44,916 bases of DNA from a virus. The position numbers were made by a program, and so were the translations under genes. The stretch spans positions 1-44,916 of IMG/VR virus record IMGVR_UViG_3300005841_000046. The stretch is one strand, 5' to 3'. Within the stretch, counting starts at the first letter, position 1. Each line of letters begins with the position of its first letter. Below, one piece after another: positions 1 through 44,916 of this stretch. The notes under the pieces were generated by a model that worked only from the letters and a program-made list of their open reading frames with translations, was not told the origin of the DNA and ran no database searches.

Positions 1-1277
1 GATTCGACCGCGAGGGACAGCAGGACGCCGCGACCTACCATGCACAGCGCCAGGCCGAGCTCGACAAGAAAGACGGCATGGCCGGCGTCATGCTCGCCAA
101 GCAGCTCGAGGAAGCCGCCGTGAACACCGCGGATCCGATCGCGCGCGCTCGAGGCATGAAGGCCGCTGCCGACGTTCGGGCGATGAGCGACCAGCAGCTC
201 AAGGGCTACGTCGAGATGCGCAGCCAGCATGATCTACAGGCGCAATCGAACGCGATCGCCGGCGGCCACCTCGGGGAGACGATCCGGCACAACAAATTCG
301 AGGAGGGTTTCCAGGTCTACAAGGAGAACCAGGAGGCCGAGCTCAAGGCCGCAGCTCTGGCCGCAAAGCAGCAGGGCAAGCTATCCGATGAGGAGAGCAA
401 GCGGGCGCTGTACATCCCCGGGCCCGATGGGCAGCGCATTGTCGCTCGCAAGTCCGACGGCTCACCGGTGTTGAGCGGCACACCAGAGCTGGCATCGAAG
501 GATAACGATATGGTGTCGGCCGCTGCGTCGTACAACCGGCTTATCGGTCAGATGGTCCGCGGGATGAACGACCACGGCGGGGAATCCGGGTATTTCAAGA
601 GCTCAGATTGGCAGAAGATGCAGACCGACCTCGAGAGTGCCGTGGCCGAGCTACACGACGCGTACGGGATCACGTCATTTCGTGAGCCCACCATGAAATT
701 CTTCGAGAAGATGACCACCGGTGGAGTCGACCCCACGTCGTTTATCTTCGATGCAACGTCGGCGCTGAAGAGGAGCAACGAGAACCTACAAGCCAAGGTG
801 AACTCTCGCGTGCAGGGTCGCGGATACGACGGTCCAGCATTCAAATTCCAGGACACGTCGGCCCCGCCGGCTCCGCAACAGACCGAAGAAGATGAGACGC
901 TGAAACGAGGCCTCGTGAACCCATACCGGATGTCGCCCAACATCCTGGCGACAGAAGTCGGCAAGCTGAGCTCGCGAGGTGAGCTCGGACGAAACGAAAC
1001 GATCAGCACGAGGTTGCGAGATGCCGGTGATGTTCTGCCATCGGTCAGGCAGGCGATGCTGACTGCGGCAGCCGGCGTCGCTTCGTCGGACCCGCGCGTC
1101 CGGCAGATCTCCATAGAACGGCTCGACAAGCTCGCCAGCGAATCGGAATCCCCCGGCACCGCGGCTCTGGCCAAAGAGCTACTTGATCGGGCGATCAACG
1201 AGCAGATCGCCAAAACACCAGGGTCGCCGGAGTTCGTGCGCGGGCCGGGCGGCGTTCCCGCGCCATCGGTGAGGTAG
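1..1277 (+). CDS. Putative internal virion protein, C-terminal part (5' end cut off)
   Basis: The reading frame is open from base 3 and no start is visible, so this is the C-terminal part (about 425 residues) of a longer protein; the first ATG at 78 is internal. The sequence is rich in Ala, Glu, Gln and Lys and predicted mostly helical, with no signal peptide or membrane segment and no enzyme motif that I recognise. It abuts the next gene with no gap (TAG then ATG). Position before a very large Ala/Gly-rich protein and next to lysis genes suggests a structural or DNA-ejection role, by analogy with internal virion proteins of podoviruses. That role is inference only; I do not recognise the family. 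Confidence 0.6.
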   Translation, partial: FDREGQQDAATYHAQRQAELDKKDGMAGVMLAKQLEEAAVNTADPIARARGMKAAADVRAMSDQQLKGYVEMRSQHDLQAQSNAIAGGHLGETIRHNKFEEGFQVYKENQEAELKAAALAAKQQGKLSDEESKRALYIPGPDGQRIVARKSDGSPVLSGTPELASKDNDMVSAAASYNRLIGQMVRGMNDHGGESGYFKSSDWQKMQTDLESAVAELHDAYGITSFREPTMKFFEKMTTGGVDPTSFIFDATSALKRSNENLQAKVNSRVQGRGYDGPAFKFQDTSAPPAPQQTEEDETLKRGLVNPYRMSPNILATEVGKLSSRGELGRNETISTRLRDAGDVLPSVRQAMLTAAAGVASSDPRVRQISIERLDKLASESESPGTAALAKELLDRAINEQIAKTPGSPEFVRGPGGVPAPSVR

Positions 1278-4200
1278 ATGCCGGATACCGTAACACTGCG
1301 CGACAGCGACGGCCGCGCGTATGGAGTGCCGGCCGAACAAGCGGCGGCATACATCGCTCAGGGATTCCGTCCGGAGACCGAACCGGAACATCTTGATCGC
1401 ACCGCAGCGGAGACGTTTCAGGCCGAGCATGGCGGGATCGGCGGCGCCCTCGCCGCCGGCGGCGTTGGCGCGCTGAGCGGCATCACGCTCGGGTTATCGG
1501 ATCAGGCACTCGGCGGCCTGGGGGCCGGCCGGACGCTTCGACACCTCGAGGCCGAGCATCCGTACGCGACCGGAACCGGCACGCTGGTCGGTGCGCTCGC
1601 GCCGTCGATCCTGACCGGCGGCGCTGCGGCCGGTGAAGAAGCGGCCGGGCTCGGCGCCAAGATCCTCGCGCGCAGCCCGGCGGCGCTCGCAGGGCGGGCG
1701 GGTGGCGCGGTATCTGGTCTCGGCGAGGGCGCCGGGCTCGCTGGCCGCGTCTTGGCCGTGACCGCCGGGGCCGCGACCGAGGGAGCGCTGTACGGCGGCG
1801 GCCAGTACCTCACCGAGTCGGCGCTCGAGGACAAACCTCTGTCGGCCGAGGGATTCGTGGCCGGCATGGGCCACGGCGCCCTGTTCGCCGCGCCAATCGG
1901 CGCCGGCGGGGTCCTGGCCAGCAGCACGCTCCAGAAGGTGCGCTCGCTGTTCCCGCGATCGGAGGTCAGCGCAGCGGCGGCGTCGGGGATCAAGGGCCAG
2001 GCATCCTCAGGGCTCGCCCAGGCGCTGCGGGACGGCGACCAGATGGCCGCCGCCGCAGAACGAAAGCTGTCCGACATCGATGCTGGGGTGCAGGTCGCGA
2101 ACGCTGGCGAGACATCGACGCGGCGAGTGTTCGGCGCAGCCGACCCGCAGGCTATCGGCGATCAGGTTTCCGGGGCCGTCGACCGGCACCAGGTCACGGG
2201 GGCGATCGATGCGTACCGTCAGGCACGCGGCCAGTTCGCGTCATGGCTGGCCGAGGGCGGTGATCCCGAGCTCGAGCGAGCGCTCGCCGGCATGCAGCCG
2301 TCCGATGACCTGATGGGTCACGCGGTGCCGATCGGCGAGTTCGGTCCGCCGGGCGCGCGCGGGATCAAGACGCCTGGGGAATTGCAGCGCGCTGCGGAGG
2401 TCGGCGTGGAACCCTTGCCAGCTCCGCAGGCCAGCGATCAGCCAGCCACCGCGGTAGGCAAGCGGATCGCAACTGGAACCCCGGTAGAGCCCGTTCCCGC
2501 CCGCGCCATCCTCGAGAATGCCGCCGCTGAACAACCAGCGGTCTCAACCGGACTGCCCTCGCGCGCGCGGAACGCCGGACGCTATAAGGCTGCCGCGCCA
2601 GAGGTCAGCGCACCAGCTGCCGCCGGAAAGCCAGTCCTGCTCCAGGAGACCGAGCGGCTCCTACGCGAGCAGGGCATCGAGGCCGACGCCATGGCCGAGA
2701 TCCGCAAGGGCAATAGCCCGCTCGTGAATGGAATCCCGAGGCATGCCGTCCTCGACAACGAGCTGCTGCATACGGGAGAGGACTACGCAGAAGGAGTGCT
2801 CGACGCGCGAGACATCGCAGCCCACGGGTACTACGAGCCCGAGGGGGGGCATGCCGACGTCGTTCGCAACGCCAACGCCCGGAAGGCCATCGCTGAGGGG
2901 CAGCGCGAGCCGATCAAGCTCGGCGTGTCACCCGACGGCAACATCGTGGTGATCGACGGGCGGCATCGCCTTGCGGCTGCCATCGAGGCCGATGCGCCCG
3001 TCCATGTGAAGTGGACGACGAGCCACGAGCCGGCACCAACCGACGTGCTCCGCGGCGCCAAGCAGAGCGACCTCGAAGCGATGCTTCGCGGCACCAAGGC
3101 AGCTGTCGACCGCGGCGCCGAGATCGCAGATGTTGGGCGTGAGCCTGCGCTTGCAGCCCGCGCCGCCAAGGAGGCCAAGGCATCAAGTGCGGCCGAGCAC
3201 TTCCGAGCCAAGGCGTTGGCAGCGCGTGCGGAGCGCGCCGGTCTTGGTGATCCAAACGCTCCATGGAACGCTGGGATGTCCGCAGGCGCCGGCCACGAGG
3301 GGTCAGCGATGGCGGCCGAGGAACGCGCTCTACAGGCACAGGCCCGTGAAGCGGGGGCCGCGTCGGCATGGGACGCAGCCCGGTCCGGAGAGGTGCCGTC
3401 AATGCCATCCGGCCTGACCGGGCTGCACCAGCAGCTCGGACTCAATCCACCACGAGGTGAGGCCGCGGTCAGCGAGCGTGGGACCGCAGTCGACAGCCTG
3501 ATCAAGGAGCGGATGGCTAGCGTCCGTGACGAGGCGGCGATCGCGAAGGCGATCATGCGTCACAACGGCAAGGCGCGCGACATCGGACCAGACATCGGCC
3601 GAGGTGCCAAGGTTGTCGACGCTCTGGAGAACGCGAGCGCGCGATTGACCGATGTTCTCGGCGCCGAGGCCCCCGGGACCGCGGTGCAAAACGCGGCGGC
3701 ATATCGGACCGCGATCCAGGAGGCGAACGCGCGCGCAGCGACAAGCTCGGCGAAGGCCGCGGCCGACCTGGCGGGCAAGGCTCAGGCGGCAGATGCGACG
3801 GTCGTCGATGACGACATCGCGGCCGCGCTCCGCAAGCATGCCTCCCGACCGCGAGAGAGCGCCCCCAAGCTGCTACCAGGTGCTGTACCAGCATCGGAAA
3901 CGGCGGGAACCGGCGTGCGGCTCGCAGATGTTGGGTCCGCGCTCGAGGTACTCCGCGCGGTCGGGGCCCACGTGCCCGCCGTCTCGAGCATCCCGGTGAT
4001 CGGACCAATCCTCGGCCTCTGGCTCAAAGCTCGCGCCGTCATGGGCATCCTGGGGCGCAAGGGCGGTGCGATCGGCCGCAGCACCGAAGGGCTGATCGCT
4101 GGCACTGCGGCCGCCGCGCGGGATCGCATCATCGCGGCCACCACCACGCTGCTCGAGGGCGGTGCGAAGGTCGCTGCGAAGGCACCGCGAGCAGCCGGAC

Positions 4201-4868
4201 CCGCCGTGTTGCTCGCGGGTGCGCTGTTCCCGGGCGGGGAGAAACACGACGATGACACCCCCCGCGCTCTGTTCGACGCCCGATCGGACGACATCACCCG
4301 GGCGATGCAGCCGGGTGCGATCGACCAGGCGATCGGTCAGCGCTATCCGACCTCAGATCCGGCGATGCACGATGCGATCGTCGCGCAGGTACAACGCGGG
4401 ATCGCGTTCCTCGATTCGAAACGCCCGAAGGCAACGGTGTTGCCTGGGATGCTGCCGGGCGATGGCGCTTGGCACCCTTCGCTTGCTGCGATTGAAGAAT
4501 TCGGCCGGTACGTGCACGCCGTCAACGACCCTGTGAGCGTGCTCGAGGATCTTGCGGTCGGGAAGATTTCGGCCGAGGGTGCCGAGACGTTGCGGGTCGT
4601 CTACCCGCAGATGTTCGCGTACGCGCAGATGTCGCTCATGAAGGCCTCGCAGGAGATGGCCAAGACGCTGCCGTATCCTCGACGGATAACGCTGTCGATC
4701 CTGTACCGACTTCCCGTCGATGGCACGATGCAGCCAGCGCACGCTAGATACCTGGCAGCGCCGAGCGCACCGCCGGCCGCGCTCGCTCCGCAATCCGCCT
4801 CATCTGGGCCGCTACGGCTAGGTCAGCAAACCATGTCTCCGCTCGACCAGCGAGCGGCAGGAGGGTGA
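1278..4868 (+). CDS. Large Ala-rich putative virion protein with embedded ParB/Srx-like domain
   Basis: 1196 residues, very rich in Ala and Gly. Residues about 45-220 and 880-990 contain long hydrophobic Gly/Ala stretches that could insert into membranes. Residues about 450-610 carry a ParB/sulfiredoxin-like segment: a PIKLGVSPDG strand followed by NIVVIDGRHRLAAAIEAD at 555-572, matching the family's conserved D-G-R-H-R box. The rest is helical and Ala-rich. The start ATG touches the stop of the preceding gene. Family knowledge: ParB-like folds bind CTP or DNA, or act as nucleases; in some phages they sit inside very large virion proteins. Inference: an ejected or internal virion protein forming part of a DNA-delivery channel, with an enzymatic or nucleotide-binding module. 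No lytic transglycosylase motif was seen. Confidence 0.7.
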   Translation: MPDTVTLRDSDGRAYGVPAEQAAAYIAQGFRPETEPEHLDRTAAETFQAEHGGIGGALAAGGVGALSGITLGLSDQALGGLGAGRTLRHLEAEHPYATGTGTLVGALAPSILTGGAAAGEEAAGLGAKILARSPAALAGRAGGAVSGLGEGAGLAGRVLAVTAGAATEGALYGGGQYLTESALEDKPLSAEGFVAGMGHGALFAAPIGAGGVLASSTLQKVRSLFPRSEVSAAAASGIKGQASSGLAQALRDGDQMAAAAERKLSDIDAGVQVANAGETSTRRVFGAADPQAIGDQVSGAVDRHQVTGAIDAYRQARGQFASWLAEGGDPELERALAGMQPSDDLMGHAVPIGEFGPPGARGIKTPGELQRAAEVGVEPLPAPQASDQPATAVGKRIATGTPVEPVPARAILENAAAEQPAVSTGLPSRARNAGRYKAAAPEVSAPAAAGKPVLLQETERLLREQGIEADAMAEIRKGNSPLVNGIPRHAVLDNELLHTGEDYAEGVLDARDIAAHGYYEPEGGHADVVRNANARKAIAEGQREPIKLGVSPDGNIVVIDGRHRLAAAIEADAPVHVKWTTSHEPAPTDVLRGAKQSDLEAMLRGTKAAVDRGAEIADVGREPALAARAAKEAKASSAAEHFRAKALAARAERAGLGDPNAPWNAGMSAGAGHEGSAMAAEERALQAQAREAGAASAWDAARSGEVPSMPSGLTGLHQQLGLNPPRGEAAVSERGTAVDSLIKERMASVRDEAAIAKAIMRHNGKARDIGPDIGRGAKVVDALENASARLTDVLGAEAPGTAVQNAAAYRTAIQEANARAATSSAKAAADLAGKAQAADATVVDDDIAAALRKHASRPRESAPKLLPGAVPASETAGTGVRLADVGSALEVLRAVGAHVPAVSSIPVIGPILGLWLKARAVMGILGRKGGAIGRSTEGLIAGTAAAARDRIIAATTTLLEGGAKVAAKAPRAAGPAVLLAGALFPGGEKHDDDTPRALFDARSDDITRAMQPGAIDQAIGQRYPTSDPAMHDAIVAQVQRGIAFLDSKRPKATVLPGMLPGDGAWHPSLAAIEEFGRYVHAVNDPVSVLEDLAVGKISAEGAETLRVVYPQMFAYAQMSLMKASQEMAKTLPYPRRITLSILYRLPVDGTMQPAHARYLAAPSAPPAALAPQSASSGPLRLGQQTMSPLDQRAAGG

Positions 4869-4871
4869 ACG

Positions 4872-5291
4872 ATGTCAGAGATTGCGTACCCATCAGATAT
4901 CTTTCAGGGACTGCAGCCGGTATCAGCGGCGACCTACTACGGCGCCGGTGGTGATAGCTCACTCATTCACACGGTTCACCTCCAGTGGGACGCCGCGTTC
5001 GCCGGGGTGTTTACCTTCGAGCTGAGCAACTTCACGGGACTCGATCCGAAGGTGACCGGCACTTCCGGGCAGTGGATACCGATCTGCGCGTTCAGCCTCG
5101 CGAGTGTCGTCGGTGGTACGGTGGCCAGCAACCCGGCAACGGCGGGGACGCCAGCCTCGGTCACGGTGGTCGCGGGGAATGCTGGCGGTGCCGTGCTTCA
5201 CTTCGCATCGTTGGGGACCTATGCGATGCGCGGAAAGGTCAACTGCTCGGCCCAGGGCGTGATCCGATTCAGACCGCATGGGACGTTTTGA
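4872..5291 (+). CDS. Small beta-rich putative structural protein
   Basis: 139 residues, acid-poor, rich in Gly, Ser, Thr and Val with alternating hydrophobic residues typical of a beta-sandwich; no signal peptide. It starts three bases after the preceding stop, with AGGAGG-like bases (gcaggaggg) just before the ATG, so a strong ribosome site. Its size and texture resemble the small protein encoded right after the capsid gene (39560), though no clear residue alignment is visible. Likely a virion accessory such as a decoration or fibre-associated protein; function not established. Confidence 0.6.
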   Translation: MSEIAYPSDIFQGLQPVSAATYYGAGGDSSLIHTVHLQWDAAFAGVFTFELSNFTGLDPKVTGTSGQWIPICAFSLASVVGGTVASNPATAGTPASVTVVAGNAGGAVLHFASLGTYAMRGKVNCSAQGVIRFRPHGTF

Positions 5292-5293
5292 TC

Positions 5294-5863
5294 GTGATCG
5301 ACAACACCGCTCCGGTCGCATATCTCACCCAGGATCCGACGCCGGAGGAAACGGTGCTCGCCGAGCAGGTCGGTCAGCATCTCGGCGCGCCCGTTCCCTT
5401 CTGGATGTTCGCGCGGCTCGCTCTGAAGCAGTGGGGGGTATCAGCCTGGGCAGCATCACGTCGGAAGATGGAGCGACGCTTGAGGCGTTGGGTGATCGCC
5501 GGTGCGAGCATCGCGGCGACCAACCTCGGGGGTCTCTTCGTGTTCCTGTACCACCGAGCCGATGCGATGGCAGAGCAACAGCGGGCGGTCGGTGCCGAGC
5601 AGGAGCGGGCCGCCGAACTCGCTCGCGACGTCCAGCGGTACCGCGACGCCACGGAGGAGACCATCCGCGAGCTGCGGCTCGACATCAGGGAGCTTCGCGC
5701 GGCGATGCGCAAGATGACCGGCGTCGACCCAGAAGGCGCTCACAGCGGCGATCTGCTGCGCATCCCGAGCGCTTTCTCTCTGGTGATACCGTTTTTGTCG
5801 CCTTCGACGATGACGCCTGGCCCGATGTGTAGAAGTCACAGCCTGATGTCGCCGGCGTCTTGA
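5294..5863 (+). CDS. Single-pass membrane protein with coiled coil (possible lysis protein)
   Basis: 189 residues from GTG, which lies two bases after the previous stop; the next in-frame ATG is about 37 codons on. N-terminal about 60 residues are soluble and end in a basic patch (RRKMERRLRR). One transmembrane segment follows (about 61-85, AGASIAATNLGGLFVFLY), then a charged heptad-like helix to about residue 140. This architecture would fit a spanin- or holin-associated membrane protein of the lysis region, but no family is recognised. The last about 35 codons have poor G/C at third positions, and another frame looks more protein-like there, so the C-terminus may be disturbed. It ends directly against the oppositely oriented lipoprotein gene. 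Confidence 0.55.
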   Translation: MIDNTAPVAYLTQDPTPEETVLAEQVGQHLGAPVPFWMFARLALKQWGVSAWAASRRKMERRLRRWVIAGASIAATNLGGLFVFLYHRADAMAEQQRAVGAEQERAAELARDVQRYRDATEETIRELRLDIRELRAAMRKMTGVDPEGAHSGDLLRIPSAFSLVIPFLSPSTMTPGPMCRSHSLMSPAS

Positions 5864-6082
5864 TCAGGGAGCATCGACGGCGGCATCGAACCCCGCGGGA
5901 TCGGCGGGGAGCGCAGCCCCGCACCGCGATCCCGTACAGAACCTACACGACCCCAGCGGGTCAGCCCTGCAGTCGATGTTCTCGCTGCATGGGAGACCGC
6001 ACGCCCGCGGGCTGATGTCGGGGTCCGGTGGCGCGACGCACGAGGTCGAAGCCAGGATGAACAACACGGCGATAGTTCTCAT
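5864..6082 (-). CDS. Small Cys-rich putative lipoprotein
   Basis: 72 residues from the ATG at 6082; an ATG five codons upstream is also possible. The N-terminus is a typical signal peptide (MRTIAVLFILASTSC) ending in a weak lipobox (STSC), so Cys15 could be lipidated and the protein anchored at the cell surface. The mature part has six further Cys (CGLPC, DC, SC, FC, RCG), suggesting disulphides. It runs against the surrounding lysis genes and its stop codon abuts that of the preceding gene. Small Cys-rich lipoproteins are common in Myxococcota, and phage-encoded ones may alter the host surface or act as outer spanins; both are inference. No good ribosome site is visible. Confidence 0.5.
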   Translation of the reverse strand: MRTIAVLFILASTSCVAPPDPDISPRACGLPCSENIDCRADPLGSCRFCTGSRCGAALPADPAGFDAAVDAP

Positions 6083-6133
6083 GCCGCGTTGTATCACGGT
6101 CGAGTGGTATCGTTTGGCGAACGAAAGGACCCC

Positions 6134-6931
6134 ATGACCAGACCACGACCTATCCCAGAGACGCCACTTCTGATCGGAATTATCGAGATCCTTGCGATCG
6201 CCGCACTCATCCTGATCGCCTTCGGGATCCTACATCCCGCGCATGCCGCGAGCTCAGACCCCACGCCGGTGCTGGTCTCTGCGGGCGGCACGGCGTGGGA
6301 CACGTGGACAGCGAACGGGCCCGGGTGGGGCGCGGTGATCGCAGCGAATGCCGGCCTGCAACTGTTCCTGGCGCGGCAGCACTGGCTGGCCCAGGGCCGG
6401 CTTCTCGCGGCGCTCACCGGAGTTGGCCTCGTGCTGGTCGCGGTCGTCAACTGGCACCTCGGGGCAGCGCCGAGCGCTGGCATCATGACGGCCGCGATGG
6501 GCGCGATCGCGCTGGTCGTGCACCCGACCGTAAAGGGCGCCACCACGTCGACCTTTCGCGGCCCGACGACGCTCGGAATCGTGCTGCTACTCGGCGTCTG
6601 TGCCGGATCGTGCGGCAGCTCGCAGCCGTCCCGGGCGAACGCGATCAGCACGATCGACACTGGCCTGATCACCGCGCGCGCGGCCGTGCGGACGTACGAA
6701 CTCGATCGCGCGCGCGCCATCATCGAGACCACGCCAGACAAGCTCGCCCGCTCGGCCCCGCTCGGAGAGCTGCGCGCCAAGGTCGACAGGGTCATCATGG
6801 CGCTGGACGCCGCGACCTACGCGCTCGACGCGGCCCGCGGGGTCAATGACGACACGTCGATCAAGGGCGCGCAAACCGCGCTCGAAAACGCCCTTGCTGC
6901 GGTGGCCGCGCTGACCGGGGGTGGGCAATGA
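6134..6931 (+). CDS. Multi-pass membrane protein with lipoprotein-like C-terminal half (holin candidate)
   Basis: 265 residues from the ATG preceded by gaaagga. Hydrophobic segments: about 10-35 (LLIGIIEILAIAALILIAFG), about 90-115, about 120-140 and about 150-170. The last (TLGIVLLLGVCAGSC) looks like a lipoprotein signal ending in a lipobox-like GSC, followed by a soluble helical 100-residue part. So the protein reads like a holin-type membrane domain fused to a lipoprotein-like (outer-spanin-like) domain. It lies upstream of a small gene pair and the endolysin, in the lysis cassette; ATGA overlap with the next gene. Holin function is inferred from topology and position only. Confidence 0.6.
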   Translation: MTRPRPIPETPLLIGIIEILAIAALILIAFGILHPAHAASSDPTPVLVSAGGTAWDTWTANGPGWGAVIAANAGLQLFLARQHWLAQGRLLAALTGVGLVLVAVVNWHLGAAPSAGIMTAAMGAIALVVHPTVKGATTSTFRGPTTLGIVLLLGVCAGSCGSSQPSRANAISTIDTGLITARAAVRTYELDRARAIIETTPDKLARSAPLGELRAKVDRVIMALDAATYALDAARGVNDDTSIKGAQTALENALAAVAALTGGGQ

Positions 6932-7194
6932 GGGCGCTCGCCGCTCTCGAGGCCAAGCTCCGCGCCATCTCGCCAGAGCTCGAGGACGTGATCGCCGTCC
7001 TGCGCGTAGTCCAGGGCGCCACCGGGCTCGGCGGCCAGGCCGCGCAGACCGGGCTCGACATCGCTGGAGCCGCGGTCAAGGCTCTCGAGGACCACGCCGC
7101 GGGAGCGATCACCCACGAGCAGCTCATGGCGCAGATCGCCCAGGCGCACGCCGACACCGCTGCCGATCGCGCCGCCGAGGATGCTGCACCGTGA
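6928..7194 (+). CDS. Small helical protein of the lysis region
   Basis: 88 residues, starting in an ATGA overlap with the membrane protein before it. Helical, with a Leu/Ala/Glu-rich N-terminus and a Gly-rich centre (ATGLGGQAAQTGLDIAG); no signal peptide or clear transmembrane segment. Resembles small proteins that accompany holins in phage lysis cassettes, but I do not recognise a family. Confidence 0.55.
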   Translation: MRALAALEAKLRAISPELEDVIAVLRVVQGATGLGGQAAQTGLDIAGAAVKALEDHAAGAITHEQLMAQIAQAHADTAADRAAEDAAP

Positions 7195-7400
7195 GCGGCG
7201 ACCCATGGCCCGCGTACCCGCTAGTTCCATTCGCGCATCCGATGGTATGCTGCGCGCCCCAGCCGTTCTATGGCCAGCAGGAGTTTCCATGCACGATCTC
7301 CGTCCCGACGGCATTCACGGCGCCCTATAGGCTAACCGATGATGATGTCGAGCGAATCGCTCGGCGAGTCGTCGAGCTACTGAAGGATGCAGCGCCGTGA
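7191..7400 (+). CDS. Small hypothetical protein between holin-like gene and endolysin
   Basis: 69 residues from a GTG that overlaps the previous stop (GTGA) and ends overlapping the endolysin start in the same way, which supports the frame. N-terminal half is Pro-rich with three Cys (MVCCAPQPFYG, FPCT); C-terminal half is a predicted amphipathic helix (DDDVERIARRVVELLKDA). Function unknown. Confidence 0.55.
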   Translation: MSGDPWPAYPLVPFAHPMVCCAPQPFYGQQEFPCTISVPTAFTAPYRLTDDDVERIARRVVELLKDAAP

Positions 7401-7978
7401 GCCCAGCGCGAGCATCCACCGGACCGCGCCCGCTCTACAGCGCTGCCGCGGCCGTCCAGCGCGCGCTCGATCGGGTAGGCCATGGCATCTACCAGCTGGG
7501 AACCGGAGACATCCTGTCGAGCGGCGAAGACAAGCGCGACTGCTTCGGGTTCGCGGTCTGCGAGTGCTTCGGGATCACGCGCCACCGCCCGGGCTACAAC
7601 CGCGGGTGGAACGACTCGCATGGCGGACCGACCGTCGTCGACGACCTCAACTGTAACAGCATGATCGAGGACGCGAAGCACGGCCAGGAGCTGGCCGAGG
7701 TCGCATTCACGCCGGCGCCTGGCCTACTGATCATGTACCCGACGATCCACTTACCCGGCATCCCCCACCCGTGGATCGGTCACGTCAAGATCATCGTCGG
7801 CGTCGACCGGGTTACCTCGTGGGACCATGATCATCCAGACTGGTCGCTGATCGACACGGTCGAGTGCATGCCGCACACGCCGGCGATCGTGCGCGGCACC
7901 GGAGCTGGAATGGCGGCGCACGACAAGCTGTGGCCGTTGCCGCAGCACCGGACTGTGATGGTACGGATCATCCCGTAG
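7397..7978 (+). CDS. Putative endolysin, NlpC/P60-like cysteine peptidase
   Basis: 193 residues from GTG. The nucleophile motif is D48-C49-F-G-F, equivalent to the DCSGF box of NlpC/P60 and CHAP enzymes, and the His motif is IGHVKIIVG with H129, equivalent to GHVGIYIG. Family knowledge: such enzymes cut peptide bonds in peptidoglycan stem peptides. There is no signal peptide, so export would depend on the holin-like protein upstream; gene order (membrane protein, small genes, this gene) fits a lysis cassette. It ends 12 bases before the converging leftward operon. Alternative: a structural-protein-associated peptidase. The catalytic pair is clear, the exact cleavage specificity is not. Confidence 0.7.
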   Translation: MSPARASTGPRPLYSAAAAVQRALDRVGHGIYQLGTGDILSSGEDKRDCFGFAVCECFGITRHRPGYNRGWNDSHGGPTVVDDLNCNSMIEDAKHGQELAEVAFTPAPGLLIMYPTIHLPGIPHPWIGHVKIIVGVDRVTSWDHDHPDWSLIDTVECMPHTPAIVRGTGAGMAAHDKLWPLPQHRTVMVRIIP

Positions 7979-7990
7979 CGCAGACGACGA

Positions 7991-8221
7991 TCATCGCCCG
8001 CCCCGGTGGCGAATCTGCGCTGCCCGAGCGCTCGCCTCTTGCAGGCCGCATCCGAGTGGGCACGCCGCCGGAGTGATGTCGATCGGTGCGCCGACCTCGA
8101 TGCCGGTCAGCACGGCCATCACGCGCCCATCCTTGCTCACCTGGATGTCGATGCGACCGCCGTTGCCGAGCTCGATCGAGTCGAACTTGCCGGGTCGCCA
8201 AGCGCGATCGCGCTCGCTCAC
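7991..8221 (-). CDS. Small protein, last gene of the leftward operon
   Basis: 76 residues from GTG overlapping the stop of the ATPase gene (GTGA). N-terminal half reads as a beta hairpin (GKFDSIELGNGGRIDIQV), followed by Cys-containing C-terminus (CPLGCG). Coupled to the recombination genes, so possibly accessory to them; no known family recognised. Confidence 0.55.
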   Translation of the reverse strand: MSERDRAWRPGKFDSIELGNGGRIDIQVSKDGRVMAVLTGIEVGAPIDITPAACPLGCGLQEASARAAQIRHRGGR

Positions 8222-9198
8222 GCGTTGTTCGCCCGCTGGCGCTCGGCCTCGACGCGCTCCTCAGCGGACTTGAACGCCTTGGTCACGAGGGATCTCGCGT
8301 CGCCCTTGGGTATCGACTCCCACCGGGCCTTCATCTCGGCCTTCGTGCTCTCGAGGATGTCGCTCGTGGTGCAGGCGTCGAACAAATCGATCAGCGCGAT
8401 GTGTGGGGCCGGTCCTGGCGCGGATGCCGCTGCGGTTTGCGGAGCGCTCGTCACAACGTCGTCGCCCTTGGCCCACCGGGCGAGACGCTCTCCGATGTCC
8501 TCGTCGAGCTGTCGGGGCTTCTCGAACAGGTGGCGGAACCAGCCGGGCAACTTCATGAGCGCCTGCTCGCCGAGCTTCTGGGACCGCCACGTCGGCACAC
8601 CGTCAACGCCGGGCAGGAGCAGAACGTTGACCAGCATCTCGAAGATCAGATCCTCGGCCCCGAGCGCGGACCATCCCATGTCGACGGGCTTGTTGGTCTT
8701 GTCGTCGGGGATAGTCTTTTCCTTGGCCCGGAAGCAGAAGATCCAGTGAACGCGCTGCTGCAGGATGAAGTTCTTCATCTCGCGGTGCTGTCGCTTGGGC
8801 TCGATCCACGCAGCCATGGAGTGGCTATGCCCCTTGGCCGCGACCACCGCGGCATGCTGAGCAAGCACGCCACCCTCACCCTCGTGCTCATGGCTCATGC
8901 TATCGGTGATAATCACCGACGGTTTGTAGGTCAGCGCGTGCTTGTACGCAGCGATGTAGTCGAGAGGCGAGAACGGAGGCGAGAACGGCACGTGGATGAA
9001 CTTGTGCGCGTCGGCATGCATCGTGGCCCGCATCGCCTCGGTGTCGATCACCACGATGGGGCCCGGCGTCACACGCGCGATCCCGTCGGCGAGGCGAAGT
9101 GCCGACTTCGTCTTGCCGCTTCCGGTCGCTCCGGCCGCGCCGATCATCAGTGGCAGGCCGACCCGGCGAGCAGGTCCGCTCTCGAACGTCCTACTCAT
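8218..9198 (-). CDS. RecA-family ATPase, Sak4-like annealase
   Basis: 326 residues. Walker A is GATGSGKT at 23-30; Walker B is VIITDSMSHEHEG at 95-107, the aspartate followed by S-x-S-H-E typical of the phage Sak4 group. The start ATG was chosen because the P-loop begins shortly after it and it overlaps the exonuclease stop by eight bases. Family knowledge: Sak4 proteins are single-domain RecA-like ATPases that promote single-strand annealing in phage recombination, often with an SSB and an exonuclease. Here it directly follows a PD-(D/E)XK exonuclease, giving a Red-like pair. The C-terminal 80 residues are Ala/Glu-rich and helical. No SSB was recognised in the operon. Confidence 0.82.
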   Translation of the reverse strand: MSRTFESGPARRVGLPLMIGAAGATGSGKTKSALRLADGIARVTPGPIVVIDTEAMRATMHADAHKFIHVPFSPPFSPLDYIAAYKHALTYKPSVIITDSMSHEHEGEGGVLAQHAAVVAAKGHSHSMAAWIEPKRQHREMKNFILQQRVHWIFCFRAKEKTIPDDKTNKPVDMGWSALGAEDLIFEMLVNVLLLPGVDGVPTWRSQKLGEQALMKLPGWFRHLFEKPRQLDEDIGERLARWAKGDDVVTSAPQTAAASAPGPAPHIALIDLFDACTTSDILESTKAEMKARWESIPKGDARSLVTKAFKSAEERVEAERQRANNA

Positions 9199-10165
9199 CG
9201 ACGGTGAATCCTTCCTGCATCTTCCTCCACCTGGTGAGGTCGATGTTTCGTCGCGTGACGTCGTCGTGGTACCCGGGCCACCGACCGTCGGCAATACCGC
9301 GGCCCCACATGTCGATCGCCGTGAGCCACTGCCGTGAGCCGAGCTCCGTGAACGCTCCGGTTGGAGTTGGGTCCCAGAACGCGTACGGGCGGTGCGCCTC
9401 GCAGAACAAGAACTGATACTCGATGCGGCCGGCGAGCGATGGGAACAACGCGTTAATGGCGCGCAGGCGCGCGGCGTGGGCGATCTGGTGCCCGAGCGCG
9501 TCGGCAGTTCGCTCGTTACGGTCGGGCTGTGCATCGTCCGGGAACTTCAGCTCGTACACCTTGGCGAAGGTCGGCGGCGCGCCCGGTGCGACGTGCGACC
9601 CGTCAGCTGCCAGAAGCAGGACGTGATCGATCATCGTGCGGCATTGCACCGGTCCGTTCGTCGAGCGCTCCCACCACTCGATCGCGATCTCGCTCCTGCC
9701 ATCGAGCACGTGACCAGCGCCGGCGAGCCGCGCGCGAATCGCGTCGACGGTTCGCCGGTATACGATCATGTCGGGCTCCTTGACCGGGATCTTTCCGGCT
9801 GCGCGCGCGGAGTCGCGCAACTCCTTGGAGCGGGTTGTCGTGTACTTTCCGCCCTTGCCGAGGTCTGCGCTCAGGATGACCTCGATGTTCTTGCCGACCC
9901 CTAGGGTGAGCGCGTGCATGACGTCGCCGCGATCGAGCCTCTTCTGTTTCTGCGGGTCGACGGCGCGCTCCTCGTCGCCGTCCTCCTCCTCGTCATCCAC
10001 GCGATCATCCTCGATGTTGCGCTCGTACTTGTCGCGGGCGATCTCCTGGCAGCTCGTCAACATCGTGTTGGCGAGCGACGGCGATAGCCCAGGGAGCTTG
10101 TGGTACTGCGCCGGCGTGACGTCAAGGATCCTCGGTGGTGGCGTGTCGCTCACGGTGTCGCTCAC
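9191..10165 (-). CDS. PD-(D/E)XK exonuclease of RecB/Cas4 type
   Basis: 324 residues from the GTG that overlaps the preceding stop (GTGA). Motifs in order: GDVMH (H84), a catalytic Asp in RTMID (D180), E205-L-K207 in VYELKF, and GHQIAH (Q227), i.e. the H...D...ExK...Q pattern of RecB-like PD-(D/E)XK nucleases. Residues 51-75 are a very acidic insertion. The GTG start sits in a 12-bp direct repeat, so a second in-frame GTG lies four codons later. Family knowledge: these nucleases resect duplex ends to supply single strands for the annealase, here the Sak4-like protein encoded next. An alternative longer frame upstream is Arg-rich and overlaps a better gene, so it was rejected. Confidence 0.8.
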   Translation of the reverse strand: MSDTVSDTPPPRILDVTPAQYHKLPGLSPSLANTMLTSCQEIARDKYERNIEDDRVDDEEEDGDEERAVDPQKQKRLDRGDVMHALTLGVGKNIEVILSADLGKGGKYTTTRSKELRDSARAAGKIPVKEPDMIVYRRTVDAIRARLAGAGHVLDGRSEIAIEWWERSTNGPVQCRTMIDHVLLLAADGSHVAPGAPPTFAKVYELKFPDDAQPDRNERTADALGHQIAHAARLRAINALFPSLAGRIEYQFLFCEAHRPYAFWDPTPTGAFTELGSRQWLTAIDMWGRGIADGRWPGYHDDVTRRNIDLTRWRKMQEGFTVDE

Positions 10166-10377
10166 GGTGTCGCTCGCTGTTCTCGCCGTGCCGGACTCAC
10201 GCCACGGCGGCGGTTGACGTCTCCGACGTGGAGCATGCTTGCGATCTTGGCGAGCGCTCGATCGTCGTCGAGCACGCCCTTCGCGTGCGCCACTATGACG
10301 CCGCGGATCTTCGCGAGCGTGTCCCGGGCGCGGTCTCGCTCGTTCCTCGCGCGGTCGCGCTCTTGTGTCGGGGTCAC
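10162..10377 (-). CDS. Small charged coiled-coil protein
   Basis: 71 residues from GTG, overlapping both neighbours by GTGA. N-terminus is a repeated R/D/E heptad-like helix (ERDRARNERDRARDTLAKIR), a pattern common in short phage proteins of early regions; C-terminus is basic. No enzyme motif. Confidence 0.6.
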   Translation of the reverse strand: MTPTQERDRARNERDRARDTLAKIRGVIVAHAKGVLDDDRALAKIASMLHVGDVNRRRGVSPARREQRATP

Positions 10378-10538
10378 GCGTCACCAGCCTTTGCGCCATC
10401 GACGGCGCGTGTAACCAGCTCGAGCAGCATCACGTGCGCGACGGTCAGCGACCCGCATCGGGACTCGATGTGCAGCGCGGCCATCGGCGCGACTGAGCGG
10501 TCATCGGCGCGGCACGCGGCGCAGCGTGGCGACCGCAT
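10374..10538 (-). CDS. Very small protein with CxxC
   Basis: 54 residues. ATG overlaps the stop of the upstream gene as TGATG and the stop overlaps the next start as GTGA, so both ends fit the operon's coupling pattern. Begins MRSPRCAACRADD, with a CxxC and a third Cys (SRCGS), then a helix rich in Leu/Val. Possibly metal-binding. Function unknown. Confidence 0.5.
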   Translation of the reverse strand: MRSPRCAACRADDRSVAPMAALHIESRCGSLTVAHVMLLELVTRAVDGAKAGDA

Positions 10539-10693
10539 CAGAACGGGGCCCCGTCACTTGCCGGATCAACCGGCGGTCGCCAGTCGGTGGCGTCGCTCGC
10601 CTTGGCGACGATCCAGAGGTACCACGATCGCGGCAGACGAAGCGCATGCGCGACATCAATGGCCGCAAGCCAGAAGCTCAATCGAATCGTCAC
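10538..10693 (-). CDS. Very small Trp-rich protein
   Basis: 51 residues from GTG, overlapping the stop of the membrane-protein gene (GTGA). Contains four Trp, with an amphipathic first half (FWLAAIDVAHALRLPRSWYL) and an acidic tail. No known family. Confidence 0.5.
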   Translation of the reverse strand: MTIRLSFWLAAIDVAHALRLPRSWYLWIVAKASDATDWRPPVDPASDGAPF

Positions 10694-10881
10694 GGCCGCT
10701 CAATTCCGCGCGCGATCGCCGGCCTGATGTCCGCGATGCGCTCTCGGCGGTCGCGCGTGATCGCGCGCCGACTCGCGGCCACCGCACCTGGGCGGTCGAG
10801 CAAGAGAAAGATCCCGCACGTGAGGATGATCCCCAGGGCGATCCCGATGCAGGCGATCGCGTCGGTCACAGCGGCTGGCAT
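10690..10881 (-). CDS. Small single-pass membrane protein
   Basis: 63 residues from ATG. One transmembrane segment (about 6-28, DAIACIGIALGIILTCGIFL) followed by an Arg-rich cytoplasmic-type tail (SRRAITRDRRERIADIR), so N-out/C-in by the positive-inside rule. It overlaps the upstream gene by 16 bases. Could be an early membrane factor such as a superinfection or anti-host protein; not recognised. Confidence 0.5.
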   Translation of the reverse strand: MPAAVTDAIACIGIALGIILTCGIFLLLDRPGAVAASRRAITRDRRERIADIRPAIARGIERP

Positions 10882-11375
10882 CCCGTGCAGAGCCAGCCAG
10901 AGGCGGCGGGCATCCAGCCCGCGGCAGAGAGACCTTCAGTGGCGCATCGACCAGCACAGCCGCGTGTGGCGCACGCGGTGACACCTTTGCGTTGCCCGAG
11001 CATATCGGCGCATCGACGTCGAGCGTGCTCCTTGCGCGAAGGGTCCGGTGATTGCAGTGCAACACGCGCAACCTCTACGAGCGTTGGCATTCCCTGCGCC
11101 TGCCATTCGGCCGCGAGATCCTCGATTTGGTCGTCGGTGATATCGGACGGGTCGAACGGCACGCCAGCGACCCGACCTCCGCCGCTCGATGGCACAGTGG
11201 TCTCTACGACCTCGAAATCCAGGTAGAGCGTTCCGTCGTCATCGCCTTGGGGTTGCTGGAGCGCGATCTCGAGCTTCGCCAGCGATTGCTCGTCGCGGAC
11301 GCGCTGTGCCACGCGGTGAACCCAGTCGGTAACGCGCCGCCGCAACTGCTCCACCAGATCCGGATCATCAGCCAT
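10866..11375 (-). CDS. First gene of leftward operon, with C-terminal zinc-ribbon-like Cys cluster
   Basis: 169 residues from the ATG preceded by aaggga at a good distance. N-terminal 120 residues are helical and acidic (DDPDLVEQLRRRV, DITDDQIEDLAAEWQ). The C-terminus has Cys pairs (CATRGCAGRC and WLCTGC) that could form a zinc ribbon. First in the operon driven by the leftward promoter in the adjoining control region, so it is likely expressed early and under repressor control. Function not recognised. Confidence 0.6.
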   Translation of the reverse strand: MADDPDLVEQLRRRVTDWVHRVAQRVRDEQSLAKLEIALQQPQGDDDGTLYLDFEVVETTVPSSGGGRVAGVPFDPSDITDDQIEDLAAEWQAQGMPTLVEVARVALQSPDPSRKEHARRRCADMLGQRKGVTACATRGCAGRCATEGLSAAGWMPAASGWLCTGCQPL

Positions 11376-11503
11376 GGTTCCCTTATCGCGGGGCCCGCGC
11401 GAAAAAGTCAAGCGTCTTTGTTCGCGTGTGGAGATCTCAGGGCGAACGTTTGTGCGGCAAAACGCGCTTGACTCCCGGGCTCCGGATTGGCGACACGTAG
11501 TGG
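11376..11503 (+). promoter_or_regulatory. Divergent promoter/operator region
   Basis: 128 bases between the leftward operon and the HTH gene. The nine bases CGCTTGACT occur once on each strand, pointing outward: on the minus strand TTGACT is followed after 17 bases by CGATAA, a good promoter for the leftward operon; on the plus strand TTGACT at 11468 is followed after 17 bases by CGACAC. The copies make an inverted repeat (GTCAAGCG 11407-11414 with CGCTTGAC 11465-11472), and inside it lies GTTCGC (11420-11425) with GCGAAC (11452-11457). These are candidate operators for the adjacent regulator. The plus start site would fall within a few bases of the HTH gene's ATG. Confidence 0.6.
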
Positions 11504-11749
11504 ATGACCGAAGGTGCAACGCTACGGGTGATCATGGAGCGCAAGGGCGTATCGCTACGCCGCGTCGCAGGGCTCGCCGAGATCAGCACGGCCCAGGTCC
11601 ACAACGCCATGCACGACAAGGACATCACCGCGCGCACGCTCAAGTCGATCGTGACCGAAGGGCTCGAAATGCCCATGAGCGAGTTCTGGGACTTCCTCGA
11701 GCGTGAGACCGCAAGGGAGGAACGCAAGTCGCGCAAGGCCGCAGCGTGA
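11504..11749 (+). CDS. Cro/CI-type helix-turn-helix regulator
   Basis: 81 residues. The HTH spans about 17-37 (SLRRVAGLAEISTAQVHNAM) within a five-helix Cro/CI-like domain that fills most of the protein; there is no C-terminal peptidase domain, so it is Cro-sized or a short repressor. It heads the rightward operon and faces the leftward operon across a region of inverted repeats, the usual layout of a phage genetic switch. No Shine-Dalgarno is visible and a promoter would start transcription almost at the ATG, so the transcript may be leaderless, as for lambda cI from its maintenance promoter. Whether it represses, activates or both cannot be read from sequence. Confidence 0.75.
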   Translation: MTEGATLRVIMERKGVSLRRVAGLAEISTAQVHNAMHDKDITARTLKSIVTEGLEMPMSEFWDFLERETAREERKSRKAAA

Positions 11750-11904
11750 GCCGATCACGCGTTCTCGCCGACCACTGGGTGACGATGCTGGCCGGTCGCG
11801 ATCGCGCGTCGCGTCGGTTCGTCAGGCGCGCCTACTCGGCGTACAGGCGCCGTATCGAACAGGACGACGCGTCTCCGTGGACCGACGTTGGAGGTGAGGG
11901 ATGA
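11746..11904 (+). CDS. Very small basic protein
   Basis: 52 residues from GTG, overlapping the regulator's stop (GTGA) and ending in ATGA overlap with the next gene. Strongly Arg-rich (RDRASRRFVRRAYSAYRRR), so possibly nucleic-acid binding. Third-position G/C is high, supporting coding. Function unknown. Confidence 0.5.
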   Translation: MSRSRVLADHWVTMLAGRDRASRRFVRRAYSAYRRRIEQDDASPWTDVGGEG

Positions 11905-12107
11905 CCGATCTGGTGGTCGGCGACGAGGTCGAGTGGGACATGTTCCGCGGAACCGACCGCGGGCGCGTCTCGATGATCACGGATAAGCGCGTCTTCGTCC
12001 GCAACCAACGCATCCGAACCCGCGGCAAGGGCGCCGGCACCACCTACGACTGCGAGTTCTGGTGGGACGCGCACGAGGTCGACCGGCTGCGAAAGGTTGA
12101 GCCATGA
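11901..12107 (+). CDS. Small beta-rich protein
   Basis: 68 residues, ATGA overlaps at both ends. Reads as a small beta barrel (LVVGDEVEWDMFRG, RGRVSMITDKRVFVRNQ), like short SH3/KOW-like proteins of phage early regions; no specific family recognised. Confidence 0.6.
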   Translation: MTDLVVGDEVEWDMFRGTDRGRVSMITDKRVFVRNQRIRTRGKGAGTTYDCEFWWDAHEVDRLRKVEP

Positions 12108-12331
12108 CACGCCTGCCCACGCCGTCGCTCAGCGCGACGATCGCCCCACCAACGCGCAAGGGCGATCTCGGCGCGGTGGTCGTGGCCGGATACGCGCCGC
12201 CGCGCCGGGATGAGGTCGACGAGGATCCGCGCGGCCACGACGACAAGCCTCGCAAGCGAGCGACCTGCAGGCTGTGCGGGATCGCTGGCCACGTATCGAG
12301 CAACTTCAAGTACCACCCGAGGCCGCTGTGA
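12104..12331 (+). CDS. Small protein with zinc-knuckle-like C-terminus
   Basis: 75 residues. Disordered N-terminus, then acidic stretch (DEVDEDPRGHDDKPRKR), then CRLCGIAGHVSSNFKYH, a Cx2Cx4Hx7H arrangement that could bind zinc, related in layout to a CCHC knuckle. Overlapping start and stop with neighbours. Function unknown; nucleic-acid binding is possible. Confidence 0.55.
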   Translation: MTRLPTPSLSATIAPPTRKGDLGAVVVAGYAPPRRDEVDEDPRGHDDKPRKRATCRLCGIAGHVSSNFKYHPRPL

Positions 12332-12528
12332 CGCACGATGTGGTGATCGAGACTAGGCAACCGATCGTGACCGGCGACATGCCGAGGCATCGGTGGAGCT
12401 GCTTGTGCTCGCCGACCGCTCGAGGTCACTGGACTACCGACCTGAGCGGCGCACGCGCCGGCGGATCGCAGCACGCCCGGCGCGCGCCGCACAATCCCGC
12501 TGACATCGCCGTCGAGGAGCACTGGTGA
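12328..12528 (+). CDS. Small hypothetical protein
   Basis: 66 residues from GTG, overlapping the previous stop. Contains a CLC pair and several His (RHRWSCLCSP, GSQHARRAPHN). No recognised domain. Confidence 0.5.
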   Translation: MTHDVVIETRQPIVTGDMPRHRWSCLCSPTARGHWTTDLSGARAGGSQHARRAPHNPADIAVEEHW

Positions 12529-12758
12529 CCGCGCCGCTGATCTGGATGGTCCTGTGGGTGGACGGCCGGGGGCGCGGGATCGGCAGATGCGAACATCGCC
12601 ATTCCGACGCCGACGCGGCGACGGCGTGCCCGTTTGAGCCCGCGAAGCTTCCGGACGTGTGTGCCGGGCTCGTCTGCCAGGTCCGCGATCCCGAGTACCT
12701 GTCGACGCGAGAGCGGCGGCGAGCTCGACAGCTTGAACTCGAGTTCGGGGTCGATTGA
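12525..12758 (+). CDS. Small hypothetical protein upstream of replication gene
   Basis: 77 residues from GTG. Begins with a strand-like MTAPLIWMVLWVDG, contains three Cys (RCEH, TACP, GLVCQV) and ends in a charged helix (RERRRARQLELEF). Its stop overlaps the replication gene's ATG as TGATG, implying translational coupling. Confidence 0.55.
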   Translation: MTAPLIWMVLWVDGRGRGIGRCEHRHSDADAATACPFEPAKLPDVCAGLVCQVRDPEYLSTRERRRARQLELEFGVD

Positions 12759-13936
12759 TGCGCGTCAACGTCGACGACATCGCGTTCATGGACCGCCGGT
12801 TCAAGCTGCTCGGCGGCAGGCTCGGCATGGCGTGGCAGGAGGCGCTCGGCAGATGCCTTCCGGTCTGGGCGCTCGCATACGCGAAGCGCACGCCGATCCT
12901 GCCGGCCGGCGACATTGACGCGCTGGCGGAACGTACAGGCTTTGCCGCGGCGATGGTGGCCGTTGATCTGGCGAGCGAAGAGCCATCGGATGGTGTGTAC
13001 CTATGTGGGGTAAATGACCGCATAGACTTCCTACTGATGCAGGACGCCAAGCGGGAGAAGGCTCGCGAGGCGCGGCTCGCAGCGGTTGGAATCAAGAAGT
13101 CCCCGGGACCATCCCGCGGGAAGCGAAACGAGTCCCCGGGACCATCCCGCGGGGAAGTCCCCCGGACGGGGTCCTACTCTCCGGATCTTGCTCCGGATCA
13201 TCTTCCGGATCTTGAAGATCAGAAAGTCTCTCTCCCGCGCGATCCCTCAGTACCGGTACCGCACCAGCCGGTGACACCAGCTGCGATAGACAACAGCAGG
13301 GCGCAAGCCATGCGTGGCAATACGCCCCAGACCGAAAATGGAAAGAATCTTCCAGTTCCCGGGATCGGAAACCACGACCCGGATTGCAACCGACCCCGGA
13401 TTTTGCAACCGACCCCGGATTTTGCAACCGATGCTCAAGAGCCTCGAAGCGAACCAGAACGACCCCGCCGGAAAACCATCCCAACGTCCGAAGACCGCCG
13501 GGCGATCCGCGAGGAGATCCGTGGGTTGATCAATGCGGCAAGAACGCGCGTCGGGGGGAGGCTGGGGACGACGCTGTATCCATGCCTGCCGTTCGACCGC
13601 GGGCTCGACAGCGACCTGTCTGGACAGCTCGCGCTGGCCACCACGCGCACTGAGCTCGAGGCGATCGCGGCCCAGGCTCGCCATGCAGTTGCGATGGCGG
13701 AAATCGAGGCCGTCGCCGATCCAGAGCGCGTCCAGTTCCTAACCGGAGCGATCTTCGCCGGCGGTAACTTCGCCCGGCTCGCCGGCAAGACGGCCGCGAC
13801 AGCTGCGCTCGTGAGGCCGCGCGCTGGTCCGAAGAGCAGCGCGGCGCGCGCGCCGGAGAATCGAGACATCCGGGTTGGAGCCGTCCAGCCCAGTGACCCA
13901 AGCCTGTATCCCGACGGAGTGATCGAAATCCCATGA
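12758..13936 (+). CDS. Putative replication initiation protein (lambda O-like)
   Basis: 392 residues. N-terminal about 100 residues resemble the winged-helix region of phage O/DnaD-type initiators (WQEALGRCLPVWALAYAKR, then LAERTGF...AVDLASEEP). A long Pro/Asp-rich low-complexity linker (about 115-250) is encoded by DNA full of direct repeats, then a helical C-terminal domain (about 250-345). It overlaps by ATGA with a DnaC-like loader, the same order as lambda O and P. In lambda the origin iterons lie inside O, and the repeats here occupy the equivalent place. The assignment rests on context, linker repeats and weak fold cues, not on a strong family motif. The ATG at 12758 was preferred to the TTG one codon upstream. 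Confidence 0.65.
   Translation: MRVNVDDIAFMDRRFKLLGGRLGMAWQEALGRCLPVWALAYAKRTPILPAGDIDALAERTGFAAAMVAVDLASEEPSDGVYLCGVNDRIDFLLMQDAKREKAREARLAAVGIKKSPGPSRGKRNESPGPSRGEVPRTGSYSPDLAPDHLPDLEDQKVSLPRDPSVPVPHQPVTPAAIDNSRAQAMRGNTPQTENGKNLPVPGIGNHDPDCNRPRILQPTPDFATDAQEPRSEPERPRRKTIPTSEDRRAIREEIRGLINAARTRVGGRLGTTLYPCLPFDRGLDSDLSGQLALATTRTELEAIAAQARHAVAMAEIEAVADPERVQFLTGAIFAGGNFARLAGKTAATAALVRPRAGPKSSAARAPENRDIRVGAVQPSDPSLYPDGVIEIP
13098..13153 (+). repeat. 33-bp-spaced direct repeats in the replication gene
   Basis: A 23-bp unit beginning AGTCCCCGGGACC occurs at 13098-13120 and identically at 13131-13153, period 33 bp (11 codons, encoding SPGPSRG twice). Each unit contains the palindromes CCCGGG and CCGCGG. 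Part of the candidate origin. Confidence 0.75.
13180..13215 (+). repeat. Three tandem 12-bp repeats (TCCGGATCTT type)
   Basis: Units TCCGGATCTTGC, TCCGGATCATCT and TCCGGATCTTGA follow each other at exactly 12-bp spacing. TCCGGA is self-complementary, so each unit is a small palindrome. Iteron-like spacing inside the replication gene. Confidence 0.75.
13375..13428 (+). repeat. Iteron-like 19-bp tandem repeats (candidate origin)
   Basis: CGACCCCGGATTTTGCAAC occurs twice in exact tandem (13391-13409, 13410-13428) and is preceded by a shortened copy CGACCCGGATTGCAAC (13375-13390). The T-run makes these the most AT-containing stretch of the linker. Position inside the O-like gene parallels the lambda origin. 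Confidence 0.75.
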
Positions 13937-14706
13937 CGAACCTGAAGCTCGTGCCTGAGGAACCCGACGACGACCAGCGGCCAGCGACCGAACGCGACGA
14001 CAGCCGAGCGCGCGCCGAGAGGTCTGCCGCTGAGCTCGTCGCTGAACTCATGCCGGGCGTCTCGAGCATGACCGACGAGGAATGGGCCGCGCACGACGCG
14101 CGGATCGCGGCTTTGCGGGCGGCGGAACCGGCCGGCGATCAGCGCTCGGAGCGGATCGGTGCACTCGCTGAGCGCGGGTTCCCTGCGCGGGCGATCGCCG
14201 CTCTGCGGGGCGGGGCGGTCCCGCCGGCGGGCATCACGTGGTACGAGCGCATGCGCGCCTCTGCGATCGGCATCGTCGTGATCAGCGGCCCAAAGGGCGT
14301 CGGCAAGACGGTGGCGGCGACCTGGCTTGCGGCGGCGCGCACCGAGCCCTGGCGCTTCGTCCGCGCGGCGAGCCTGCTGGCGTCATCGCGCTACGACCGC
14401 GTCGAACGCGAACAACTGTTCTCTGGCCCGCTCGTGCTCGACGACCTCGGGGCCGAGTACGCCGACCCCAAGGGCTCATTCCTGGTCGATCTCGACGAGC
14501 TAGTGGACGTGTTCTACGGCGCCATGCGGCCGCTCGTGATCACGACCAACGTGCTCGCGAGCGAGCCGGCATCCGAGCCCGGCGGCAAGCCGAGACACCC
14601 GTTCCGCGAGCGCTACGGCGAGCGGATCGCCGACCGGCTCCACGAGTGCGGACGATGGGTCAGCATGACCGGCGAATCATTGCGACGACGACCGACGACG
14701 AAGTGA
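13933..14706 (+). CDS. DnaC-like helicase loader ATPase
   Basis: 257 residues. Walker A GPKGVGKT at 119-126, Walker B LVLDDLGA at 167-174, sensor-1 LVITTN at 201-206 and an arginine-containing RYGERIADRL box at 227-236: the AAA+ order of the DnaC/IstB group. The first 110 residues are variable and probably bind the initiator or helicase. Role: loads the replicative helicase at the origin. No replicative helicase is seen in the window, so the host DnaB is the likely client. Coupled to the initiator by ATGA overlap. Confidence 0.85.
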   Translation: MTNLKLVPEEPDDDQRPATERDDSRARAERSAAELVAELMPGVSSMTDEEWAAHDARIAALRAAEPAGDQRSERIGALAERGFPARAIAALRGGAVPPAGITWYERMRASAIGIVVISGPKGVGKTVAATWLAAARTEPWRFVRAASLLASSRYDRVEREQLFSGPLVLDDLGAEYADPKGSFLVDLDELVDVFYGAMRPLVITTNVLASEPASEPGGKPRHPFRERYGERIADRLHECGRWVSMTGESLRRRPTTK

Positions 14707-14743
14707 ACCACCAACCCAAACGCGACGACGAAACGAGGACAGC

Positions 14744-15046
14744 ATGGCACGAAGAGAACAAGCAGACCTTCCCGGGATTCCACAGGCGCCCAAGCGCAAG
14801 GTCATCGACGAGCTCGAGGACATGTGCCTCAAGCGGGACAAGATCGCCGGTAAGCGCACGGCGTTGTCCGATAAGGTCCACGGGATCAGCGAGAAGATCC
14901 AGGAGAAACTCGTCGAGCTCAAGCTCGAGACGTATACGTATCAGGACGACAACGGCGTGCTGCAGGACGTGAACCGGACGGAAAAGCTGACCAAGGTCAA
15001 GAGCAAGCTGAACCCGAAGAAGTCCAAGAAAGGCGCCGACGAGTGA
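14744..15046 (+). CDS. Small Lys/Glu-rich coiled-coil protein
   Basis: 100 residues with gaggac before the ATG. Central helix has heptad-like spacing (IDELEDMCLKRDKIAGKR to SEKIQEKLVELKLE), then a small beta element (YTYQDDNGVLQDVNRT) and a very basic tail (KSKLNPKKSKKGADE). Possibly binds nucleic acid or a replication partner. It starts 37 bases after the loader gene with no promoter seen. Confidence 0.65.
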   Translation: MARREQADLPGIPQAPKRKVIDELEDMCLKRDKIAGKRTALSDKVHGISEKIQEKLVELKLETYTYQDDNGVLQDVNRTEKLTKVKSKLNPKKSKKGADE

Positions 15047-15222
15047 CCGCGACATCGGTGGTATGCGGGACCTGCGGTTCGGCGCCGGGCGAGCCGTGTC
15101 GCGAGATCCGCCGCGGACCGGGCGCGGTGATCCCGGCCCATGTCCCTCCGTCGGAACGTCCGGTCGTTGCGACTCACCTCGCTAGGCTGCACCGCGTGCT
15201 CAAGCGGGAGGCGCGAAGGTGA
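15043..15222 (+). CDS. Small phage zinc-finger protein
   Basis: 59 residues from GTG in a GTGA overlap. CGTCGSAPGEPC (CxxC...C) followed by R/H-rich residues matches short zinc-binding proteins common in actinophages and other high-GC phages (form C-x2-C-x-A-x3-GxPC). Presumably nucleic-acid binding; exact role unknown. Confidence 0.65.
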   Translation: MTATSVVCGTCGSAPGEPCREIRRGPGAVIPAHVPPSERPVVATHLARLHRVLKREARR

Positions 15223-15506
15223 GCGGATCGACATCGCCGATACCTGAGCCGGCCGGCGACATCGGCCGGGCCATCAACGACGCGGCGATCGAGGCCCACA
15301 GCGCGCGAGAGAAGTGGCCGACGTTCAACAGCGCGCACGAGGGACTCGGCGTGCTTCTCGAGGAGGTGAAGGAGCTCAAGGATCACGTGTTCACCAAGCA
15401 GAAAGATCGCGACCTGCACGCGATGCGCAAGGAGGCCATCCAGGTCGCCGCGGTCGCGCTGCGGTTCGCCGCGGAGATGTGCACCGAGGAACGAGGGCGA
15501 CGATGA
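15219..15506 (+). CDS. MazG-like nucleotide pyrophosphohydrolase family protein
   Basis: 95 residues from GTG. FNSAHEGLGVLLEEVKEL followed by MRKEAIQVAAVALRFAAEM shows the helix with E-x2-E spacing and the second E-x2-Q/A helix of all-alpha NTP pyrophosphohydrolases of the MazG group in its short phage form. Such enzymes hydrolyse (d)NTPs to the monophosphate and adjust pools or alarmone levels; substrate cannot be predicted here. Confidence 0.65.
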   Translation: MSGSTSPIPEPAGDIGRAINDAAIEAHSAREKWPTFNSAHEGLGVLLEEVKELKDHVFTKQKDRDLHAMRKEAIQVAAVALRFAAEMCTEERGRR

Positions 15507-15667
15507 CTGCCGCAGCGCGAAAGAACGCCAAGACGCGCGTGCTCAAAGTGCTCGCGAGCTGCGCCGAAACGCGGCTCGCAGGAATGCCTGACCACGAGCT
15601 CAGCGAGATGGCCCATGAGATCGTGCGCGCCGTACTTGGGCAGCCAGACGGCAAGGTGCGCAGGTGA
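15503..15667 (+). CDS. Very small helical protein
   Basis: 54 residues, ATGA/GTGA overlaps on both sides. Basic N-terminal helix (ARKNAKTRVLKVLASC) then acidic helix (DHELSEMAHEIVRAVLG). Function unknown. Confidence 0.55.
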   Translation: MTAAARKNAKTRVLKVLASCAETRLAGMPDHELSEMAHEIVRAVLGQPDGKVRR

Positions 15668-16005
15668 GCGGCGAGCGAGTCGACCTCGACGACCTGCTCG
15701 CGTGGGCACGCGCGGCGCAGGAATCGGCCGACTATCGCGAGGACATGCAGCGCAAAGGCATGGCGCGCTGGATCATGTCGCCGCGTCGTGACGGCACAGT
15801 CGACGTGGTCATCGAGGCAGACGGGGCTGACGTATTCGACCGCGCGTTGCAGGTCGATGCGGAGTTCGCGGTCGCGGCTCAGCCGGCGGTTGTGGTGGCG
15901 CTGGTGGAGCGGATTCGCGCGCTCGAGGATGCGCGCCGCGCCGACCTCGGTCCAGGGTACGGAGGGCAGGACGCCCTACTCGACAAGGGCGTGGTGCTAC
16001 CGTGA
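15664..16005 (+). CDS. Hypothetical protein, helical
   Basis: 113 residues from GTG. Helical N-terminus (DLDDLLAWARAAQESADYRED), a beta section (GTVDVVIEADGADVFD) and a helical region (VVVALVERIRALEDARRAD). Typical early-region filler gene; no family recognised. Confidence 0.6.
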   Translation: MSGERVDLDDLLAWARAAQESADYREDMQRKGMARWIMSPRRDGTVDVVIEADGADVFDRALQVDAEFAVAAQPAVVVALVERIRALEDARRADLGPGYGGQDALLDKGVVLP

Positions 16006-16211
16006 CGTCGGGCGAGCGAGCGGTCTGGGCTGCGGAGTTCGTGCGCTGGAACCCGAAGAGCGTGCGCGAGGTCAGAGAGGCTGCTCAGCGAGCGGGCGAC
16101 CTGGTCTCTGCGATGCGACTCGCGGGCGTACACGCGTCGTCGTCGGTGTCGCTGTCGCCCGACACGCAAGCGATGTTCGACGACATACTGAGCACGGGCG
16201 GTGACCGATGA
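16002..16211 (+). CDS. Small hypothetical protein
   Basis: 69 residues from GTG, coupled on both sides. Helices WAAEFVRWNPKSVREVREAAQ and MRLAGVHAS, with Asp-rich end (MFDDILSTGGD). Possibly a small DNA-associated protein; not recognised. Confidence 0.55.
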   Translation: MTSGERAVWAAEFVRWNPKSVREVREAAQRAGDLVSAMRLAGVHASSSVSLSPDTQAMFDDILSTGGDR

Positions 16212-16705
16212 GCGAAATCGCAACGCATCCTGTGCAGACCGAGTTCCCGGATGACGCGCCGGAAGCCGAGGAAGGCGCGCCGCCGAAGAAGCGCAAGAAG
16301 TCGACCTCTCCAACCGCGCGCACGCTCGCCGAATGTCGCAAGCGCGGTTGGATCGCGCAGAACGTTGAGCAGTTCGTGCGCTTCCCTCCGCCCGGTCATC
16401 GGCTCGACCTGTTCGGCGTGATCGACATCATCGCGATCGTGCAGAGAAGCCTCGATGAAACGCCGCTCGGAGAATGGGTACCACCCTGCATCCTGGGAAT
16501 CCAGGCGACCGCGAGTTCCGCGCACCATGCACACAGGCGGGCCAAGATCCTCGCTGAGCCGCGCGCCAAGGCGTGGGTCGAGGCCGGCGGACGGCTGGAG
16601 CTTTGGAGCTGGAGCAAGCGCGGCGCCGCGGGCAAGCGCAAGACCTGGCAGCTGCGCGTCGAGACCTACGAGGAGATGCTGGCGTCGCGCGAGGGATCGC
16701 CGTGA
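16208..16705 (+). CDS. PD-(D/E)XK-like small nuclease-fold protein
   Basis: 165 residues. After a disordered basic N-terminus (PPKKRKKS at 26-33), residues 36-160 match a family widespread in phages and plasmids: RTLAECRKRGWIAQNVEQF, then RLDLFGVIDIIAI (D67, D73), then ILGIQAT (Q99), then a WVEAGGRLELWSWSK strand. The D...[ED/I]xQ arrangement resembles Holliday-junction-resolvase-like nuclease folds. Family function is not settled; a nuclease role in recombination or packaging is plausible, not shown. Confidence 0.6.
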   Translation: MSEIATHPVQTEFPDDAPEAEEGAPPKKRKKSTSPTARTLAECRKRGWIAQNVEQFVRFPPPGHRLDLFGVIDIIAIVQRSLDETPLGEWVPPCILGIQATASSAHHAHRRAKILAEPRAKAWVEAGGRLELWSWSKRGAAGKRKTWQLRVETYEEMLASREGSP

Positions 16706-17055
16706 GCGTCGCGATGTGGACGCGCAAGGAGGCGATCGAGCTGTGCCGAGCGATCGAAGAGGTCTGCCCGAAGTACGGGTGCCACGTCGCGCTGACCGGC
16801 GGGCTGCTCTACCGCTCCGGGGATCGCAAGGACGCCGACATCCTATTCTACCGCGTCAGGCAGGTAGCCGCGATCGACGTCGACGGGTTGTTCACCGCGC
16901 TCACCGGGCTTGGCGTCGAGCGCGTTGGTAAGCCGGGCGTGTCGTGGGTTGTCAAAGCCAGATGGCGCGGCAAGGAGATCGACTGCTTCTTCCCTGAGGT
17001 CCCGAGCGGGGACTATCCGCCCGGCGCGACAACGCTACCTGAGGAGACACCGTGA
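16702..17055 (+). CDS. Nucleotidyltransferase-fold protein
   Basis: 117 residues from GTG (an ATG four codons later is possible). LTGGLLYRSGDRKDADILFY contains the GG...DxD signature (G33-G34, D44, D46) and KEIDCFF supplies a third carboxylate (D94), the minimal nucleotidyltransferase pattern. At this size it is similar to MNT-type or DUF-type nucleotidyltransferases. Possible roles include nucleotide transfer to RNA or protein. No obvious toxin partner is adjacent; the following gene is a short Cys-rich protein and then a radical SAM enzyme. Confidence 0.65.
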   Translation: MSVAMWTRKEAIELCRAIEEVCPKYGCHVALTGGLLYRSGDRKDADILFYRVRQVAAIDVDGLFTALTGLGVERVGKPGVSWVVKARWRGKEIDCFFPEVPSGDYPPGATTLPEETP

Positions 17056-17288
17056 GCGCGACCTTCGATCCTCCGTGCCCGAAGTGCGGTGACTCGTATT
17101 GCGAACCGTGCCCGCGTTGCGGCGCGTGTGGCTCGTGCGACTGCAAGCCGGTGACGACCACGGCTACCGGCGTCGAGGGTGCATGCGAGGAGTGCGGAGA
17201 ACGCGTGAGGGCCGGCCAGCCAATCGCCGTGTACGCCGATGACGTCGTTGTGCACGAGCTCTGCCCGCGGCAGAGGGCGCAAGCGTGA
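17052..17288 (+). CDS. Small multi-Cys (double zinc-ribbon-like) protein
   Basis: 78 residues from GTG with twelve Cys. CPKCGDSYCEPCPRCGACGSCDC forms a dense cluster, then CEECGERV and a final HELC. Probably two small zinc sites or a metal cluster. It is directly coupled to a radical SAM gene, so an iron-sulphur or partner role is worth considering. Unknown. Confidence 0.6.
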   Translation: MSATFDPPCPKCGDSYCEPCPRCGACGSCDCKPVTTTATGVEGACEECGERVRAGQPIAVYADDVVVHELCPRQRAQA

Positions 17289-18298
17289 ACGTGCTCCTCT
17301 GGCACCTCGACGGCAAGCTGCCTAACCTGGCGCTGATGCGGATCGCCGCGCACCACCGAGGGCAGGGCGATGACGTCACGCTCAGGATGGTCAGCAACCG
17401 ATCGGGGATCGATGCCGCAGCCTATCGCGAGATAGAGCCGCGATTCGGTGATCCGACGTGGGGCCGGGTGTACGCGTCGGCGATCTTCGACCGCTCGGCG
17501 CCGCTGCTGTCGAGGATCGGCGAGTTGTACCCGTCGGCCATCGTAGGTGGAACCGGATCCGCGAAACTCGGCCTGTCGCTGCTCGACGTTGGCATACAAG
17601 ACGGTCCCCTCGACTACTCCGACTACCCTGCGTGGCGGCAGTCGATCGGATTCACCATGCGGGGATGCCGGTTCAAGTGCGATTTCTGTGTCGTGCCGCG
17701 CAAGGAGGGCCGTGCGCGCGCGGTCGGTACCATCGCCGAGATCTGGCGCGGCGAGCCGTGGCCTCGCCAGCTGCTCTTGCTCGACAACGATTTCTTCGGC
17801 GGTGAGCACTGGCAGGAGCGAATCGCGGAGATTCGCGACGGCAGGTTTCGCGTATCGTTCATGCAGGGCATCAACGCCAGGATCCTGAGCGACGAGGCAG
17901 CTGCCGCTATCGCAAGCGTCGACTACCGCGCCGACGATATGAAGGAGCGACGCATCTACACCGCGTGGGATGCCAAGGGCGACGAGCGCGTGCTGTTCCG
18001 TGGTCTACGCCGGCTCGTAGACGCCGGCGTGAAGCCGGACCACATCATGGTCTACATGCTCGTCGGTCACGCGCTCGGCGAGACCCACGATGAGCGCGAT
18101 CATCGGCGCCGGTTACTCCGCGAGTTCGGCGCGCGCCCGTACCCGATGCCGTTCGTTCGTACGCCGGAGCTCGTCGGGTTTCAGCGCTGGGTGATCCAGG
18201 CGTACGACAAGGGCATCCCGTGGGCAGCGTGGAAGGCCGCCGGCTACTCGCCTAGACGGCTCGGTGACCGCTACACGCTTCCCCTGGTGACGCCGTGA
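17285..18298 (+). CDS. Radical SAM protein
   Basis: 337 residues from GTG. Cluster motif CRFKCDFC at C128, C132 and C135 (CxxxCxxC) preceded by GFTMRG. The N-terminal about 110 residues resemble the B12-binding-type Rossmann region found in MiaB-like and related radical SAM proteins (LMRIAAHHRGQGDDV, AIVGGTG), although no cobalamin DxHxxG motif is seen. The centre contains LLLLDNDFFGG and INARILSDE, typical of the barrel. Substrate unknown; tRNA/rRNA, nucleoside or peptide modification are all possible. Such proteins are found in several high-GC phages without assigned function. Confidence 0.75.
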   Translation: MNVLLWHLDGKLPNLALMRIAAHHRGQGDDVTLRMVSNRSGIDAAAYREIEPRFGDPTWGRVYASAIFDRSAPLLSRIGELYPSAIVGGTGSAKLGLSLLDVGIQDGPLDYSDYPAWRQSIGFTMRGCRFKCDFCVVPRKEGRARAVGTIAEIWRGEPWPRQLLLLDNDFFGGEHWQERIAEIRDGRFRVSFMQGINARILSDEAAAAIASVDYRADDMKERRIYTAWDAKGDERVLFRGLRRLVDAGVKPDHIMVYMLVGHALGETHDERDHRRRLLREFGARPYPMPFVRTPELVGFQRWVIQAYDKGIPWAAWKAAGYSPRRLGDRYTLPLVTP

Positions 18299-18618
18299 GC
18301 CGCGCCGATGCCGAGGCGATGCGCGCGTGGCTGATTTACAACGGCGTGGAGCTGCCCATCGGCGACCGCGACGTCAAGCCGGCAAACGTTGCGGCGGAGA
18401 CCAAACCGCCCGAGCCTGACCGACGACGAATCGCTGAGATCCTCGCCGACAAGGCGCGCCCGCAGGATCTTGCGTGGCTCACCGCGAGCTGTCCCAGCGA
18501 GCATGCCGCGCGCGAATACCGCCGCGCGCGCATCGCCTGGTGCGTCGACTGCGGAGGGCAAACCATCAACGACGAGCGCGGGTGCCAAGGCTGCCGCGCT
18601 CGAGGAGCAACAGCATGA
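18295..18618 (+). CDS. Hypothetical protein with C-terminal CxxC pairs
   Basis: 107 residues from GTG. N-terminal helix (DAEAMRAWLIYNGVELPIGDRDV), middle helix, C-terminus with WCVDCGG and GCQGCRARG, which could hold one zinc. It overlaps the radical SAM stop. Unknown function. Confidence 0.6.
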   Translation: MSRADAEAMRAWLIYNGVELPIGDRDVKPANVAAETKPPEPDRRRIAEILADKARPQDLAWLTASCPSEHAAREYRRARIAWCVDCGGQTINDERGCQGCRARGATA

Positions 18619-18728
18619 GCGAGTACAAGCACAGCATCGCCGACATGCAGCGGTGCGAACGAGAGATGCTGCCGGCGCCGTGGGACGTCGGCGATGACGC
18701 AATCCGCGCTGCAAAGGGTGTCCGATGA
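18615..18728 (+). CDS. Very small protein
   Basis: 37 residues, ATGA overlaps at both ends; MSEYKHSIADMQRCEREM then PWDVGDDAIRAAKG. Third-position G/C supports coding. Function unknown. Confidence 0.5.
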   Translation: MSEYKHSIADMQRCEREMLPAPWDVGDDAIRAAKGVR

Positions 18729-19045
18729 CCGATCGCCAGTTCGCTGTGGTGCGCCACCTAGACGACGAGCGCTGGATGCGGCCGATGGATGTCGGCGGGC
18801 GAAACGGGTCGCACCACAGCGCGACGCTGGCCCAGCTGACCCGCCTTGGCCTCGCCGAGCGCAACAAGTCATGCCATTGCGGCCCTGGTTCGAGGCGCGA
18901 GATTGAACTGATCGACAAGGGCATCAAGCCGCTATGGCCGTGGTGCCGCTGCAAAGGGTCATGCCGGTACAGAAGGACGCCTTCTGGACGTACGGCGGTC
19001 CATGGGTCGCGTCCAGCTGAACGCATGGCCGTGGTGCCGCGATGA
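18725..19045 (+). CDS. Winged-helix-like protein with Cys-containing C-terminus
   Basis: 106 residues. RQFAVVRHLDDERWMRPMDVG followed by NGSHHSATLAQLTRLGLAE reads as a compact winged helix with the recognition helix in the second half. Then CHCGPGSRREIELIDKG and CRCKGSCRYRR, which may bind a metal ion. Possible regulator. ATGA overlaps. Confidence 0.55.
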   Translation: MTDRQFAVVRHLDDERWMRPMDVGGRNGSHHSATLAQLTRLGLAERNKSCHCGPGSRREIELIDKGIKPLWPWCRCKGSCRYRRTPSGRTAVHGSRPAERMAVVPR

Positions 19046-20157
19046 GGCAGATACCCGCGATCGTCGAGCCGGCGCAGGTCGATCTCGACCTCATCGGCAA
19101 GCAGCTAGATGTCGCGCTCGCCGGCAGGGCGGATGCCGAACGGACCACCGAGCGGCACGAGAAGGCCGCCGCGGTGTCGCGCGAGACGGCGCGCATGCGG
19201 CGCCTCGAAATCGGGCAGCTGCTCACGCGCGCCCGCGGGGCATGGCCGGCGCGCGGCCCAGCGCCCAATGGAGTGGCCGGCAGCTGGGCCGAGTTCCTCG
19301 CCGCCCACAAGCTCGACGACGCCACCGCACGCCGGTACATGGACGAGTACCGCGACCCCGAGGGTTTCGCTCATAAGCCGCGCGTGAGCGAAACCCAGCG
19401 CGGCGACATCGAGGATGACGACGACCAGACCGGCGCCAAGGCCCCGCATCCAGTGCCCCCGGCGCAGGTGCTGTTCACCGAGCTCACCGCCGACCAGGTT
19501 ATCGACGCTATCAAGCGCCTCAAGCCAGAGGATCGCAAGCGCGTGCTTCGGGACGGCAAAGCGAACGCAAAGGGTGGCAGCGGTGAGGTGGATCGCGGTA
19601 CCTGGTGCACGAGCTCCGAGTGGGCGCGGGCCATCGGGACGTGGGATCACGACCCGTTTTCTAATCCACGTTCCCACATCGCGTCGGTGACCAGGTGCAT
19701 GCTCGAGGACGGAGGCGACGCGTTCGGTGGAGGCAGGCCCGGAGAACACCCTGGGAACTACCTGCTCGGCGAGCGACACGGATACCGAAGCGGCGTCGCC
19801 GACGAGCTCACCCGCGTCTGGATCCAGCCGCCTTACGACCTCGTACCGCAGGCGATCGCCCACTACGGGCACACGCGGTTCTGCGCGCTGCTTCGCTGGA
19901 GCCCTGACGTCAAGGCGTGGTTCCCGGATCTGTGGCGCCGAACGGCTGTCGTTTGCCACCCGTTCGGTGAGCGCATGGAATTCGAGCCTCCGCCGGGCGT
20001 GGAGAAGTCGGGCGATATGCCGTTCCCACACGCGCTGTTATACGCCCATGCGGCGGACGTGACGGATGAGGTTCGCGCCCGCTGCATCGTGCACGAGGTC
20101 GACCACGAGCGCTGCGACCCTGCGATCCTGCGCTCGGCACTGAGGCTCGTCGAGTGA
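19042..20157 (+). CDS. Phage-type N6-adenine methyltransferase-like protein
   Basis: 371 residues. The N-terminal region (about 30-105) resembles DUF3102-like domains of phage methyltransferases (RRLEIGQLLTRAR, SWAEFLAAHKLDDATARRYMDEYR). The C-terminal half matches the phage Dam family (PF05869-type): TWCTSSEWARAIGTWDHDPFSNP at 187-209, the catalytic-type box WIQPPYD (Q262-P-P-Y265) and CALLRWSPDVKAWF. The usual catalytic box is D/N-PPY; a Gln there is odd. Possible roles: protection of phage DNA from restriction, marking of replicated DNA, or a non-catalytic relative. The DNA between the two halves carries a 12-bp-arm inverted repeat. Confidence 0.7.
   Translation: MRQIPAIVEPAQVDLDLIGKQLDVALAGRADAERTTERHEKAAAVSRETARMRRLEIGQLLTRARGAWPARGPAPNGVAGSWAEFLAAHKLDDATARRYMDEYRDPEGFAHKPRVSETQRGDIEDDDDQTGAKAPHPVPPAQVLFTELTADQVIDAIKRLKPEDRKRVLRDGKANAKGGSGEVDRGTWCTSSEWARAIGTWDHDPFSNPRSHIASVTRCMLEDGGDAFGGGRPGEHPGNYLLGERHGYRSGVADELTRVWIQPPYDLVPQAIAHYGHTRFCALLRWSPDVKAWFPDLWRRTAVVCHPFGERMEFEPPPGVEKSGDMPFPHALLYAHAADVTDEVRARCIVHEVDHERCDPAILRSALRLVE
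19362..19396 (+). repeat. 12-bp-arm inverted repeat, copy 1
   Basis: GGGTTTCGCTCA (19362-19373) and TGAGCGAAACCC (19385-19396) pair perfectly around an 11-base loop. It lies in the methyltransferase gene between its two domains. The core GGTTTCGCTCA arms recur around 26182-26214. Confidence 0.8.
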
Positions 20158-20267
20158 CCGCAGCGGGTGCACGAGATCCGCCGGTACAGGCGCTGACGTT
20201 TGCTTTCGCAACATGCTGGCTCGAGATCGAGACATCGTGTCGCAATCCGGACTTATGCGACGCGTGA
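20154..20267 (+). CDS. Very small protein
   Basis: 37 residues from GTG, overlapping the methyltransferase stop. Contains three Cys (ATCWLEIETSCRNPDLCDA) and a short hydrophobic segment (ALTFAFATCWL). Unknown function. Confidence 0.45.
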   Translation: MTAAGARDPPVQALTFAFATCWLEIETSCRNPDLCDA

Positions 20268-20274
20268 TCTATAG

Positions 20275-20568
20275 ATGCTCGTCGCCGATCCCGGGACCGT
20301 ACTGCATCCCGAGGAGCGCGGCCCGCGCGGCGTCTATGCGGCTCCGAATGAGGTTGTCAGGGCTATCCATACCACGATGACGCGCTACACCGACGTCGTC
20401 GACCTTCCGGCGCCGCAGCCCGGAGTCTACCTCGTGGTGTCGATGGTGGTCCCGCCGGTCGCTGCAGCGCGCGGGCGCTGGACCGGAGATCTCCTGACGC
20501 CAGGGCAGCAGGTGCGAGACAGCGCCGGACGCGTGATCGGCTGCCGCAGCCTCGTCCGGGTATCGTAG
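20275..20568 (+). CDS. Hypothetical beta-rich protein
   Basis: 97 residues. Reads as an SH3/OB-like beta protein (GVYLVVSMVVPPV, GQQVRDSAGRVIGCRSLVRV). A TATAGA-like box lies directly upstream of the start; no Shine-Dalgarno is visible. Last gene before the first structured leader. Confidence 0.55.
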   Translation: MLVADPGTVLHPEERGPRGVYAAPNEVVRAIHTTMTRYTDVVDLPAPQPGVYLVVSMVVPPVAAARGRWTGDLLTPGQQVRDSAGRVIGCRSLVRVS

Positions 20569-20708
20569 TCCGGAGTGTTGCGATCCGTATCCAGTGGCGT
20601 GAGGATCTTGCGTCACTCGGTGCGGGTCGTAGCGAAGCGTCGCTCGTGATGTCGCGATGTTGGTCCACCAGATCATGCGGCACGCCGCAAGCAATATTGA
20701 CGGTCATC
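20569..20708 (+). promoter_or_regulatory. Structured leader, copy 1 (homologous to 22856-22996)
   Basis: 140 bases between a stop codon and the next ATG. It begins TCCGGAGTG; CCGGAGTG (20570-20577) can pair with CACTCGG (20614-20620), and GATCC (20582-20586) with GGATC (20603-20607) inside. CCGTATCC is in the loop region. A second hairpin AGCGA/TCGCT (20631-20644) starts 62 bases in. The 3' box GGCACGCCGCAAGCA (20679-20693) ends 16 bases before the ATG. A TATCGT box just upstream (20561-20566) would start RNA near the base of the first stem. Every element has a counterpart at the same offset in the second leader. No good Shine-Dalgarno at the ATG. Function unknown. Confidence 0.65.
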
Positions 20709-21065
20709 ATGAAGATCACCGACCAGGAATCAATCATCGCCTATCTCCGCGCCACCGGCCGCGAAGAACTCATCCATTACGCAGGCGCCATGCACCGCGA
20801 CCCGGCTGCGGCCGCGATGATCCGCGAGTACCTCGCCGACCCCGCGGCGCCGGCGCATGTCCTGACCGCGCGCCGGCTGGGCCTCACCGCCAGGCAGGTC
20901 GACGAGGCGAGCCAGTGCTACGACCCAGCGGCCCGCGCCCGGCTGTCGACCGACTACTACGGCGCCGACGGATGGCCCGTGCCTGGCGTGCCGGATGTCG
21001 CCGTGCATCCCGATGGCACGGTCTCGCAGTCGATGGAGCGTCCCGGAGACAGGCAGGAGATCTGA
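20709..21065 (+). CDS. Hypothetical protein, first gene after leader 1
   Basis: 118 residues from the ATG in cggtcatcATG, the same sequence context as the gene after leader 2. Helical (TDQESIIAYLRATGREEL, AAAAMIREYLAD, HVLTARRLGLTARQVDEA: possibly a small HTH-like unit), C-terminus a Pro/Gly-rich extension. No known domain. Expression likely controlled by the leader upstream. Confidence 0.6.
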   Translation: MKITDQESIIAYLRATGREELIHYAGAMHRDPAAAAMIREYLADPAAPAHVLTARRLGLTARQVDEASQCYDPAARARLSTDYYGADGWPVPGVPDVAVHPDGTVSQSMERPGDRQEI

Positions 21066-21068
21066 TCC

Positions 21069-21290
21069 GTGAGCGACACCCGCCACATCGAGTATGCCCG
21101 CGCGTGCACCGCGATGCGGAGCCTGTCGATAGCGATAGCGCAGCTGCAGGTGGCACGTCGAGAGATTTCTGTGACCGCAGGCGAGCAGCGCAAGGCGGTC
21201 AAGGACCTCGACGAGGCGACGATCGCAGCACAGCGCGCGTACCGCGATCTCGAGCACGTGATCGCCACCATCGGAAGGAGCGCGACATGA
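21069..21290 (+). CDS. Small helical protein
   Basis: 73 residues from GTG, three bases after the previous stop. Long amphipathic helix with Arg/Glu/Asp (SIAIAQLQVARREISVTAGE, QRKAVKDLDEATIAAQRAY). Probably a coiled coil. Function unknown. Confidence 0.55.
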   Translation: MSDTRHIEYARACTAMRSLSIAIAQLQVARREISVTAGEQRKAVKDLDEATIAAQRAYRDLEHVIATIGRSAT

Positions 21291-21505
21291 GCGAGAGCGA
21301 AGCGGTAACGGAACGACTACGTACCCTGCAAGCGCGGCTGGCCGGAGCGCCCGAGTACACGGCAGGGCGCGCGGCGGAACGCTGTCCGGATGGCCCCCTG
21401 CGCGAGATGCGAAACGCCTTCCAGGCTGGCGCCCTCGAGCAGATCTGCCGGTCGGCGGCCGACGAGATCGCGGCGATCATCCGGCAGCTGGAGGTGTCCC
21501 GATGA
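21287..21505 (+). CDS. Small helical protein
   Basis: 72 residues, ATGA overlaps both sides. Helical, with VTERLRTLQARLAG and LEQICRSAADEIAAIIRQLEV; looks like a dimerising coiled coil. Unknown. Confidence 0.55.
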   Translation: MSESEAVTERLRTLQARLAGAPEYTAGRAAERCPDGPLREMRNAFQAGALEQICRSAADEIAAIIRQLEVSR

Positions 21506-21729
21506 CGGTCGCGATCACCGCGGACAACCTGACCGACGAGCAGATCAGAGTCGCCCGGAGGGCATTCCGGGAAGAGATCGAGGTCCTGATCGGACTGGTC
21601 AAGGATTGCGACGAGATATTGGTGTTTCAAAAACGCCTCGATGCCGGCCTGCCTCAAACATCGCGTGTTGATGGCGCCCGAGCCAGCATCGCCGACGCGA
21701 TCAACGCCCGCGCGAAGGCGGTGCGGTGA
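21502..21729 (+). CDS. Small helical protein
   Basis: 75 residues, ATGA overlap. Acidic helices (DEQIRVARRAFREEIEVLIGL, CDEILVFQKRLDAG). Unknown function. Confidence 0.55.
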   Translation: MTVAITADNLTDEQIRVARRAFREEIEVLIGLVKDCDEILVFQKRLDAGLPQTSRVDGARASIADAINARAKAVR

Positions 21730-21947
21730 TGACTGCCGTAGCTCTCGCCGGGGCGTGTGTTGTCGGCGGCGTCGCGCTCAGCGCTCTCGTGTTCCGAGCA
21801 CTGATCAATCGGATCGTCCTGCAGATCACCGTGCGCGTCATCATCGACGATGGCGATGGCGTCGAGGTGGCGTTGCCGCCTCGCACGCTGGGGCAGGTAA
21901 AACGGCGGGCAGAGGTTTTGTGGTCACGATCGGAGGTTCGGTCGTGA
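21726..21947 (+). CDS. Small membrane protein
   Basis: 72-73 residues; GTG overlaps the prior stop and an ATG follows immediately, either may start. Two closely spaced hydrophobic parts: about 3-24 (TAVALAGACVVGGVALSALVF) and a weaker one, then a soluble tail (DDGDGVEVALPPRTLGQVKRR). Role unknown. Confidence 0.55.
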   Translation: MMTAVALAGACVVGGVALSALVFRALINRIVLQITVRVIIDDGDGVEVALPPRTLGQVKRRAEVLWSRSEVRS

Positions 21948-22762
21948 AGGACATGGGCCGCATCGTCGAAGAGATCCAGAGCGACGCCAACGCGCGCGAC
22001 AAGTCCTGGACAAGCGAGCGTCTACCCCAGGCAGATCCGACGCGCAGGCAAGCGCAGCCGTACCCGCTGCCCGCGCCGCTCAATATCGACGACCTACTCG
22101 AGCTCGCGGCCAAGGCCAAGTCGGCATGGGGACCGCGCGTCGTCGAGCTCAGCGACCATGAGGCGTTCCAGCTCGGCGAGGGATGCCAGCTGCTCGCGAG
22201 CGCGCTGGACGAGGAGCGCAAGCAGCGGGCGGCGGAACAGGCGGCGCGCGCGCAGGTCACGCGAGAGACCACGGACCAGATCGCCCGGCTGTGCTCGCTC
22301 GTGGACGATCTGCGGTGTGAGCTGAGCGAGCGCAAGGCCAAAACGCTCGACCTCGAGCGCCGCATCACCGCGGCCAACGACCAGGCCGAGCGCGATGACG
22401 CTGACCTACTGGCCGCCGAGCATGCCTGCCGATACGCTGAGCGAGCGCTCCACGAGCTCCAGGAGAAGGTGGTCGGCGCGATGACCGACCTGCCAAGCGC
22501 GCCATCGATGCCGGCCGGCACGCCGGCGTACGAGTCGAGCGCCTACGAGCTGCCCGATGACGAACTCGCCTGGTTCGTCGCCCAGGCGCGAGATGAGCAG
22601 CGCCTGAACGGGATCGTCCACCCGCTTGCAGCGCTTGCCGACCGGGTGGAATCTCTCAGAGGTGGCGGTGACCAGCATGCTGCCCGTAGGGACGGCCAGA
22701 TGGTGCGAGTGGTGCTCGAGAGCGACTTCGACGCGCTGATGGCGGCCGTCGGTAGCTCGTGA
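21944..22762 (+). CDS. Long coiled-coil protein
   Basis: 272 residues from GTG. A disordered N-terminus, then about 60-230 a helical rod rich in Ala, Glu, Arg and Gln with heptad spacing (EERKQRAAEQAARAQVTRET, RITAANDQAERDDADLLAAE), then a more compact Leu-rich C-terminus (DDELAWFVAQARDEQRL). Similar to DUF-type ead/Ea22-like early phage proteins in texture, but no specific match can be claimed. Last clear gene before the second leader. Confidence 0.6.
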   Translation: MKDMGRIVEEIQSDANARDKSWTSERLPQADPTRRQAQPYPLPAPLNIDDLLELAAKAKSAWGPRVVELSDHEAFQLGEGCQLLASALDEERKQRAAEQAARAQVTRETTDQIARLCSLVDDLRCELSERKAKTLDLERRITAANDQAERDDADLLAAEHACRYAERALHELQEKVVGAMTDLPSAPSMPAGTPAYESSAYELPDDELAWFVAQARDEQRLNGIVHPLAALADRVESLRGGGDQHAARRDGQMVRVVLESDFDALMAAVGSS

Positions 22763-22806
22763 CCGGATCAGTCCTGCACCCGATCGCGCCGGGACAGCGG
22801 ATCTGA
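22759..22806 (+). CDS. Possible 15-residue peptide before leader 2
   Basis: GTG in a GTGA overlap with the coiled-coil gene; peptide MTGSVLHPIAPGQRI then stop. Fits the coupling pattern of the operon but is too short to judge by composition. Confidence 0.25.
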   Translation: MTGSVLHPIAPGQRI

Positions 22807-22855
22807 TCGCATTGTTAGCACCGTTACGTCAAGTGTCTGGCGCTATGGGATGTTG

Positions 22856-22996
22856 TCCGGAGTGTGTCGACCCGTATCCGGTTGGTGTGCCGATCGTGCA
22901 ACACTCCGGAATCTGTGGCGCTTTGCGCCGCGTGTGAACACAACAACTTGCACGCGCCTACAGCGTGGCACGCCGCAAGCACTACCCAGGATCATC
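22856..22996 (+). promoter_or_regulatory. Structured leader, copy 2 (homologous to 20569-20708)
   Basis: 141 bases ending at an ATG. Perfect 9-bp stem CCGGAGTGT (22857-22865) with ACACTCCGG (22901-22909) enclosing CCGTATCC and a GTTGGTGTG run that matches copy 1. A second hairpin GGCGC/GCGCC with TTT loop (22917-22929) starts 61 bases in, and GTGTGAACAC follows. Box GGCACGCCGCAAGCA (22967-22981) ends 16 bases before the ATG, the same as copy 1. TATGGG (22844-22849) upstream would start RNA at about the first stem base. A GTCAAGTG like the operator halves at 11407 lies 5' of it (22828-22835). Confidence 0.65.
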
Positions 22997-23182
22997 ATGA
23001 CCCCGACCACTGACAAGATCGTAGCGTACCGTGGACTCAAGCTGCGCCGCCGCCAGCGCGGTACCGAGGTGCTGTGGCAGGCTGCCGACGCCTCCCCCGA
23101 TTGGGGATACTGGTACTCGACCGCGCGCCAGGCCGCGCAGGATAGCAATTCGTCCGATCGCGTGGTCGGAGGTGCGTCGTGA
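22997..23182 (+). CDS. Small protein after leader 2
   Basis: 61 residues with aggatc before the ATG. Reads KIVAYRGLKLRRRQRGTEVLWQ then DWGYWYSTARQAAQD; a small mixed fold. No similarity by eye to the gene after leader 1 beyond the first residues. GTGA overlap with the next gene. Confidence 0.55.
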   Translation: MTPTTDKIVAYRGLKLRRRQRGTEVLWQAADASPDWGYWYSTARQAAQDSNSSDRVVGGAS

Positions 23183-23991
23183 GCCATCTCGAGCTGACCT
23201 CGCTGATCCTGACGATCCTCGTGTGCGAAGACGCGCAGACCGCGCAAGAGCTGTGCGCGACCAGCGGCTGCACCCGCGCCGAGCTCGCGCTGGTGCTCGG
23301 CGCGCTCATCGAGGGCGGCGCCGTAGTGACCAGCGGTCTGGGTCGCGGCACACGCTACTGCGTGGCCGGTGACCCGTCAGAGGTCCAGGATCACGCGTGG
23401 CACCTTGAGAGCGCTGCGCGTGGCCGCGCGGCGCTCCACCCAGCGGTGGCGGAGACCGAACAGGCGCCGCCCGCGCCCACCGCTCTCGAGCTGCTCGACG
23501 CCGCGCGCGCAGCTCGCACCGACTACGAGCGCGCCGCCAACGGCGTTGGGTTCCAGTGGGGCCCAATCGCCGATGCGATGGAGCGGAGCGCTGATGGGAT
23601 CGAGGCGATCATCGCGGGCCGGGTGGCGACCGCGCTCCCCGCCGGGTACATCATGACGCCGGGCATGGTGCAGTCGCACCGGGACCGCGCCGCAGATGCT
23701 CGGCACCGGGCGACGGCGCAGGCGCTGGATGCCGCGCGTGCGTCGGGATGGACGGTAATCGACGCGTCGCCCGCACAGCCAGATGCCGTGCTCATCCAGG
23801 GACATAGCAGCCACGCCGACAGTATGACGGCATGGCAAACACCCGCGGGGCAGCTGCCGCTCGATGTGGCTGCGCGTAACGTGGCCGCCCAGCACAGCAC
23901 CGGAGACCTCATGCGGGACCTCGAGCAGACCGCCGAGCGCCTGGCCGGCGGCGCCACCCTGAGCCAGCTGAGCGCGCGAGGTGTCGCGTGA
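23179..23991 (+). CDS. Protein with N-terminal winged-helix-like region
   Basis: 270 residues from GTG. N-terminal 65 residues look like a winged helix (LTSLILTILVCEDAQTAQEL, SGCTRAELALVLGALIEGG, then the wing VVTSGLGRGTRYCV), suggesting DNA binding. The rest is helical Ala-rich, with a possible second domain about 165-215 (DARHRATAQALDAARASGW, VIDASPAQPDAVLIQG). Not recognised as a known regulator; possible role in late-gene control given its position after leader 2. Confidence 0.55.
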   Translation: MSHLELTSLILTILVCEDAQTAQELCATSGCTRAELALVLGALIEGGAVVTSGLGRGTRYCVAGDPSEVQDHAWHLESAARGRAALHPAVAETEQAPPAPTALELLDAARAARTDYERAANGVGFQWGPIADAMERSADGIEAIIAGRVATALPAGYIMTPGMVQSHRDRAADARHRATAQALDAARASGWTVIDASPAQPDAVLIQGHSSHADSMTAWQTPAGQLPLDVAARNVAAQHSTGDLMRDLEQTAERLAGGATLSQLSARGVA

Positions 23992-24242
23992 GACCGCGCA
24001 GCGAGTGGCCACGCGAGACGGTGGCGATCGAGCGGGCGCTGGAGTTGCTCGCTCGGCAGACCGGCACGACCGTGCTGCAGCTGGCAATCGCGGACATCGA
24101 GTCATCGGACAGCCCGATTCGGTGCGGGCAGCTGGGCGAGATCATCGCGGCGCAGCACGCAGAACTCGAGCAGGAGCGAGAGCACGACGCCGAGCAGCGC
24201 CGCCAGGGCGAGGAGCGCGCCGATCTCGAGCTCGATGCCTGA
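23988..24242 (+). CDS. Small acidic helical protein
   Basis: 84 residues from GTG. First part helix (VAIERALELLARQTGTTVLQL), end strongly Glu/Gln-rich (AELEQEREHDAEQRRQGEE). Coupled to the preceding gene. Unknown. Confidence 0.55.
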   Translation: MRPRSEWPRETVAIERALELLARQTGTTVLQLAIADIESSDSPIRCGQLGEIIAAQHAELEQEREHDAEQRRQGEERADLELDA

Positions 24243-24276
24243 TCCAGCGCGGTGGTGTATGCTGCCGGCGTAGCAC
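24243..24276 (+). promoter_or_regulatory. Candidate extended -10 promoter
   Basis: TGTATGCT (TATGCT at 24258-24263) with TG one position upstream, no strong -35. Transcription would begin near 24270, a few bases before the GTG of the next gene, which has no Shine-Dalgarno. TAYGCT-like boxes appear in other gaps of this operon (about 29183). Confidence 0.35.
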
Positions 24277-24687
24277 GTGCCGACCCCGGCCGCAGAGCCA
24301 CGCGACGCCTGGCGCCACAACGGGTGGATGCGCCAGTTCCTGCGTTCGCAGGCGGAGCGACAGGCCAGCATGCTGGGACTGCTCGCCGCTCGGCTCGAGC
24401 GAGACCTGCGGGACAATCCGGTCGGTCTGCCGAGCAAGGAGTGGTGCCGGGTCGCCCGGCTCTACCAGGACGGCTACCGAAACCTCGCCCAGCAGGAGCT
24501 TGAGGCGGCGAAGGTGCAGCTGCTCGCGCGCCGGGTGAGCGGGAGGGCGCCACTGTCCGACGACGAGTACGAGCAGCAGATGACCGCGCTTGGGCGCGAG
24601 GCGGTGCGGGCTCTCAGCGTCGATGAGCTCGAGGCCGAGCTCGCGGCCAAGCGCGCGTTGCCTCCGGGCGCCAACGTGGACGAGTAG
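24277..24687 (+). CDS. Helical protein of unknown function
   Basis: 136 residues from GTG. Largely helical with Arg/Gln/Leu (RQFLRSQAERQASMLGLLAAR, LARLYQDGYRNLAQQELEAA, EYEQQMTALGREAVRAL). Overall texture is reminiscent of small terminase subunits (helical oligomer-forming), but it lies more than 7 kb before the large subunit, so this stays a weak suggestion. It has its own promoter-like element upstream. Confidence 0.5.
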   Translation: MPTPAAEPRDAWRHNGWMRQFLRSQAERQASMLGLLAARLERDLRDNPVGLPSKEWCRVARLYQDGYRNLAQQELEAAKVQLLARRVSGRAPLSDDEYEQQMTALGREAVRALSVDELEAELAAKRALPPGANVDE

Positions 24688-24774
24688 CGCCAGCGCGTGC
24701 TACCACACCGCGTGTTCTTCTCCCGCGGCGACCGCGCCGCACTTCAACGGATCACGCAGAAACAGGACCAGATC

Positions 24775-25005
24775 ATGAGCAAGCTCGACGACCTCACCGC
24801 GGCCGAACATAACCTCGAGGCCAAGACGGACGCGCTACTCGCATTCGCCGCGCACCAGCAGACCAGCATCGCGGAACTCCAGGCCCAGATCATCGCGTCC
24901 AACAACACCGACCCCGCGCTGCAGGCGATCATCGACCGCATGTCGGCAGAGGCTGACAAGGTGGCCGCCTTCCTGCCCGCGGACGCGACGACGACCACGA
25001 CCTGA
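24775..25005 (+). CDS. Small coiled-coil protein
   Basis: 76 residues from the ATG preceded by caggacc. Heptad-like helix (KLDDLTAAEHNLEAKTDALL, HQQTSIAELQAQIIA) followed by a second helix and a Thr-rich end (DATTTTT). Similar short proteins are common in phages; no assigned role. The 87 bases before it contain a CTACCAC element but no clear -35. Confidence 0.55.
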   Translation: MSKLDDLTAAEHNLEAKTDALLAFAAHQQTSIAELQAQIIASNNTDPALQAIIDRMSAEADKVAAFLPADATTTTT

Positions 25006-25051
25006 TAGAGAGGCACTTGCGCTCGCCCACGGAGTCGTGCTCCGGTGTGGC

Positions 25052-25159
25052 ATGCGCGATCAGGTTACGCGTCAAATCAAGGAACAGCCGGCGGCGATCA
25101 GCGGTGAGGTCGTCGATGACGCTGCGCAGCGGTTCGCCCTGCTGGAGCTCGGTAAGTGA
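25052..25159 (+). CDS. Very small protein
   Basis: 35 residues from ATG (a GTG five codons upstream is possible); MRDQVTRQIKEQPAAISGE then DDAAQRFALLELGK. Its stop overlaps the next start as GTGA, the pattern of the operon, which supports it. A longer frame on the opposite strand was rejected. Confidence 0.5.
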   Translation: MRDQVTRQIKEQPAAISGEVVDDAAQRFALLELGK

Positions 25160-25563
25160 TCGACGAGCTTCGAGCCGCGCTCGCGGCAGCATGCGACGAG
25201 ATCGAGGGCACCGTGCAATGCGAGACGCAGCACGATGATTACCGTGACGACCCGGCATGGAAGCGAGCGCAAGAGTGGCGAGCGCTGATCGCACGGACGG
25301 CGCCGGCCGAGCCGATCAAGGTAGGGCAAATCGTAGGGCACGGTAACGAATGGGTGTACCTACAGCTCGACGCCGGAACCACGGCGTTGCGCCCGAGAGA
25401 TCGTATCAAGGTGAAGCCGGTCAGCGAGGAGTGGCCGTTCCGGATCGGGATCGCAGTCGTGTCGGGTGTCATGGGAGATATCATCCACCTCGAGCGGTCA
25501 TGCTGGATGGACATTTCCGCGATCGCTGACGGCGACATAGTGTACCGCGTGGAGCCGGCATGA
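25156..25563 (+). CDS. Hypothetical mixed alpha/beta protein
   Basis: 135 residues from GTG. Helical N-terminus (IDELRAALAAACDEIEG) then a beta-rich half with SH3-like features (IKVGQIVGHGNEWVYLQLDAG, DRIKVKPVSEEWPFRIGIAVVSGVMG). ATGA overlap with the next gene. No known family. Confidence 0.55.
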   Translation: MIDELRAALAAACDEIEGTVQCETQHDDYRDDPAWKRAQEWRALIARTAPAEPIKVGQIVGHGNEWVYLQLDAGTTALRPRDRIKVKPVSEEWPFRIGIAVVSGVMGDIIHLERSCWMDISAIADGDIVYRVEPA

Positions 25564-25862
25564 CCACCGATACCGATATCGAGGCGGCCTGTGAGGCTGA
25601 CATGCAGAAGGTGCTCGCGCATGCCGGCGCACCGGCCTCGGGTAAGATCCGCATGGAGCCGGCCTATACGGATCCGGAAACAGGAGAACGTTACCCAGCT
25701 GAGCTGGTGGCCGAGGTGAGAGTTAGAAGAGCGGGCGACTTCGTCGCCATCGTGATTAGCGTCGCCGATCACGCCGCTGACCCGTCGGCATGGTGCGAAT
25801 TACTCGATGACGAGATCCGCGCCGCAGCTCCATGCGGATCTTACCCTCGGGTCCGCAGATGA
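25560..25862 (+). CDS. Hypothetical protein
   Basis: 100 residues. ADMQKVLAHAGAPASGKIRM, then a PETGERYPAELVAEVRVRR beta section and WCELLDDEIRAAAPC helix. Coupled by ATGA overlaps on both sides. Unknown. Confidence 0.55.
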   Translation: MTTDTDIEAACEADMQKVLAHAGAPASGKIRMEPAYTDPETGERYPAELVAEVRVRRAGDFVAIVISVADHAADPSAWCELLDDEIRAAAPCGSYPRVRR

Positions 25863-26206
25863 TCGCGGCCGTTCGGATCGGCACGAAGGTGTTCCGCCTG
25901 GGCGTCGATCAGCTGCTCCTCTCGCCCGCCGCGCTGCACGAGCGCACGCCGCGTCCGGGATCCGAGTGGCTCGAGCTCCAGATCCGGTCCGTGCTCGCGG
26001 CACCCGAGCACTGGGCCATGCAGCGCGATGAGCGCGGGTTCGACCTGCTGTCGCTGGCGCAGGCGCAGCAGCGGCGCGCGCACCTCGAGCGCGTGGCGCG
26101 CAACCTGACGCCCGAGCAGCACGCCGAGCTGTGGCAGGACACGAGCCAGGAGGCAGCCGAGCTCCGCGCTGTGGTACGCGGGGTTTCGCTCACGAACGGT
26201 CGGTGA
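25859..26206 (+). CDS. Hypothetical helical protein
   Basis: 115 residues. N-terminal strand pair (IAAVRIGTKVFRLGVDQLLL), then helices (SEWLELQIRSVLAAPEHWAM, QAQQRRAHLERVARNLTPEQ). Its last codons lie in the left arm of the second copy of the inverted repeat. Confidence 0.55.
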   Translation: MIAAVRIGTKVFRLGVDQLLLSPAALHERTPRPGSEWLELQIRSVLAAPEHWAMQRDERGFDLLSLAQAQQRRAHLERVARNLTPEQHAELWQDTSQEAAELRAVVRGVSLTNGR

Positions 26207-26214
26207 GCGAAACC
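26182..26214 (+). repeat. 12-bp-arm inverted repeat, copy 2
   Basis: GGTTTCGCTCAC (26182-26193) and GTGAGCGAAACC (26203-26214) pair perfectly around a 9-base loop, straddling the end of a gene. Arms match those at 19362-19396 in 11 of 12 bases; loops differ. A CTACCGT box follows at 26218. Confidence 0.8.
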
Positions 26215-26327
26215 GTGCTACCGTGACTTCATCGAGCACCTCCGGGCGTCATGCCCCCGGCGGGGGCCGCGCTACCTCGGCCGGCCCAGCTCGAGCTCAA
26301 CATCCGAGGGCTCAAGAGGAGAGCGAC
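26207..26327 (+). other. Intergenic segment with GC-rich hairpin
   Basis: 121 bases. TACCGT (26219-26224) could be a weak -10; GCCCCC/GGGGGC with GGC loop (26253-26267) is a strong hairpin without a T-run; GAGGAGAG lies before the next start. Could be a promoter with leader or a pause/processing site. Confidence 0.4.
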
Positions 26328-26651
26328 ATGATCGAATCGAGTTCCGTGCCGTGCGACTGCTGCGGCCAACCGTCACCACGTCTTCGGAAAGGGCAGGAAT
26401 ACGGGGTGTGCCAAGCCTGCGTCGATGCCGGGTGTACCTCGAAGCGCGACGGAGAGGGCGGCATGCTTCGGGGCAAGCGGTGCCCGCTCTTGATCGCGGT
26501 CGAGCAGAACGGTCCCGTGGTGAACTGCCTGGCGTGTGGACGACCGCTCTACAAGAGCGCGCCGATCACGTTCGTCGACAATGCTAACCAAGCGGCAGGA
26601 GGCGTCCATTCGATCTGTGTCGATGCCTATCACGCTGGAGCGCGAGCGTGA
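26328..26651 (+). CDS. Cys-rich zinc-ribbon protein
   Basis: 107 residues; strong Shine-Dalgarno (gaggagag) before ATG. CDCCGQP, CQACVDAGC and NCLACGRPLY supply several CxxC pairs consistent with two zinc sites; the last part has one more Cys (SICVDAYHA). The strong ribosome site and its own upstream gap suggest a new transcription or translation start. Function not recognised. Confidence 0.6.
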   Translation: MIESSSVPCDCCGQPSPRLRKGQEYGVCQACVDAGCTSKRDGEGGMLRGKRCPLLIAVEQNGPVVNCLACGRPLYKSAPITFVDNANQAAGGVHSICVDAYHAGARA

Positions 26652-27166
26652 GCCGCCGTCCAGATGAACGGCTGAGCGACGATGAATTCGCTCACCTGAT
26701 GTCGGAGTGCGACGATTCGCTGAGCGGTGCAGCGACGGCCTACCACGCAGAGATGCGGGCGGCACTGTACGAGCTGGGGCAGCTTCGAGGTCGTGTTGCG
26801 CGCGCTATCGACGAAAGCGTGAAGCTACAGGCGCACTACGCCACGTTGCTGAACCAGCACGATGGCGGGAAGCGCACGGTGTTCGCATCAACCGAGGAGT
26901 GGCTTGCGCGGCTCGATGAGGTCGATGAGGTCGCGGCGGCGGCGGCTTTCGTTTGGCACCGCGCGCCACCATGTCGACGGTGTAGTGAATGCGTCGGGTG
27001 CGATCACCATTGGCTGGACAATGGCGACTTCGAGGATGAAGGTGACCCCGAATACCAATGCAAGCACTGCCCGGCGAAGTGCCGCGCGATCGAGGACGAC
27101 GACGGGTTGATGATTCCGGACAACATCCCGCGATACGGCGAGGACGCCGAGGAGCCGGCATGCTGA
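26648..27166 (+). CDS. Helical protein with C-terminal Cys/His cluster
   Basis: 172 residues from GTG. About 10-100 helical (DDEFAHLMSECDDSLSGAAT, ELGQLRGRVARAIDESVKL); about 105-150 Cys/His-rich (CRRCSECVGCDHHW, YQCKHCPAKC), a probable zinc-binding end. Overlaps the next gene by seven bases. Unknown. Confidence 0.55.
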   Translation: MSRRPDERLSDDEFAHLMSECDDSLSGAATAYHAEMRAALYELGQLRGRVARAIDESVKLQAHYATLLNQHDGGKRTVFASTEEWLARLDEVDEVAAAAAFVWHRAPPCRRCSECVGCDHHWLDNGDFEDEGDPEYQCKHCPAKCRAIEDDDGLMIPDNIPRYGEDAEEPAC

Positions 27167-27444
27167 TCCTCGCTTGGCTCATGATCCGCGCGTTCGGCCG
27201 GCTGCTCGCCGCGATCGCCGATGACCTGCTTGTGATCGCGCGCCTGAAGTGGCGCGACTCGATGGGGCCCGCGAAGTGGAGGTGGTCGCGAGAGCGTCTC
27301 GCCTGGTGGGCGGTGTGCATCGTGCCGCAGGCTGTCGCTCGGTGGCTGATGTGGGGCGGCGGCGAGCTGGTACCGCTGCCGGCCAGCTGGGTGCCGTATC
27401 TGTTCGGCCGCGCGCTCGGCGTCGAAGGGCGGCGGGCGGCGTGA
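27160..27444 (+). CDS. Membrane-associated protein
   Basis: 94 residues. Two hydrophobic segments (MLILAWLMIRAFGRLLAAIA and WAVCIVPQAVARWLMWGGG) around a basic Trp-containing loop (LKWRDSMGPAKWRWSRERL). Likely an inner membrane protein. Unknown. Confidence 0.55.
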   Translation: MLILAWLMIRAFGRLLAAIADDLLVIARLKWRDSMGPAKWRWSRERLAWWAVCIVPQAVARWLMWGGGELVPLPASWVPYLFGRALGVEGRRAA

Positions 27445-27722
27445 TTCGCTGGTGGATCCACAACTTGGTTGCCCACCCTCTGCTCGTGCTTTGCCCACCA
27501 TTGCGTGTCAGGCGCCATCCGCCGGCCGGCGGCACCATCGATGCCAAGCAAGCTCGGATGACCTTCAGGGAGGAGCACTGGTTCTCCGATCTCAGGCACC
27601 TCGGCAGCGATCGTAAGTGGCACCTGTTCGAGCGCCCTGACGTCGAGGCCGCTCGCGCTGCGCGGTCTGGCAATGACCGCGATCCGCTCGCGGAGATCCG
27701 CTCGCACGCGACGAAGGATTGA
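27441..27722 (+). CDS. Small protein with hydrophobic N-terminus
   Basis: 93 residues from GTG. N-terminus IRWWIHNLVAHPLLVLCPPL may associate with the membrane; the rest is charged (REEHWFSDLRHLGSDRKWHL) with several Trp and His. Related in style to short phage proteins starting MxRWxIHNLVAHP, which are frequent in phage early regions without known function. Confidence 0.55.
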   Translation: MIRWWIHNLVAHPLLVLCPPLRVRRHPPAGGTIDAKQARMTFREEHWFSDLRHLGSDRKWHLFERPDVEAARAARSGNDRDPLAEIRSHATKD

Positions 27723-27778
27723 CACCAGTAACGACGTGTGATTGCCTACACCGTGGGCGATCAGGTAACGCCCGTTAC
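27719..27778 (+). promoter_or_regulatory. Promoter and palindromic operator candidate
   Basis: TTGACA (27719-27724) is a consensus -35 with GCCTAC-type -10 options 18-19 bases on. GTAACG occurs in the spacer (27728-27733) and again in the palindrome GTAACGCCCGTTAC (27765-27778), which ends one base before the next gene's ATG. That suggests a regulator binding two sites to control the GNAT/GroES genes. Confidence 0.45.
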
Positions 27779-28306
27779 ATGAACGCGATCATCCGCCCGC
27801 CACTGCCCGAGGATCAGGGCTATATCGCTCGCACGTGGAGCAGGAGCATGGCGTCGATTCGCCAGGGCGGACACGCGATCGCCCGGCACGGGATCAAGCG
27901 GGAAACCGCGCCGCGCTCGAAGGGGCAGCTCCGGCAGGACGCGATCGCCGAGCACAATCGGCGCATCGACGCCGTGCTCGACCGCGTTGACACCAAGGCG
28001 CTCGTGTCGGTGCAGGCAGGAAACGGCCATGGCGCGCGCGACTACATCCTGGCGTGGGTGGTCTACGTCGACGCCGCTGGGTTGCCGATCGTCCACTACG
28101 CGTACACGCGCGATCATGACGACGCCGGCGAGCAGCTGCGCGGCCGCGGTCTGGTCCGTGCGATCTTCAACCGGATCGGGATCGCGCGAACCTCGTTGGT
28201 CACCTGTACGAGCGACGGCCCGAGCTCCACCGAGATGCGCGAGCACTTCCGCGCGAGCACCTACTACCCGCTGGACCAGTTCCTGTCACCTCCGAGGACC
28301 CGCTGA
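27779..28306 (+). CDS. GNAT-like protein
   Basis: 175 residues from ATG at the end of the palindrome; a TTG 20 codons upstream in frame would fall on the -35. IIRPPLPEDQGYIARTWSRSM at the N-terminus and YILAWVVYVDAAGLPIVHYAY then GRGLVRAIFNRIG resemble phage GNAT-fold acetyltransferase-like proteins, including the R/Q-x-x-G-x-G/A-type acetyl-CoA loop in the form LRGRGLVR. Substrate unknown; adjacent to a GroES-like gene just before the packaging genes. Confidence 0.6.
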   Translation: MNAIIRPPLPEDQGYIARTWSRSMASIRQGGHAIARHGIKRETAPRSKGQLRQDAIAEHNRRIDAVLDRVDTKALVSVQAGNGHGARDYILAWVVYVDAAGLPIVHYAYTRDHDDAGEQLRGRGLVRAIFNRIGIARTSLVTCTSDGPSSTEMREHFRASTYYPLDQFLSPPRTR

Positions 28307-28677
28307 TGCCCACGATCGAGCCGCTCTACGACCGCATGCTCGTCCGCCTGCTGCGCCCCGAGGAACGCACCCGGTCCGGGCTCTACGTCCCGCAGATGGC
28401 GACCGACAACACGCCGTACCTCAAGGCCGAGGTGATCGCGGTCGGCCAGGGACGCATCACGACCGCGGGGACCACGGTTCCGCTGCTTGTCGCGGCCGGT
28501 GACGTCGTGGTGTTCTTCCGAGCGCCCTCGAGTGGCGAGCAGCTGATCTACCCGACCGATGACGGGTCCGAGCAGATGCTGATCCGCGAGAGCCATGTCG
28601 CCGGAATCATCCGCGGGCTCGACAAGGTGACGTCGATCGTCGACGTCGACGGCGGGGCTCTGGAGCTGCCCTCGTGA
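28306..28677 (+). CDS. GroES-like co-chaperonin
   Basis: 123 residues; TGATG overlap with the GNAT-like gene. PLYDRMLVRLLRPEERTRSGLYVPQMATDNTP and AEVIAVGQGR then GDVVVFFRAPSSGEQLIY match the Cpn10 fold: N-terminal strand, mobile loop (about 20-35, SGLYVPQ) and the GxG...V-A...D-x-V-x-F/Y-x core. Family knowledge: phage co-chaperonins such as T4 gp31 replace GroES to fold the major capsid protein. The mobile loop is present, so it could pair with host GroEL. Location upstream of head genes fits. About 25 extra residues at the C-terminus. Confidence 0.8.
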   Translation: MPTIEPLYDRMLVRLLRPEERTRSGLYVPQMATDNTPYLKAEVIAVGQGRITTAGTTVPLLVAAGDVVVFFRAPSSGEQLIYPTDDGSEQMLIRESHVAGIIRGLDKVTSIVDVDGGALELPS

Positions 28678-28862
28678 GGGCCGAGATAGGATTCGTGGTC
28701 GAGGATGATGGCCTTGTCGGCGACCGGCTCCAGCTCGTGATCACGGCGCAGTCGCCAACCGAACTGACGACGCTGAAGATGTTCGCCCAGCGGACCGGCC
28801 GCAGCATTTCACCATTCGCATCATCGATGACCGTCGAGGAGCCGAAGGAGATGACCCGATGA
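28674..28862 (+). CDS. Small hypothetical protein
   Basis: 62 residues from GTG. IGFVVEDDGLVGDRLQLVI then ELTTLKMFAQRTGRSISPFA. Mixed fold, no known family. ATGA/GTGA overlaps. Confidence 0.55.
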   Translation: MRAEIGFVVEDDGLVGDRLQLVITAQSPTELTTLKMFAQRTGRSISPFASSMTVEEPKEMTR

Positions 28863-29152
28863 GCAACGAACGTCCCATCATCGCCGTGCGCATGCACGTC
28901 CCGGTCACGCTCGGCAATCGAGCTGAGGACTTCTGGATTGCGAGCGCGCCGTCGTCTAGCCAGGTCGCCGGGAAGGTCACGCCGCGGCCCGGCAACCCTG
29001 ATCTCGGAGAGCAGCGCACCTCTATCGTGTTCGAGGTCCGCATGGGCGGCCCCAACGGCGACATCGACGTGGAGGTTCCGGCGTCGAACCTGGCCGAGGT
29101 GCAGCGCAAGCCGCCCGAGGCCAGGCCGGCGCAGCAACCATCGAAGAAGTGA
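28859..29152 (+). CDS. Small beta-rich protein
   Basis: 97 residues. Beta-rich (PIIAVRMHVPVTLGNRAEDF, RTSIVFEVRMGGPNGDIDV) with a disordered Pro/Lys tail (KPPEARPAQQPSKK). Not recognised. Confidence 0.55.
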   Translation: MSNERPIIAVRMHVPVTLGNRAEDFWIASAPSSSQVAGKVTPRPGNPDLGEQRTSIVFEVRMGGPNGDIDVEVPASNLAEVQRKPPEARPAQQPSKK

Positions 29153-29204
29153 GCGTGCTCGACGCCGGGACCGCCGGCGCGCTACGCTGCCCACGGAGGA
29201 CACG
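29153..29204 (+). promoter_or_regulatory. Candidate promoter
   Basis: TACGCT (29183-29188) with TCGACG 18 bases upstream (29159-29164), then cggaggac as Shine-Dalgarno before the next ATG. Short gap; -35 is non-consensus. Confidence 0.35.
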
Positions 29205-29393
29205 ATGCCAAAGCGACTGCCCGATTGCGAAGCCCAGATCTCCACCGCCCGCGCGATGCCCGCGAACTGGCAGAGCGGAACCGACGCCGATCGCCGGCGC
29301 GGTGACAGCGAGCAGGTGGTGGACGCCGAGCGTCCGACCGAGAGCCACCCGGGGGCGCCCAGCAAGCTGCCGGGATACGGTGGTGGGAAGTGA
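29205..29393 (+). CDS. Small disordered protein
   Basis: 62 residues with good Shine-Dalgarno ggagga. MPKRLPDCEAQISTARAMPA then a charged, Pro/Gly-rich low-complexity end. Function unknown. Confidence 0.5.
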   Translation: MPKRLPDCEAQISTARAMPANWQSGTDADRRRGDSEQVVDAERPTESHPGAPSKLPGYGGGK

Positions 29394-29650
29394 GCGAGCG
29401 CAATACCGATCGGATGGTCCGCCTAGGCGATCACGGCATGGAGGAGACGACCGTCCCGATCGGCGCATTGATCGTCGGTATCGGGTGCCTATCAGATCCG
29501 CGCGCGCCCGGTCTATCGCCCCCCATTGACTCAGTGGACTTGACCCGCATGGTCTACACCGTCAAGGGGGATAGGGCCGAGCGATCAATCCCGGCCAATC
29601 ACGTTCGCGCCAGCGCCCTGACGTGGCGCCCGATGGGAGAATCGCCATGA
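29390..29650 (+). CDS. Small hypothetical protein
   Basis: 86 residues from GTG. RLGDHGMEETTVPIGALIVG and SIPANHVRASALTWRPMG; small beta fold likely. Overlaps on both sides. Confidence 0.55.
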   Translation: MSERNTDRMVRLGDHGMEETTVPIGALIVGIGCLSDPRAPGLSPPIDSVDLTRMVYTVKGDRAERSIPANHVRASALTWRPMGESP

Positions 29651-29871
29651 GCGACACCGCGATCGACTTCACGACCCGAAAGGTCGCCACGCGCACCCCC
29701 GAGGCCCAGGAGCAGATCGACGCCGCGCACAAGATGCCTGGCTCCGCTGACCCCGGCGCGGCCACCCAGCCAGTGGTGACGCCCGAGGCCGGCGCGGCGC
29801 GCGAGCCGGTCAAAGGGCGGCCGGGCATCCCCGGCACGCTCCCGGGCACGACGTGGGGCCCGAAGCGATGA
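29647..29871 (+). CDS. Small disordered protein
   Basis: 74 residues; Ala/Pro/Gly-rich (GAATQPVVTPEAGAAREPV, RPGIPGTLPGTTWGPKR). Likely a flexible linker-type protein. Unknown. Confidence 0.5.
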   Translation: MSDTAIDFTTRKVATRTPEAQEQIDAAHKMPGSADPGAATQPVVTPEAGAAREPVKGRPGIPGTLPGTTWGPKR

Positions 29872-30578
29872 CAATCGTCGGGGACAAGCCGGGATTGATT
29901 GGCAGCGCATCCTTGCCCACTGGCGGCGATACCGGGTGGCATCCCGGACGCGCACACACGCCGACCGCGTGCGGACACAGATGGCCACACGGTGGGTGTG
30001 CGCCGTGTGAGGAGTTCGTGCGCGCGTCCCGCCGCATGCCCGAGGCGCAGGCGGACATCGCGGCCGCGCGCGCGGCGCCGACCGGTCTGGAGATCGCCAT
30101 GCAGGAGATCGATCGCGCGGCAGAGCAAGGCGTGCGAGAGCTCCGCGATGCTCCGACGTCGTTTCGAGCGGGAGCGGAAGGCCCGATCGTCCGGGGCAGT
30201 ATCAGCGCGGCGCTGCTACCCGGCGGCAACGTCACGCTCGACACCACGCACACCATCGGCGGGTTGGTGCGATCTCTCGATGGGCGCCCGCACATCGAGA
30301 TCGAACGAGCGGATGTTGACTGCGCGATCGCTGCGCTGCAGGCGATCAGCGATGAGCCGACAGCACCACCGTCTGGCTTCCCCTCGTGGCACCCGGTGCC
30401 GCCCGATGCCGTCATCCTCACAGGTCCAGAGGCCGCTCGCTACTGCGCCCTTCAGGACGCCGCGCGGGCCGCGCACGAGGCGACCAAGGCAGTGGTCGCG
30501 ACAAACACCGCGCTGCGGGATGCGTTTCATGCGTTCTGCTCCAGCATTTATCCGGATGCCGATCCGAAGCAGCCATGA
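29868..30578 (+). CDS. Hypothetical protein
   Basis: 236 residues. N-terminal Cys/His cluster (CGHRWPHGGCAPCEEF) that may bind zinc; then helical and beta parts (AMQEIDRAAEQGVRELRDAP, ISAALLPGGNVTLDTTHTIG) and a C-terminal helix (KAVVATNTALRDAFHAFCSS). No recognised function. Confidence 0.55.
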   Translation: MTIVGDKPGLIGSASLPTGGDTGWHPGRAHTPTACGHRWPHGGCAPCEEFVRASRRMPEAQADIAAARAAPTGLEIAMQEIDRAAEQGVRELRDAPTSFRAGAEGPIVRGSISAALLPGGNVTLDTTHTIGGLVRSLDGRPHIEIERADVDCAIAALQAISDEPTAPPSGFPSWHPVPPDAVILTGPEAARYCALQDAARAAHEATKAVVATNTALRDAFHAFCSSIYPDADPKQP

Positions 30579-31240
30579 AGTACGTCGAATCAAAAAACGG
30601 AACTGGACGCGTCTTCGTGAAGGGCGACGCTGGCGAGATTGTCGGCGGTCCCTACCGCTCGATGGACGAGGCCAAAGAGAAGTACCCGATCGTGCGCGTG
30701 GTCGAGACATGGCCCCGCCTGCCGAACGGCATGGTCCCGCAGCAGAGCGGCGACGACGCTGACCTCAGGCGCAAGGAGATCCACCGGCGCGAGGCCCTGG
30801 CCAGCGAGCAGAACTACGCCGACGAGACCGCCGGAGTTGCGAAGACGTACGACCCCGAGGGCCGGTACAACTGCGGACGATGCAACAAGGCGTACGAGGG
30901 GAAGTGCCTCGTGGTCGTGCAGAGCGACGGAAAGACGCCCATCCGGGTCGACCTCGAGGCGGGGAGTTGCCGCCTATGGGAGCGGATCTGCGCTGGCGAC
31001 CCGGAGGCGTGGCGGTCGTACGTCTCCATCGCCGGAGCTGGCTACGCGGTAGCGGCCAACGGTGTCGGGTGGAGTTGCGGACGGTGCTGGAAGGGTTCGA
31101 AGGCTGACCAGCCAGATGACATGGACCGCGGTCTGTTCTGCGGGATCGGCAACTGCCGAGTGGACGGCCGCGGGTGTTGCAACGCCAACGGGCTGGAGGC
31201 CGTGTTGATCGACAAGGACGGCAACCGGGTGGCACGGTAA
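30575..31240 (+). CDS. Cys-rich protein of the pre-terminase region
   Basis: 221 residues. The N-terminal part contains a Lys/Glu-rich segment; the C-terminal 115 residues have ten Cys arranged as CGRCNKAYEGKC, GSC, SCGRCWKG, FCGIGNC, GCC. This pattern resembles phage/bacterial proteins annotated as high-potential iron-sulphur-like or zinc-cluster proteins of unknown role, often adjacent to the small protein encoded next. An iron or zinc cluster is likely. Confidence 0.6.
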   Translation: MKYVESKNGTGRVFVKGDAGEIVGGPYRSMDEAKEKYPIVRVVETWPRLPNGMVPQQSGDDADLRRKEIHRREALASEQNYADETAGVAKTYDPEGRYNCGRCNKAYEGKCLVVVQSDGKTPIRVDLEAGSCRLWERICAGDPEAWRSYVSIAGAGYAVAANGVGWSCGRCWKGSKADQPDDMDRGLFCGIGNCRVDGRGCCNANGLEAVLIDKDGNRVAR

Positions 31241-31248
31241 GGTCGACC

Positions 31249-31470
31249 ATGCCGAGCACCAGCCAGAAGCAGCACAACTTGATGGAAATGGTCGCGCACG
31301 ATCCCGCGGCGGCGCAGCGAACCGGCGTCCCGGAGAGCGTGGCCAAGGAGTTCGTGCGCGGCGACAAGGGCCGCACGTTCGATCATGAGGCGCATCACGA
31401 GGCGCTCAAGAAGGCTGCGCGCGCGATGCCCATCGATCCGAGGCCACGCGGCGGGAAGCGTACGTACTGA
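31249..31470 (+). CDS. Conserved small phage protein (MPSxSxxQHxxM type)
   Basis: 73 residues. MPSTSQKQHNLMEMVAHDPA and GVPESVAKEFVRGDKGR match the short family found in many phages (MPSKSKAQHRFM...AHNP..AKK.GVP..VGKEF). The family occurs in phages near packaging genes; no activity is assigned. Confidence 0.7.
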   Translation: MPSTSQKQHNLMEMVAHDPAAAQRTGVPESVAKEFVRGDKGRTFDHEAHHEALKKAARAMPIDPRPRGGKRTY

Positions 31471-31676
31471 TGGGCGCGGGAAATCACCGTGCCGATGTTG
31501 GCGCCAACCTCGGCAGAATAGCGGACGCGATCACGCCACCGTGCGCTCCTGGCGAGGATGAAACAGGCGGCACGGTCATGAGCCTCACAGAGGCAGTCAT
31601 GGGCATCACGGCTGCGCTCATGGCGATCGCGAGCGCATTGACCGACGTCGCCGAGGCGATCGGGGAGCGCGAGTGA
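31470..31676 (+). CDS. Small helical/hydrophobic protein
   Basis: 68 residues, TGATG overlap. Second half is amphipathic to hydrophobic (MSLTEAVMGITAALMAIASA LTDVAEAIG), possibly membrane-associated. Unknown function. Confidence 0.5.
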   Translation: MGAGNHRADVGANLGRIADAITPPCAPGEDETGGTVMSLTEAVMGITAALMAIASALTDVAEAIGERE

Positions 31677-31927
31677 CCACGCACGTCGAGTTCCTACCCA
31701 ACGTGGTGACGTTCTGCGGCCTGCGCGCGGCCGACGTCCCGCCGGGCGATGCGATTGTGCTGGCGCGGGACTGGATGGCCGCGGTGGAGCGTATCCAGAT
31801 CGCCGACTGCAACGCGTGCCTGCTAAAGCTCTACATGATCGGCGACAGCGCCAAGCTCAAGCTCGCGCGCATGGGCATGAAGGTCGAAGTGCACGACGTC
31901 GACGAAGGCGCGCTCTCGGAGAACTGA
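31673..31927 (+). CDS. Small protein directly before the terminase
   Basis: 84 residues from GTG. THVEFLPNVVTFCGLRAADV, CNACLLKLYMIGD and MGMKVEVHDVDE. CNAC could bind metal with another Cys. Position would fit a small terminase, but size and lack of an HTH or oligomerising helix argue against it. Confidence 0.5.
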   Translation: MTTHVEFLPNVVTFCGLRAADVPPGDAIVLARDWMAAVERIQIADCNACLLKLYMIGDSAKLKLARMGMKVEVHDVDEGALSEN

Positions 31928-31930
31928 CGC

Positions 31931-33796
31931 GTGGACGCCGACCTCGAGCTCTTGCGCCAGGCGCGCGAGCGGCGGCTCGAGCAGGCGGCGAAGCTCCGCG
32001 CCGAACAGGATGAACTCGAGCGACTGCGCGCCGCAGCGACAGCAGCAGCGCAGGCAGATGCCGCGCGCGCCGATCCGGCGGCGGACCCGGGCGATGCCGC
32101 CGGCAAGCGCATCCAGGAGCTCGTGGACACGCTGCGCGCCTTCTACCACCCGAAGCAGCGCGGGTTCTTTCGCTCGCCGGCGAAGCAGCGGGCGACCAAG
32201 AAAACGCGGCGGTCCGGCGCCACGGCCGGAGGATGCCGCGAGCTCATCGCGCGCGCGGTGGAGCACCCTCGGTTCCGCGCCGTGTACATCACCGAGACCC
32301 GCGTGATCGCCGCGAAGCGCGCGTGGAGAAACGACACCAACAGCGGGCTCGTCGACATCATCGAGCGCTATGGCACGCGGCTCGATGAACCCGGCGTCCC
32401 CAAGTTCGATCTCGGTGGCGTCATCGTGGAGGTCAGGCAGGGAGAACTCGCGCTACGCTTCGGCAACGGATCCATGATTGAGCTGTTCGGCGCCGACGAC
32501 GAGGCGGCGATCATGGACCTGCGCGGGCTCGCGAAGCACGTCTACTGGGTGGACGAGGCGCAGGATTTCCGGTGGCTAGAGCGGCTCTACCGCGCGGTCA
32601 TCATGGCTGGGATGTCGGACTTTGGGGCCGAGTGCTGGCTCACCGGAACGCCGAGCCGAGACCTGGTCGGGATGTTCTACGAGGTCACGCGCGACGACGA
32701 ATCAGAGCGCTCGAAGGGATGGGAGGTCCACGAGCTCACCGTCACGGACAACCCGTTCTTCGGGCGCGTAGTGTGGGAGGTCGGGCGTTGGTACGTCGAG
32801 GACAACCTGTATGACCAGCCCGGGATCGAGCGCTCGACGCACGCGTGGTCGCCGGCCGAAATCTCGGAGGGAGCGCACCGCTGGGGCCCGTTCGCCACCG
32901 AAGACGCCGCGGACACGGCGGCGATCGCAGTCCGGTGGGAGCGCGCGGCGGCCGCGGCGATCCGCAAGAACGGGCTGGCCGACGATGACCCGGACGTGCT
33001 CCGCGAGTGGAAAGCCCGCTGGGTCAAGGAGGGCGCGCGTTACGTCTACGAGCTCCATAAGGTGCCCGAGCACGAGATCGTCTACGCGCCGGTGCGGCTC
33101 GCGGCCGATGGGTTTCCGGACCTGCGAGCGGCGATGCTGGACCTGCCAGAGCGGCGCGGTGGGCGCGAGTACTTCCTCGCGCTCGGAGCAGACCTCGGGA
33201 CGCGCGCGGCGTTCGCGTTCGTGATTTGGGCCTGGTCTCTCAGGGACCCGATCCTGTACGAGCTCGCGAGCTGGAAGCGGGCCGGGCTCGACTACGACGA
33301 GATGGCCGGCCACCTCCATGCGGTGCGCGCGCAGGTCGGCATCTCGCTCTGGACGGCGGACGCCGGCGGCGGCGGCAAGCCTGCCGTGATGGGCTGGAGC
33401 AAACGGTGGGTTGACCGGTACCATCTGCCGATCATCGAGGCGACGAAACAGAACAAACGGATCGCACAGAACCAGCTAAACACCGACATCCGCAAGGGTT
33501 TGCTGAAGCTGCGCAAGGACTCCGTGCTCATGGTCGAGTGGAAGGCGCACCGATGGAAGCCGCTCCGCACCGAGGACGGCCGGGAGGTTGAAGACAGCAC
33601 GCCGCACGACGCGAGCGACGGCGGGCTGTACGCACACCGGGAGTCGTTCCATCACCGGTACCGACCAGATGAGCCAAAAATCGTGCCAGGAAGTCCGGAA
33701 GCGGTTATAAGGGAGGAGCGAGAACTTGAGGCGTCAATCTGTGGGCCAGAAGACACACAAGGAGACCCGTACGGTAGCTACGGAGCTTACCGGTGA
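31931..33796 (+). CDS. terL: Terminase large subunit
   Basis: 621 residues from GTG. ATPase half: Walker-A-like KKTRRSGATAG (90-100), Walker B VYWVDE (204-209) and coupling motif LTGTP (237-241). Nuclease half: LGADLGTRAAF with D421, WTADAGGG about 475, and HDASDGGLYAH with D560 and D563, the RNase-H-type acidic residues. It packages DNA into the procapsid through the portal and cuts the concatemer. The P-loop lacks the usual GK[T/S]; Lys residues lie just before it, as in deviant P-loops such as that of lambda gpA. The first 45 residues form an extra coiled coil. No confident small subunit was found nearby. Confidence 0.87.
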   Translation: MDADLELLRQARERRLEQAAKLRAEQDELERLRAAATAAAQADAARADPAADPGDAAGKRIQELVDTLRAFYHPKQRGFFRSPAKQRATKKTRRSGATAGGCRELIARAVEHPRFRAVYITETRVIAAKRAWRNDTNSGLVDIIERYGTRLDEPGVPKFDLGGVIVEVRQGELALRFGNGSMIELFGADDEAAIMDLRGLAKHVYWVDEAQDFRWLERLYRAVIMAGMSDFGAECWLTGTPSRDLVGMFYEVTRDDESERSKGWEVHELTVTDNPFFGRVVWEVGRWYVEDNLYDQPGIERSTHAWSPAEISEGAHRWGPFATEDAADTAAIAVRWERAAAAAIRKNGLADDDPDVLREWKARWVKEGARYVYELHKVPEHEIVYAPVRLAADGFPDLRAAMLDLPERRGGREYFLALGADLGTRAAFAFVIWAWSLRDPILYELASWKRAGLDYDEMAGHLHAVRAQVGISLWTADAGGGGKPAVMGWSKRWVDRYHLPIIEATKQNKRIAQNQLNTDIRKGLLKLRKDSVLMVEWKAHRWKPLRTEDGREVEDSTPHDASDGGLYAHRESFHHRYRPDEPKIVPGSPEAVIREERELEASICGPEDTQGDPYGSYGAYR

Positions 33797-34034
33797 CGCG
33801 GCGGCGCTAGTCGCCGCGCTCGAGCGCCTGCGCGATGGTGGTTTCGACGTCGATGAGCTGAGCGTTGGAGCGGCGGCGATCAAGCTGCACCGCCCGGCCG
33901 GCGATCGCGAGCGCGTCGATGAGCGTTTGGATGGCGGCATCCTGGAGGCGTTCGGCGGCGAGCTGTATCGGCGGGCCGCGGCCGAAAAGGTGCCTGGAAC
34001 CGACCTCCAGCCGGCGATCGGGCGGGGTGGATGA
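33726..34034 (+). CDS. Hypothetical protein with TTG start
   Basis: 102 residues. A strong gggaggag precedes the TTG start; a GTG five codons later is the alternative. It overlaps the terminase C-terminus by 71 bases. Helical with AAALVAALERLRDGGFDVDE then acidic-basic mix (HRPAGDRERVDERLDGG). No known family. Confidence 0.55.
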   Translation: MRRQSVGQKTHKETRTVATELTGDAAALVAALERLRDGGFDVDELSVGAAAIKLHRPAGDRERVDERLDGGILEAFGGELYRRAAAEKVPGTDLQPAIGRGG

Positions 34035-34419
34035 TGCCGACGTGGGACGAGGTCCGCGCGCGGAGCGAGGAGAAGATCGGTCGCCTGACCGTGTTCTGCT
34101 GGGATTGCGACCTCGCATTTCAGGCGTTCGCGTTGCCATGCCGCAAGCACGCGACGGCCGATGAGACGGTCGCGCTCGATGCCCGTATCAGCGAAGCGCT
34201 GGCAGGCGCCCCGCTCTCGTCGCTGCTAGGCGATCATGGCAAGAAGCACGCGCTCGACCGCTGGGCCGACGACGGCGGGAGGATGTTCGAGCCGGCGGCG
34301 ACACCGGCATCAAGCTCCACATCACCGACCCCGACTCCATCTCGCTCGACCCCACGCAGGCGAGCATCATCATCAACGCGAGCGCGATCGTCACGGGCGT
34401 CGTGCTGATATGGAGCTGA
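34031..34419 (+). CDS. Hypothetical protein with probable -1 frameshift
   Basis: Starts MMPTWDEVRARSEEKIGRLT and has a CWDC...C motif (FCWDCDLAFQAFALPCRKH). To about base 34290 the frame has strong G/C at third positions; beyond it that frame becomes Ser/Arg low complexity (to a stop at 34408) while the -1 frame reads AGGDTGIKLHITDPDSISLD then IIINASAIVTGVVLIWS with almost perfect G/C third positions, stopping at 34419. No start codon serves that second part, so the two belong together via a frameshift, a sequencing error or a mutation. The predicted product is about 130 residues. The second part could be the end of a beta-type protein. Function unknown. Confidence 0.5.
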
Positions 34420-34880
34420 CCATGGACCGCATCGTGATCTGCGGCGGCCCGCGCACCGGCAAGACGACGTTGGCGACCGACCTATGGGAGCAAAATGACT
34501 GGCCTCACGGCATCGTCAGGCATAGCGACGACCTCATCGAGGAGCTCAAGCATCTCGGCAAGGATGCGTGGTCAGAGGGCTCCCGCCGGGTGACCGAATG
34601 GATGGACGCGCCAGGACCATGGATCATCGAAGGCGTCGCGCTCGCCCGCGCGCTGCGAAAGTGGCGAGAGGCTAACCCGGGCGAGCGCCCGCCGGTCGAC
34701 CGCGTGATCCGGTTGACCACGCCGCACGTCGCGCTAACGAATGGCCAGGCTGCGATGGCGAAGGGAGAGGAGACCGTGTGGGCCGAGGTCGAGCCGTGGC
34801 TCCGGCAGCACGGCGTGAAGGTCGAACATGGTACATCAACCACTGCGCACCAGGACCCGCGCATGATCGACGCGCCGTAA
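34410..34880 (+). CDS. P-loop kinase-like protein
   Basis: 156 residues (ATG at 34410; ATG at 34422 is the alternative and fits better after the frameshifted stop). Walker A GGPRTGKTT near residue 11, HSDDLIEELKHLGKDAW and GPWIIEGVALARALRKW (Walker-B-like), typical of small AAA/shikimate- or polynucleotide-kinase-like P-loop proteins in phages, often annotated as AAA ATPase or adenylate-kinase-like. Substrate unknown. It sits between the terminase and portal, an unusual place. Ends in a TAA just where the portal coding signal begins. Confidence 0.65.
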   Translation: MELTMDRIVICGGPRTGKTTLATDLWEQNDWPHGIVRHSDDLIEELKHLGKDAWSEGSRRVTEWMDAPGPWIIEGVALARALRKWREANPGERPPVDRVIRLTTPHVALTNGQAAMAKGEETVWAEVEPWLRQHGVKVEHGTSTTAHQDPRMIDAP

Positions 34881-35013
34881 GCGCAGGGACGTCGCCGACC
34901 AGCGGGTCGGGCGGCAGTACGACCACGGCCCAAAGGACGCCGCCGGTGACGGGCGCGGCTGGTGGCGGCTATCCGGAGAGGAAGCGCTCGACGCGCTCTG
35001 GCAGTGGTCGGAC

Positions 35014-36924
35014 GTGCGCCGCGCGTACCTGCGCGGGTACCACGCGATGGACCTCATCCACGAGGCCATCTACGAGGGCAGGCCCGTGGGCCGCCGGCTC
35101 GGGACCGCCGCCATGGACTTCCTGCGCGCGCAGAGCAAGGCCTCGAGCTATCTCAACCTGATCCAGTCGATGATCGACACGGTGGTGTCCCGGATCGGGA
35201 AGCACCGCTCGATGCCGATCATCTCGGCCGACGACGCCGAGTACAGCGAGAAGCTTTACGCGCGCCGCGCGAGCCGCGTGATCCGCCGCAAGATGGGCTC
35301 GCCGAACATTGAGCGTACGATGCCGCTCCAGCTCCGCGACGCGGTGGTGCGCGGTGACGGGTTCGCGGAGATCCTGCGCATCGGCGGAGACGTGATCCCC
35401 GAGCGTTTCCCGCGGAGCGAGCTCGTATTCGACGACGGTGAGCCGCGGCACAACGACTGGCCGTGGACGCTCGCTCGCGTGAAGCTGATCGACCGCGACG
35501 TGCTTGCAGCGAAGTTCCCCGACGCCCGCGAGCGCATCATGAAGTGCGCGCCGGCAACGCGGGACATCTGGGCGCCGTACGACTACGACGCGCCGATCGA
35601 CAAGGACCAAATCGAGGTCATCAAGGCATGGCGCCTGCCGAGCTTCCCCGGGGCCGACGACGGCAAGAACCTCATCGGCATCCGCGACCAGGGACCTCCG
35701 CTCAAGGAGAGCGGGTGGAACCGGCCGCGCTTCCCACTTGCGCGCGTGACATGGACGCCGGCGCTCCGCGGTTTCCTCGGTATCGGACTCGTGCAGCAGC
35801 TCGCGGGATCGCAGAACAAGGTCAACGAGCTGTGGAGCGACATCCAGACCGCGATCTACTGGGGGTCCGGCCTGAAGATCTTCGCGCGCCGCGGATCGAA
35901 CATCAACAAGGGGCACCTGCGCGCGCGCGATCCGGTGGTGATCGAGACCGACGACACCGATCCGAAGTTCATCGCGCCAAACCCGGCGAGCCAGCAAGCC
36001 ATCGAGAATCTGCGCTGGCTCATCCAGGAGATGTACGAGATCGCCGGCATCAGCCAGCTCGCGGCCTCGAGCAGGAGCCCGCTGGGTCCCAACGCATCGG
36101 GCAAGGCGCTCGACACGATGGATGACCTCCAGAGCGACCGGTTCTCATACCTCGATCTCCAGTATTCGATGAGCCGGGTGGACTGCGGCACGGCAATGAT
36201 CGACGAGGCGAAGATGCTCGCGGCCGAGGCCGACGACAAGAAGTCCAAGGCCGCGCTCGCGCCATGGATCCGCGACATCGACTGGGACAAGTTCGACTTC
36301 GACAGCGGGGGATTCCACCTCAACATCGAGCCGATCAACTTCCTGCCCGAGGCGCGCGCCGGCAAGCTCGACACGCTCGGCGACATGATGAAGATCCCCG
36401 GGCTATTCTCGAACCCGCTGCTGATCGCCAGCCTGTTCGACGAGCCCGACATCGCCGGCGCGAACCGGCACATGCTCGGCCCAGTCCGCGCGCTCCAGAA
36501 GCTGGCTGAGATGCTGGGCGACCTATCGGTGCCGCTCGAGGACTGCGTGCCCACGCCGTTCATGCTCACGCCGCCGGGACTCGCGAAGGAGATCATCCTG
36601 GGCGAGTACAGCAACGCCTTCGCCGAAGGCGCCAAGGACGTCTACCTCGGTCGCTACCGCTGGTTCCTGCAGATGCTCGACGGTCTCGAGAAGCAGCTGG
36701 CACCGCCGCCGATGGATGCAGGAGCCGCTATGCCCGGTCCCGGCCAAGGTCCGGGACCGGTCGGCCAGATGCCGCCGGGACTGCCGCCCGGCATGGCAGG
36801 CCCCATGGGTCCCCAGGGCCCGCCAGGCGCCCCCGGACCGGCCGGGTTTCCCGATCCGCTCGGCGGCGGCACCGCCCAGATCGCCGCCGGCATGCCCACG
36901 CCGCTACCCCCAGGAGTCTCATGA
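35014..36924 (+). CDS. Portal protein
   Basis: 636 residues from the GTG. Contains portal-typical text (SSYLNLIQSMIDTVVSRIGKHRSMP, SRSPLGPNASGKALDTMDDL, GLVQQLAGSQNKVNELWSDIQ) and belongs to the podovirus/other ~600-residue portal group. It forms the dodecameric DNA entry ring at the capsid vertex. The same frame has clear coding signal for another 45 codons upstream (to a TGA at 34864-34866: RVGRQYDHGPKDAAGDGRGW, SGEEALDALWQWSDV), but no ATG, GTG or TTG occurs there. Residues about 570-620 form a collagen-like Gly-X-Y run (GPGQGPGPVGQMPPG, GPMGPQGPPGAPGPAG) that may be exposed. Confidence 0.85.
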   Translation: MRRAYLRGYHAMDLIHEAIYEGRPVGRRLGTAAMDFLRAQSKASSYLNLIQSMIDTVVSRIGKHRSMPIISADDAEYSEKLYARRASRVIRRKMGSPNIERTMPLQLRDAVVRGDGFAEILRIGGDVIPERFPRSELVFDDGEPRHNDWPWTLARVKLIDRDVLAAKFPDARERIMKCAPATRDIWAPYDYDAPIDKDQIEVIKAWRLPSFPGADDGKNLIGIRDQGPPLKESGWNRPRFPLARVTWTPALRGFLGIGLVQQLAGSQNKVNELWSDIQTAIYWGSGLKIFARRGSNINKGHLRARDPVVIETDDTDPKFIAPNPASQQAIENLRWLIQEMYEIAGISQLAASSRSPLGPNASGKALDTMDDLQSDRFSYLDLQYSMSRVDCGTAMIDEAKMLAAEADDKKSKAALAPWIRDIDWDKFDFDSGGFHLNIEPINFLPEARAGKLDTLGDMMKIPGLFSNPLLIASLFDEPDIAGANRHMLGPVRALQKLAEMLGDLSVPLEDCVPTPFMLTPPGLAKEIILGEYSNAFAEGAKDVYLGRYRWFLQMLDGLEKQLAPPPMDAGAAMPGPGQGPGPVGQMPPGLPPGMAGPMGPQGPPGAPGPAGFPDPLGGGTAQIAAGMPTPLPPGVS

Positions 36925-38273
36925 GCGACGATCTCGATGGATACGAGCCGGCGATCGAGCCGGCAAGCAACAGCGCAGAGACGAGCGTCGAGGCCGCGCC
37001 CGCCGGCAAGGCTGTACCGGCGCTGGCTACGCCGGCCGAACCCGCTAAGATCGGGCTTCCACCAGGCGTTGACGACGATGCCGCGGGCCCTCAGCCGGGC
37101 CCGAAGGCCCCGCGCGTGTGGTCGAGCAAGTCGCGGGCGCTGTTCAGGCAGCTGGCCTCCAAGGGCGGCGTGGGCGCGGAGATGGCAGACGACCTCCAGC
37201 CGATGGAGCACCAGCCGGCCGCTGCGGCTCCTGCCAAGGCCCAGCCGGCGCCAGAAGCTGCGGCGTCGGCCGCACAACCAGTTCCGGCGCCCGCCGCGGA
37301 AACCCCGGCACCGGTGACTCCGCCGCCGGGATTCCCGGATCTGCCAGACCTTCCGCTGCCGGCCGAACCCGGACCGCCGCCCGCCACGGTAGCGCCGGAC
37401 CCGAAGCTCGCAGAGCGCGAGCAGGCGATCGCGGCGCGCGAAGCCGCGCTCGCGGAGCGCGAGGCGCTACTTCCGGATCGCCGGAAGATCATCGACGACC
37501 CGGGCGGCGCGACCATCGCTTGGCTCAAGGACACGTACGGGATCAGCGATGACAACGACCTCAAGACCGCGGTCGCCGACCTGATCACCGACCTCTCCGT
37601 GAAGGGGCTCAAGATCGGCGTTCCCGATGAGCACGTCAACGGGATGAACGCGCGCCGGGCCACGCGGATGGTCAAGGTGTACGCGACCGACGTCGACAAG
37701 CGCGAGCGATCGCTGAAAGAGCGCGAGGAAGCTGCTGCGAAGAAGGTCGCCGACGAGCACGCAACCATTGCCACGCGGCAGCAGGAGGCCGCGTACGTGC
37801 AGCGCGTTGGCGAGCTGATTGCGCCAACCGCCGCCCAGTACAAGTTCCTCCACGACCGCGAGATCACGAACGGCATCGAGCCAGCGGTGATCGTGTACGA
37901 GGTCATGAAGGAGCAGCGCAAGCTCGGTCAGAAGCCAGACCTCGCGAGCGCAACCAAGTACGCCGACGACTACTACCGCGCGCAGGCCGAGGAGTTCGCC
38001 AAGCGCGCGACCCGCATCCAATCACTGTTCTCGCCCGCGGCAGATCCGCCGGCGAAGCCAGCCGCCCAGCCCGCGGCTCCCGCAATACCGCAGCCGATCG
38101 CGTCACCAGGTGGTGCACCAGGTCCCGCACCGACGCAAGCAGCGAAGCCGGAGCCACAGCCCCGTGACCCGTCCGACGCGATCACCGATGCGAAGGCGGC
38201 GCGCCGCGCCACCCTCGCGAAGATTCGCGCACGGAACGAGGCCACGCAGCGGGCCGGGCAAACCACAACCTGA
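36921..38273 (+). CDS. Putative capsid scaffold protein
   Basis: 450 residues. Acidic and Pro/Ala-rich disordered N-terminal 150 residues, central coiled coils (AEREQAIAAREAALAEREAL, DKRERSLKEREEAAAKKVAD), a short compact part (about 185-245), and a disordered Pro/Ala tail with a basic end (DAKAARRATLAKIRARNEAT). Position between portal and major capsid protein and high helix content fit a scaffold; no protease motif seen. Overlaps the portal stop (ATGA). Confidence 0.75.
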   Translation: MSDDLDGYEPAIEPASNSAETSVEAAPAGKAVPALATPAEPAKIGLPPGVDDDAAGPQPGPKAPRVWSSKSRALFRQLASKGGVGAEMADDLQPMEHQPAAAAPAKAQPAPEAAASAAQPVPAPAAETPAPVTPPPGFPDLPDLPLPAEPGPPPATVAPDPKLAEREQAIAAREAALAEREALLPDRRKIIDDPGGATIAWLKDTYGISDDNDLKTAVADLITDLSVKGLKIGVPDEHVNGMNARRATRMVKVYATDVDKRERSLKEREEAAAKKVADEHATIATRQQEAAYVQRVGELIAPTAAQYKFLHDREITNGIEPAVIVYEVMKEQRKLGQKPDLASATKYADDYYRAQAEEFAKRATRIQSLFSPAADPPAKPAAQPAAPAIPQPIASPGGAPGPAPTQAAKPEPQPRDPSDAITDAKAARRATLAKIRARNEATQRAGQTTT

Positions 38274-38291
38274 CCCACGAGGACCTGAACC

Positions 38292-39551
38292 ATGGCCGTT
38301 ACCGATCTGACCGTACTCGACCCCGTCATCAAGGAGCACTACTCGCCGTTCGAGCTCGCTCGCATGGCGATGCAGCGCAACAAGGCGACCGGAATGCTCG
38401 CCAAGAGCCAGAAGAAGACCAACGCCGGCGGCCGTGAATGGGTGCAGCCCATCATGATCGCGCTGCCCGGCGGCGGCTCCATCGACTTCCCAACGGCGGT
38501 CACCAATGCCGCCAACAACACCTCGAGCTACAAGGCGTTCCTCGTCAAGCGCACGGCCCACTACCGCCTCGCGCGCGTCGACAACCAGGCCATCGAGGCA
38601 ACCGCAACCGGCGACGAGGACGCCTTCGAGAGCGCGTTCGACGAGTTCGACAACGCGATCGAGGCCGAGGGCAACTACATCAACTTCCGCTTCTTCCGCA
38701 CCGGAGCCGGTGAGATCGGCCAGCTCGACGGCGTATCCAACGTTGCGACGCCGAACCTCGCGTTCGCCGACATCTCGTCCGTGTGGGGCGTGCGCCAGGG
38801 CGAGATCCTGCAGGCGTCGGCCACGCTCGGAAGCGCGCTGCGTGCCGGCACGGTGACCATCGCGACGGTGACTCGCGCGACCGGCGCGTTCACGCTGACC
38901 GGAAATGGCACGGCCGGCATCGGCGCGCTTGTGAACACGGACTTCGTCTATCTGAACGGCGACGGCCAGAACGGCGGCACCGCGAAGGCGGCATCCGGGC
39001 TCGCCGACTGGGTGCCCGATACGGCGCCAAGCGCAACGCTGTTCTTCGGGGTCGACCGCACCGCGGAGACCGAGTTCCTCGGCGGGGTTCGCATCACCGG
39101 GACCGCCGGTCAGAGCATCGCCAACCTGCTCGTCGACGCGGTCGCGCTCGTCGACAACATCTCTGGTGACCCCGACGTCATCTGGATGAACCCGGTGCAG
39201 TTCGGAACGCTCACCAAGCAGATGGAAGGCAAGTGGATCACGACTTCGCCCGTCTCGTACGACGGAACGAAGATGACCACGATTGGCTACAAGGGGTTCA
39301 GCGTCAACCTCAATGGCCATGACCTGACCATCTATACCGATCGGTGCTGCCCGCTGAAGCGCATCTACGTCCTGACCTGGTCGAGCTGGTGCATGTTCTC
39401 CGCGGGCCCCGCGCCGAACTTCCTCCAGAAGCGGGCCGGGTCGATCATCAAGGTGTCCGAGGCCGCGGACGCCTATGAGGCGCGCGTCGGGGAGTACTTC
39501 AACTTCTCGTGCAAGGCACCCGGATACAACTGCGTGATCATCCTGCCGTGA
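38292..39551 (+). CDS. Major capsid protein
   Basis: 419 residues, preceded by gaggacc. Position after a scaffold, the length and text (IKEHYSPFELARMAMQRNKA, SSYKAFLVKRTAHYRLARVDN, LADWVPDTAPSATLFFGVDR, GYNCVIILP) fit an HK97-fold capsid subunit. Residues 200-245 (TVTIATVTRATGAFTLTGNG) look like an inserted beta domain. Self-assembles into the icosahedral head with the scaffold and portal. Confidence 0.8.
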   Translation: MAVTDLTVLDPVIKEHYSPFELARMAMQRNKATGMLAKSQKKTNAGGREWVQPIMIALPGGGSIDFPTAVTNAANNTSSYKAFLVKRTAHYRLARVDNQAIEATATGDEDAFESAFDEFDNAIEAEGNYINFRFFRTGAGEIGQLDGVSNVATPNLAFADISSVWGVRQGEILQASATLGSALRAGTVTIATVTRATGAFTLTGNGTAGIGALVNTDFVYLNGDGQNGGTAKAASGLADWVPDTAPSATLFFGVDRTAETEFLGGVRITGTAGQSIANLLVDAVALVDNISGDPDVIWMNPVQFGTLTKQMEGKWITTSPVSYDGTKMTTIGYKGFSVNLNGHDLTIYTDRCCPLKRIYVLTWSSWCMFSAGPAPNFLQKRAGSIIKVSEAADAYEARVGEYFNFSCKAPGYNCVIILP

Positions 39552-39559
39552 GGTGAGCC

Positions 39560-39979
39560 ATGAACCAGAGTGAAAATCCAGCCTATGCCATGCCCCCGGA
39601 GATGGTCATATTCTTCGCGAAGATCCAGGGCGCCGGAGCGGCCGCGCCGGTACGAGCTCCTACGACGTTCTCGGCGACGTCGTACAAGGGGTTCATGCAC
39701 GCGAGCAACAACTTCGTCAGCCTCGTCGCGACCGACATCACGCGGTCAGGCGCCGGCGTGTATACGGCGAAGTTGCGCGACACGTTTCCGGTGATACTTT
39801 CCATCGAGCCCGAGATCATCGGCACCGACTTCAAGCAGTGCCAGGTCCAGGACTACAACCCGTCGACCCAGGTGCTGAGCTTCACCGTCACGAATACCGC
39901 CGGCGCACCCACCGACCTCGCGGCGACCGACTTCGTGACGTTCACGTTCTTCGCTCAGAAGGTCAAGCCCACCTACTAG
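39560..39979 (+). CDS. Small head-associated beta-sandwich protein
   Basis: 139 residues. YNPSTQVLSFTVTNTAG and FVTFTFFAQKV suggest an immunoglobulin- or jelly-roll-like fold. Directly after the capsid gene, so probably decoration or head completion. Same length as the protein of 4872-5291. Confidence 0.6.
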   Translation: MNQSENPAYAMPPEMVIFFAKIQGAGAAAPVRAPTTFSATSYKGFMHASNNFVSLVATDITRSGAGVYTAKLRDTFPVILSIEPEIIGTDFKQCQVQDYNPSTQVLSFTVTNTAGAPTDLAATDFVTFTFFAQKVKPTY

Positions 39980-39995
39980 GTACGCCGAGGAACTC

Positions 39996-40286
39996 ATGAG
40001 TGAACCACGAATCGGAGATACAGTAATCGCCATGGCGTTCCAGGCCGACGATGGACCGCTCGGTGGCCGCGTGGGTCCCGCTGTGGTTGTGGCGGTCCAC
40101 GACAACAACGTACTGGATGTGCTCATCGGAGTGATCGGGCCAAACAATGCGAACAGCATAGGGTGGGCTGGCCGGCTCGGTCTCATAGAAGTCGCGACGG
40201 TCGGAGAACTCCGGGCGACGCAATTCGATGCGAATGGAGACATCGCGGTGGCCGGCACATGGTGCCGACGTGAGGTCTGCGGGTAG
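39996..40286 (+). CDS. Small hypothetical protein in the head module
   Basis: 96 residues with gaggaac before ATG. Beta-rich (IGDTVIAMAFQADDGPLGGR, VVVAVHDNNVLDVLIGVIGP). No recognised family; head or neck accessory possible. Composition is slightly less GC-biased than neighbours. Confidence 0.55.
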   Translation: MSEPRIGDTVIAMAFQADDGPLGGRVGPAVVVAVHDNNVLDVLIGVIGPNNANSIGWAGRLGLIEVATVGELRATQFDANGDIAVAGTWCRREVCG

Positions 40287-40288
40287 CC

Positions 40289-40990
40289 ATGGCATACACC
40301 CGGACCTTTGCTCAGCTCTCGCTCGCCGTGCAGCAACTCGGCGGGTGGGAGGGCTCGTCGGACATCACGCCCGACAAGCTCCTGCAGTACATCAACTACG
40401 GGCTGATCGAGGGCTACCGGGCGATGGTCAACGCCTACAAGGACTACTTCACCTTGCAGCGCGACTTCGCGATCGTCTCCGGCGTCGACACCTACGCGCT
40501 GGCGACGATCGCGCCCAACTTCTACGAGCTCCGTCACCTCGACGTGAGCTCGGACGGCGTGCGGTTCCGCCGCTGCCCGCCGCACGATATCGCGGCGGCG
40601 CACCGGTGGAGCGCCGTGCCATCCACGACGATCGCTCGCGTGAGGTACCGGCTACAGGCGGGAAACCTGATCTTCGCTCCGGTGCCTCCGGCGGGGACCG
40701 GGCGAATCTGGTGGATCCCCACGGCCCCGCAGTTCTCGAGCACGGCCGACGCGACGGCGATCACGTTCGACGTTCCGAGCGAGGAGCTGCTCGTGGTGGC
40801 CTACGCCTACCGCGAGACCCTGTTCCGCTCCGAGCTCGACCCAACGCCGGGTGACAAAAAGATCGCAGAGGACATGGCCGGGCTCCGCACCGACGCGGGA
40901 AACCGCGATCAGGGCGAGCCGTTCTACCTCGATCCGGCGGGCCCACGCCACGAGCGCATCGGCCCCGGCTGGGAAGACGACCTGTTCTGA
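40289..40990 (+). CDS. Head-tail adaptor protein
   Basis: 233 residues. YTRTFAQLSLAVQQLGGWEG, KLLQYINYGLIEGYRAMVN, then VSGVDTYALATIAPNFYELR and a C-terminal LVVAYAYRETLFRSELDP resemble phage adaptor/connector proteins that sit under the portal (Pam3 gp17- or gp11-like neck proteins). Function: closes the portal and attaches the tail. Family placement is by pattern, so moderate confidence. Confidence 0.65.
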   Translation: MAYTRTFAQLSLAVQQLGGWEGSSDITPDKLLQYINYGLIEGYRAMVNAYKDYFTLQRDFAIVSGVDTYALATIAPNFYELRHLDVSSDGVRFRRCPPHDIAAAHRWSAVPSTTIARVRYRLQAGNLIFAPVPPAGTGRIWWIPTAPQFSSTADATAITFDVPSEELLVVAYAYRETLFRSELDPTPGDKKIAEDMAGLRTDAGNRDQGEPFYLDPAGPRHERIGPGWEDDLF

Positions 40991-41814
40991 TGCCGGCGCT
41001 GCCGCCGACGCGCCCGCCGCCGGGCGCCGCGATGCTTCTACCGCGCGTGAGCAACGACGACGACACCCAGCGCGCGCTCCAGCACATCGGGCCAGCGATG
41101 CAGCAGGCTCTTGCGGTCGGGGTGGCGGCGCAGGCGTCCGCGGATACTGCAATCGCGACAGCGCAGGCCGCAACGGCTGCCGGTCGACTGCTTGCCGCGC
41201 CCATGGTGCTGTCCGGATCGGGAAGCGATTCACTGCCCGCGGGCACGAGCGTCGTGCATCTCATCGGTATCGGCGGTGGCGGTGGGGGTGGGGGCGCGGT
41301 GGCCGGCGGCGCCGCGGCCGGCGGCTCGAGCGGCGCGCGGATGGAGCAGTGGATCGGCACGCCGGGCGTTCCGCTGGGTGACCTGACGATCGGATGGGCA
41401 TCGGGTGCCGGTGGCGCCGGTGGCAACGGAGCCGGTTCGGCGGGCTCGCTCGGCGTAACCAGCACAATCACGATCAACGGAACGACCTACATTTTCATCG
41501 GTGGCGGCGTGGGCGGCGGCGTGGCGGCGGCCCCGACGATCAACAGCGCGATCTCCAGCCCTCCGGCAGGCGGCACTGGGCCGGGGGGAATCGTCACATA
41601 CGGGCTCGGCGGCCCAGGATTCGGCGATCCTGGTGTCGCTGGATGGTCTGGATCCGGCGGCGGTACCGACCTCGGTCCTGGTGGTGCAGGGGTTGCGAGC
41701 GGGGCCGGCAATGCCGCCCCGAGCAGTGGCTTTGGTGGCGGGGGCGGCGGCGGGGTCGGCGGAGCAGGTGGGAGCGGCGCCGCGGGCGGATTCATCCTCG
41801 AACCCTACAGCTGA
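40990..41814 (+). CDS. Glycine-rich tail protein
   Basis: 274 residues. N-terminal about 70 residues helical (NDDDTQRALQHIGPAMQQAL), then about 170 residues with long Gly runs (IGIGGGGGGGGAVAGG, SGFGGGGGGGVGGAGG), the architecture of phage glycine-rich tail-fibre or adhesin proteins with polyglycine-II-like sandwich. Probably part of the receptor-binding apparatus or virion surface. TGATG overlap with the adaptor gene. Confidence 0.65.
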   Translation: MPALPPTRPPPGAAMLLPRVSNDDDTQRALQHIGPAMQQALAVGVAAQASADTAIATAQAATAAGRLLAAPMVLSGSGSDSLPAGTSVVHLIGIGGGGGGGGAVAGGAAAGGSSGARMEQWIGTPGVPLGDLTIGWASGAGGAGGNGAGSAGSLGVTSTITINGTTYIFIGGGVGGGVAAAPTINSAISSPPAGGTGPGGIVTYGLGGPGFGDPGVAGWSGSGGGTDLGPGGAGVASGAGNAAPSSGFGGGGGGGVGGAGGSGAAGGFILEPYS

Positions 41815-41823
41815 GGAGCGAGC

Positions 41824-42078
41824 ATGCAGGTCATCATCCAGGTCGTGCAGATCGGCGGCAGCTTCGGCTCCGAGCCGGGGAAGTGCCAGGTCCAGATCCG
41901 GTGGTTCATGGACGGCCGGCAGCTGTTCGGGTCCGGAACGGCGCAGATCACCATGGGACTCGACCTCGCCGGCACCACCGCCGCGATCATCGACGCTGCG
42001 CGCGCTCTCTCCCTCGATCTCAACGACCCCATCCCGCCCGATGCCGTGATCACGGTGTGGGGCGGCCCGACGTCCTGA
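41824..42078 (+). CDS. Small tail-associated protein
   Basis: 84 residues with gaggagcg before ATG. MQVIIQVVQIGGSFGSEPGK, CQVQIRWFMDGRQLFGSGTA, small beta plus helix. Lies between two tail-fibre genes, so perhaps a fibre accessory; unknown. Confidence 0.6.
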   Translation: MQVIIQVVQIGGSFGSEPGKCQVQIRWFMDGRQLFGSGTAQITMGLDLAGTTAAIIDAARALSLDLNDPIPPDAVITVWGGPTS

Positions 42079-42089
42079 GGAGCATCACG

Positions 42090-43181
42090 ATGCCGCAGCC
42101 ACCTACTCCGAACATGGGCCTCGTGCGGCCCACCGATCACGGCGACGGCGACGTCTGGGACGTGCTGCTCGACGCGATGTTCCTGGCGATCGACGCGCAC
42201 AACCACGCGCCGGGGGCCGGCGCCAAGCTTCAGCTCTCGACGATCAACCCCGACGCCGACTTCCCGATGTTCGATGTGGCCGGGAACAAGCGGGCCTTCA
42301 CCGGGCTCAAGGCGGTGGCGTTCGCGCAGGTGCCCCCGGCCATCAACACGTCGATCTTCGTAGCCGACGGGTCCGCGGGAACGGTGGCCGGCGAGCTCTA
42401 CTGGCGCACATCGGTCGGCGGCAATGTCCAGGTGACGCAGGGCGCCGCGCTGAACATCAACGCATTCACCGGCGGGATCGGCGGCGACTACAATGGCGTG
42501 GGCGCGCTCGAATCGTACGTGGACGCGCTTGACGCCTACTTGTTCCAGCAGCAGACCGGCGCCGGGGTCCGGCAGTTCGCCAAGCAGCGCACCTCGGACA
42601 TCGCGTTTTTCGAGTTCCTCGCGGTCGGCGTGTCGCCGGCCCCGACGAACTCGGTGACGATCAAGGCGCCGGCGGGGCTCGCCAACACGTTTCAGTTGAC
42701 GCTGCCGGGGGCGCTACCCAGCGGACCAATTCCGCTTCAGGTTGATGCGACAGGAGTCATCGGCTTCATAGGGCAGGAGCCGCATGCGGCCGGTGAGGCC
42801 GTGTTTGTCGCGGGCATTGGATATACCTTCACGAAGGCCAACGGCGTCACCGGCGAGTTCATCGACCTGGGTGTTGGGACGCAAGAGATCCTATGCCCGG
42901 TCAATCTTACGGCTGGTCGTGTTGCGACATCTTGGTCGGTGTTCTTCAACAAGGCGACCAGCGGAGCAACCACGCTGACTGCGAAGCTGTGGGACAAGAA
43001 CATGTCAACCAACGCCAGAACGCAACTCGCAACAGCATCAAATAACGCAAATGCTCCAGGCGCGATCTCAATTGGAACGTCTGGAACGTTCACGCTTGCC
43101 AGCAATCATGTCTTCGAGATCGAGACCGCCGGAGGCGGTGTAGCCACCGGCGACAAGCTTCTCGGTTGGCAAATTGGCTAG
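42090..43181 (+). CDS. Tail fibre protein
   Basis: 363 residues. N-terminal attachment region has the phage-fibre-type text GLVRPTDHGDGDVW and DAHNHAPGAGAKL. Middle is beta-rich. From about residue 260 the C-terminal domain (ILCPVNLTAGRVATSWSVFF, NVFEIETAGG-like end) is a jelly-roll-like module resembling the C-terminal domain of the lipoprotein at 43178-44113. The C-terminal third has clearly lower GC and different codon use than the head genes, suggesting recent exchange. Its stop shares the CTAG with the opposing lipoprotein gene's stop. Confidence 0.75.
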   Translation: MPQPPTPNMGLVRPTDHGDGDVWDVLLDAMFLAIDAHNHAPGAGAKLQLSTINPDADFPMFDVAGNKRAFTGLKAVAFAQVPPAINTSIFVADGSAGTVAGELYWRTSVGGNVQVTQGAALNINAFTGGIGGDYNGVGALESYVDALDAYLFQQQTGAGVRQFAKQRTSDIAFFEFLAVGVSPAPTNSVTIKAPAGLANTFQLTLPGALPSGPIPLQVDATGVIGFIGQEPHAAGEAVFVAGIGYTFTKANGVTGEFIDLGVGTQEILCPVNLTAGRVATSWSVFFNKATSGATTLTAKLWDKNMSTNARTQLATASNNANAPGAISIGTSGTFTLASNHVFEIETAGGGVATGDKLLGWQIG

Positions 43182-44113
43182 GGCGCCGGAACGATCGTAA
43201 GCTCAGCGTCACCGAATAGGTCAGCTGTAGATCCACTGCTCGAGTCTACAGCTATGTTGTACGAGGTGCCATCGGCGACGGTCTCTGCCAGTGATATGGC
43301 GCCCAGCGTGATCGCTTTAGGCGACGATGACGATACGCATTGGCGGTCAACTTCTACTGTGTTACCTCCGTTAGCCGCCGCGGTAAGCATTGAGTCAGCC
43401 TTGTATAGGTGAGCGCATAGCACAGTATGAAGATCGCTGAACTTTCCAGCCCATACTCTGTATCCAGTGATCTGATCCCCGGTCGATAGTACGAGCGGGT
43501 AGAACAAGCGCGTAGGGTTCACGACGTTCCATGTGGTTCCGCCCGACAGTTTTGCGGCCGGACTATCGGTGTTCGTCGATGCTGCCGCTGCATTGATGCG
43601 GATGCGACGGACGGTGACGGACTCCGGCAGGGATCCCACGCCGATGGTCCCGACCGTCGGCGTGGTTGTTGCCCCCGGAGTGGTGAACCGGACCACGATG
43701 CTATCGGTCGGCGTCACGACGTGACCGCCGGGGATGCCGATCTGCTGCGCGCCGCTACCGTTCGAGGTCACCTGCCCAAGCACGTTGAAGCTTGAGCCGA
43801 CGTAGCTCACTAGCATCATTACGACATCTGACGTATTGCTATCTACGACATTCGCGGAGATCTGAGGAACCGGAGAGCCGACAGGTAGCGATAGTGCCAC
43901 GTTCCAGGCGCCAAGCCCTGTGACGGTGCTCGTGCCCTTCGTCCAGGTCGATCCGGAATCTGGCCATCCGGTTGCGGGATTGATCGTAAAACCCAATGAA
44001 GTGTCTGGTGACGTCTCCGAGCCAACCCCTAGATCAGTACCAAGGGGATCGCATCCGGTCGCCGCAATGCACAACACCATGAATGACAGAAATGTCAAAT
44101 ACGCTCTGATCAT
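43178..44113 (-). CDS. Putative lipoprotein with fibre-like domain
   Basis: 311 residues from the ATG preceded by ggaagg. Signal peptide (about 5-20, LTFLSFMVLCIAATGC) ends in lipobox ATGC with Cys21, so exported and lipidated. N-terminal domain about 60-170 (WNVALSLPVGSPVPQISANV, SIVVRFTTPGATT) is shared with the partial gene next to it. C-terminal domain 205-305 (LFYPLVLSTGDQITGYRVWA, LHTVLCAHLYKADSML) resembles the tail-fibre tip. Lower GC than the rest. Possible roles: surface decoy or receptor modifier (superinfection exclusion), or a host-derived cargo; inference. Signal and lipobox are seen directly. Confidence 0.65.
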   Translation of the reverse strand: MIRAYLTFLSFMVLCIAATGCDPLGTDLGVGSETSPDTSLGFTINPATGWPDSGSTWTKGTSTVTGLGAWNVALSLPVGSPVPQISANVVDSNTSDVVMMLVSYVGSSFNVLGQVTSNGSGAQQIGIPGGHVVTPTDSIVVRFTTPGATTTPTVGTIGVGSLPESVTVRRIRINAAAASTNTDSPAAKLSGGTTWNVVNPTRLFYPLVLSTGDQITGYRVWAGKFSDLHTVLCAHLYKADSMLTAAANGGNTVEVDRQCVSSSSPKAITLGAISLAETVADGTSYNIAVDSSSGSTADLFGDAELTIVPAP

Positions 44114-44201
44114 ACATTGATACCTTCCATATGCGAACGCCACCTAGGGATCGGCAGCGCGCACGTTAAACACGATTTAAGTCGATTACGATAATCAGTG
44201 C
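44114..44201 (-). promoter_or_regulatory. Intergenic AT-rich segment with palindrome
   Basis: 88 bases between the two minus-strand genes. GATTACGATAATC (44184-44196) is a 13-base palindrome with GATTA/TAATC arms. A ggaagg ribosome site serves the lipoprotein gene. AT-rich TTTAAC boxes could be a promoter; no terminator hairpin with T-run seen. Confidence 0.4.
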
Positions 44202-44916
44202 CTACTGGTAGTCAGCCCTGAGACCCCAAACCGTGTCTGGGGACGCAGAAGTTGCATCCAGCAGGATGAAATGCTGCTGGCCGTCGATTTCAGCTGCGGC
44301 AGTAGACAGAGTTACGGTTTGCTCCGTACCTGTTCCTGAGCTCATCACCGGACCTCCGATGACACGCATCGACTCCGCGTTGTCGCCGGATACGGCCAGC
44401 TGCAAGCGAACCGGGCTCCCGCTCACATCGGTCACCCTCGCCCGGATAGCAACGAGTGTCGCTCCTACGTCACCGCCAAGCGGAACCGTCAACACCTGCG
44501 CTCCGGATCCGACCCCGCTGATGGTCGCTGCGCTGTAGATGAGCGGCGGAGTTACGGTAGCTCCGGTCACCGGGATGATGCGGGTGACCGTTGGGGCGGG
44601 ACGAGGAGCGGCGCCCACCCCAATGGTACCCACGGTGGCCGCCGTAGTTGCCCCAGGCGTGGTGAAACGCAGAACCAGGCTCTCCGTGGAGGTCACGACA
44701 TGGGATGAGCTCAGGCTCACGGTCTGGGCACCGCTGCTGGTCGAGTTGGCTTGGCCAAGCACGGTGAAGCTCGATCCCGATCCCGCGTAGCTCACCAGCA
44801 TCATCGCTACGGCAGATGTCGAGCTGTCCACGACGTTGGCCGCGATGGGCGGCACCGAGGACCCGACCGGCAACGACAGCGCGACGTTCCAAGCTCCGGT
44901 TCCGGTGACGGTGCTG
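44202..44916 (-). CDS. Paralogous putative surface protein, N-terminus cut by window end
   Basis: The frame is open to the last base, so only the C-terminal 238 residues are seen. Its first part (WNVALSLPVGSSVPPIAANV, LVLRFTTPGATTAATVGTIGVG) parallels residues 62-160 of the neighbouring lipoprotein nearly residue by residue, so the genes are tandem paralogues. The C-terminal part (ATISGVGSGAQVLTVPLGG, AEIDGQQHFILLDATSASPD) differs. A signal peptide cannot be judged. Likely another lipoprotein or secreted protein under the same promoter. Confidence 0.6.
   Translation of the reverse strand, partial: STVTGTGAWNVALSLPVGSSVPPIAANVVDSSTSAVAMMLVSYAGSGSSFTVLGQANSTSSGAQTVSLSSSHVVTSTESLVLRFTTPGATTAATVGTIGVGAAPRPAPTVTRIIPVTGATVTPPLIYSAATISGVGSGAQVLTVPLGGDVGATLVAIRARVTDVSGSPVRLQLAVSGDNAESMRVIGGPVMSSGTGTEQTVTLSTAAAEIDGQQHFILLDATSASPDTVWGLRADYQ

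Follow-up and report, generated by a model that had tools for sequence, protein, structure and literature searches.

Two copies of a promoter cassette, each made of a palindromic candidate activator site and a 16-bp core box at a near-fixed distance from it, stand in front of unrelated genes in the window, a stretch of 44,916 nucleotides that makes up an IMG/VR virus record with a G+C content of 66.9%. The preliminary description rightly saw a duplicated cis-regulatory element before unrelated genes, and read it as a structured RNA leader; it is almost certainly a DNA promoter cassette instead, and one that probably works by a sigma-54-type mechanism.

The window encodes an exonuclease VIII (9191-10399, minus strand), a DnaC-like loader (13933-14706), a radical-SAM protein (17285-18298), a terminase (31931-33796) and a portal protein (35014-36924), and both cassette-linked genes sit between the replication and packaging modules. 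As described earlier, copy A (20569-20708) and copy B (22856-22996) align from TCCGGAGTG to the ATGs at 20709 and 22997. The outer inverted repeat is present in each, as CCGGAGTG (20570-20577) with CACTCGG (20614-20620) in A and as TCCGGAGTGT (22856-22865) with ACACTCCGGA (22901-22910) in B. Both copies contain CCGTATCC and the identical 15-mer GGCACGCCGCAAGCA (20679-20693 and 22967-22981), and GGCACGNNNNRAGCA occurs in the window at exactly these two places, against 0.14 expected. Conservation between A and B falls into two blocks, the inverted repeat of about 53 bp and the box of 15-16 bp, with a poorly conserved spacer of 56 bp between them.

In copy A, the candidate activator site is the palindrome at 20569-20621 (TCCGGAGTGTTGCGATCCGTATCC...GATCTTGCGTCACTCGG), two back-to-back dyads that can be read directly and in 14 aligned copies and that have no strand, given that both orientations are used. 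It is followed on the plus strand by a TT step (GTTGG, 20660-20661) that is conserved in the alignment at about -43 from the predicted start, and by the core box CGGCACGCCGCAAGCA (20678-20693), with the -24 GG at 20679-20680 and the -12 GC at 20691-20692. From the -24/-12 geometry, transcription is predicted to start at 20704, with an uncertainty of about 2 bases and the start codon at 20709 as a bound. The gene behind it (20709-21065, plus strand, 118 aa) belongs to no Pfam or PHROG family and has homologues in G003, G005, G002, G010 and L012. Copy B has the same layout: a palindrome at 22856-22910 (TCCGGAGTGTGTCGACCCGTATCC...GATCGTGCAACACTCCGGA), without strand and read directly and from aligned homologues, and on the plus strand an aligned TT step (CTTGC, 22948-22949), the box TGGCACGCCGCAAGCA (22966-22981), a +1 predicted by the same geometry at 22992 (again within about 2 bases), and a gene of 61 aa and no known family (22997-23182).

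IMG/VR was scanned with two independent patterns, one from the left half of the palindrome and one from the box, and both led to the same contigs: the palindrome pattern is found in eight contigs, and all eight carry the box. Homologues of the pair were found in nine related IMG/VR phage contigs, the window included, and in three short or distant relatives: the box is carried by a shorter one (G013) and by two distant ones (G012 and G014). The contigs of the relatives were taken in full or nearly so, and most are of unstated completeness. Terminase, portal and capsid are common to the window and most of the fetched contigs, such that most of the relatives represent one phage clade; G005 is a fragment that shares other genes. 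Many genomes have two or three copies of the cassette. The boxes precede small genes, most of them encoding 60-171 aa, few of which resemble one another, which suggests that the cassette is moved or duplicated on its own, without the gene. Queries with terminase, portal and capsid found no close cultured phage, and terminase found no close plasmid. In genome contigs of 84,980 species the palindrome has 10 matches, roughly as many as chance would give, and no box follows any of them within the sequence that was read. Some IMG/VR matches (L007, L009 and L010) and some matches to the box (L015-L017, L019-L022, L024, L026 and L028-L031) lack the palindrome, look like chance or coding matches, and were set aside.

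The box has the consensus TGGCAYR-N4-RAGCA, then NTA, over 25 copies. The spacing GG-N10-GC is invariant in all 25, the -24 element is TGGCACG in 22 and one base off in the other 3, and the -12 element is RAGCA in every copy and TTGC in none. The boxes match 9-10 of the 12 positions of the sigma-54 consensus TGGCACG-N4-TTGCW, and the probability of at least 10 consensus positions in a random 30-bp stretch of the same composition is about 2e-3. TGGCAC-N6-AGCA stands close before an ATG 15 times in nine contigs, and no other spacer length occurs. Scores from a position weight matrix are bimodal: the 25 boxes, all before genes, score at least 20.3, and everything else scores at most 17.5. TA is conserved at box positions 18-19 and T at -17 from the box (15 of 17 aligned copies), both outside the textbook sigma-54 core, and the 60 bp preceding the box show little other conservation. 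In some copies a TT step lies one turn further up, giving TT steps at -43/-53 from the predicted start; this is the position known for contacts of alpha-CTD, and, judged from the sequence, the TT step may be such a contact.

With the -12 set at the C of the GC, the predicted +1 falls at box position 27, and 16 of 17 copies have the start codon at box position 29-32; at G003:34205, the ATG at position 32 is the homologue of the start of the window gene. The predicted start at or just before the ATG would result in a leaderless or near-leaderless mRNA. The sole exception of the 17 (G010:2459) and the copies in G011 have a longer leader that contains a Shine-Dalgarno-like sequence from about position 29 or later, which provides an independent bound on the start site. 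The start-codon context TCATCATG noted earlier is real in the pair but is one variant rather than a rule, in that most relatives have CATG, with the ATG at box position 29. Conserved columns for a sigma-70 or ECF promoter (-35/-10 elements spaced by 16-18 bp, with a start upstream of the ATG) are absent, a sigma-70 scan was empty, and the aligned copies share no other promoter element between palindrome and ATG. An ECF -10 element at box positions 24-29 was rejected, as it would start transcription within the gene.

The palindrome of about 53 bp has half-sites GGAGTGTKGCG, and its edge lies 55-57 bp from the box in nearly all copies, on either side; the exceptions are 49, 77 and 78 bp. Those at 77 and 78 bp are longer by 21/22 bp, or two helical turns, and the copy at 49 bp, in G008, is off phase. 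In two one-sided copies (G010 7438 and G013), the box lies 97-98 bp from the distal half-site, compared with the usual 106-109. Most spacing steps come close to one or two turns of the helix, and over 18 copies helical phasing has a Rayleigh R of 0.87 at 10.5 bp, with p about 0.1 if the copies are collapsed to four spacing classes. A single palindrome lies between two divergent boxes in G003 and G004, and the box of G002 and the CCGTATCC half lie on opposite strands. Because the palindrome serves boxes on both strands at a near-fixed distance, the geometry is that of DNA and not RNA. G011, a distant phage, has four or five copies of the box, far above chance (4 in the first 20 kb, with 0.03 expected), and three of these are accompanied by an unrelated 31-bp palindrome, GGTCAACGC-N13-GCGTTGACC, about 45 bp from the box; in G012 and G014 the palindrome is missing or different. 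Given that the same box goes with a different palindrome in G011, the box is best seen as the core promoter and the palindrome as an exchangeable activator site. By the same exchange, a shared polymerase would recognise the box, and different proteins would recognise the upstream element.

A transcribed structured leader, whether riboswitch, protein-binding leader or small RNA, is thus a very improbable reading. Palindromes can fold as RNA, and copy A does fold better than shuffled sequence (z -3.6 to -5.6), but covariation, the fold of the alignment, shuffle z-scores and Rfam all speak against an RNA. Structure-preserving substitutions were looked for in the homologues, and 10 pairs in 14 sequences have no compensatory change. 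In the outer stem of the 14 palindromes no pair has changed in both partners; right-half substitutions break pairing and the left half is fixed, partly by ascertainment, since it is in part the search pattern. RNAalifold keeps no helix apart from 3 almost invariant pairs. The terminal stem described earlier is used in the minimum-energy fold of B (z -1.4, little better than shuffles), but not in that of A. The second hairpin, whose arms had been taken to differ by compensatory change, lies in the unconserved spacer; in G003, the closest relative, it is lost in the direct homologue of copy A and destroyed in that of copy B, where the spacer energy goes from -18.7 to -6.6 kcal/mol. Its arms in the two copies are therefore not homologous. 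Whole leaders of ten relatives mostly fold like shuffled sequence, with z from -2.3 to +0.8, scattered around zero. The -10-like hexamers said to lie upstream do not hold up: no sigma-70-type promoter was found near either copy, 14 homologues share no -10 element in the 40 bases before the palindrome, and the one proposed for copy A is formed by the last bases of ORF 20275-20568, which lies upstream. That no known riboswitch is recognised was borne out, as Rfam gave nothing of note even at a relaxed threshold. Nor are the boxes placed as in a strand-specific 5' UTR, as they occur on both strands with no change in their distance from the palindrome.

In the mechanism proposed for the cassette, the 16-bp -24/-12-type core promoter (TGGCACGNNNNRAGCA, then NTA) would be bound by a host RNA polymerase holoenzyme, most likely with sigma-54 (RpoN) or a lineage-specific form of it that has a different -12 preference in a high-G+C host. 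Transcription would start 2-5 bases before the ATG to give a leaderless or nearly leaderless mRNA. The palindromic enhancer, about 56 bp upstream, would bind a dimeric or oligomeric activator, which would be a host bacterial enhancer-binding protein (bEBP) if the sigma is RpoN, and which would contact the polymerase by looping, such that one symmetric enhancer could drive one box or two divergent boxes. The phages would have copied the cassette before different small accessory genes. GG and TGC are essential features of sigma-54 promoters (PMC3844500); the boxes have the GG-N10-GC spacing and the TGGCAC(G) -24 element, but not a TTGC/TGC -12. Since RAGC stands at -12 in every copy, the box is not classed as a canonical sigma-54 promoter, although it would work like one. 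In most copies, the palindrome centre lies about 82 bp upstream of the box, or at about -108 from the predicted start, which is within the upstream activating sequence (UAS) distances published for sigma-54 promoters, 70-150 or 80-150 bp (PMC3844500; PMC7910581), and standard for an enhancer of this class (PMC3844500, PMC7910581, PMC7057263). A phage-encoded bEBP or RpoN was considered and rejected: the sigma-54 activator domain PF00158 is absent from 13 phage contigs and Sigma54_DBD PF04552 from the nine searched for it, a set that excludes G011-G014, so that the host would have to supply both proteins. Any dependence on RpoN and on an AAA+ bEBP is putative. RAGC-type boxes are not in excess in 392 Planctomycetota genomes.

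Three other explanations take the cassette as DNA. The box may be an activator-dependent promoter of another holoenzyme, with a host alternative sigma or a phage specificity factor that reads TGGCAC-N6-AGCA-N-TA and the palindrome as activator site. This is somewhat unlikely; it would account for a -12 that differs from TTGC identically in all 25 boxes, for the additional conservation of TT at -17 and TA at 18-19, and for the confinement of RAGC boxes to a set of phages most of which are relatives. However, the GG-N10-GC spacing and the TGGCACG half match sigma-54 exactly, the start site predicted on that basis suits the start codons, sigma-70/ECF -35/-10 geometry fails, and no sigma factor or RNA polymerase is among the 25 families listed per library (Pfam and PHROG) when 87 shared protein families were scanned.

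It is quite unlikely that palindrome and box are instead operators of one Cro/CI-type HTH repressor, which would loop between them and keep the genes shut until induction from an unrecognised promoter. Several of these phages do have HTH_31/HTH_3 proteins, the box distantly resembles the half-site (GGCACGCCGCAA versus GGAGTGTTGCGA), and fixed spacing suits looping. This reading is hard to reconcile with a box that stays constant while the palindrome is replaced in G011 and missing or different in G012 and G014, with the lack of another conserved promoter element before the ATG, and with a half-site scan that places no palindrome at the HTH genes. That the palindrome is a recombination or replication site (attP, resolution site or origin) that lies near gene starts by happenstance is scarcely credible: sequence like the 3' end of a tRNA adjoins it in G001 and G008, but many genomes have 2-3 copies, nearly all at a fixed distance from box and start codon, and no crossover core is shared beyond the half-sites.

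The sigma-54-type reading also draws on a control scan of IMG/VR for boxes with the canonical -12 (TGGCACR-N4-TTGCW) in the same leaderless frame. L170, with primase and HNH genes, has 4 canonical boxes in 13.6 kb, with 0.01 expected, and L167, with DNA methylase and helicase-like genes, has 5 in 14.9 kb, with 0.00 expected; most lie just upstream of start codons. Most matches of the scan are palindromic repeats (...TTGCATTAGCA...CATGCCA) rather than leaderless promoters and were discarded. The batteries in these two unrelated phages, L170 and L167, make the use of -24/-12 promoters by phages credible in general, and sigma-54-type promoters on phages may be general.

Reuse of the cassette suggests that accessory genes are tied to enhancer-dependent, sigma-54-like bacterial transcription. 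If so, phage expression would wait for an ATP-driven host activator, and the accessory genes would follow host physiology. It is tentatively proposed that, in this phage lineage, enhancer-dependent -24/-12 promoters with an altered -12 (RAGC) and near-leaderless mRNAs drive sets of accessory genes and borrow host activators, so that the genes follow a developmental or stress signal of the host, and that unrelated phages do likewise with canonical sigma-54 boxes. Open-access full text yielded no account of phage genomes that repeat sigma-54-type promoter/enhancer cassettes, which does not prove that there is none. TGGCAYRNNNNRAGCANTA with an ATG at position 29-32 can serve as a search handle for phages of the same host group.

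With the riboswitches and leaders of Rfam, the cassette shares only inverted repeats upstream of genes; it lacks covariation and a family match, and it is independent of orientation. In leaderless promoters of Deinococcus-Thermus, a -10 element lies next to the ORF (PMC12340547); the fixed short distance from core promoter to ATG is alike, but the phage cassette is not of the -10 type and has a distal palindromic activator site. L170 and L167 resemble the window clade in having several -24/-12 boxes per phage and differ from it in their canonical TTGC -12, and no GGAGTGT palindrome was noticed in them; L170 showed no protein-level relation to the window clade. The last comparison is with sigma-54 promoters that have a bEBP UAS, such as the Nla28-activated natural-product promoters of Myxococcus xanthus (PMC7910581). 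The cassette differs from these in having RAGCA rather than TTGCW in every copy and a predicted start essentially at the ATG in most, and in being on phage genomes. The two are alike in the TGGCACG -24 element, the GG-N10-GC spacing and the A at -11, and in a repeat-type activator site about 70-150 bp upstream that is exchangeable between promoters.

Small proteins encoded behind several of the -24/-12-type boxes share, as judged by eye, a motif resembling IxALxxEAxxAGDxxxxxLCxRAL. Among the phage contigs that carry the same core box as the window, genes for such products follow the boxes at 34370 (+) and 32183 (-) of G003, 12557 (+) of G002 and 36929 (-) of the distant G011.

A second palindrome, GGTTTCGCTCA-N11-TGAGCGAAACC, occurs twice in the window with perfect arms (19363-19395 and 26182-26214), one copy lying within an ORF and one at a gene junction. 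A further copy is found in G003 (28526-28558), and a degenerate copy in the shorter relative G013 (9056).

Three GGAGTGT half-sites of the cassette palindrome are clustered without a box in the contig L018 (10273-10325), about 30-40 bp upstream of a divergent gene, and this cluster is perhaps a target of the same regulator, wired differently. Immediately upstream of the cassette palindrome in another contig, L003, lies a sequence resembling a tRNA 3' end (GGTTCGATCCCGGCCCGATGCACCA; ~8440-8470, minus strand), and the homologous place in L018 is similar. It is a possible attP; no complete tRNA was detected there by ARAGORN.

Canonical boxes occur in other phages. L170, a phage of 66% G+C unrelated to the window, carries four TGGCACG-N4-TTGCA boxes on the plus strand (6507, 7296, 10557 and 13283), with start codons 29-45 nt downstream and an upstream dyad, GGGAATCCGGCSGGATTC, common to two of them. 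L167, a phage of 37% G+C, has several canonical -24/-12 boxes on the minus strand (2072, 4634, 6397 and 7564), and genes begin shortly after three of these. Repeated palindromic elements of the form TGGCACG-N4-TTGCATTAGCA-N-CATGCCAA, found in L152, L156, L161, L162, L164, L166 and other contigs, are possibly a dispersed repeat family; they read as divergent and overlapping sites like those of sigma-54.
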